Below, piece by piece: positions 1-35,420 of a stretch of DNA of 35,420 nt (positions within the stretch are counted from its first letter, which is position 1; the number at the start of each line of letters is the position of its first letter). The position numbers and the translations under genes were made by a program. The notes beneath the pieces were generated by a model. It was not told the DNA's origin. It saw nothing but the letters and a program-made list of their open reading frames with translations, and made no database searches. Origin of the DNA: Dehalococcoidia bacterium (GTDB lineage Bacteria > Chloroflexota > Dehalococcoidia > UBA6926). The stretch is from positions 1 through 35,420 of the forward strand of contig VXMO01000059.1 of the NCBI GenBank assembly GCA_009841045.1, read 5' to 3'.

Positions 1-40
1 GCCCCCCCCCGCCCCTTTACTCCTCTAATTCTTACCCACG

Positions 41-70
41 CGGGGGGGCCCCCCTTTGGGGGCCCCCCCG
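41..70. repeat. Perfect G/C hairpin beside the exporter gene end
   Basis: A 13-bp perfect inverted repeat (41-53 with 58-70) made almost only of G and C runs encloses a 4-base loop. It lies 7 bases beyond the stop of the minus-strand MMPL gene, where a terminator would be expected. No T-rich tract follows in the minus direction, so an intrinsic terminator is only a possibility. The preceding bases 1-16 are nearly pure C. Confidence 0.4.
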
Positions 71-76
71 CCTTTG

Positions 77-2299
77 TTATCCGGTCGCGGGAGACTGGTG
101 CTCCTCGGCGGGCTCAATACGCACATCCGGCAGCCACCTGAGGAACCCGGGCAGGTACCAGTTCCGCGCACCCAGCATCTCCATGGTCGCCGGGACGAGC
201 ACTGATCGTACCAGTGTCGCGTCAAGCAGAATCGCGACCGAGAGACCGAAGCCCACCTGCTGGTTGATGATTGTCTGGCCGGAGGCAAACGCGCCGAAGA
301 CGGCGACCATGATGAGCGCCGCGCCCGTAATCAGGCCGGCAGTCTCACGCAGGCCAAAAGCGACGGCCTCACGGTTGTCGCCGGTTTGATCAAATCGCTC
401 CCGAATACGGCTCAGCAGGAAGACGTGGTAGTCCATCGACAGGCCAAACAGGATGGAGAACAGGAATAGCGGTATCCAAACGTCGATGACCTCAGCTTCC
501 TGGAATCCAAGGAGATCCCTGCCATAGCCATGCTGGAAAACGAGGACGAGCAGGCCATACGCGGTGCCGACAGATAAGAGGTTCATGAAGACGGCCTTGA
601 TTGGGATGACGATAGAGCGGAACACCAGCATCAGGATGAGGAAGCTCACGCCGAGCACGAAGGCGAAGACGATGGGCGTGTACTGTGCGACGACATCGAA
701 GACCTCAGCCGCGACGGCGGTATTTCCGCCAACGAGCACCTCCGCGTCCACGCCGTCAAACGCGGCGGGGATGTGCGTGTCCCTGATGGTGTTCACCGCA
801 TCGACGGCGGAATGACTCGCAGGCTCGCCCGGAATAACAACTCGCAACAGTCCCAAGTCATTAGCGGGGTTTGGTTCGAGCAGTGTTGGCAGCGGGAACG
901 CAGGGTCGGCCAGCAGCGCGCCCTGAAGCTGTTGCACCGCGCCCATGACGTTGGGATCAGCCAAGTCGCCGTCAATGACGACTTCCGTCGGATTGATGAG
1001 GCCGAATGAGAACTCTTCCTCCATGACGAAGAAGGCCTCCCGGGTTTCCGCTTCTTCGGGAAAGACGTCCACGCCGTTCAGGCCCGTCTCGATGTCGAAA
1101 TAGAAATACGTGGCGACAATCATTGGAGCGCCAACAAGCACGACACTCAGCAGAGGATTGCGCATGACGATGTGGGTGATGCGATCCCAGAAGCCGCCCT
1201 CATGGTTCGGTCCTGTTGATGTCCCGGACCTGCCGAACTTGGGAATCGACAGCGTGTTGATACGCGTTCCCATTAGGGCAATGACGGCCGGTAGAAGTGT
1301 CAGGCTGGCGGCCACGGCGATGATGACGACGAGGATCGCGCCGATGGCAAGAGATTGGAAGAACCCGAACGGGACGACGAACATGCCGCAGAGGGCGACA
1401 ACAACCGTTGCGCCGCTGAACAAGACGGTTCGGCCCGCCGTTTCTCCGGCCTTCACCGTCGCATCAAAGGCGGACAGTCCTTTCTCCAACTCCTCCCGGA
1501 AACGCGAAATGATAATCAGTGAGTAGTCGATGCCCACCGCCAAGCCAATCATGATGATCATCAGCTGGACAAAGAAGACCAGCTCATAGAACTGTCCGAT
1601 GATTGCGGCTAGTCCGAGCGCAGCGACAACACAGATAAGCGCGAGGCCGATCGGAACCAGCGCCGCGACAACGGCGCCGAAGAGCAGCACGAGGATAATC
1701 AGCGCGACAGGCACGCCGACACGCTCGCCCTGCTGCAAGTCCCTTTCGGACAGTTCGTTGCGTTCGAGAGAGATGCTGGCATCCCCGACTGTCAGGACGA
1801 GGAATCCATCCTTGCCATTCTCCTCTTTCGCAAGGTCAAGGAGGTAGTGAACGTTGTCTTCCGCCTCCTGCAGGTCGCCCGTCATGATGACCGGAACCAA
1901 GGTGGTGCGGCGATCCTGAGACACGAGGACGGCGGCCTGCAGCGGGTTCTCCTGGCTTAGCACGTAGTAGTTCAGCGTCTGGTCGATGACGTCGTCGCCC
2001 AATGCCTGAATCTGCCCGGTTAGCGATGTGACGCGGTCCTGGAACGCAGGATCATCAACGGTCAGGCTTTCGGATTGGACGATGACCATCTCCGTGATCG
2101 GTTTCGGCCCACGCATCCGATCCTCAAGCAGCTGCTCCGCCCGTTGGGATTCAAATCCGCTGCCCAGCTTCAACTCCGTGGTCAATGCGCTCGACAAGAG
2201 TTGCGCGCTGAGACCAATGCCAATTAGGGCGACAAGTATCCAGACGAGAATGGTGACAACGGGTTTGCGGGCGCTGATTCGCGCGAGATGTTGCGTCAT
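77..2299 (-). CDS. MMPL/RND-family transporter (740 aa)
   Basis: Predicted inner-membrane exporter of the RND superfamily, MMPL type; members export lipids, hydrophobic compounds or drugs using the proton gradient. One TM helix near residues 13-33 is followed by an extracytoplasmic domain, then a membrane block, a second extracytoplasmic domain and a second block, the duplicated RND layout. The paired signature Gly-x-Asp-Tyr...Arg-x-Arg-Glu appears twice: GIDYSLIIISRFREEL near residue 255 and GLSMDYHVFLLSRIRERF near 618. The Asp residues match the proton-relay positions of MMPL proteins. The length is normal for the short MMPL (YdfJ-like) group. The ATG at 2299 has GGGAGGAAC about 7 bases upstream. 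The substrate cannot be read from the sequence. The DM13 gene lies upstream on the same strand, with a 109-base gap. Confidence 0.9.
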   Translation of the reverse strand: MTQHLARISARKPVVTILVWILVALIGIGLSAQLLSSALTTELKLGSGFESQRAEQLLEDRMRGPKPITEMVIVQSESLTVDDPAFQDRVTSLTGQIQALGDDVIDQTLNYYVLSQENPLQAAVLVSQDRRTTLVPVIMTGDLQEAEDNVHYLLDLAKEENGKDGFLVLTVGDASISLERNELSERDLQQGERVGVPVALIILVLLFGAVVAALVPIGLALICVVAALGLAAIIGQFYELVFFVQLMIIMIGLAVGIDYSLIIISRFREELEKGLSAFDATVKAGETAGRTVLFSGATVVVALCGMFVVPFGFFQSLAIGAILVVIIAVAASLTLLPAVIALMGTRINTLSIPKFGRSGTSTGPNHEGGFWDRITHIVMRNPLLSVVLVGAPMIVATYFYFDIETGLNGVDVFPEEAETREAFFVMEEEFSFGLINPTEVVIDGDLADPNVMGAVQQLQGALLADPAFPLPTLLEPNPANDLGLLRVVIPGEPASHSAVDAVNTIRDTHIPAAFDGVDAEVLVGGNTAVAAEVFDVVAQYTPIVFAFVLGVSFLILMLVFRSIVIPIKAVFMNLLSVGTAYGLLVLVFQHGYGRDLLGFQEAEVIDVWIPLFLFSILFGLSMDYHVFLLSRIRERFDQTGDNREAVAFGLRETAGLITGAALIMVAVFGAFASGQTIINQQVGFGLSVAILLDATLVRSVLVPATMEMLGARNWYLPGFLRWLPDVRIEPAEEHQSPATG

Positions 2300-2385
2300 G
2301 TGGGGGTTCCTCCCGGGGTTCCTCGCGTGAGGGACAAGGCACCCTTAATGTGCATCGCCGACTGGCAGCGATGCAAGAGACGAGA

Positions 2386-2404
2386 CGACCTCGGGGGGAG
2401 GTCG
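2386..2404 (-). terminator. Possible terminator hairpin after the DM13 gene
   Basis: A 7-bp perfect stem (2386-2392 with 2398-2404) closes a loop of five G (plus strand). It begins 5 bases beyond the stop codon of the minus-strand DM13 gene. The bases that follow in the minus direction are only moderately T-rich, so termination may be partial. Confidence 0.35.
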
Positions 2405-2408
2405 GGGG

Positions 2409-3314
2409 CTATGCGTCGTTCAATGACGCCACGCTGAATATGACAGAGAACGGCTTGCAGTAGATGACGACGCTTCCCATGGCGGAAACGTCCACACCGG
2501 CGGGAATCGTGTAATTCTGGTCGCCACGATTGCCCTTGAGCGGGCCGAGATCCACATAGCCGGGTTCCTTCACATCCGGCGAGCGCATCGGGTCAGGATG
2601 GGGAGAAAGGATGACGTGGAGCGCCGGGCCGTTGGTGACGTTCAGATCCTCAAGCCGCAGCAAGAGACCGCCGCCGGGCGCTGAATAAATGGTCGCGTCG
2701 CCGCTGCCCCTGTGGAAGCTGTCCGCATCACGGAAACTGCCCGTCTTTAGCGCGACGGGCGCGCCCTGCTGCTCCATGACTGAGGCCATTGCAGGGGCCA
2801 TCATGTCTGCAGCTTCCGTCATGGAGTCGTCGTCCGTTGCGGCTGCTCCCATTGCCAGTCCTTGCACCATATCTGACATCATTTCGCTTTCGACGGCGGT
2901 GACGGGCGTGCCGGCCATGACCATGGACGATGCGGTCATGGACGAACCGGACGGCAATTGCTCCACCATCACGGGGTCATCAACCATCGCCATGCCTTCC
3001 ATGACGCTCTCAATGTCCTCGCGTTCCATGCCCTCGGGCACGACGGCCTGCGCGGCGAACGGGAACTCCTCCTCGACGGTGACGTTGATGAAAAGCGGAG
3101 ACGCCAGTGACCACGCGAGCCACAGACCGACAATGGCGATGGGCGCGCCGCCAATCGCGAACGGAATACGGTGCTCCCACGCGAATTGGTGCCACTCTTT
3201 CCTCACGACGAGCCAGGCGAAAGCGGCGCCAATCAGTATGGCGCCGATTGCTATGAAGAACCTGTATTCATAGAGGCTTGGGAGAGCGCGTTCAAGGTCG
3301 CCGAAGGTAGGCAT
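2409..3314 (-). CDS. Membrane-anchored DM13-domain protein (301 aa)
   Basis: Two TM helices (about 18-37 and 50-72) anchor the protein. A linker of roughly 93 residues (about 92-185) carries 17 methionines with many acidic residues. A C-terminal DM13 domain follows (about 195-301), recognisable by GSFRDADSFHRGSGDATIYS, the GPALHVILSP segment and a final VVIYCKPFSVIFSVA stretch with the conserved Cys (C286). DM13 is a beta-sandwich domain proposed to act in extracytoplasmic redox or electron transfer; its role here is inferred. The open frame extends upstream to 3599, but the ATG at 3314 has AAAGGACC 6-7 bases before it and starts directly at the hydrophobic N-terminus, so the longer form is rejected. 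It is divergent from the gene starting at 3476. Confidence 0.75.
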   Translation of the reverse strand: MPTFGDLERALPSLYEYRFFIAIGAILIGAAFAWLVVRKEWHQFAWEHRIPFAIGGAPIAIVGLWLAWSLASPLFINVTVEEEFPFAAQAVVPEGMEREDIESVMEGMAMVDDPVMVEQLPSGSSMTASSMVMAGTPVTAVESEMMSDMVQGLAMGAAATDDDSMTEAADMMAPAMASVMEQQGAPVALKTGSFRDADSFHRGSGDATIYSAPGGGLLLRLEDLNVTNGPALHVILSPHPDPMRSPDVKEPGYVDLGPLKGNRGDQNYTIPAGVDVSAMGSVVIYCKPFSVIFSVASLNDA

Positions 3315-3475
3315 TGGATCGGTCCTTTCGGTGCGTCGGGTTTCCTGATTCCATCCTAGCCTGAGAGGCAAAACTTTCCCGATTGTATCCGGCGAGCGGT
3401 TGCACCGCTGATTTATCATTAAATGGTCGTCAGGGTGGCGATAGGGAAGCGCGTGGGAAACAGGAGGCCAGTGTA

Positions 3476-5212
3476 ATGGTTGTCGCATTGCGTCCGGAAA
3501 CCGGCCAAGCCGGTGTTGTGGGGCAGTCAGAGGTTTTTCAGTCATTGGGCGAGGAGCACCAGAAGAACGTGGTGCGGTGGGCCCTCGCCAACAGGGCACG
3601 TGTTTCGGACGATGCGCGTGTCGCCCTCAACAACGCTCTGATCGGGAATGTCCCCGTTCGCGGTTTTCGCGAATCGAACGTGCCGGATGCCCCGGCAATC
3701 ATGCTGATTGAGCCCGTTCGAAACGCGGGACTTGTTGTGGATGCCATTGCCGAGTCAGTGCTGACCGTGTGGTTCGAGTCGCGGGGGGAGTTGCGCGGGA
3801 TTGTGGAGGCAGCAGTCAGCAATGCAGCCGGAAGCGATGCCTCCGGCGAGAATCTGTCGGCAACTCTTGCGGCGGCGCATCCCCAGTATTCTGTGGACGA
3901 CGTGAACCTGATGCTCTCGTTGATAGAGAGCGAGAGTCCCAGCGTGAATGAAGAAACGCACGAGGAAGAGGACATACAAGAAGAGGAGCCGAGCACGGAT
4001 GCCAAGCACCTCTTTGCGGGCTTCCTCGCTAAGCTTCGCTCGCTGCCGGCGGACCATCCAGGGTGGGACGGAGCGCTGACACAGTTCATGGAAGAGATCG
4101 CTGAACTCAAAGCCAGCAAGACCAGGGAAATGGAAGTGGCGAACGGCCCCGGTGGCCGCATTGCTGAAGTCGTGGGCGCTCATAGCGATCTCCTGGCGTT
4201 CTTCGAGTGGAGGGTAGACGAGAGGCTGTCAAACGCGACCGGCCCGTGGGGCAACACGGAATTTGTCACCTATGCCATTGAGAGGGTCGCCGACGTGCTG
4301 AGTCGCTATGAAGCGGCGCGGGAGACAGGCGCAACCTACAGCGAGGAAACGCGCCGTGGGGCGGAACGAGCGGAACTGCAGGAGAAGATCATCGCGGCGC
4401 TTGTCGGACTGGAAGAGGCAACGGCGATGCCGATGCCGGAACCCGCTATAGAAGAGATTGTTCCTGTGGACGACGAATCTACAGAGGATGACTCCGAGAC
4501 GGGGATGGCAGAAACGGCCGAGATACCGGATGCGGCGGATGACGCGGAGAAGCAGTATCTGCGTGAGATGGTGGAGGCGCTGCAACGGGAGAACGCCGAA
4601 CTCAAGTCGGTTCAGGACGACGCGAATAAGCAGATTACAGAACTGAATACGGCTGCCGAAGCGGCGCAGAGGGGATACGAGGCCCTAAAGCAGGAACAAA
4701 CCGATCTTCCTGATGAGACAGCAGAGGTTGTCACCAGTTACGTTGAAACGCAAGAGACGCTCGCTTCTCCTCCGGACTTTGGTGACGTGGCTTCCGTGCT
4801 GGATTTCGTTGAGAATCGATGGCCCGACGAGCTGCGGTTCGCCCTCAACAACACATCGGATCGTAAGATGTATTTCGATCAGCCAAACCAGGTGTACAGC
4901 GCGCTGGAGTGGCTGGCCACGACGTATCGCAATTCCAAGACGGGCGAGAAGTCCGTGAGCAACCTGGATGTCTCACTGTTTACCACGTGCGGTTGGCGGT
5001 ACCGCCCGTTCCAGCCTGATGCGGCACCCGGCAAGTACCGCTCCGATTACCACACGATTGATGACGGGGAGAAGTACATCCTGAATGAGCATATCGGCCG
5101 GGGCACCGGACGCACGCCGGGGCAGATTCGCCTGGCCTTCGCCTGGGACGAGGAGCGCAAGATGGTGGTTGTCGGCTACATCGGCCGCAATCAGCGCCAA
5201 AACGCCACTTAA
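3476..5212 (+). CDS. Acidic coiled-coil protein with unusual C-terminal domain (578 aa)
   Basis: Function unknown. The start is the ATG at 3476 because AGGAGG lies 8 bases upstream; the frame is open back to 3383. The N-terminal 200 residues are mostly helical, followed by an acidic Glu-rich linker, a helical segment, another acidic linker and a heptad-like coiled coil (about 370-425). The last ~140 residues form a separate domain: a helical part containing FVENRWPDELRFALNN, then a beta-rich end with YRSDYHTIDDGEKYILNEHI and IRLAFAWDEERKMVVVGYIG. That ending reminds me of a small RelE/ParE-like C-terminal module found on long coiled-coil bacterial proteins of unknown function; this is from memory. 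No signal peptide or TM helix, so it is probably cytosolic. A GC-rich terminator-like hairpin follows. Confidence 0.8.
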   Translation: MVVALRPETGQAGVVGQSEVFQSLGEEHQKNVVRWALANRARVSDDARVALNNALIGNVPVRGFRESNVPDAPAIMLIEPVRNAGLVVDAIAESVLTVWFESRGELRGIVEAAVSNAAGSDASGENLSATLAAAHPQYSVDDVNLMLSLIESESPSVNEETHEEEDIQEEEPSTDAKHLFAGFLAKLRSLPADHPGWDGALTQFMEEIAELKASKTREMEVANGPGGRIAEVVGAHSDLLAFFEWRVDERLSNATGPWGNTEFVTYAIERVADVLSRYEAARETGATYSEETRRGAERAELQEKIIAALVGLEEATAMPMPEPAIEEIVPVDDESTEDDSETGMAETAEIPDAADDAEKQYLREMVEALQRENAELKSVQDDANKQITELNTAAEAAQRGYEALKQEQTDLPDETAEVVTSYVETQETLASPPDFGDVASVLDFVENRWPDELRFALNNTSDRKMYFDQPNQVYSALEWLATTYRNSKTGEKSVSNLDVSLFTTCGWRYRPFQPDAAPGKYRSDYHTIDDGEKYILNEHIGRGTGRTPGQIRLAFAWDEERKMVVVGYIGRNQRQNAT

Positions 5213-5250
5213 ATAAAAAAAAACTTCTCTTGCAGGTGTAGTTGTTTCTG

Positions 5251-5275
5251 GGGGGCGGCCCGCTCGGCCGCCCCC
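5251..5275 (+). terminator. Terminator-like hairpin
   Basis: A 10-bp perfect GC stem (5251-5260 with 5266-5275) with a 5-base loop lies 38 bases past the stop of the coiled-coil protein gene. A short TCTTTT run follows about 6 bases later. The rest of the 5213-5479 interval shows only an A-rich patch right after the stop codon and no gene. Confidence 0.55.
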
Positions 5276-5479
5276 GAGAGTCTTTTGAGTCTGTAAAACA
5301 TAAGGCAGCGACTCAACCTATTGCTTGATTGAGGATTGTGCGACGTTCAAAGAGGTTGCGGGGAGGGCATGGCGGGTTTACCATAAGCCGTCGCCTGTCG
5401 TGTGGGTTGGGCGGCAAGCGCGGCGGGGTAAGACGCTGCCCGCGCACGGTGTGATGATCTGGGGAGAGGGGATGAGACC

Positions 5480-6610
5480 ATGGATCGACTGAAGACACCG
5501 TTAACTGATTTACTTGGCATCAAGTACCCGATTCTGCTGGCCGGAATGTCGCTTGGCATGGATGACCGGATGCCCAGCCCGCCCCGGCTCGCCGCGGCAG
5601 TCACAGAGGCAGGCGGACTCGGCGTTATGGGATGCGGCAGCCGCAAGCCGGACACGATTGATCGTTGCATCCGTGAATTCAAGCAGCTTTCGAGCGGACC
5701 GCTGGGCATCGACCTGCTGCTGCCCGCCACCATGGCGGAGATGGGGGCGCAGGACACCAAGGCGATGGTTCGGGAGCGGCTGGAACGCGACCATCCGCAG
5801 CACGTCGGCTTCGTCAAAGAGTTGATGCAAGAGCACAACCTGCCGGATGTGCCTCCTACCGATGATGACGCAGAGGCCATGTCGCCGGACCTGCTCCGCC
5901 GCCAATTCGAGGTCGTCGCCGATCACAACGTGCCGGTCTTTGTCGCCGGTCTTGGCGACCCCGCCATGATTATGGATGTGGCGCGCGCTCACGGCATGAA
6001 GGTTGGTGGCGTTGTTGGCGCAGTGCGGCACGCGCAGCGGCAGAAGGCGGCGGGCGTCGATTTCATGATTGCCCAGGGCACGGAGGCAGGGGGCCACACC
6101 GGCAACATCGCCACGTTCCCGCTGGTGCCGCAGGTGGCTGAGACTGCTGCGCCCACGCCCATACTCGCGGCGGGGGGCGTCGGCTCCGGCAGGCAGATCG
6201 CCGCCGCGATGGCGCTTGGCGCGCAAGGCGTATGGATCGGCTCCGCGTTCCTTGTCGCCGAGGAAAACGCCATTCCTGAGGAGCATCAGAATCAGATTCT
6301 CGGCGCGCGCTCAGAAGACTTCACGCTGAGCAGGTACAGCAGCGGCAAACAGGCGCGCAGCTACAAGACTCCCATCAAGGAGGCGTGGGCGAATTCCGGG
6401 ATGGAGCCGCTGCCGATGCCCTTGCAGGGCATCCTGATGGAGCCGCTACAGGCGGGCGCCCGAGCGGCCGGCCGCCTAGACATCGACGCGGCTAGCGCCG
6501 GGCAGGTGGGCGGAATGCTCAAGGCCCGGAGGCCGGCTCGCGACATCCTGCTGGATATGGTCAATGAGGCCGAGGAGACCATCGAGCGGATGCAGGGCAA
6601 CCTGCGCTAG
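5480..6610 (+). CDS. Nitronate monooxygenase family protein, copy 1 (376 aa)
   Basis: FMN-dependent TIM-barrel enzyme of the nitronate monooxygenase/2-nitropropane dioxygenase family, which oxidises alkyl nitronates; relatives also act as FabK-like reductases. The N-terminus has the typical YPILLAGM strand. AQGTEAGGHTG (about 198-209) and AAGGVGSGRQIAAAMALGAQG (from about 230, phosphate-binding glycines) form the FMN site. A family-atypical C-terminal tail follows, with GMLKARRPARDILLDMV. The ATG at 5480 has a GGAGAGGGG stretch a few bases upstream. The next gene encodes a close paralogue of almost identical length. The substrate is unknown; a nitronate or another small oxidised organic is an inference. 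Confidence 0.88.
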   Translation: MDRLKTPLTDLLGIKYPILLAGMSLGMDDRMPSPPRLAAAVTEAGGLGVMGCGSRKPDTIDRCIREFKQLSSGPLGIDLLLPATMAEMGAQDTKAMVRERLERDHPQHVGFVKELMQEHNLPDVPPTDDDAEAMSPDLLRRQFEVVADHNVPVFVAGLGDPAMIMDVARAHGMKVGGVVGAVRHAQRQKAAGVDFMIAQGTEAGGHTGNIATFPLVPQVAETAAPTPILAAGGVGSGRQIAAAMALGAQGVWIGSAFLVAEENAIPEEHQNQILGARSEDFTLSRYSSGKQARSYKTPIKEAWANSGMEPLPMPLQGILMEPLQAGARAAGRLDIDAASAGQVGGMLKARRPARDILLDMVNEAEETIERMQGNLR

Positions 6611-6635
6611 TTTTAAACACCGTTCACATTAGCGG

Positions 6636-6722
6636 GCTACTTTGAGAGGAAGCATAGTTCCAGACAGAGAGACAGCACCCAGCTACTTTCTGTGGAGGCA
6701 TAATTTCAGACAGGAAAACTGC
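6636..6722 (+). repeat. Imperfect tandem direct repeat upstream of copy 2
   Basis: Two related units of about 40 bases lie 46 bases apart, at 6636-6674 and 6682-6722. Both start GCTACTTT and share GAGG-AGCATA/GAGGCATA and TTC(C)AGACAG blocks with scattered mismatches. They fill the gap between the two nitronate monooxygenase genes, just upstream of the second ribosome-binding site. They could be a duplicated regulator site or a remnant of the duplication. Confidence 0.5.
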
Positions 6723-6748
6723 AAAGTAGAGGATTAAGGGAGGACACA

Positions 6749-7882
6749 ATGGCAAACAGGCTACATACACCGCTGTGCGACATGCTAGGCATGGAGTACC
6801 CGATACTCCTGGCGGGCATGGCCGTAGGCGGCAGCCAGGATCTTGCGCCAACACCCGTCGAGATGGTCGCCGCGATCAGCAACGCTGGGGCGCTCGGCGT
6901 GCTCGGCGACAACTTCCGCAACCTGGATGAGATGGACGAGGGTATCCGGCGACTTCAATCGCTCGTCGGAGACAAGCCGTACGGTGTGGATTTCCTCGTT
7001 CCCGCCACGCGCGCCGAGGTAACCGCCACAAGCAACAGAGAACTGTATGCGCAGGTCGCGCCGCAATATCCGCAGCACGTCGCGCTTGTGCAGGAACTCA
7101 TTGAGGAATATGGGTTCGAGGCGGAGGAAGTCTCCGAGCAGCCGCCGATGTCCACGGAGCTGCTGCGCAAGAAGATCGAGATCGTGCTGGACAACAAGGT
7201 CCCGCTGTTCGCCGCCGCGACGGGCGAGCCGCCGGAGTGGTTCACCCAGCAGGGCCATGCACAGGGCATGAAGTTCATCGGCATGACCGGAGCGGTGCGC
7301 CACGCGCAGCGCCAGGTTGCCGCGGACGTGGACATCATCACCGCGCAAGGCACGGAGGCGGGCGGCCATACGGGCAACATCTCCACGTTCGTGCTCGTGC
7401 CACAGGTCGTTGATGAAGTGTCCCCGCGACCGGTTCTGGCCGCGGGCGGCATCGGAAGCGGGCGGCACGTCGCCGCGGCGCTTGCGCTCGGCGCGCAGGG
7501 CGTCTGGGTCGGCACGGCGTTCCTCGTGGCGGAGGAGAACAACATCCCGGACGCGCACAAGGACCAGATTCTGGGCGCGCGCTCCGATGAATTCACGACG
7601 AGCAAGTTCTCGTCCGGCAAGCAGCAGCGGGCGTATCAGAACGCCGTGAAGCTGAAGTGGGCGGCCTCCGGACTTGAGGCGCTCCCGATGCCGCTTCAGG
7701 GCCTGATCCAGGAGCCGTTCACGAAGGCCGCGCGCAAGGCGGGCAGGCTTGATCTAATCGGCAATCCGTCCGGCCAGATCGGCGGCATGCTCAAGGAGCG
7801 CAGGCCCGCGCGCGATATCCTCATGGACATGGTCAACGGCGCTGAGGAGACCATCGAGGAGCTGCAGGGGAACCTGCGGTAG
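6749..7882 (+). CDS. Nitronate monooxygenase family protein, copy 2 (377 aa)
   Basis: Paralogue of the preceding gene, aligning along its full length: YPILLAGMAVGG at the N-terminus, AQGTEAGGHTGN near residue 200, AAGGIGSGRHVAAALALGAQG near 234, and the same C-terminal ERRPARDILMDMVNGAEETI tail ending in QGNLR. It is expected to bind FMN and oxidise a nitronate-like substrate. The ATG at 6749 follows AGGGAGGA about 7 bases upstream. The region around residues 85-135 is the most different from copy 1, so the two copies may differ in substrate. A strong intrinsic terminator follows, so the pair is probably one unit. Confidence 0.88.
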   Translation: MANRLHTPLCDMLGMEYPILLAGMAVGGSQDLAPTPVEMVAAISNAGALGVLGDNFRNLDEMDEGIRRLQSLVGDKPYGVDFLVPATRAEVTATSNRELYAQVAPQYPQHVALVQELIEEYGFEAEEVSEQPPMSTELLRKKIEIVLDNKVPLFAAATGEPPEWFTQQGHAQGMKFIGMTGAVRHAQRQVAADVDIITAQGTEAGGHTGNISTFVLVPQVVDEVSPRPVLAAGGIGSGRHVAAALALGAQGVWVGTAFLVAEENNIPDAHKDQILGARSDEFTTSKFSSGKQQRAYQNAVKLKWAASGLEALPMPLQGLIQEPFTKAARKAGRLDLIGNPSGQIGGMLKERRPARDILMDMVNGAEETIEELQGNLR

Positions 7883-7907
7883 GGGAACCACTCTACTCTT
7901 TGCCCTC

Positions 7908-7947
7908 AACGACGGGCTGGCGATGATGCGGCCAGCCCGTCGTTTTG
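7908..7947 (+). terminator. Rho-independent terminator after the nitronate monooxygenase pair
   Basis: A 13-bp perfect stem (7909-7921 with 7931-7943) with a 9-base loop is followed directly by TTT-G-T; the A at 7908 can extend the stem. It is 26 bases beyond the stop codon and separates the pair from the restriction-modification genes. Confidence 0.85.
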
Positions 7948-7960
7948 TGCTACAGTTACG

Positions 7961-7972
7961 GTACATTTGTAC
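7961..7972. promoter_or_regulatory. Palindrome upstream of the methyltransferase
   Basis: The 12-base perfect palindrome GTACATTTGTAC lies 20 bases before the methyltransferase start, where an operator or the core of a promoter would sit. Restriction-modification genes are often autoregulated through such sites, but no separate controller gene is seen. Confidence 0.3.
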
Positions 7973-7992
7973 TGAGCGGTGAAGGGGGCTTC

Positions 7993-9420
7993 ATGGCCGC
8001 ACATGATGTAGTTAGCGTGCCAGTCGACCATCCTATGCACACCAGCAAAGAGGATGTTGCAGTTGTAAGGGAACAGCAGTCACTAGGCATCTATACCAGA
8101 GCAAAGTCTACTCACTCCTCTAATCCTCCTACACCCACGGAACATGATGACAAGCAGGACTACGGCTCATTTAAGGACAGCCTTAAGGCTCCCGTACATC
8201 GTTGGTTCACTTACCCTGCCGGGTACTCCCATAAGTTCGTTGAAGCAAAGATCAACCAACACGGCATAGGTTCTGGGGACATAGTTGGCGACCCATTTCT
8301 AGGCACAGGTACCACGTCACTCGCCGCACGTATGCTGGGTGTCCATTCAATTGGGGTTGAGGCCCATAGGTTTGTACATTGGGTGGCACAAACAAAACTC
8401 TTCATTAATCATGATCTTGCCCTTCTGGCCAAGTACGTCGAAGAAGTGGTCACCGAAGCACGCATGCTAGCGAAAAATGCCAAGCATCAGGGTATCTGGC
8501 CGGACCTTGTCTACAAGTGCTTTAGTGACGGGAACCTGCAACAGCTTGCTGCCCTGAGGCAAACAATTGGTGACTCAGATTTGAATAACGAGTCCCGTGA
8601 ATTCCTGAAGTTGGCTCTCACCGCAACTCTTAGGGTCGTCACGACTGCGGGGGCAGGGTGGCCTTATATTGCCCCCAGCAAGTATGCGGAACGTAAGGTG
8701 GAGCGCCATGCCCTAACTGAATTCCAGACCCAATGCCATAAGATGCTAGACGATCTTCACCACGTTCAGGAGTTAGCGATACCCTTCTCTTCCCACCATG
8801 TATTGCTTGGTGATGCCCGTCATTTTGACGAATATACCGGAGATGAAGCTCTGGATTTAGTGGTTACTTCTCCACCCTATTTGAATAACTATGACTATGC
8901 GGATCGTACACGCCTTGAAACTTATTTCTGGGGAGAGATGTCGTCATGGGCCGATATTTCCCGCGAGATTCGTGACCATCTTGTCATGGCGGCAACAACA
9001 CAAGTTTCAATGTCAGCGATGAATGGGGTGCGAGAGTGCCCTGGAATTCGTTCTGTAGCCCCCGATGTTCACGCCGACCTGTCGGAGATCATCGACCGAC
9101 TCACAGAAATGCGAGCCATCAAGAGGGGAAAGAAGACCTACGATTACGTTGTTGCAGGCTATTTCGAGGATATGCTTCAGGTCATGCAGAGCACGGCCAG
9201 AGCCATAAAGCCGGGAGGGCGCTTCGTGCTCGTCGTCGGTGACTCCGCGCCATACGGAGTGCATGTCGCCACTGAGCACATACTTGGGCGGCTTGGCTTG
9301 GCCACAGGATTCCACACTTATGATGTTGAAGAGTTGCGCACTCGCGGTGGCAAGTGGGGACACAACCCCCAGCGGCACAAAGTTCCTCTTCGCGAAAGTG
9401 TGCTTACTCTAGTCAAATAG
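7993..9420 (+). CDS. Site-specific DNA methyltransferase (N4-C/N6-A type, 475 aa)
   Basis: SAM-dependent amino-methyltransferase, the modification half of a probable restriction-modification pair. Motif X-like residues WFTYPAGYSHKFVEAKI precede motif I DPFLGTGTT (about 99-107, SAM binding). The catalytic motif IV TSPPYLNNYDY is near residue 292. A long segment between I and IV is likely the target-recognition region, and IKPGGRFVLVVGDS follows. The X-I-(TRD)-IV order differs from the common permuted beta-class layout. The frame is open to 7945, but ATG 7993 with GAAGGGGG just upstream fits better. The codons are visibly richer in A/T-ending triplets than in neighbours, suggesting lateral acquisition. 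The nuclease gene starts 11 bases after the stop. Confidence 0.85.
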   Translation: MAAHDVVSVPVDHPMHTSKEDVAVVREQQSLGIYTRAKSTHSSNPPTPTEHDDKQDYGSFKDSLKAPVHRWFTYPAGYSHKFVEAKINQHGIGSGDIVGDPFLGTGTTSLAARMLGVHSIGVEAHRFVHWVAQTKLFINHDLALLAKYVEEVVTEARMLAKNAKHQGIWPDLVYKCFSDGNLQQLAALRQTIGDSDLNNESREFLKLALTATLRVVTTAGAGWPYIAPSKYAERKVERHALTEFQTQCHKMLDDLHHVQELAIPFSSHHVLLGDARHFDEYTGDEALDLVVTSPPYLNNYDYADRTRLETYFWGEMSSWADISREIRDHLVMAATTQVSMSAMNGVRECPGIRSVAPDVHADLSEIIDRLTEMRAIKRGKKTYDYVVAGYFEDMLQVMQSTARAIKPGGRFVLVVGDSAPYGVHVATEHILGRLGLATGFHTYDVEELRTRGGKWGHNPQRHKVPLRESVLTLVK

Positions 9421-9431
9421 GAATACTTGAC

Positions 9432-10175
9432 ATGCCGAGAAACTCCGCTAGTGCCTTAGGCGAGGCTGTGGGGAAACTTTTTGAGGAAGCAGTCCGTGAA
9501 GCCCTTCGCTCCACTGTTGAGTCTCGTGGCTATAATATCCGCCCCCAAAAACTCCGAAACGGGACAGGAAACGACTATCAGATCGACGCCGTGATTTTTG
9601 ACAGCGATGACCGGCCCGTGATCATGATCGATCCGAAATACATCAGGTACACGAAGCACAATAGAGACAAAGGCAGTTGGTTGTGTGTAGCGCATTACAA
9701 CCTTCGGAAATCCCACCCTACTATTCGCAAATCCATAGCTGTTCTGGCAGGTCGCTGGTCCGCACCCTCTCAAGCTCTCATGGAGAGTTTCGGTGTCGAG
9801 TTGTTTCATGTCACATTCGAGCGTGTTGCGTCAGTCCTCCGTCGGTATGGTGTGGAGTTTGACTGGCCCGAAAACGCAGCCGAGCCTACTGCTTCGACTT
9901 CACTGGACATTTATGAGGAATTGAGCAACGACCAGAGGTTTGAAATCGGATCTGAAATGGTGTCCGGCATTGCGGATGGGTTGCAGCAAGAAGTAGCCCA
10001 AGTGCTAGATACCGACGTGAATACTATCGGCAGCAGAGTCAGTGAAGTTGAAGTTTTGCTCAAGACGAATCAAGGCGAGATGATTCTCTCTTCATACTCG
10101 CAAGTGACAGATGCACTTGCCGCAATGACTCAACTAGTTTCCGATAGGCCCGACATTCGCGATTCCTTTTCATAG
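9432..10175 (+). CDS. Probable type II restriction endonuclease (PD-(D/E)xK-like, 247 aa)
   Basis: Assigned as the nuclease partner of the upstream methyltransferase from context and an active-site-like pattern. D52 in YQIDAVIF is followed about 15 residues later by IMIDPKYIRY, giving D67-x-K69, the spacing and beta-hairpin setting of PD-(D/E)xK nucleases. A helix with E near residue 17 (EEAVREAL) would supply the upstream acidic residue. The frame is open to 9354, inside the methyltransferase gene, but the ATG at 9432 has ATAGGAA 7-8 bases before it. The base composition matches the methyltransferase and not the flanks. I do not recognise a named enzyme, so the specificity is unknown. The C-terminal ~100 residues (from about 150) look helical and may mediate dimerisation. 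Confidence 0.65.
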   Translation: MPRNSASALGEAVGKLFEEAVREALRSTVESRGYNIRPQKLRNGTGNDYQIDAVIFDSDDRPVIMIDPKYIRYTKHNRDKGSWLCVAHYNLRKSHPTIRKSIAVLAGRWSAPSQALMESFGVELFHVTFERVASVLRRYGVEFDWPENAAEPTASTSLDIYEELSNDQRFEIGSEMVSGIADGLQQEVAQVLDTDVNTIGSRVSEVEVLLKTNQGEMILSSYSQVTDALAAMTQLVSDRPDIRDSFS

Positions 10176-10188
10176 TGAACCGTCGTCC

Positions 10189-10686
10189 TTACATCCTTTC
10201 CAGGCCGAGGGTGATTTTCTCGCGGGCGGTGAGGTCTGCTGAACCGTCGTTGAGGGTGTGTGGTGGAGCGCCTGCCGGAATGCCCGGGCCGGGCTGCTCT
10301 GTATCCCGACTCTCGGACTCCATTCCCTCCAACAGCCGCGTTCGCACCTGCTCAACGACACCCTTCGCCTTTGCCAACGATGACTCCAGTTCTTCCGCCG
10401 TTGTGCCGCTGACCAGGTCGCCGGGCACTTCGGGTGCAGTGTCCAGCAGGGCGAGGCGGTAGCGCGAGACCGTGGTCGAGAGTTCCCGTTCCAGTGTGAT
10501 TAGGTGCTCTTCCAGCGCTGAGACACGTTCATCGCGCGCGGCGAGTTCTGCCTGCATGGCTTCGATGGTTGGCTGGTCGCTTGAGGTGGGCTCATCACTC
10601 TCGTGCGGGGCGTCATCTTGATTCACGCCCCCAGCCTCGTTGGTGGTCTCATGGTCATTCATCGTTGTCATGGCAGGTTCCCCCAT
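10189..10686 (-). CDS. Small coiled-coil protein of unknown function (165 aa)
   Basis: Convergent with the nuclease gene, with only 13 bases between the stops. The polar, disordered N-terminus (about 1-50) is followed by a coiled coil (EAMQAELAARDERVSALEEH and on, about 52-85). Then comes YRLALLDTAPEVPGDLVSG, an amphipathic helix, a GPGIPAGAPPHT linker and a final LTAREKITLGLERM. The layout recalls proteins encoded near phage head genes (scaffold-like), a weak impression only. Start: ATG 10686 has AAGGA about 9 bases upstream; the in-frame ATG at 10671, preceded by GGGGGAA, is equally possible. No signal peptide. Confidence 0.6.
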   Translation of the reverse strand: MGEPAMTTMNDHETTNEAGGVNQDDAPHESDEPTSSDQPTIEAMQAELAARDERVSALEEHLITLERELSTTVSRYRLALLDTAPEVPGDLVSGTTAEELESSLAKAKGVVEQVRTRLLEGMESESRDTEQPGPGIPAGAPPHTLNDGSADLTAREKITLGLERM

Positions 10687-10763
10687 TCGGTCGTGTCCTT
10701 ACTGTCTGAGGGGGTTGTAGCGCGGTTGCGCCACGTGGCGCAACCGGTGATGTCACATGGAGG

Positions 10764-10950
10764 CCTTTCGACAGGCTCAGGGTGAACGGGGGCTGCGCGT
10801 TTCTACATGCTTGCCCGATGAGTCTTTAGATTCTTCGCTGCGCTCAGAATGACAGGGTTGGCGTTCAGAATGACAAGGTAGGTAGCGCTACGCGCCGCAC
10901 TGGATTCCCGCCCCGTATCGGGGTACGGGACATGCTTTCGCGGGAATGAC
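10764..10950. repeat. Cluster of dispersed intergenic repeat elements
   Basis: The 272-base gap between the small coiled-coil gene and the metallophosphoesterase holds three repeat types with no coding potential. They are CTTTCGACAGGCTCAGGGTG (from 10765), TTCTTCGCTGCGCTCAGAAT with a partial second copy (10831-10856 and 10863-10879), and a 49-base palindromic unit (10902-10950). The last has an 8-bp outer stem ATTCCCGC/GCGGGAAT and an inner CCCCG/CGGGG hairpin. I recognise these as REP-like sequences common between genes of many environmental bacteria. Confidence 0.65.
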
Positions 10951-10958
10951 AAAAAGCG

Positions 10959-11690
10959 CTAGGGCGAGACGGGGAAGGAGGTTACGGTGACGGAGCGCGC
11001 GCCGTCCGGGTCTGAGAACTCGACGAGGGAGGACAGGCCCACCCACGTGGGGGAGCCGGGGTAGTATGCCACCACGTTTCCTTCACTGATGTCCATGTGG
11101 GCGTCCCAGTGGCCGAGCGCAACGTAGTCGCGTCCGCAGCTGGCAATCTCTTCCGGGAAGATGGGGTAGGAACGCCCTGCATCCGCCGCGTCACGCACGT
11201 AATGACCGTGTCCGATGACGATTTGCCACGGCTCCGGCCCGCGCGGGGGTGGTTCCTTGAGGGGATAGAGATCCACGTCGTCGTAGCTGATATGCGGCTT
11301 GCCCCAGACGGCGAGGCCAAGCTCGGGGTATGTCACGGTCTCGCCCTGCGGGTCCTTGATCAGGTAGACGTTGGGAGTACGTCCCTCAAGGTCCATGCGC
11401 CAATAGACGGAGTTCTGTTCAAGAGGATCATGATTGCCGGGCAGGATGACCGTCGGCATTGGGAGCCGTTCTAACTGCTCCATCACATAGTCGGCTACGT
11501 CTGCCCGGATGCGGTTGTGGTCGAAGAAATCGCCTGCGATGAGGACGGCGTCCACCTTCTCCTCAAGCGCGCGATCCACCACGATCTTGAACGCGTGCAG
11601 GCACTTGCGCGGCTGCGGCGACCAGCGTTCCGTGAACGCGCCGATATGCACGTCCGATGTGTGGAGGATGCGTATCTTGTCCCTGGACAT
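10959..11690 (-). CDS. Metallophosphoesterase, SbcD/Mre11-like fold (243 aa)
   Basis: Calcineurin-like phosphoesterase with a two-metal centre. The ordered motifs are SDVHIG (D13, H15), GDFFDH (D54), PGNHD (N86, H87), IGHGHY (H161, H163) and GHWDAH (H194, H198). The last is one residue longer than the usual Gly-His-x-His. The protein looks cytosolic and is shorter than true SbcD, lacking its C-terminal extension; no SbcC partner is present, so a DNA-repair role is not shown. The frame runs on to 11765 only because it reads through the tRNA-Leu gene; ATG 11690 with AGGA just upstream is the sensible start. It lies 45 bases downstream of the tRNA on the same strand. Confidence 0.82.
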   Translation of the reverse strand: MSRDKIRILHTSDVHIGAFTERWSPQPRKCLHAFKIVVDRALEEKVDAVLIAGDFFDHNRIRADVADYVMEQLERLPMPTVILPGNHDPLEQNSVYWRMDLEGRTPNVYLIKDPQGETVTYPELGLAVWGKPHISYDDVDLYPLKEPPPRGPEPWQIVIGHGHYVRDAADAGRSYPIFPEEIASCGRDYVALGHWDAHMDISEGNVVAYYPGSPTWVGLSSLVEFSDPDGARSVTVTSFPVSP

Positions 11691-11735
11691 GTTCCTGTGG
11701 AAAGAACCTATGGCGTCATCGCGTTGTTTCTTGAG

Positions 11736-11822
11736 TGGTGCCGGGGGAGGGACTCGAACCCACACTCCTTTTTGGGGAAGCGGATTTTAAGTCCGCCGCG
11801 TCTGCCATTCCGCCACCCCGGC
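11736..11822 (-). tRNA. tRNA-Leu (anticodon UAA), CCA encoded
   Basis: The minus strand folds as a class II tRNA. A 7-bp GCCGGGG/CCCCGGC acceptor, a GCGGA/TCCGC anticodon stem with loop CTTAAAA (anticodon TAA), a variable arm (CTTCCCCAAAAAGGAG) and a TTCGAGT T-loop are present. Discriminator A is at 11739, and CCA is encoded at 11736-11738. It lies between rpsT and the metallophosphoesterase gene. Confidence 0.95.
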
Positions 11823-11898
11823 ACGTGATTCTGCTCACATAACCGGGGAGTCCCGTCAGTGTGTGTGGACATATTGACCATCCGCATGCCGGAGGAGA

Positions 11899-12162
11899 TC
11901 AGGCTGCCGCTGCCCTGTTCAGAAGGCGGGCGAGGCGGCTCTTGCGTCGATCGGCGTTCCTGCCGTGCAGGGTCTTGCCCTTTGCGCGGTCCAAGGCGAC
12001 CATGGCGCGGTTCACGGTGTCCTGCGCATCCTCCGCTCCGTCCTCAATGGCTTCACGCGCGCGCCTGATGAGCGTCCTGATTGTGCGATTCCGGTGGCGA
12101 TTCACGTCGCGCTTCCTGAGAGAGCGTCGATGTGCCTTCGCCGCCGAGATTCCCTTTGCCAC
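11899..12162 (-). CDS. rpsT: 30S ribosomal protein S20 (87 aa)
   Basis: Primary 16S rRNA-binding protein of the small subunit. The length and basic, helical sequence are typical: MAKGISAAKAHRRSLRKRD at the N-terminus, the NRTIRTLIRRAREAI helix, and a KGKTLHGRNADRRKSRLARL C-terminal segment matching the conserved Lys-rich ending of S20. It starts 23 bases after the stop of rel on the same strand, so the two may be co-transcribed and would link a ribosomal protein to the (p)ppGpp enzyme. No clear intrinsic terminator separates it from tRNA-Leu. Confidence 0.95.
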   Translation of the reverse strand: MAKGISAAKAHRRSLRKRDVNRHRNRTIRTLIRRAREAIEDGAEDAQDTVNRAMVALDRAKGKTLHGRNADRRKSRLARLLNRAAAA

Positions 12163-12185
12163 GTTGCTTATTCGCTCCTTGCCAG

Positions 12186-14459
12186 TTATCCCTTGCGTTG
12201 TTTGCCGTGGGGCGATGTCCGATAGACGTTTATGACGCCCGGCAAATCCTCAAGCCGGGACATCATCCGGCTGACCTGCGGCAGTCCGCTGGCTTCAACC
12301 GTGAGGGTTATCGTAACCGTCCTATCCGCATTGTGTCTATCGCGCACTCCGGTGATGTTGAGCTGATCGGCTGAAACAAGCGTTGTTATGTCGCGCAAAA
12401 GCCCGACGCGATCCTGCGAGGAAATGACGACGGTGGACGGGTATTTCTGCTCGAAATCCGGCCAGCTCACGTCCATCAGCCGCTCCGGCTCGTCTTCGTT
12501 GAGCACGCTGTCACAGTCGGATCGATGCACCGTGACGCCGCGGTTACGCGTGATGAACCCGACGATCTCCTCGCCCGGCATCGGGCGACAGCAGGTCGCG
12601 GAGCGGGCCCGGGTGGGGCCGAGTCCGGGCACGTTCACGGCGAGTTCTCCGCTGGAGGGGCGGATCTGTATTGTTTCGGGCTCTTCCTTTGGTGGCGCGA
12701 TGCGGGTGGCAATCTGATTGACGCCAACCTGCCCCGTTCCCAGCGCGAGGATGAATTCGTCTGCCGTCTGGTAGCCGAAGAGCGTCGCAAGGCGCTGTGG
12801 GTCAAGCTGCACGCCGAGCCTCCGCGTCTCACGATCCAGCAGTTGGCGACCACGCGTGGCGCTCTCTGAGCGCTCCTGAACGCGGAACCAGTGTCGAATC
12901 TTGGAGCGCGCCAACTCCGTGCGCACATAGCCGAGGTCCGGGTTCAACCAGTCAAGGCTCGGCCCCTTCTCGTTCTTGGACGGGATGATCTCAATGGTGT
13001 CACCGTTCTTGAGTGTGTAACTCAACGAGACCATGCGGCCATTAACTTTGGCTCCGGCCGTTCCATAGCCGACGTCCGTGTGGATGCGGAAGGCGAAGTC
13101 TATGGGGGTGGAGCCTGCGGGCAACTCCCGAATATCGCCCTTTGGCGTGTAGACATAGACCTGGTCGACAAGAATCTCGTGCTTCAGCTGATCGACGAAT
13201 TCCTGCGCGCCAATCACGTCCCGCTGCCAATCCAGCAGCTGCCGCAGCCACGCGATGCGGTCATCGAACTCACCGCCCGCCGCGCCCTCTTTGTAGCGCC
13301 AGTGGGCCGCGATGCCGTATTCCGCCATCTGGTGCATGTCCGCCGTGCGGATCTGCACTTCCAGCGTGTTGCCGTCCGGCGTGACGACGGTTGTGTGCAG
13401 CGATTGATAGCCTGTTTCGCGCGGGTTGGCGATGTAGTCGTCAAACTGGCCGGGCAAGGGCCGCCACATGCCGTGGATGATGCCGAGCACGCCGTAGCAG
13501 TCCTGCACGTCCTTCACAACCACGCGCACGGCCTGCAGGTCATTGATATCTTCGAAATCCCGCCCGATCTCTCGATAGCGCTCCATCTTCTGGGCGATGC
13601 TGTAGATGCTCTTTGTCCTGCCGGAAATCTCAACGTTCTTGTATCCCTGTTCGGCCAGGGTCTCCGTCAGAGTCGTCAGCGCCTCACGGACTCCCGTCTC
13701 GCGTTCGGTTAGCCGCGCGGCCACGAGGTATGAAACCCGCCGATACCGCGCAGGCTCAAGGTGGAAGAACGACAGGTCATTGAGTTCCGACTCGATGCTG
13801 TCGATTCCGAGCCGATGGGCGAGCGGGGCGTAGATATCTCGGGTCTCCAAGGCGATTCGGTGACGGCGATCCGGCGCGAGCGCGTCCAGCGTCCGCATGT
13901 TGTGGAGGCGGTCCGCCAGCTTGATAAGCACAACGCGGACATCCTGCGCCATGGCGAGGAACATCTTGCGAAGGCTCTCGGCCTGGTAGACGCTGGCCTG
14001 TGACGGCAGGGCAGCCGCCTCGGCGCCCGTGCTTTGCTGTGGCTGCGCGGCGAGGCGTGAGAGCTTGGTGACGCCGTCCACGAGTTCAGCGATCTCCGCG
14101 CCGAAACTCTTTCGCATCTCATCAAGCGTCATGGGGGAATCTTCGACGACATCATGCAGGAGCGCCGCCTGCAGAGTTGGGGCGTCCAGCATTTCGATGT
14201 TCGTCAAGATGAGCGCCGTCTCAAGGGGGTGGCATATGAAAGGGTCGCCGGACTTGCGGAACTGTCCCAGGTGGGCGCGTTCAGCCGTATCGAATGCCTC
14301 ACGGATGGCCTCGATGCGCTCCGCAGGTAACCGACGCGCCTTCAGTTGGGACTCAAGCTCATGGAACGCCACGCGTGACGGAACAGCCGCCGGGCCGTCT
14401 TCCGTCGAAAGGGCATCGGCAGAGGCGTCGTCACGTATCGCCGAACGCGCGCGAGTCAT
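12186..14459 (-). CDS. rel: Bifunctional (p)ppGpp synthetase/hydrolase (757 aa)
   Basis: Stringent-response enzyme making and degrading (p)ppGpp. An intact HD hydrolase domain has H77 in ICHPLETA and HDVVED at 102-107, with DRLHNMRTL further on. The synthetase domain includes YSIAQKME, NDLQAVRVVV, GYQSLHTTVV and LEVQIRT (the catalytic Glu region). Then come a TGS domain (VYVYTPKGDIRELPAGST), the CC/zinc-finger-like region (SATCCRPMPGEEIVGFI, HRSDCDSV) and a C-terminal ACT domain (QDRVGLLRDITTLVSA). Both catalytic centres look complete, as expected of a single-copy Rel. No Shine-Dalgarno is visible before ATG 14459; TAAACT and TATACC lie just upstream, so a leaderless or very short-leader mRNA is possible. 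Confidence 0.95.
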   Translation of the reverse strand: MTRARSAIRDDASADALSTEDGPAAVPSRVAFHELESQLKARRLPAERIEAIREAFDTAERAHLGQFRKSGDPFICHPLETALILTNIEMLDAPTLQAALLHDVVEDSPMTLDEMRKSFGAEIAELVDGVTKLSRLAAQPQQSTGAEAAALPSQASVYQAESLRKMFLAMAQDVRVVLIKLADRLHNMRTLDALAPDRRHRIALETRDIYAPLAHRLGIDSIESELNDLSFFHLEPARYRRVSYLVAARLTERETGVREALTTLTETLAEQGYKNVEISGRTKSIYSIAQKMERYREIGRDFEDINDLQAVRVVVKDVQDCYGVLGIIHGMWRPLPGQFDDYIANPRETGYQSLHTTVVTPDGNTLEVQIRTADMHQMAEYGIAAHWRYKEGAAGGEFDDRIAWLRQLLDWQRDVIGAQEFVDQLKHEILVDQVYVYTPKGDIRELPAGSTPIDFAFRIHTDVGYGTAGAKVNGRMVSLSYTLKNGDTIEIIPSKNEKGPSLDWLNPDLGYVRTELARSKIRHWFRVQERSESATRGRQLLDRETRRLGVQLDPQRLATLFGYQTADEFILALGTGQVGVNQIATRIAPPKEEPETIQIRPSSGELAVNVPGLGPTRARSATCCRPMPGEEIVGFITRNRGVTVHRSDCDSVLNEDEPERLMDVSWPDFEQKYPSTVVISSQDRVGLLRDITTLVSADQLNITGVRDRHNADRTVTITLTVEASGLPQVSRMMSRLEDLPGVINVYRTSPHGKQRKG

Positions 14460-14544
14460 GTTCGGTATAGTTTAGCGCGTTCTGGGCTTCTCATCCCCTT
14501 AGGTGTGGGCATGGAACCAAGCGGCAAGCCTATTTGATGACCAG

Positions 14545-17139
14545 CTAGTCGGTGGAACGTCCTCGCCCCCGCCGCCGTCTTGAGATGCCCACCAGGCCTG
14601 CCAGGAGGCCGCCGAGGAGGAGGAGGTCTGCGGAGGGGGCACCGGCGAAGCAGCCGCCCGCGCCGTCGTCTTCATCCTCGCCGTTTGTTGTGGTTGCTGT
14701 GCCGCCGTCGTCGCCGGTTGCTGTGCCGGTGGCAGAGGCTTCCACGGTCAGAACGCGTTCGGAGACGGTTGAGAGCTGATCGCTGTAGGCGGTGATGGAG
14801 AGGCGATAGAGCCCGGGGACGAGCGCGGCGGTTTCGGACGCGGAGAGGCGAACGATTGCCTGCGGCGGATCGCTTTCCGCGATGTCCGCGTCACCGGTCT
14901 TGACGACGTTGCCTGTGGCGGGGTCCGACCACACGTAGCGGACGCCCAGGTTGCCAGGCCCGTCAACCACCGAACCAACGCTATAGTCCTGTCCGATGAC
15001 GATGCTCCCCACGCTCCCGGTCTCTATGCTGATGGGCTCAGCCGAGCCGAAGTGCCAGTCGCCGGGGCTGAAGGGGTAGTTCTCATCACGGAACGCCTTG
15101 AGTTCGGCGAACTGCGCGGGCGGATCGAATCGTTCCAGGTAGAACGGCCCGTTACTGATCACCATCAGGCTGCGCTCGTCGAACCACGCCTGCGCGGCGC
15201 GGTAGCGTTCAAGCGCCTCCTGCTCCGTCACGAGGGACTGGCCGCCGATGGTGAGGGCGGCCATGGGTACGAACCCATCGCGCTCGAACTGTCCAAGCGT
15301 GCGGTCGACGGTGCGGGCGTCGCGGTCCTGCACAAGGCTGAGCCACGGCACGCCGAATCGCTGGGCTGAGGTGTCACTGTAGGCGGCGCGGCGCTGGTTG
15401 AACACCACGTCATCCATCGCGGCGAGCACCTCCCACGGCATGGTCATGCCGCCGGGCACCGCGTATTCCGCGATGTAGTCGTCCACGAAGTGCCAGTAAT
15501 CGACGTAGACCTCAATGCGGTTCTCATCCAGCACGCGGAAGCCGCGGACGGTATCGAGCAGCGGCTTGGCGGTTGTTGCAAGAGCGAACTCGACCTGCGA
15601 CTTCTCCGGGCCGTAGACCATGTCAAAGGTCTGGTAGATGTCATAGACAAGGTCGGCCATGGTGATTTGCTCGCCGTGATGCCACGGGGCCTGGAAGAAC
15701 TTGCTGTAGTCGAACGTGACCTTGGACGTGGCCTCCACGCCATCGCCCACACTGGCCCACTCTCCGGCGTCCGCGTCCCATCTCTGAACGTTGGAGGGCA
15801 CGGGCATCTTTGCGCCCGGCCCCGCAGTTTCCACCTCATAGTCGGCGCGCATGGGTATGGGCAGGCCAGTGAAGGGGTGCCGCGTCATCGCGGGGTCAGC
15901 CAGGTTGCGCCATACGTCGGCGCTGTAGACATCGCCAAAGCCGGAGACGGGGTTCCATGTGCTGCGCTCCGTCCAGACCCACAGGTGGCCGACGGTGAGC
16001 GTGTCCTGATCCGGCACATACGCCTCACGGAACGTCCATTGGAGCTTCGGGCCGGCCGCCACGTCTTGCGTGACGCCGTGGATGTTCGAGTTGGCGGGGA
16101 ATGTCGTCAGGATTGTCGCGAGCCAGACGCGGACGGACTCGTCGACCGAGAGGCGCGTGACCTCCTGGTAGAGGGCGTCGCGTTCCTCGCGGTTCTGGAA
16201 ATCGCCGCGGAAGATGCGTTGTCCGAGGTCATCAATCCGCGCGTTCTCGTATTGCCAGAAGCCGGTTTCCTGCCAGCCGGGCATGTTGCCGAGCCACGGG
16301 GCGGCCATCTGGTTGATGGTGGCGGAGTCATAGCGTTCCGCCGCGCCGCGTCCCCATCCCTCCGTGTAGGCGTGCCACTCAAAGAGCTGGGGGTCAGTGC
16401 TGTAGACGGTGAGGATGGCCGGGGCGAACTGATGGTAGATTGGAGCGATCAGGAACCCTGCCTGCTCCAACTCGGCGCGGATCAGGTCGCCCACCTCGCG
16501 ACGTTCATCTTCAACGCGGATGATGAACCGCAGGCGGATCGGCTCGTCGTTGTAGTTCCACGCGCTGTCCACCATCGTTGCGCCCGCCGCCGTCATCGCG
16601 TCGGCGATGGCTGCTCGCGCCCGCTCCGGATCATAGGACAGGTCCTGCCGCGCCAGCATTTCCGCAACGACCGTGTAATCGAAGTCGAACGGGTTGACGT
16701 GGGTCTGCATGGGGCGGGCGAGGCCCTTGTAGATCTCCTGGGCGATGAACTCACGGTTGACGAGGTGTTGAACCGCGCGCCGCACCTCTGGCAGGGAGAA
16801 CGGGTTGAGCTGCCCCTCCGGCGCGGGGGCAGGGTTCAGGATGAGCGAGATGGTGGATGCCGGCGCCTCGTACAACTCAATGGAATCATCGCCACGCAGG
16901 GCCTGTGCCGCGTCCGTCTTGAGATTGAAGATGTACATGTCCATCTCATCTCGCTGGATTTCCTGCGGCGCGAGGTCAACGTTGAACGAGCGGTAGTGGA
17001 GGGTGTCCACAGCGGGGCCGGGTCGGTCATGGGGCGGGCGGTAGTCATCACCGCTCTGAGCGAACGCAGCGCCGCTCCCGGCCACGAGACCGAGCATCAG
17101 CACGAGGCTGAGAATGAGTGGGAGCCTGAGATTAAGCAT
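14545..17139 (-). CDS. Family-5 solute-binding protein, lobes in reversed order, C-terminal GGC anchor (864 aa)
   Basis: Exported binding protein for a peptide/oligomer ABC importer. Residues 1-27 are a signal peptide ending AAFAQ, without a lipobox Cys. Elements normal for the second half of SBP_bac_5 come first: PEVRRAVQHLVNREFI at 117-132, and a C-lobe-like stretch to about 370. First-half elements come after: TLTVGHLWVW near 380, WHHGEQITMADLVYDIY at 486-502, GPFYLERF at 664-671. A beta domain (about 700-805), an acidic Thr/Asp linker, GGC (C830), a TM helix and an Arg tail end the protein. The chosen ATG (17139) overlaps the upstream stop by 8 bases and has GAGG upstream; ATG 17157 is an alternative. 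It is probably translated after the BNR gene, and may serve the ABC operon at 22.9-27.4 kb (inference). Confidence 0.8.
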   Translation of the reverse strand: MLNLRLPLILSLVLMLGLVAGSGAAFAQSGDDYRPPHDRPGPAVDTLHYRSFNVDLAPQEIQRDEMDMYIFNLKTDAAQALRGDDSIELYEAPASTISLILNPAPAPEGQLNPFSLPEVRRAVQHLVNREFIAQEIYKGLARPMQTHVNPFDFDYTVVAEMLARQDLSYDPERARAAIADAMTAAGATMVDSAWNYNDEPIRLRFIIRVEDERREVGDLIRAELEQAGFLIAPIYHQFAPAILTVYSTDPQLFEWHAYTEGWGRGAAERYDSATINQMAAPWLGNMPGWQETGFWQYENARIDDLGQRIFRGDFQNREERDALYQEVTRLSVDESVRVWLATILTTFPANSNIHGVTQDVAAGPKLQWTFREAYVPDQDTLTVGHLWVWTERSTWNPVSGFGDVYSADVWRNLADPAMTRHPFTGLPIPMRADYEVETAGPGAKMPVPSNVQRWDADAGEWASVGDGVEATSKVTFDYSKFFQAPWHHGEQITMADLVYDIYQTFDMVYGPEKSQVEFALATTAKPLLDTVRGFRVLDENRIEVYVDYWHFVDDYIAEYAVPGGMTMPWEVLAAMDDVVFNQRRAAYSDTSAQRFGVPWLSLVQDRDARTVDRTLGQFERDGFVPMAALTIGGQSLVTEQEALERYRAAQAWFDERSLMVISNGPFYLERFDPPAQFAELKAFRDENYPFSPGDWHFGSAEPISIETGSVGSIVIGQDYSVGSVVDGPGNLGVRYVWSDPATGNVVKTGDADIAESDPPQAIVRLSASETAALVPGLYRLSITAYSDQLSTVSERVLTVEASATGTATGDDGGTATTTNGEDEDDGAGGCFAGAPSADLLLLGGLLAGLVGISRRRRGRGRSTD

Positions 17140-19516
17140 CTGACTCGACCTCGTCATTGTTGTTTGCCCGGCGGCGTCTGCGCGCGTTCAGCTGCGCAGC
17201 GCCGATGATGCCCAAAGCGAGCAGGCCTACCAGCGCCATGTCCGCAGTTGCGTTGCCCGTGCCGCATCCGCCTGACGAGTCATCATCGCCCGTTTCACTG
17301 GACTCAATACGCTCCAAGGCCTCCTGGATGGTGGCCAGAGTGTCCGAACTCAACGCGGCCTTGATATCCGCGATGTCCGCGGCGGTTTCCTGCAGGTTAT
17401 CGAAGCCGAACTCATTGTAGAAGGATGCGGTGGCGGAGTTGCCGGAGGCGTCGAAAACGGCGACGCTCTGCGGCCCCTCGCCAGCGGTGGGGAAGAAAAG
17501 TTGCGTTGTGAATCGTCCCTCATCATTCGACTCGATTGTGGATACGAGGACGCCGCTGACGAGGATGAAGATGTCCTGGTCGGCTTGGAAATTGAACCCC
17601 TGGATCGTCACGGTTGTGGCGGACGCGCCGCGCGCCGGTGAGAGGAAGATGGACGGGCTGGGCATCTGGCGCATCCGGGCAAAGCCGATCTTCTGGTTCG
17701 TGCCCTGGAACTCTCCCAAGCGGGTGTCCGGCCACACGAGGTAGACGTCTTCGTCGGTGGCGGCAATCGCCATGTAGTCACCAATGAACTGGCCGCCGGG
17801 GAAGCCGTAGTTTGGGTTGGACGCGGAGTCCGTGACGCGGGAGTTGATGCTGAACGACTCTCCGTTGTCCTCGGACACGGCGTAATAGATGTGGTAGCGG
17901 AGGTCGATTCCGGGATCATCACGCGTATCAGCCCACATGACGTGGATCTTGCCATCGGGCGAAACATCCACGGCCGGGAAGAACTGAATGCCGGACGTGC
18001 GGTCATCGTTGATCCGCAAAGGCGGGCGGCTCCACGTGCGTCCCTCGTCCATGGAACGGATCATCAGCACGTCCGCGTCATCGGACGGGTCGCCGGACGG
18101 CGCGGCGGAGAACACTACGTACAGTTCCTCGTTCGGCCCGACGGCTATCCGTGAGAATGCCGAACCCCAAAATCGGTAGAAGCTGCTTCTAGGCGAGAAG
18201 CCCAACTCCAGGTAGCTCGCGGCCTGTCGTCCGCTTTCAAACGTATCGCCGCCATCCTCAGACTTCGCGACGTACATCTGCGCCAGCCCTTCGAACGGGC
18301 CGTCATCAGAGGAGTCCATCCACGAGACGTAGACCGTTCCATCGTCATGCGTCGCCACATAGGAGCCCTGGACGATGCGCTTGAGGCTCTCGATGACCTG
18401 CCCACCGGGGATCGCGTCCGGCGATTGCAGGGCCTCGGGGTTGTCCTGGAGGGTCACCTGGTCCGAATTGCCGAACTCGAAGACCTGCCGAATGATGGGG
18501 CTGACGATGACGGGATCAGACCAAGTGATGCCGCCGTCCTCTGAACTGACGACCTCAATGGTGGTCTGAAGGACGGGGTCGCTGAGGAATGCCAACTCGT
18601 CCGTATAGCGGATGCGGTACGTCGTGTTGAAGTGGGTGTAGGAGATGTAGATGATGTCCGAGTCCGGATCATTCGGGTTGGGGCCCACGGCCAGCCACGG
18701 CTTGTCGAGGAACCCGAGGGAGATGGTTCCGCGGGTTCGGCCAAGAGAGTCGATTTCAAACTCAGACGTTACTCCGCTCCTGACGGCGGGCGTTCCCTGT
18801 GTCCACGTGAATCCGCCGTCACTGGAGGAACTTAGCGCCATGCTGGAGACAACCGCCGACCCCAACAGGTTGCCGACGGTGAACTCTTCGATGTCCAGAG
18901 AGATGAAGGTGTTGTGGACAGAACCGTCCCGGTCGAATGCCAGAACGGGGTCACCGCCCGCGCCGAGTTCCTCACGTGGGCGCTTGATTACGGCCGGACC
19001 CTCCCACGTCACGCCGCCGTCATACGTCACGTACATGCTGGTGCCCGGGAAGTTGTAGTCGATCATGCCGGCGACGATATGGTCGGGATCGAGCGGATCC
19101 ACGGCCAGATGCGGCTCCGTCTGTATGGGGGCGGCGCTGAAGTCCGTCGGGATCAGGATGTTGCGGCTGAAGCGCGCCGAGGGATCGCGGTAGGGGACGA
19201 GGACGCCGCCCTGCGAATCAGGCGCGCCCTGCGCGGAGGCGACGGGACCAGTCTGCCCCTCACCGCCTATGCTCTCCGAGTCTGCGTCCAGCCCCTGCGC
19301 CATCAATGAAACGCGTCCGGACAGGTAGCGGGCGGTCTGATCTCGAAATGCGAGCACGTCCGGCGCCAGATACGGATAGTCCGGTGTAAGAATGCCCGGC
19401 GAACCGGTCGTCTGCCGCTCGCCCTCCTGCGCTCCGACAAAGCCGGCCGGGGAGACTGCTAACAGGATGGCAATGATAGCCGTTAGTACTAGTAATCGAG
19501 ATGGATTCCGCCGCAT
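17132..19516 (-). CDS. Exported BNR/sialidase-fold protein with IPT-like domain and GGC anchor (794 aa)
   Basis: Signal peptide 1-29 ends FVGAQ. A beta-propeller follows, carrying at least six Asp-box (BNR) repeats: TYDGGVTW (164-171), SSDGGFTW (231-238), SEDGGITW (325-332), SEDGGDTF (419-426), SMDEGRTW (488-495) and SEDNGESF (548-555). An IPT/TIG-like beta domain (about 622-706) comes next, then a helical Gln/Ala-rich part, GGC (C751), a TM helix and an RRRRR tail. Propellers with Asp boxes include sialidases, but the arginine triad of true sialidases is not evident, so glycan binding or a structural surface role is equally likely. It is the first gene of a unit with the binding protein. ATG 19516 has GGAGG about 10 bases upstream. 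Confidence 0.75.
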   Translation of the reverse strand: MRRNPSRLLVLTAIIAILLAVSPAGFVGAQEGERQTTGSPGILTPDYPYLAPDVLAFRDQTARYLSGRVSLMAQGLDADSESIGGEGQTGPVASAQGAPDSQGGVLVPYRDPSARFSRNILIPTDFSAAPIQTEPHLAVDPLDPDHIVAGMIDYNFPGTSMYVTYDGGVTWEGPAVIKRPREELGAGGDPVLAFDRDGSVHNTFISLDIEEFTVGNLLGSAVVSSMALSSSSDGGFTWTQGTPAVRSGVTSEFEIDSLGRTRGTISLGFLDKPWLAVGPNPNDPDSDIIYISYTHFNTTYRIRYTDELAFLSDPVLQTTIEVVSSEDGGITWSDPVIVSPIIRQVFEFGNSDQVTLQDNPEALQSPDAIPGGQVIESLKRIVQGSYVATHDDGTVYVSWMDSSDDGPFEGLAQMYVAKSEDGGDTFESGRQAASYLELGFSPRSSFYRFWGSAFSRIAVGPNEELYVVFSAAPSGDPSDDADVLMIRSMDEGRTWSRPPLRINDDRTSGIQFFPAVDVSPDGKIHVMWADTRDDPGIDLRYHIYYAVSEDNGESFSINSRVTDSASNPNYGFPGGQFIGDYMAIAATDEDVYLVWPDTRLGEFQGTNQKIGFARMRQMPSPSIFLSPARGASATTVTIQGFNFQADQDIFILVSGVLVSTIESNDEGRFTTQLFFPTAGEGPQSVAVFDASGNSATASFYNEFGFDNLQETAADIADIKAALSSDTLATIQEALERIESSETGDDDSSGGCGTGNATADMALVGLLALGIIGAAQLNARRRRRANNNDEVESDA

Positions 19517-19686
19517 GTGCTTAGTACCTCCATGGGATTGTCCCGGTGCGTTGCGCGTGTTGTCGAACGGTCGGCCCCGGGATGGTCTGTTGGTCGCGGA
19601 ACCCGACTCGTATCATAATGGGTGGAACGTCGATTTCGCATCATTTGGCCGCTTTCCGGGAACCAGTCCACAGGAGGATTGAGTAC

Positions 19687-22020
19687 GTGTCACACATCTT
19701 CGGCGGGTTGAGCGCGCCGCGCTCATTGGTCCTGGCTTTTGCTATTGCCATCGGACTCATTGTCCTCGTCGCCGCATGCAACGGCGATGAGGCGACAAGC
19801 ACGCCAGAGACCGTTGAACCGGCGACTCCCACTCCAACGGCGACACCGCTATCGATCGCTACTGCCACTGCTACTCCTGAGCCAACTGTTTCCTCGCCCA
19901 CTGCCATACCGACTCAAACGGATGACGACGATGAAACGGAAGCACTTATTCCATCCGATTTGAAAACCTATACGGATGACCTTTATGGCTACACCGTGGA
20001 GGTACCTGAAAACTGGACCGGCACGCGACCGGATACCGGACTCGTAAGCGTCGCCACAATCTTTGACACGGGCACTGAAGACTTGACGGCTGAAAGCTAT
20101 GTGCTCTTCTTGCCCGAAGAGGCGCACCCGGCCGATGTTGCGCAGGAGCAGATTGCCCCCCTTGCCGGCCTGAGCGGATTCCGCACCATCACGGAATCGG
20201 ACATCATCCTGGACGATGGCTCGGAAGCCCACCAGGTCTTCTACGGCTACGGCACCGGCTCCAACGAACACCGTGGCGCAGTTACCTTTGTCGCCCGCGG
20301 AACGATGGCCATGGGCATCCAAACTCAGGCCCCGCGCACGATCTATGAGCGGAATTTTGACGTTCTTGAATCCGTCTCCACCAGCATCCGCACCGTTGAC
20401 CCGCAGCCCTTTGGCGCGCCGGCAGACGATACACTTGTGCTCTACCTGGACCGGGGGCCGCTAACGATGGATCCCGGGGTGTCAACCGACGCCGGGTCAT
20501 CGCAGTACATTCGCCAGATTTTCAGCGGCCTTGTGCGCCTCAATTCCGAACTGATTCCTGAGCCTGACCTTGCCACATGGGAAGTCTCGGAGGATGGCAC
20601 CGTCTACACGTTTACCATCAAGGACGGAGCACAGTTCCATGACGGCACTCCCGTCACGGCGCAGGACTTCATCTTCTCATGGGAGCGCGCGCTTAACCGC
20701 AACCTGCCGCCCGTGGGCGGAAGCGCGGCCAGCTACCTTGATGACATCGTCGGCGCGAAGGCATATCACGCCGGAGAGGCCGACTCCGTCACAGGCCTTG
20801 AGGCCGTCGATGATTCAACGCTCGTCGTTACCATTGATGAGGCCAAGAGCTATTTCATCTCCAAGCTCTCGCATCCTTCCGCGTACGTTGTCCTGGAATC
20901 CAACGTGCCGGAGGTTCCGGACCCCCGCCTCGTGGAGGACGAAGACGAGAACGGGGAATCCTCTGACGATGGGCAAACCGAGGATGCCGACGAAGAGGAT
21001 CTGCCCGATCCCTGGTACTACACGGCGATTGGAACCGGGCCGTATCGGCTCGAGCACTACATGCAGTCCCGAGCGGCGCACCTAACTGCATTTGAGAACT
21101 ATCTTGGCCCCCAGCACTCAATTGGCAACCTGGTCTTCCGTTTCCACGCGGGGCTCTCCACGGCGATGGTAGAAGAGGGCTTTGTTGATGCAACCACCTG
21201 GCTCGGGTCGGGAGATTATGATTCCCTCGTTGAAGAAGAAAGCCCGCTGATTGACCACATCACCCAGACGGATGCCCTGAGTGTTCAATACCTGGCTTTC
21301 AATACGGTGACCGGGCCCAATGACACCAAGGCTCCGTTCAGTGACCCGGACGTGCGCCGCGCATTCCTGTGGGCAGTGGACCGTGAAGCAATCTTTGAAG
21401 AGCATGCCGCATCAGGTGTGAAGATTGCACACGGATTCATTCCCCCCGGCCTCCCCGGTTATGACGAGAACATTGCAGAGATTCGATATGATCCTGCTGC
21501 CGCGAAGCAGCTCCTGGACAGCACCGAGTTCGGACAACTCGATGAGGATGAACGCGTGATCGTGGTTGCGCTCGGCGGCGATCTCTCCGCTATTGACCGC
21601 GCCATCTTCAGGCAGTGGGAGGACAATCTTGGCGTCCGCATTCGGTATCGATCTATTGGCCCCACGTACTTCTATCAACTGCCCCGCGTCGTGGAGGTCG
21701 GGTTCGGTATCTACGAATACGGCTGGTTGGCGGACTACCCTGATCCACACAACTTCCTTGACGTGCTCTTCCATACCGAGTCGCCGAACAATGACGGGAA
21801 GTCGGGTTCTGCGGCGATCGACGCACTGCTGGAACAGGCCAGGACGGCCGGAGAGAGACGCCTGGAGCAGTATCGGGAGGTTGAGCGGAGAATGATCCAG
21901 GAAGCGATTGCGTTTCCGCTCTTCTTTGGCACCGACTACATCCTCGTCTCCGAACGGGTGAGCAATCTTTCGCTCGACGCTCAGGGCTTCCTGAGGCTGG
22001 AAGACGCGGCGGTGACCTAG
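19687..22020 (+). CDS. Lipoprotein: PsbP-like domain fused to family-5 solute-binding protein (777 aa)
   Basis: Lipid-anchored binding protein for an ABC importer. The GTG start at 19687 is preceded by AGGAGG 9 bases away; the frame is open to 19546 but the upstream part is not protein-like. The lipobox LVAAC places the lipidated Cys at 31. A Thr/Pro spacer leads to a PsbP/Mog1-like domain (about 95-237; YGYTVEVPENW). A normally ordered SBP_bac_5 domain fills the rest (about 248-777): TLVLYLDRGPLTMDPG, QFHDGTPVTAQDFIFSWERA near 316-335, GTGPYRLEHY, DVRRAFLWAVDREAIFEEH and EYGWLADYPDPHNFLDVLFH. An acidic loop is inserted before GTGPYRL. It is divergent from the BNR gene. The ligand is unknown; oligopeptides are typical. 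Confidence 0.85.
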   Translation: MSHIFGGLSAPRSLVLAFAIAIGLIVLVAACNGDEATSTPETVEPATPTPTATPLSIATATATPEPTVSSPTAIPTQTDDDDETEALIPSDLKTYTDDLYGYTVEVPENWTGTRPDTGLVSVATIFDTGTEDLTAESYVLFLPEEAHPADVAQEQIAPLAGLSGFRTITESDIILDDGSEAHQVFYGYGTGSNEHRGAVTFVARGTMAMGIQTQAPRTIYERNFDVLESVSTSIRTVDPQPFGAPADDTLVLYLDRGPLTMDPGVSTDAGSSQYIRQIFSGLVRLNSELIPEPDLATWEVSEDGTVYTFTIKDGAQFHDGTPVTAQDFIFSWERALNRNLPPVGGSAASYLDDIVGAKAYHAGEADSVTGLEAVDDSTLVVTIDEAKSYFISKLSHPSAYVVLESNVPEVPDPRLVEDEDENGESSDDGQTEDADEEDLPDPWYYTAIGTGPYRLEHYMQSRAAHLTAFENYLGPQHSIGNLVFRFHAGLSTAMVEEGFVDATTWLGSGDYDSLVEEESPLIDHITQTDALSVQYLAFNTVTGPNDTKAPFSDPDVRRAFLWAVDREAIFEEHAASGVKIAHGFIPPGLPGYDENIAEIRYDPAAAKQLLDSTEFGQLDEDERVIVVALGGDLSAIDRAIFRQWEDNLGVRIRYRSIGPTYFYQLPRVVEVGFGIYEYGWLADYPDPHNFLDVLFHTESPNNDGKSGSAAIDALLEQARTAGERRLEQYREVERRMIQEAIAFPLFFGTDYILVSERVSNLSLDAQGFLRLEDAAVT

Positions 22021-22083
22021 GAGAATAGCCGGGTTTTTCTAAGCCCGTTGCGAAACAGATTGAGAGACGGAGAGGAGAATCGA

Positions 22084-22458
22084 ATGCCCCGCCCGATCGC
22101 GCACTTTGAAATCGCAGCCCGTGATGCCCAGACCCTGCAGGCTTTCTATGGGGCGCTGTTTGACTGGGATATCAATGCGGACAACCCAATGTCCTACGGC
22201 CTTGTGACCGCAAAGGACGGCGACGAGGGTATAAATGGCGCGATCTACAACCACAACGCCGAGGACGAGAATGACCGCCCCGGCATCCGCCTCTACATGC
22301 AGGTGGACGATGCCGACGCTTACGCGGCCCGCGCGGAGGAACTGGGTGGAAAGTCGATGGGCCCGGCGGAAGAGGTGCCCGGCTTTGGCATCAAGGTCGG
22401 CGGCCTCATCGACCCTGAGGGGAACATCATCGGCGTAATCCAGGCCCTGGAAGAGTAA
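22084..22458 (+). CDS. VOC-superfamily (glyoxalase-like) protein (124 aa)
   Basis: Single vicinal-oxygen-chelate module: MPRPIAHFEIAARDAQTLQAF begins the first beta-alpha-beta unit (FYGALFDWDI), and VDDADAYAARAEELGGKSMG with DPEGNIIGVIQ ends the second. Such proteins bind a metal and act in glyoxalase, dioxygenase or resistance reactions; the substrate cannot be told. H8 and the Glu near the end (E122/E123) are candidate metal ligands. Start: ATG 22084 with GGAGAGGAG upstream; the in-frame ATG at 22048 lacks a site. It is 63 bases downstream of the binding lipoprotein, same strand, and the convergent tRNA cluster follows. Confidence 0.85.
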   Translation: MPRPIAHFEIAARDAQTLQAFYGALFDWDINADNPMSYGLVTAKDGDEGINGAIYNHNAEDENDRPGIRLYMQVDDADAYAARAEELGGKSMGPAEEVPGFGIKVGGLIDPEGNIIGVIQALEE

Positions 22459-22463
22459 GAGGT

Positions 22464-22540
22464 TGGAGGCGACGGCGGGATTCGAACCCACGAATAGGGG
22501 ATTTGCAGTCCCCCGCCTTAAACCACTTGGCTACGTCGCC
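22464..22540 (-). tRNA. tRNA-Cys (anticodon GCA), CCA encoded
   Basis: The minus strand folds as a cloverleaf with GGCGACG/CGTCGCC acceptor, anticodon stem GGGGA/TCCCC with loop CTGCAAA, and T-loop TTCGAAT. The discriminator is U, as usual for Cys, and CCA is encoded at 22464-22466. Confidence 0.95.
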
Positions 22541-22604
22541 TCGTGCTGCGCGTCCTGCGGACGCCTAACAGAGTACCCATGATAGCGCCGTTGTCCAGCG
22601 GGTG

Positions 22605-22691
22605 TGGTGCCGAGGAGGAGATTTGAACTCCTACGAGCTTTCGCCCACTGCCCCCTCAAGACAGCGTGTCTACCAATTCCACCACCTCGGC
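22605..22691 (-). tRNA. tRNA-Leu (anticodon GAG), CCA encoded
   Basis: Class II tRNA on the minus strand: GCCGAGG/CCTCGGC acceptor, anticodon stem CTGTC/GGCAG (one G-U) with loop TTGAGGG, a long variable arm, T-loop TTCAAAT, discriminator A, CCA at 22605-22607. It is distinct from the tRNA-Leu(UAA) at 11.7 kb. Confidence 0.94.
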
Positions 22692-22736
22692 AAGACCAGC
22701 CCACTGCGCGCGCCCTGCCGCGAACGGGTGGAGCGC

Positions 22737-22813
22737 TGGCAGGAGCGGAGGGATTCGAACCCCCGACCGACGGTTTTGGAGACCGTTGCTCTTCCGGACT
22801 GAGCTACGCTCCT
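22737..22813 (-). tRNA. tRNA-Trp (anticodon CCA), CCA encoded
   Basis: Cloverleaf on the minus strand with AGGAGCG/CGCTCCT acceptor, anticodon stem ACGGT/ACCGT with loop CTCCAAA, T-loop TTCGAAT and discriminator G. The 3' CCA is encoded at 22737-22739. It is the first of a Trp-Leu-Cys cluster, 51 bases beyond the last ABC gene. Confidence 0.95.
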
Positions 22814-22864
22814 ACCACTCGCGCCACGCAATTATGCCGAGCGCAACGGGGAGCGTCAAACGAT

Positions 22865-23917
22865 TTAGGCGTTCTCAGATACGGATTCTGTTGCATCCTG
22901 CTCCGCCCGCGCCTGTCCCTCCTCGCCGTAAAGGTGGCACTCCACCGTGCGGTCGAGTTCCACTTGCACAAGTGGCGGCTCGACCACGTCGCACAGTCCG
23001 GCCATGAACACCGGGCAGCGCGGATGGAATCTGCACCCACTCGGCACGTTGGCCGGACTCGGCGCTTCTCCTGGCAGCACCGGTCTCTCCGCGAGGCGAT
23101 TCGCGGGGTCAGGCTCCGGGACGGCGTTCAGGAGCCCCTGTGTGTAGGGATGGAGAGGATTGCTGATGAGGTCGGCCGTTGGGCCCTGCTCAACAATGCG
23201 ACCCAGGTACATGACAGTCGCCGTGGGGGCGAAATGGCGCGCCGTCGCGATGTCATGCGTGATGTACAGATAGCCGATGCGATGTCGCTCCTGCAGCTCA
23301 CGGAGCAGGGCCAGGATTTCGGCGCGGCTTGAGGCGTCAATCATCGAGACCGGCTCATCGGCAAGGATGTATTCAGGCGTCAGCGTCAACGCCCTCGCAA
23401 TGCCGACGCGCTGCCGTTGGCCACCGGACAGCAGGTGAGGAAAGCGGTCGAGGAAGTCTGAGGCCGGGCGCATTCGCACCTCTTCAAGCGCCCATTCCAC
23501 GCGCTCCAGCCGTTCGGAGGCCGACCCCTCCCCGTGGATAACGAGCGGCTCCTCGACAATTTGGCGAATTGTCATGTAGGGATCGAGGCTGGTGAAGGGA
23601 TCCTGGAAAATACCCTGCGCCCGCCGCCTAAATCCCTTGAGGCGGCTTTCTTTGACCTCAGTGATGTCTATATTGTCGAAAAGAACGCGCCCTGCCGTCG
23701 GCTCCAGCAGGCGCAGTGAAACACGCCCCATCGTGGTCTTGCCGCAGCCGGACTCACCGACGATGGCGATGGTCTCGCCACGATCCAGCGTTAGCGAAAC
23801 GCCGTCCAGCGCTCGCACCGTGGTCGTGCGGAAACCCCGACCGCGCGACTTGAAGTGCATGGCCACGTCTTGAAGATCGAGCATGGGGGCAGCGCCTATT
23901 TCCGGTTGGACGGTCAT
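22865..23917 (-). CDS. Oligopeptide-type ABC transporter ATP-binding protein, DppF/OppF-like (350 aa)
   Basis: Second ATPase of the importer. Walker A GESGCGKTTMGR, Q-loop region (IFQDPFTSLDP), signature LSGGQRQRVGIARAL and Walker B YILADEPVSMID are intact. The C-terminal oligopeptide-transporter domain contains GCRFHPRCPVFMAGLCDVVE with the cysteines that ligate an iron-sulfur cluster in Dpp/Opp ATPases. ATG 23917 overlaps the upstream TGA as ATGA, with GAGAGGA upstream; the longer open frame to 24001 is rejected. It is the last gene of a four-gene operon. Confidence 0.93.
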   Translation of the reverse strand: MTVQPEIGAAPMLDLQDVAMHFKSRGRGFRTTTVRALDGVSLTLDRGETIAIVGESGCGKTTMGRVSLRLLEPTAGRVLFDNIDITEVKESRLKGFRRRAQGIFQDPFTSLDPYMTIRQIVEEPLVIHGEGSASERLERVEWALEEVRMRPASDFLDRFPHLLSGGQRQRVGIARALTLTPEYILADEPVSMIDASSRAEILALLRELQERHRIGYLYITHDIATARHFAPTATVMYLGRIVEQGPTADLISNPLHPYTQGLLNAVPEPDPANRLAERPVLPGEAPSPANVPSGCRFHPRCPVFMAGLCDVVEPPLVQVELDRTVECHLYGEEGQARAEQDATESVSENA

Positions 23918-24906
23918 GATGTCCTCTCGTCCAATAGCCAGCACGCGGCTAGAGACTGGCCGCTTGCCGTGACAAATTCGCGCGGGCCATCGACGCGACA
24001 CCTGTCCATCGCGAACTCGCAGCGCGGATGGAATCGGCAGCCTGTGGGCGGATCGGAGAGGTCCGGAGGCGCGCCCGGGATGAACTCAAGTGGCGTGTCA
24101 GAACGCAGGCGCGGGATGGCTGCCAACAGCTTCTGTGTATAGGGGTGAGACGGCGCGCCCAGAATGTCCTCCGACGGGCCGATCTCCACGAGACGCCCGG
24201 CGTACATCACCGCGATGTAGTCCGCCAGGTCGCTGGCGAGCGCGATGTCATGGCTGATGAAGATTGACGCGACGCCCAAGTTCGACTTGAGCCGCTTGAA
24301 CAGGTTCATGATCTGTGCTTGCACACCAACGTCTAGGGCGGATGTCGGTTCGTCAAGAAGAATGAGAGTGGGATTGAGCGCCAGCGCGGAGGCCACGGCG
24401 ATGCGCTGCTTCATGCCGCCGCTGAGTTCGTGCGGATAGCGGTTGAACGTCTCCGTGGGCAGCCGCACCATGTCCAGCAGCTCGCGCGTACGCTCGTCTG
24501 CCGCTTGGCGTGACTGGTCGCCGCGCGCCGTCAGCACCTCCCGAACCTGGTGCCCCACCTTGTAGATGGGATTCAAAGACTCCGTCGCGCCCTGGAACAC
24601 CATCGAAATCTGCCGCCAGCGCACACGGTCTCGGAAATCGCCGTCCGAGAGGGCCATGCAGTCCATGCCGTTGAGAGTTATCTGACCCTCGAATTGGGAT
24701 GTGTTGCGCGGCAGTAGACGCAGCAGTGCAAGAGCGAGGCTCGTCTTGCCGGAGCCGGACTCGCCGACGATGGCCAGTGTCTGGCCTGCTTCAAGGTCGA
24801 AGGACACGCCGTCCACGGCCCGCACGTCGCCGCGGTCAGCCGCGTATGACAGGCGCAGATCGCGCACTGAAAGGAGAGGTTGGCCGTGTGACTGTTGCAC
24901 GTTCAT
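23914..24906 (-). CDS. Oligopeptide-type ABC transporter ATP-binding protein, DppD/OppD-like (330 aa)
   Basis: First ATPase of the importer: Walker A GESGSGKTSLAL, LSGGMKQRIAVASAL signature, Walker B LILLDEPTSALD, H-loop ISHDIALASDLAD. It carries the C-terminal oligo_HPY extension GCRFHPRCEFAMDRC with the cluster-binding cysteines. It pairs with the next ATPase as the usual D/F heterodimer. The start at 24906 forms an ATGA overlap with the permease stop and is preceded by few purines, so it probably depends on coupled translation; an upstream in-frame start at 25020 would lie deep inside the permease gene. Confidence 0.93.
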   Translation of the reverse strand: MNVQQSHGQPLLSVRDLRLSYAADRGDVRAVDGVSFDLEAGQTLAIVGESGSGKTSLALALLRLLPRNTSQFEGQITLNGMDCMALSDGDFRDRVRWRQISMVFQGATESLNPIYKVGHQVREVLTARGDQSRQAADERTRELLDMVRLPTETFNRYPHELSGGMKQRIAVASALALNPTLILLDEPTSALDVGVQAQIMNLFKRLKSNLGVASIFISHDIALASDLADYIAVMYAGRLVEIGPSEDILGAPSHPYTQKLLAAIPRLRSDTPLEFIPGAPPDLSDPPTGCRFHPRCEFAMDRCRVDGPREFVTASGQSLAACWLLDERTS

Positions 24907-26336
24907 GCAGCCGTCTCCCGCAGGCGAGGATTGAGCACCGGCTCCATGGCCAACGCGAGCAGAACGAAGGTCATCGCTGTAATGACAATGAGGATTCCCG
25001 GCGGCAGTATCCACCACCAATAGCCGATAAAGATCGCGCCCGTGCGGAATCCCTGTTCAAGGATCTGTCCCCACGTTGGCAGGGAGGGGTCGCCGAGTCC
25101 GAGGAAACTCAGGCCTGCCTCCGCGAGGATGGCGGCCGGGGTGAAGAAAATCATCTGCGCCACGATGAACGGGGCCATCTGGAAGAAGACATGGCGGAAC
25201 ATGATGCGCCATCGTGACGCTCCGAGCGCCTGCGTGGCCTCCACCAACTGCCCGGAGCGCACCTGCAGCACCATCGAGCGGAGGATGATTGTCAGTCCCG
25301 GCCAGCCAAATATCACGAGAATCGTCATCACAAGCCACAGTTTCTGGCCGAGAACGAATATCAGGAAGATCAGGATCGGCAGCAGCGGGATGTTCGTCAT
25401 AACGTCGGACACTCGCTGGATGATGGTGTCCGTTCTGCCGCCGGAGAATCCGCTCAGGATGCCGAAGAAGGTGCCGAGGATGGTGGCTGCCACGCTCGTT
25501 GAAATGCCGATGATGAGCGCGACGGGGAACCCGAACATCAGGCCCGTGGCAAGGTTGCGTCCCTGCGTGTCCGTTCCCATCAAGCCGAACACGCCGCCCG
25601 CAGCCACGAATCGCACGCTCTCCACCGCGTCCCGCGAATCGTAAGTGATGACGCGAATGGTCGCCGTGTATTCGCCGGTGAGCGGCTCGAACTCAGGGGC
25701 ATCGCTGCTTGTCGGCGTGCCGAACAGCGCCGCCTCCAGGTTGCCCTGTATCTCAGCTTCGCTCAGACGCAGGCCGAATTCTTGCAGCAGAAAGTCGGTT
25801 GCCGCGGTCAGCGCGTTCGTGTCACCGGATAAGAAGATGCGGCGCGGCTCGTCCGCGAATCGCGAGACGGGTGGCGTTTCATCGGGACGCTGCCCGCGTA
25901 CAACCTCCTGCAGAATCGTTGCCGTGAGTCCGTCAGGCCGCGCCAGCGACATGGAGATCACCGGCGGACGGTCGTAGAAACTCACCTCACCGACGGAAAC
26001 GGAGAGGAACGTGGGCGGGGTTTCGGAGTCATGGTCGAATGTGAACGAGTAGAGACGCGTCGTGGCGGGGCCGGTCTCGACGGTCTGTGATGGCGACTCG
26101 GCGTCGAAGACACGATGGCGCGGGGCCTGATCGCCGACAAGGTTAGTCCACGCGGGCGGGGCGGCTTTGGGGTTGTCCGCCCATGCGATGGGGTTGTTCC
26201 AGAACCGCAGCCCGAAGTCCAACGGATAGAAGAACGGTACCAGCAGGGAGACGAAGACGAGCACGGCCAGCAGGCCGATACCGAGCCTTCCTGAGCCTGA
26301 TCGCAGTACGACGCGAAGCGCCTCGCCCGGCCTCAT
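24903..26336 (-). CDS. ABC transporter permease, DppC/OppC-like, with large extracytoplasmic insert (477 aa)
   Basis: The inner-membrane permease subunit begins with the DppC-type N-terminus and TM helix 1 (about 17-35). Next comes an insert of roughly 210 residues (about 40-250) with beta-rich character and no TM helices. The canonical block then follows: GLMGTDTQGRNLATGLMFG, several TM helices and the coupling motif EATQALGASRWRIMFRHVF. Ordinary DppC/OppC proteins are near 300 residues with only a short loop here. The insert would face outside and could contact the binding protein. ATG 26336 overlaps the previous stop (ATGA). Confidence 0.9.
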   Translation of the reverse strand: MRPGEALRVVLRSGSGRLGIGLLAVLVFVSLLVPFFYPLDFGLRFWNNPIAWADNPKAAPPAWTNLVGDQAPRHRVFDAESPSQTVETGPATTRLYSFTFDHDSETPPTFLSVSVGEVSFYDRPPVISMSLARPDGLTATILQEVVRGQRPDETPPVSRFADEPRRIFLSGDTNALTAATDFLLQEFGLRLSEAEIQGNLEAALFGTPTSSDAPEFEPLTGEYTATIRVITYDSRDAVESVRFVAAGGVFGLMGTDTQGRNLATGLMFGFPVALIIGISTSVAATILGTFFGILSGFSGGRTDTIIQRVSDVMTNIPLLPILIFLIFVLGQKLWLVMTILVIFGWPGLTIILRSMVLQVRSGQLVEATQALGASRWRIMFRHVFFQMAPFIVAQMIFFTPAAILAEAGLSFLGLGDPSLPTWGQILEQGFRTGAIFIGYWWWILPPGILIVITAMTFVLLALAMEPVLNPRLRETAA

Positions 26337-27388
26337 TGCGCCGTATACCTCACGCGGGGGTCCAGAACGACGTACAGGATTTCGAGCACAAACCGCGCAG
26401 CGACGTACATCAGCGTGAACATGAATGTCAGCGCGACGATGACGGCCTCATCCGCCGTGGTGATGGCGTCGAAGTAGAGCCGCCCCATTCCGGGCCAGTT
26501 GAATACGGTCTCTGTCAGAATCGCCCCGCCGATGGAGCCGGTGAGAGCAAGGATGATATTTGTCGCGATGGGCGGGGCGGCGACACGCAGGATATGCCGC
26601 CGCATCACCTGCCCCTCCGGCAGGCCACGCGCCCGCGCTGCCGTGACGTGAAACTCCTGGGCCGTATTCAGCAGCATGGTTCGCACCACGTATGTCCACG
26701 CGCCCACGGAGACGAGCACCAAAGTCAGGACTGGGAGCGCCGCGTGCCAGAGCAGATCCATGAAACGCAGCAGTTCCCCTTCCGGCGGTGGAGAGCTGTA
26801 CAGCCCGCCCGATGGGAATATCCGCAGCTGGAATGAGAGGACGAGAATCAGCAAGATGCCCGCCCACCACGCGGGCAGGGCGTTTGACGCGGCAGCCAGG
26901 TAGGATGTTAGCCGGTCGCTCCGCGTTCCGACGCGTGTTGCCAGCTTTGCCCCCAGCCATAAGCCGATGATTGCCGTGATGACGAGCGACGTTGTCACCA
27001 GCATCATTGAGTAGGGCACGCGCTCCAGCACGATGTCTGTGACACGTGACGAGCCGTCGAAACTGCGTAAGTTGCGCGCCGAGCCAAGGTCAAGCGTGAG
27101 CACGCGCCCAACCATCGCCGGCAGCCGTGTGTACCAGGGATCGTCGAGGCCGTAAAACTCTTCGAGGTCGATGCGTCGTTCACGCAGCGTTTCTTCAAGG
27201 CGTTCCGGGTCTCGAATTGTCTCGGCGAGTGCCTGTCGCTGTCCCCGCATCTCCTCAGAGACGATGGCCGTCAACATGCGGTCGGAGAATCCCGTCGCGC
27301 CAAGAGTTACGACAACCAGTACAAGGACAACGAGCACCACGCCCACCAGGCTGAGGGCTCGCAATCCGAGTGTGTACGCAAGCGCCAT
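26333..27388 (-). CDS. ABC transporter permease, DppB/OppB-like (351 aa)
   Basis: First gene of the operon. TM helix 1 (about 13-32) is followed by an extracytoplasmic loop of about 80 residues including EEFYGLDDPWYTRLPAMVGR. TM helices of the BPD_transp_1 fold come next, and the coupling-helix motif AARARGLPEGQVMRRHILR. The DppB hallmark GLDDPWYTR...LTLDLGSA before the second helix is present. The spacing to the next gene is a 4-base overlap. The ATG at 27388 is accepted because the hydrophobic helix starts right after it; no strong Shine-Dalgarno is visible. Confidence 0.9.
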   Translation of the reverse strand: MALAYTLGLRALSLVGVVLVVLVLVVVTLGATGFSDRMLTAIVSEEMRGQRQALAETIRDPERLEETLRERRIDLEEFYGLDDPWYTRLPAMVGRVLTLDLGSARNLRSFDGSSRVTDIVLERVPYSMMLVTTSLVITAIIGLWLGAKLATRVGTRSDRLTSYLAAASNALPAWWAGILLILVLSFQLRIFPSGGLYSSPPPEGELLRFMDLLWHAALPVLTLVLVSVGAWTYVVRTMLLNTAQEFHVTAARARGLPEGQVMRRHILRVAAPPIATNIILALTGSIGGAILTETVFNWPGMGRLYFDAITTADEAVIVALTFMFTLMYVAARFVLEILYVVLDPRVRYTAQ

Positions 27389-27549
27389 TACGAATCAGAT
27401 ATAAGCATCGGGCCAAACCGTCTTACCAGCATACCCCGCCAACCCGTTGTCATTCGGAGCGCATCAAAGAAACCGAGGCCTCCATCCTCTTAAGACGCTG
27501 TACTGCTAATGTCTGTCAACGGCTTCGATTCGTGAAGAAACGCACAATG

Positions 27550-27578
27550 TTGACACGTTATCTTTTGATGCGTAGAGT
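27550..27578 (+). promoter_or_regulatory. Sigma70-type promoter driving the structured transcript
   Basis: A perfect -35 TTGACA (27550-27555) and a -10 TAGAGT (27573-27578, 4 of 6 matches) are spaced by exactly 17 bases. Transcription would begin near 27585, at the first base of the structured region. The preceding interval 27389-27549 shows no gene. Confidence 0.6.
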
Positions 27579-27649
27579 GCCGTTTGCAGGGGTTTCGACC
27601 CCGAAGAATCGGCGCCCCCGGGGGAGCCGGCGTAAAGGAGGAAAGACGA

Positions 27650-27724
27650 ATGATGCGTTTGTACGCGGAGTACGTCACACGTAAGTTCCCTTACGCGCGC
27701 CTCGCTGTGGAGAGGACCGGCTGA
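27650..27724 (+). CDS. Possible 24-aa peptide with perfect Shine-Dalgarno
   Basis: AAAGGAGG (27634-27641) lies 8 bases before ATG ATG; the frame reads 24 codons to TGA and would encode a basic, aromatic peptide starting MMRLYAEYVTRKFPYARL. It sits within the candidate structured RNA, and its coding bases form two of the helices. No family is recognised. It may be a genuine small protein, a regulatory peptide or chance. Confidence 0.4.
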   Translation: MMRLYAEYVTRKFPYARLAVERTG

Positions 27725-27899
27725 GCCGCTGAGCGGCACCAGATCAGCCACCCCGACATAGCGAGGCAAACAGGGCGGTGAGTGGCGCCCGCACGATGCC
27801 CCGCCGCGCGAAGCCAGAAAGACGGCTGTCAGGATGGTGGAGCGGGTGGAACGGAAGGAGCGCCCAGTACACCGCCCGAAAAAACGGTGCGATCGCACG

Positions 27900-27932
27900 A
27901 CAGGCCCGGGCTTTGAAGGAGTCCGGGCCTGT
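27900..27932. terminator. Terminal hairpin of the structured region
   Basis: A 10-bp perfect stem ACAGGCCCGG/CCGGGCCTGT, extendable by two pairs including a G-U, sits between the plus-strand transcript and the convergent minus-strand operon ending at 27962. There is no clear T-run on the plus side, and a TTTTTT run lies about 20 bases beyond it on the minus side, so it may act on both strands. Confidence 0.45.
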
Positions 27933-27961
27933 TGATCTGTTAAGTCCAGTCGAATGAGGGG

Positions 27962-28087
27962 CTAGTCGGCGTTGCCGGGAGATTCGCGCGTCTCAAATGC
28001 CGCGATGATCAGCAGGAGAACGATCAGCACAACGCCGACCCACATCAGGGTCTGCGTCATGTCAGCGCTGCGTCTTCGATAGATCAT
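27962..28087 (-). CDS. Small single-pass membrane protein (41 aa)
   Basis: The basic N-terminus MIYRRRSADM is followed by a strong TM helix (MWVGVVLIVLLLIIAA) and a short acidic tail, giving a cytoplasm-in orientation. Its ATG (28087) overlaps the stop of the MoaD-like gene as ATGA, the usual sign of coupled translation, which supports reality despite the size. An internal ATG at 28060 would give 32 aa. Function unknown; it may anchor or assist a neighbour. Confidence 0.55.
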   Translation of the reverse strand: MIYRRRSADMTQTLMWVGVVLIVLLLIIAAFETRESPGNAD

Positions 28088-28368
28088 GCCGCGCCGCCTG
28101 CGATTGCCGGCACGATGACGATCTCGTCACCATCTTTCACGTGCGTCTCAAGGCCACGCAGGTATTGGATATCGTTGTCGTTCAGGAAAATGGAGATGAA
28201 CGGGTGAATGTCCCCCGTCACGTCGTCCAGCACCCGCGCCTTGATGCCCGGGAACTTGTCTTCTAGGACATCGAGGGCGTCCGTGAGCCGACCTGCCGGC
28301 ACATCAATGCGATCGACGCCGTCCGTGATGCGCCGCATCGCCGTGGGAACCTTCAAGCTAGCTACCAT
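28084..28368 (-). CDS. MoaD/ThiS-family ubiquitin-like sulfur carrier (94 aa)
   Basis: Beta-grasp protein: MVASLKVPTAMRRITDG start, the segment RLTDALDVLEDKFPGIKARV, then FISIFLNDNDIQYLRGLETHV and KDGDEIVIVPAIAGG, the classical end of MoaD/ThiS/CysO proteins. In this family the C-terminal Gly-Gly is adenylated and thiocarboxylated to deliver sulfur. Here two Ala follow the Gly-Gly, so the tail would need trimming or the reading is a variant. The frame is open to 28632 inside msrB; ATG 28368 gives the family length. It lies 62 bases downstream of msrB. Its client pathway (molybdopterin, cysteine or other) is not clear. Confidence 0.8.
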   Translation of the reverse strand: MVASLKVPTAMRRITDGVDRIDVPAGRLTDALDVLEDKFPGIKARVLDDVTGDIHPFISIFLNDNDIQYLRGLETHVKDGDEIVIVPAIAGGAA

Positions 28369-28430
28369 TGTCCCGGAAACCGCCTTTCGACCCGCTGGGC
28401 CGCATTTAGTATATCTCCTGCGGGGCGGCG

Positions 28431-28823
28431 TTAGTCGGATTCGGTATCGAGTCGAAGCGAAGCGGAATTGAGGCAGTAACGGAGGCCGGTTGGCGCGGGG
28501 CCGTCCGGGAAAAGGTGCCCGAGGTGCGCCCCGCACGTGCCGCACATCACTTCCGTGCGGACCATGCCGAACGAGCGGTCTTCCTCTTCCTTGATGACTG
28601 CGCCCTCCAGCGGCTCCCAGAAGCTCGGCCATCCTGTGCCCGAGTCGTATTTGGTCTTGGAGCTAAACAGCGGCGTATCGCAGCAGATGCATCGATAGAT
28701 GCCCGGCTCTTTTTCGTTCCAATAGATGCCAGTAAACGGTGGCTCTGTGCCCTTCTCTTGCGTCACGTGATACTGCATGTCCGTGAGCTTTTCGCGATAT
28801 TGCGCTTCGTTCGTGGCTTCCAT
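28431..28823 (-). CDS. msrB: Peptide-methionine (R)-S-oxide reductase (130 aa)
   Basis: Repairs the R-isomer of methionine sulfoxide in proteins. The zinc-binding CxxC pairs are C45/C48 and C94/C97. The catalytic Cys is C117 in RYCLNSASL, in the usual C-terminal strand. [11 protein letters not shown] and [13 protein letters not shown] are family signatures. No resolving Cys is evident at the position corresponding to residue 63 of classical enzymes (GWPSFW region carries none), so recycling may use another Cys or thioredoxin directly. It lies 31 bases downstream of msrA, same strand. ATG 28823 follows a GGAGCGGA stretch. Confidence 0.95.
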
Positions 28824-28854
28824 TTGTCCGCTCCTCCCACGTGCCGCCCGTTGT

Positions 28855-29418
28855 CTAGACCCGCAGGTCTGCCAGGTACTTCTCCCGGAACTTCGCCACT
28901 TTCGGCTCGATGATGACCTGGCAATAGGACGCGCCGGGGTTGCTGCGGAAATACTCCTGATGGTAGTCCTCCGCCGGATAGAAGATGTCCAATGGCTCCA
29001 CCTGCGTCACGAGCGGGTCTCGATACAGGCCCTGCTCCGCCACGCGCTTGATGGCGGCCTCTGCCTCCGCCTTCTGCCCATCATCGTGATACAGGATGAT
29101 CGAGCGGTACTGCGTCCCCACGTCATACCCTTGACGGTTCAGCGTGGTCGGGTCATGGATTGTGAAGAAGATGTCCAGCAGGTGGCTTAGCGAGACGACC
29201 GACGGGTCAAAGGTCACCTGGGTGACCTCGGCATGTCCGGTTGTTCCGGTGCAGACACGCTCATAGCTCGGGTTCGCCACGTGTCCGCCCGCATAGCCGG
29301 AAACGACGCTCTCCACGCCATTCACCAACTCATAGACGGCCTCAAGGCACCAGAAGCATCCGCCGCCAAGCGTGGCCGTCTGCAACTGGCTTCCGCTGTC
29401 TCCACTTCCGTTCACCAT
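28855..29418 (-). CDS. msrA: Peptide-methionine (S)-S-oxide reductase (187 aa)
   Basis: Repairs the S-isomer of methionine sulfoxide. The catalytic motif GGGCFWC (C21 catalytic, C24) lies close to the N-terminus, and [31 protein letters not shown] and the Y[11 protein letters not shown] region match MsrA. The C-terminal extension is short. ATG 29418 has AAAGGA about 9 bases upstream. It is the first gene of the msrA-msrB-MoaD-like-small membrane protein cluster, so both stereoisomers of oxidised Met are handled by one transcript. Confidence 0.95.
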
Positions 29419-29520
29419 GTCATCTGTCCTTTCGCGCCACTACCTGCGGACTATCGATTCATTCGTTGGTATGTACATCCATGATACGAATTCGTGGAAG
29501 CGGCGGGGGCGTTTGTGCCT

Positions 29521-29805
29521 TCAGGCATGGAGGCCGGCGAGAAGGTCTCCGTGCTCTTTGCTGCCCTCTTCCAGGGCGGCAATTATCGCGCCTACCAGTT
29601 GCCGAGCCGACTCCGCGCTGATTTCCACGGCGACGCGCTCGCTCATCCCCCCGTTCTCGTTCACGAAGTCGATGTTGACGCTGTGCTCCATGAACGCGTG
29701 GGCGGGATGGTCATAGCACACATTTGCTTTGGTCAGCGGTATCCAGCCCCCCGCGGACTTGCCGCTGCCGCTCACCTCTGCTGTCTGAACAATCCAGGTA
29801 CACAT
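29521..29805 (-). CDS. DUF6295-like protein (94 aa)
   Basis: Small protein beginning MCTWIVQTAEVSGSGKSAGG, with a central YDHPAHAFMEHSVNIDFVN and RVAVEISAESARQLVGAIIAA. From memory it matches a small family of unknown function (DUF6295) seen in Chloroflexota and Actinomycetota. The conserved His and Asp residues (YDHP, H, NIDF) could bind a metal, but this is speculation. No signal peptide. A dispersed repeat lies just upstream at 29811-29850. Confidence 0.6.
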   Translation of the reverse strand: MCTWIVQTAEVSGSGKSAGGWIPLTKANVCYDHPAHAFMEHSVNIDFVNENGGMSERVAVEISAESARQLVGAIIAALEEGSKEHGDLLAGLHA

Positions 29806-29810
29806 GTCTC

Positions 29811-29850
29811 TTTCCCCTCACCCCAACCCTCTCCCCGAGGGAGAGGGGGC
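29811..29850. repeat. Dispersed palindromic intergenic repeat
   Basis: TTTCCCCTCACCCCAACCCT followed by an inverted repeat CCCTCTCC/GGGAGAGGG is a second type of the common intergenic repeat seen in many GC-rich environmental genomes. It fills the 58-base gap between the DUF6295-like gene and the dienelactone hydrolase gene. A stem-loop in the transcript could attenuate read-through. Confidence 0.6.
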
Positions 29851-29863
29851 TATGCTCAACGCC

Positions 29864-30610
29864 TTATGCAGCCAGGTGCTGCGCGAAGAAGTGGAACAGC
29901 TTCTCCCAGCCGTCCAGCGCCTGCTCAATGCGGTAGTTCGGGCGATCATAGTAGAAGAATCCGTGTCCCGCGCCATCGTAGCGGTGGAATTCGTAGTGCT
30001 TGCCGTGCTGCTTGAGGGCCTCTTCCAGCGCGTTCACGTGAGCTTGCGTGGGATTCATGTCATCGTTGCCGAATAACCCCAGAATCGGCGCGCTCAGGTT
30101 CTCGGTGTAGTCGATGGGGGCGACAGGATTCTTCTCTGAAATCTCGTCTTCGGACATGACGATTCGGCCACCCCAGCAGTTGACGACGGCGTCGAACTCG
30201 CCGGCGCAGGCTGCGAGGTAGGCGTGGCGTCCGCCGGAGCACGTGCCGAAGACGCCGACCTTGCCGTTGGTCTGCGGCAGGGAGCGCAGGAATTGCAGCG
30301 AGCCCAGGATATCGCCGACGGCCTGATCGTCCGCCACGCCTCCAGCGGCGCGGACGGCGGCGGCGACATCATCCGGGCTGCCGGACCCCTCGCGCTCGTA
30401 AAGGTTCGGGGAGATTGCCATATAGCCATGATGGGCGAACTTGCGGGTCGCCTCCCGATACCACTCATCCCAGCCCGGCGCGTGGTGAATTACGACCACG
30501 CCCGGAAACGGCCCGGGGCCGAGCGGCCTCGCGAAATACGCCGGGATATCGTCACCGTTGTGTCCCTTAACCGTCGTGATGTCCGCAATCATGCCCTCGT
30601 AGTCAGCCAT
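29864..30610 (-). CDS. Dienelactone hydrolase family protein (248 aa)
   Basis: Alpha/beta hydrolase of the DLH family, which opens dienelactones in ortho-cleavage of (chloro)aromatics or acts on related lactones and esters. The triad is visible: nucleophile C124 in GTCSGG (Cys instead of Ser, the DLH signature), Asp at 183/184 in LFGNDDMNP, and H216 in GAGHGFF. VVVIHHAPGWDEW matches the oxyanion loop region. The frame is open to 30742, but ATG 30610 starts the conserved domain. It is probably cytosolic, with no signal peptide. Its natural substrate is unknown. Confidence 0.88.
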   Translation of the reverse strand: MADYEGMIADITTVKGHNGDDIPAYFARPLGPGPFPGVVVIHHAPGWDEWYREATRKFAHHGYMAISPNLYEREGSGSPDDVAAAVRAAGGVADDQAVGDILGSLQFLRSLPQTNGKVGVFGTCSGGRHAYLAACAGEFDAVVNCWGGRIVMSEDEISEKNPVAPIDYTENLSAPILGLFGNDDMNPTQAHVNALEEALKQHGKHYEFHRYDGAGHGFFYYDRPNYRIEQALDGWEKLFHFFAQHLAA

Positions 30611-30762
30611 GTAGCACCCCCACACTGTGTTGATTTGCACTGTCGGCCCCCCCCCACGCCAGCACCCACCGGAGGCAGCCGCCCGCCCATGTTGCCCCTT
30701 TTGCCCGTCAGCACGCAAGGCGCTGGGGATCCTTTCAGTCACCCTGGGCGTCCGGGTTTGTG

Positions 30763-30805
30763 TATCATGTTTCCAGCATCATGTCTGCATGAAAGGAGCA
30801 TGATA
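30763..30805. promoter_or_regulatory. Nested inverted repeats upstream of the toxin-antitoxin pair
   Basis: TATCATG (30763-30769) and CATGATA (30799-30805) flank an inner TCATG-TCTG-CATGA (30779-30792). TATCAT also resembles a -10 element. RHH antitoxins of this family normally bind such palindromes to autorepress the operon. A seven-codon ORF (ATG 30800, TAA) overlaps the outer arm. Confidence 0.45.
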
Positions 30806-30815
30806 AACTCAGCGC

Positions 30816-31067
30816 ATGGCTAACCTACAGATACGGAATATGCCGGAAGACGTTCACGAGCGGCTGCGGCATCTGGCACAGAAGAGCAACTCCAGTATGA
30901 GCGCTATCGTGCTCACCGCATTGGAGCGGGAGTTGAGGCGGCTTGAGTGGCACGAACGCCTGGCTCAGCATCCACCGATCGACTTGGGAGTCGATGGGGC
31001 AACACTGGTTGCGGAGGCGCGCGCAGAGCGAGAGGCGGAACTTGCGGAGAGAACCGTAGGTGAGTGA
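30816..31067 (+). CDS. FitA/VapB-type ribbon-helix-helix antitoxin (83 aa)
   Basis: The N-terminal RHH domain is MANLQIRNMPEDVHERLRHL with a conserved beta-strand, then AQKSNSSMSAIVLTALERE. A polar C-terminal tail would bind the toxin. The AGGAG upstream is 17 bases from ATG 30816, unusually far, so translation may depend on an overlapping upstream mini-ORF. Its stop overlaps the toxin start by 8 bases. It represses the operon and neutralises the PIN toxin (family knowledge). Confidence 0.85.
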   Translation: MANLQIRNMPEDVHERLRHLAQKSNSSMSAIVLTALERELRRLEWHERLAQHPPIDLGVDGATLVAEARAEREAELAERTVGE

Positions 31068-31461
31068 CTATGTTGTTGACGCGTCCGTGGCGGTTGAGTA
31101 TCTCCTGAGGTCGCCTCTTGGCCAGTCATTGGCCGACACTTTCGCTAGCGATACGTTTGTCGCGCCTGAAATGATCGACGCGGAAGTCTTGTCGACACTT
31201 CGGAGACAGGTACTGAGTGGAAGGCTGCAAGACTCCAGAGCGCGTCTGGCCATTGAGGCTTTGCTCCTTTGGCCTATTGAGCGAATCTCTCATCGCTTTC
31301 TTGCGTGGCAGGCTTGGGAGCACTACCAGAATGTCAGCGCCTATGACGCTCTGTACGTTGCTGCAGCTCGCACCCGGAATGTCCCTTTGCTGACTGTCGA
31401 CGGACGGCTCTCACGCGCTTCAGGCCTCGGCATCGTCGTGCAGCACGTCCATATGGGATGA
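31060..31461 (+). CDS. VapC/FitB-type PIN-domain toxin (133 aa)
   Basis: PIN endoribonuclease with the acidic centre intact: D7 in VVDASVAVEYLL, E42 (IDAEVLSTLRR), D96 (SAYDALYVAAA) and D114 (TVDGRLSR). Toxins of this family cleave tRNA or rRNA in the absence of antitoxin. The GTG start at 31060 overlaps the antitoxin stop by 8 bases, so the two are translationally coupled. No third gene follows. Confidence 0.88.
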   Translation: MSDYVVDASVAVEYLLRSPLGQSLADTFASDTFVAPEMIDAEVLSTLRRQVLSGRLQDSRARLAIEALLLWPIERISHRFLAWQAWEHYQNVSAYDALYVAAARTRNVPLLTVDGRLSRASGLGIVVQHVHMG

Positions 31462-31537
31462 TTCAGCGCTGTTGCGTTAGACTCAATTTAGACAGACAAA
31501 CGCGGCAACCTCGAATCTGCTATCACCTGGGGGCGCT

Positions 31538-33802
31538 ATGACGACCGAATACAAGGTAATCGGCAAGTCCGTCCGTGCAGTCGATGGACCGGATAAGGTC
31601 ACCGGGCGCGCTCGCTATGCGCTTGATATGGCGCCGCCGAACGCGCTCCGGCTCAAGTACCTACGGTCACCCGTTCCGCACGCCCGCGTAACGAATATCG
31701 ACGCCTCCCGCGCCCTTGCGCTGCCCGGCGTCCATGGTGTTCTGACCGGTGACGATGTCCCTGATATTCGCGCGGGAAACCTCTATGTCGATGAGCCGAT
31801 CCTGGCGTCCGCGGATCGTGTCCGCTTCATCGGGGACAAGGTCGCCGCCGTTGTTGCGGAGGACGCGGACATTGCAGACGCCGCCCTGGCTGTTATCGAT
31901 GTCACGTACGAGGAACTCCCCGCACTGCTCGATCCTGAGGAGGCCGCAAAGCCCGACGCAATGCTTCTCCACCCGGAGTACAACTCCTACCGGGGAGTGG
32001 AGCAACTCGACGAACTTAGCAATAACTACGGCCGCATGGTGCATGAATGGGGCGATATTGACGCGGCGTTCCGTGAGGCGGATGTCATTATTGAGCGCGA
32101 GTTCCGCACGCCGCGCGTCCACCAAGCCTATCTTGAGCCGCACGCCTGCGTCGTTGACGTGGATGAGCAGGGGCGCGCGCATATCTGGATGTCATGCCAG
32201 ATGCCGACGGGTCGCAGGCCTCACCTTGCCCGCGTGATGGGTCTGCCGCGTGAAGACGTGATCATCCATCCCGTTCCTCTTGGAGGGTCGTTCGGCGGCA
32301 AGATGGACCCGACAGGCGTGGCTGTGGGCTATTTCCTCGCCAAGCAGACGGGCCGACCTGTCAAGTGGGTCATGGACTACGCGGAGGAGTTCTCCGCCAT
32401 GAACCCACGGCATCCGTCGGTTGTGCGTGTGCGAGTCGGGGCGCGGAATGACGGCATGATAATCGCGTGGGACGCGGAGGGGTTCTTTGCGACGGGCGCC
32501 TATGCGGCCTATGCCCCCGTTCCCGCGTACGGCGGTCTGCTGCGCACCTCCATGGTGGAGCCATACCGCGTAGAAAACGTCCGCATCATCTCAAACCAGG
32601 TCTACACGAATACCGTTCCGTGCGGATACTTCCGTGGCCCCGGCCTCATGCAGTCCGTATTCGCCTCGGAGTCTGTTATTGATGAACTCGCCGCCCGGTT
32701 GGATCTCGATCCGCTGGACGTACGGCTGCGGAACATTGTTCGCGCCTCGAGTGAGGCACATCCCGACCGTGGTTGGAGTCCCGTTACCCGGCCCGGTCTG
32801 CCGGGCTACCAGGCCATGCGGGCCGAGGAGATTCTGCGGGCTGCCGTTGAGACGGCGGAGTACAATCGGACACCGCTCCCAAACGTTGGGCGCGGCATCG
32901 CACTGCATGGTCAGAGTGATACGGGTTTTGATTCACCGGCCGCGGTGACGATTCAGCCGGATGGCCGCGTTGTCGTCAACACAATGACCTATGACCCGGG
33001 CGTGGGCACAGGCACCATCCTCGCCCAAATCGTGGCCGAGGAACTCGGTCTTCCTATCGAGCGCGTCACGGTCGAGGCATGGTCGACGGAGGCCGGCGTG
33101 CGCGACTGGGGTATCGGTGGGCAACGGGGCGCGCGCGTCTCAAGCCGCGCGGCGTTTGAGGCCAGCCAGGAGGCCAAGAAGAATCTCCGCCGATTGGCCG
33201 CGGAGTTTTACGGGTGGACTGAGGAATCGATCAAGTTCGAGGACGGGAAGGTCTCCGGCGAGGGCCGCGCCGCCGCCGTCGCTATAGAAGACATTGCCGC
33301 GCGGGCAGGCGAGCCGGTGGGCGGTCAGGTCAGCGTGGACGAGGGCGACAGCAGCCCCTACATTTCATTCGGCGCGCATATTGCCGAGGTGAGAGTCGAC
33401 CCAGAGACGGGCAAGGTGACGCTGCTGCGTTACACCGCCGCTCATGAAACGGGGCGCGTTCTGAACCCGATGGGGTTTGAGGGCCAGATTGAGGGCGGCT
33501 CCGTGCAGGGCATTGGGCACGCGCTGTCGGAGGAGCTTGTTGAGCAGGACGGCAGCATCACCAACCCGTCGTTCGCTGACTATAAGTTGCAGACGCAGCA
33601 GGACGGCGCTCGTATGAAGGTTGTCGTGCTGGAATCCGATACGGGCCACGGCCCCTATCAGGTGCGCGGCATCGGTGACACGCCCATCGTCCTGTCATCG
33701 CCCGCCATCGCCAACGCTGTTGCCGCCGCCTCCGGCGCGCGCATCAGGCAACTGCCGATAACGGCGGAGAAGGTGTATAGGGCGACCAGGGATTCCGATT
33801 AG
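31538..33802 (+). CDS. Xanthine dehydrogenase-family molybdopterin-binding subunit (754 aa)
   Basis: Large subunit of a molybdenum hydroxylase (XDH/CoxL/aldehyde oxidase family). The N-terminal domain starts with GKSVRAVDGPDKVTGRARYA. The Moco region includes GGSFGGK near residue 249, NTVPCGYFRGPG, and HETGRVLNPMGFEGQIEGG. Two expected features differ: the Gln of the usual GQG loop is absent (DPGVGTGTILAQI), and the catalytic Glu motif reads RGIGDTP with Asp at 714. No FAD-binding or 2Fe-2S subunit gene is adjacent in the window. ATG 31538 follows GGGGGCGC. Hydroxylase activity is therefore uncertain; substrate unknown. Confidence 0.85.
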   Translation: MTTEYKVIGKSVRAVDGPDKVTGRARYALDMAPPNALRLKYLRSPVPHARVTNIDASRALALPGVHGVLTGDDVPDIRAGNLYVDEPILASADRVRFIGDKVAAVVAEDADIADAALAVIDVTYEELPALLDPEEAAKPDAMLLHPEYNSYRGVEQLDELSNNYGRMVHEWGDIDAAFREADVIIEREFRTPRVHQAYLEPHACVVDVDEQGRAHIWMSCQMPTGRRPHLARVMGLPREDVIIHPVPLGGSFGGKMDPTGVAVGYFLAKQTGRPVKWVMDYAEEFSAMNPRHPSVVRVRVGARNDGMIIAWDAEGFFATGAYAAYAPVPAYGGLLRTSMVEPYRVENVRIISNQVYTNTVPCGYFRGPGLMQSVFASESVIDELAARLDLDPLDVRLRNIVRASSEAHPDRGWSPVTRPGLPGYQAMRAEEILRAAVETAEYNRTPLPNVGRGIALHGQSDTGFDSPAAVTIQPDGRVVVNTMTYDPGVGTGTILAQIVAEELGLPIERVTVEAWSTEAGVRDWGIGGQRGARVSSRAAFEASQEAKKNLRRLAAEFYGWTEESIKFEDGKVSGEGRAAAVAIEDIAARAGEPVGGQVSVDEGDSSPYISFGAHIAEVRVDPETGKVTLLRYTAAHETGRVLNPMGFEGQIEGGSVQGIGHALSEELVEQDGSITNPSFADYKLQTQQDGARMKVVVLESDTGHGPYQVRGIGDTPIVLSSPAIANAVAAASGARIRQLPITAEKVYRATRDSD

Positions 33803-33856
33803 GCAGGAGCTGCAGTCAGCCCCAGCAGGGCGGACAGGCTGTGGGACGAATGCCGC

Positions 33857-35062
33857 CTATCCTGCCCCGTCATCCAGGGGTGTGATTGTCAGGGTGTAGG
33901 TGCCGGTTCCACCCTCATAGTTCGAAACGACTATGTAGTGCGTCTCCGGGAATGGCACGTCCAATTCAATGGGCTCTTCCGTGCCGTCCTCATAGACGCC
34001 ACCCCATCCGACATCGTTCCCCTCAGAATCGAACACCGTTACGTCCACGAACGGAAGCGTGCCCAGGGAAACGTCAATCAGGTAGCCTGCCGTGTCTTCG
34101 GCCTCGAACTCATAAACGACCTCCTGGAACTCGACTTCAATGTTGCCTTCCACGGCCTCCCCGATGGTAACGAGTATTGGGGATTCATACGTGCCTGCGG
34201 CGCCATCAAGCCCCTCCCAGAAGGAGCCCGAAACCTCCGGCGCAACGATATCGACGTCCTGGTTGTAGTTGGAGAGCGCAATAACGAAATTTACCCTAAG
34301 GTTGACGGCTTCGGCGTTGATGCCGATCCCCTCGGATTCCTGCTCCGCGAGGATCTCTACCTTGCGGACCAGGAAATCGTTGACGCCGATCCAGTAGGAG
34401 ACCTCCCCGACACCGGTGTACACACTCTCGTCGTCAATCAAATCCGCCAATTCCGCCCCGGTGATTTGCGCTCGCAGATAGAAAACATCCTCACCATCCA
34501 GGGATTCGATACCGACCAACTCAAACTTGGCCTCCCTATCCTCAGGGAAATCGGTCTCAAACGCCGGGCCTGCCAGGATGTTGCCGAACGACTCCACCCC
34601 GCCCAAGTTGGCCTCCCATTCGCCCGTCAGGGGGTTCTTGATGTATGACTCCGCGCCGATCGAGATAAACTCGATTTCCACGGTGATACCCCGGGACTTG
34701 AGTGACATGACCGCTTGACTATGGTCCGGTTTCTGGAAATCTCCCGACACGCCGATCTCCGAGGCGAAGCTATTGTCTCCCTCAAAGGCAGTGGTGACGG
34801 CCATCTCTATGTGAGCGGATTGAACAGCTCGCATCGCCGCGGTCGTTTCTCGCAGGATTTCTGCTGCCGTCAGAGAGGATGGCGTAGAAGTGGGGACCGG
34901 TGTTGTGACACTAATCACCAGAGGTGTGGGTGCAAGCTGCGGTGTTTGTAGAGGAGGTGTGGTTGGCTCGGCCGAATCGTCTCCGCAAGCCGCAATCGTG
35001 ACTGCCAAGCCGACCAGCAACACCAAGCCCGCCAGCAGTCGGATTATTCTCAGGAGAGACAT
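33857..35062 (-). CDS. LppX/LprG-like lipoprotein with C-terminal beta domain (401 aa)
   Basis: Signal peptide with lipobox IAAC (C26) and a Thr/Pro linker anchor the protein outside. Residues about 65-260 resemble the LppX/LprAFG fold: SLTAAEILRETTAAM, VQSAHIEMAV and SYIKNPLTGEWE, a half-barrel that binds lipids in mycobacterial relatives. The C-terminal ~120 residues form a separate beta domain (VEGNIEVEFQEVVYEFEAED, YIVVSNYEGGTGTYTLTI), similar to PPC-type pre-peptidase C-terminal domains. The role is unknown. ATG 35062 is chosen; a TTG two codons upstream is also possible, and no strong Shine-Dalgarno is seen. Confidence 0.75.
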   Translation of the reverse strand: MSLLRIIRLLAGLVLLVGLAVTIAACGDDSAEPTTPPLQTPQLAPTPLVISVTTPVPTSTPSSLTAAEILRETTAAMRAVQSAHIEMAVTTAFEGDNSFASEIGVSGDFQKPDHSQAVMSLKSRGITVEIEFISIGAESYIKNPLTGEWEANLGGVESFGNILAGPAFETDFPEDREAKFELVGIESLDGEDVFYLRAQITGAELADLIDDESVYTGVGEVSYWIGVNDFLVRKVEILAEQESEGIGINAEAVNLRVNFVIALSNYNQDVDIVAPEVSGSFWEGLDGAAGTYESPILVTIGEAVEGNIEVEFQEVVYEFEAEDTAGYLIDVSLGTLPFVDVTVFDSEGNDVGWGGVYEDGTEEPIELDVPFPETHYIVVSNYEGGTGTYTLTITPLDDGAG

Positions 35063-35122
35063 ACTCAATAGGATACAGAGTGCTAGGAGCTATCGTTCTT
35101 TCCACTACTAAGGAGCATTGAG

Positions 35123-35236
35123 ATGAAGGCTGTTCAGATTACGCAGTATGGCGGGCCGGAGGTGCTGGAGTTCACGGACGTTGAGGATCCGGTTGCGGGG
35201 CCCGGCGAGGCCGTTGCGATTATGTTGTCTGTGTGA
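35123..35236 (+). pseudogene. Truncated quinone oxidoreductase/MDR fragment
   Basis: A good AAGGAG (35110-35115) precedes ATG 35123 by 7 bases. The frame reads MKAVQITQYGGPEVLEFTDV and a GPGEAVAIM stretch, the N-terminal start of the zinc-independent quinone oxidoreductase family (MDR superfamily), and then stops at TGA 35234 after 37 codons where the family needs about 320. A +1 shifted frame continues briefly as VNSVLKPTN, recalling the family's next strand, so a frameshift plus deletion is likely. Nothing of the Rossmann domain follows. Confidence 0.6.
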
Positions 35237-35281
35237 ACAGCGTGCTCAAACCAACCAATGAAGCATGTGATTGAGGTCGGG

Positions 35282-35420
35282 ATGCTGCGGAGGGCGATAG
35301 TTCTATGCGCTGTCCTGCTCGCCTTTGGGACGGCACTCATCGCGTGCGGAGACCCGCTGCCAACGCTGACACCTGTTGCCACAGCTACAGCGACGCCAAC
35401 CCCATCGCCCTCCCCAACGC
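35282..35420 (+). CDS. Lipoprotein, N-terminal part (runs off the window)
   Basis: ATG 35282 with GAGG 5-9 bases upstream starts MLRRAIVLCAVLLAFGTALIAC, a signal peptide with lipobox LIAC, then a GDPLPTLTPVATATATPTPS Thr/Pro spacer like those of the other lipoproteins here. The end lies beyond base 35420, so the mature domain and role cannot be told. An earlier in-frame ATG at 35258 is possible. Confidence 0.7.
   Translation, partial: MLRRAIVLCAVLLAFGTALIACGDPLPTLTPVATATATPTPSPSPT

Follow-up and report, generated by a model that had tools for sequence, protein, structure and literature searches.

A probable small structured mRNA, possibly a dual-function RNA, with a conserved 23-residue reading frame in a genus of Chloroflexota

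In the stretch of Dehalococcoidia DNA analysed here (35,420 nt; hereafter the window), a structured transcription unit with its own promoter is situated on the plus strand at 27550-27933, with a predicted RNA of about 350 nt (Table 1). To its left lies an oligopeptide-type ABC-transporter operon; to its right follow a tiny transmembrane ORF, a MoaD/ThiS-like protein, MsrB, and MsrA, the genes on this side extending to at least 29418. Since both flanking gene sets are located on the minus strand, the RNA diverges from the left operon and converges with the right set alone, whereas the original prediction had placed it between two mutually convergent operons. The neighbours on the right-hand side are retained, and are convergent with the element, in the source genome (G000) and in the two relatives in which it was found (G001 and G002). 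The ABC transporter adjoins the element in G000 and G001, but not in G002, where the permease is situated on a separate contig and has a different region upstream of it; given this location, a functional link to the oligopeptide transporter as a signalling system is unsupported. The tiny transmembrane ORF (MTQTLMWVGVVLIVLLLIIAAFETRESPGNAD; 27961-28059, minus strand) lies just right of the terminal stem and is conserved, well in G002 and to a lesser degree in G001.

The sigma-70-type promoter, already part of the original prediction, is indeed present and is the sole sigma-70-like match of the intergenic space (scan of 27380-28100; 0.3 expected). Between G000 and G001, 12 of 12 positions are identical in the -35 block and 14 of 15 in the -10/discriminator block, compared to 3 of 13 in the spacer core, such that the hexamers are conserved, whereas the spacer between them is not. 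The same scan found no antisense promoter-like site on the minus strand. Between the -10 box and the presumed start, a G+C-rich stretch (27579-27585, GCCGTT) is conserved in all three species; such stretches are seen in growth-rate-controlled promoters. Alternatively, it can be read as the 5' strand of a helix with 27606-27613. A long-range helix between 27579-27585 and about 27882-27888, obtained in the first fold, is lost in G001 and was discarded.

Table 1. Positions of the features of the element in the window
Feature	Position	Strand	Remarks
Sigma-70-type promoter TTGACA-17-TAGAGT	27550-27578	+	TTGACA 27550-27555, 17-nt spacer, TAGAGT 27573-27578
Predicted transcript	27585-27933	+	Start near 27585; the terminal stem marks the end; both predicted from promoter position and terminal stem
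5' hairpin GGGG..CCCC	27589-27602	+	Kept in G001 despite a 14-nt loop insertion
Second 5' hairpin CGGC..GCCG	27610-27628	+	5' strand can alternatively pair with 27579-27585
SD-sequestering helix	27630-27696	+	27630-27640 pairs with 27686-27696 (ORF codons 11-15)
Shine-Dalgarno (SD) AAGGAGG	27635-27641	+	Present in all three species
Short ORF MRLYAEYVTRKFPYARLAVERTG*	27653-27724	+	23 codons plus TGA
8- to 11-bp stem enclosing a two-storey hairpin	27699-27767	+	5' strand formed by ORF codons 16-19
3' domain closed by GGGCGGTG/CACCGCCC	27773-27877	+	T-A to C-G double change at 27779/27871
Near-palindrome GTGCGATCGCAC	27887-27898	+	Directly precedes the terminal stem; conserved with a single change in G001; once in the window
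Terminal stem ACAGGCCCGGGCT..AGTCCGGGCCTGT	27899-27933	+	14-16 bp; alifold z = -8.2

The best-conserved block of the three-way alignment (27635-27724) consists of AAGGAGG, a distance of 8-12 nt, ATG, 22 more codons, and TGA. The Shine-Dalgarno sequence AAGGAGGAAAG sits 8-11 nt before ATG(ATG), an in-frame ATG at 27650 adding one Met in G000 and G002; in G001, the double ATG is absent and the distance is 12 nt, which is longer than ideal. The original prediction had seen no conventional gene here and so overlooked a short ORF with a strong Shine-Dalgarno sequence, the tail of which it had likened, as AGGAAAG near 27638, to the CR-I motif of RNase P. Identity to the G000 ORF amounts to 97% in G002 and 86% in G001, with zero indels, and the peptides (MRLYAEYVTRKFPYARLAVERTG in G000, MRLYAEYVTRKFPYVRLAVERTG in G002, and MRIYAEYVTRKFPYVRLAVRRAG in G001) are soluble, basic, aromatic, charged, and not membrane-spanning. 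A search of Pfam and NCBIfam with the peptide gave zero matches. In a permutation test that preserves the kinds of substitution, coding is favoured in the ORF frame both for G002-G001 (p = 0.0015) and for G000-G001 (p = 0.0009), whereas the other two frames are not significant (0.46-0.96); the pair G000-G002, with two changes only, is uninformative in this test, and the ORF is too short for a strong one. The ORF is likely to be translated. A selenocysteine read-through at the TGA was rejected, as two deletions in G001, of 1 and 2 bases, closely follow it and the frame beyond the stop is therefore not conserved. A further ORF at 27834 (ATGGTGGAGCGG) does not keep its frame in G002.

Folding of 27578-27942 yields -182.4 kcal/mol, compared to -146.0 +/- 5.7 kcal/mol in 100 dinucleotide shuffles (z = -6.3), and the consensus fold (alifold) of the three species reaches z = -6.6 against 60 column-shuffled alignments, which retain gaps and conservation class, not dinucleotides. 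Covariation among relatives, on which the original prediction had made itself depend, is present, with six pairs changed on both sides and 95.6% of cells paired versus 37-44% when the partners are slid, yet it is thin: six such pairs are reached in 8 of 500 shuffles, and with three sequences and a structure derived from these same sequences the pattern is supportive, not proof.

Concerning the individual helices, the Shine-Dalgarno sequence pairs with codons 11-13 of its own ORF (+33..+39) in the fold ensembles of all three species. The outer pair of this helix (27630/27696) is G-C in G000 and A-T in G002 and G001, a double change, and in G001 the helix has a slightly shifted register (CACG/CGTG plus AAGG/CCTT); taken alone, the SD-ORF segment exhibits no excess consensus folding (alifold z = -0.5). 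The 8-bp long-range pair around a two-storey hairpin is found as originally described, GCCTCGCT/AGCGAGGC (27699-27706/27760-27767) enclosing GGCTGA..TCAGCC and GCCGC-tga-GCGGC. The stop codon lies in this hairpin, and the segment has an alifold z of -3.8, its positions being mainly invariant or changed on one side.

The outer helix of the 3' domain has a pairing probability of about 1 in G000 and G002 and is partly paired in G001; no ORF within the domain survives the comparison. Identity of the domain to G000 is 64% in G001 and 91% in G002, compared to 45-67% (G000-G001) and 58-70% (G000-G002) at four-fold sites of the neighbouring genes, a comparison that leaves out the tiny transmembrane ORF with its too few sites. 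Between G000 and G002, the non-coding parts thus show clear constraint; the G000-G001 figure alone is near neutral, except for the helices, the ORF, and the terminal stem. Within the ORF, 9 of 11 (G000-G001) and 11 of 12 (G000-G002) four-fold sites are identical, which is above the neighbouring genes and points to a second constraint from RNA structure, from which part of the ORF conservation could stem. Set against the four-fold sites of the neighbours, the 3' domain and the four-fold sites of the ORF together imply constraint on the predicted RNA as well as on the putative peptide. When the ORF was forced open in the fold computation, as by a ribosome, the 3' domain and the terminal stem were essentially unchanged, such that this domain seems to form a unit of its own.

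The 12-nt near-palindrome could be a protein-binding site on the DNA or a loop of the RNA. The terminal stem is the best-supported helix, 14 of 14 pairs holding in the three species, four of them with one-sided consistent changes; its presence had been predicted correctly, but not its length, which had been given as 10 bp. The T-tract of this stem is very short or weak, and a terminator scan gives the stem no score; it is probably a terminator, possibly a bidirectional one. An own promoter and an own terminator, as looked for in dual-function small RNAs, would accordingly both be conserved in the three species.

The element is found in all three genomes of the genus examined, with a single copy per genome. 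Among 60 relatives, the only other two genomes with it are G002 (90% identity to the G000 element) and G001 (about 70%), the public records being Dehalococcoidia MAG JAAXGS010000073.1 and Chloroflexi MAG JAPOOK010000043.1; conservation in related genomes is thereby borne out. Two sister-genus genomes of the family (completeness 69% and 86%) and two others belonging to the order yielded no convincing match. Searches with the peptide and a covariance model, covering 393 genomes from the class and 400 from the phylum, gave only weak matches (E 0.002-0.9), of which the one whose sequence was inspected (L041) turned out to be a hairpin stretch rich in repeats and lacking any sign of an SD-ORF arrangement. 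A degenerate peptide pattern, run over genome contigs, recovered only the two known relatives and one Halomonas match, which is expected by chance, and a search of viral contigs, phages, and plasmids for the element gave zero matches. At gathering threshold, Rfam 15 recognises four tRNAs elsewhere in the window and, as originally supposed, no family at the element, where cmscan at E<=5 likewise gives chance-level matches only. Downstream-peptide RNA (RF01704) has no match at E<=5, and the conserved 5' UTR aptamer that it requires was not found. As judged by the comparison of the three genomes, the element is a real, selected, genus-specific transcription unit.

We consider 27550-27933 (plus strand) to be probably an autonomous small structured mRNA, possibly a dual-function RNA, with a conserved peptide, a self-sequestered Shine-Dalgarno sequence, and a 3' RNA domain. 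Its own promoter would give rise to a transcript of about 350 nt ending at the terminal stem, and the strong Shine-Dalgarno sequence would direct translation of the conserved 23-residue peptide, as sequence and evolution suggest. With the Shine-Dalgarno sequence presumably paired to codons 11-15 of its own ORF, whose 3' end, together with the stop codon, is held in a second strong stem, the resting RNA should be translated poorly. A ribosome getting through would melt both stems, such that translation and RNA fold may be coupled. The region beyond the ORF (about 160 nt) might stabilise the message, bind a protein, or pair with targets; as it is conserved and has no downstream gene to control, it most likely, if speculatively, acts as RNA in itself. 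A further-reaching possibility, namely a bifunctional genus-specific RNA class with a peptide and a large independent 3' domain, in which a ribosome passing along the self-sequestered ORF would switch the RNA between two folds that differ in activity, is decidedly doubtful.

A purely non-coding, lineage-specific structured RNA, with a coincidental Shine-Dalgarno sequence and ORF, seems rather unlikely. It would agree with the strong fold, the conserved helices, and the unusually conserved four-fold sites of the ORF, and the position of ORF codons 11-19 in helices could explain the conservation there. However, in 5000 dinucleotide shuffles a Shine-Dalgarno sequence followed by ATG and at least 18 codons arises in only 0.06% (AAGGAGG) or 0.7% (AGGAGG) of cases, the changes within the ORF favour coding, and the synonymous change of codon 10 from CGT to CGG breaks the local hairpin CGTAAG/CTTACG while leaving the peptide unaltered. 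The pure non-coding reading is probably wrong, and of the lineage-specific RNA class originally proposed, an autonomous, structured, lineage-restricted element without Rfam family remains, whereas its being simply non-coding is not supported. Size and fold might also suggest a diverged housekeeping RNA, and Rfam identifies no 6S RNA in the five family genomes tested (G000, G001, G002, G003, and G004). RNase P RNA (RF00010; no match at the locus; G000:C12, 225 bits), tmRNA (G000:C19, 161 bits; none found at the element by ARAGORN), and SRP RNA (RF00169; G000:C5, 67 bits) are however all located elsewhere in the same genome, which refutes this explanation for these three classes, in line with the original prediction, and the branched 350-nt fold with a Shine-Dalgarno sequence is unlike the 6S rod; a housekeeping RNA is therefore scarcely conceivable.

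The combination of a short ORF and Shine-Dalgarno sequence with alternative stems and a stem like that of a terminator also recalls attenuator leaders, but a leader peptide controlling a downstream gene is highly improbable and largely refuted: behind the terminal stem of G000 there is no plus-strand gene, the right-hand genes being minus-strand ones throughout the extent given above, and G001 and G002 share these convergent neighbours, so that the ORF, with no gene following on its strand, is not an attenuator leader. Stable mRNAs with a sequestered Shine-Dalgarno sequence and a very short ORF are known from hok- or aapA-type messages, and the same three traits here could indicate a type I toxin-antitoxin-like locus, i.e., a small toxic peptide whose mRNA is silenced by structure. 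Against this very unlikely explanation stand the charged, not membrane-spanning peptide, the lack of an antisense promoter-like site on the minus strand in the scan, the single copy per genome, and the lack of relatives in the phages and plasmids searched.

As a small structured mRNA, the element is most similar to dual-function RNAs such as VcdRP of Vibrio cholerae, which combines a 29-aa protein with a base-pairing segment (PMC8672173). Like VcdRP, SgrS/SgrT, and RNAIII, it would be a stand-alone transcript with its own promoter and terminator, an ORF with a Shine-Dalgarno sequence for a peptide of 20-45 residues, and further RNA outside the ORF. Unlike these, it has a Chloroflexota host and no known sequence relation to them, and the degree of structure in its 3' part far exceeds that of a typical pairing sRNA. 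Yfr6 of cyanobacteria, an RNA of about 250 nt whose short conserved ORF is preceded by a structured 5' UTR (PMC2864571), was likewise initially read as non-coding; the present element differs from Yfr6 and Downstream-peptide RNA in that it has no Rfam match to RF01704 and no recognised aptamer, and most of its conservation is found in the ORF rather than in the 5' UTR. As coding short ORFs are estimated to occur in at least about 10% of bacterial sRNAs (PMC5521070), the kind is known, though this family, restricted to one genus, was not found among those described. The element contributes an RNA family and a predicted conserved micropeptide, neither of them described so far, from an uncultured Chloroflexota lineage, and it illustrates that a short ORF in a strongly folded RNA can be mistaken for a non-coding RNA or an RNase P motif. 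Since the locus has its own promoter, the idea is testable in a surrogate host.

Two further features were observed in the vicinity. A short intergenic repeat of the type TGTCATTCTGAGCGCA..GAAGAATC is situated near the element in G000 (27449-27479) and G002 (L002, 537-585), with a further occurrence in G002 on the opposite strand, upstream of the permease of the transporter (L034, about 1372-1425). Just downstream of the ABC-transporter operon, a cluster of three tRNAs (Cys, Leu, and Trp) is located at 22464-22813 on the minus strand.
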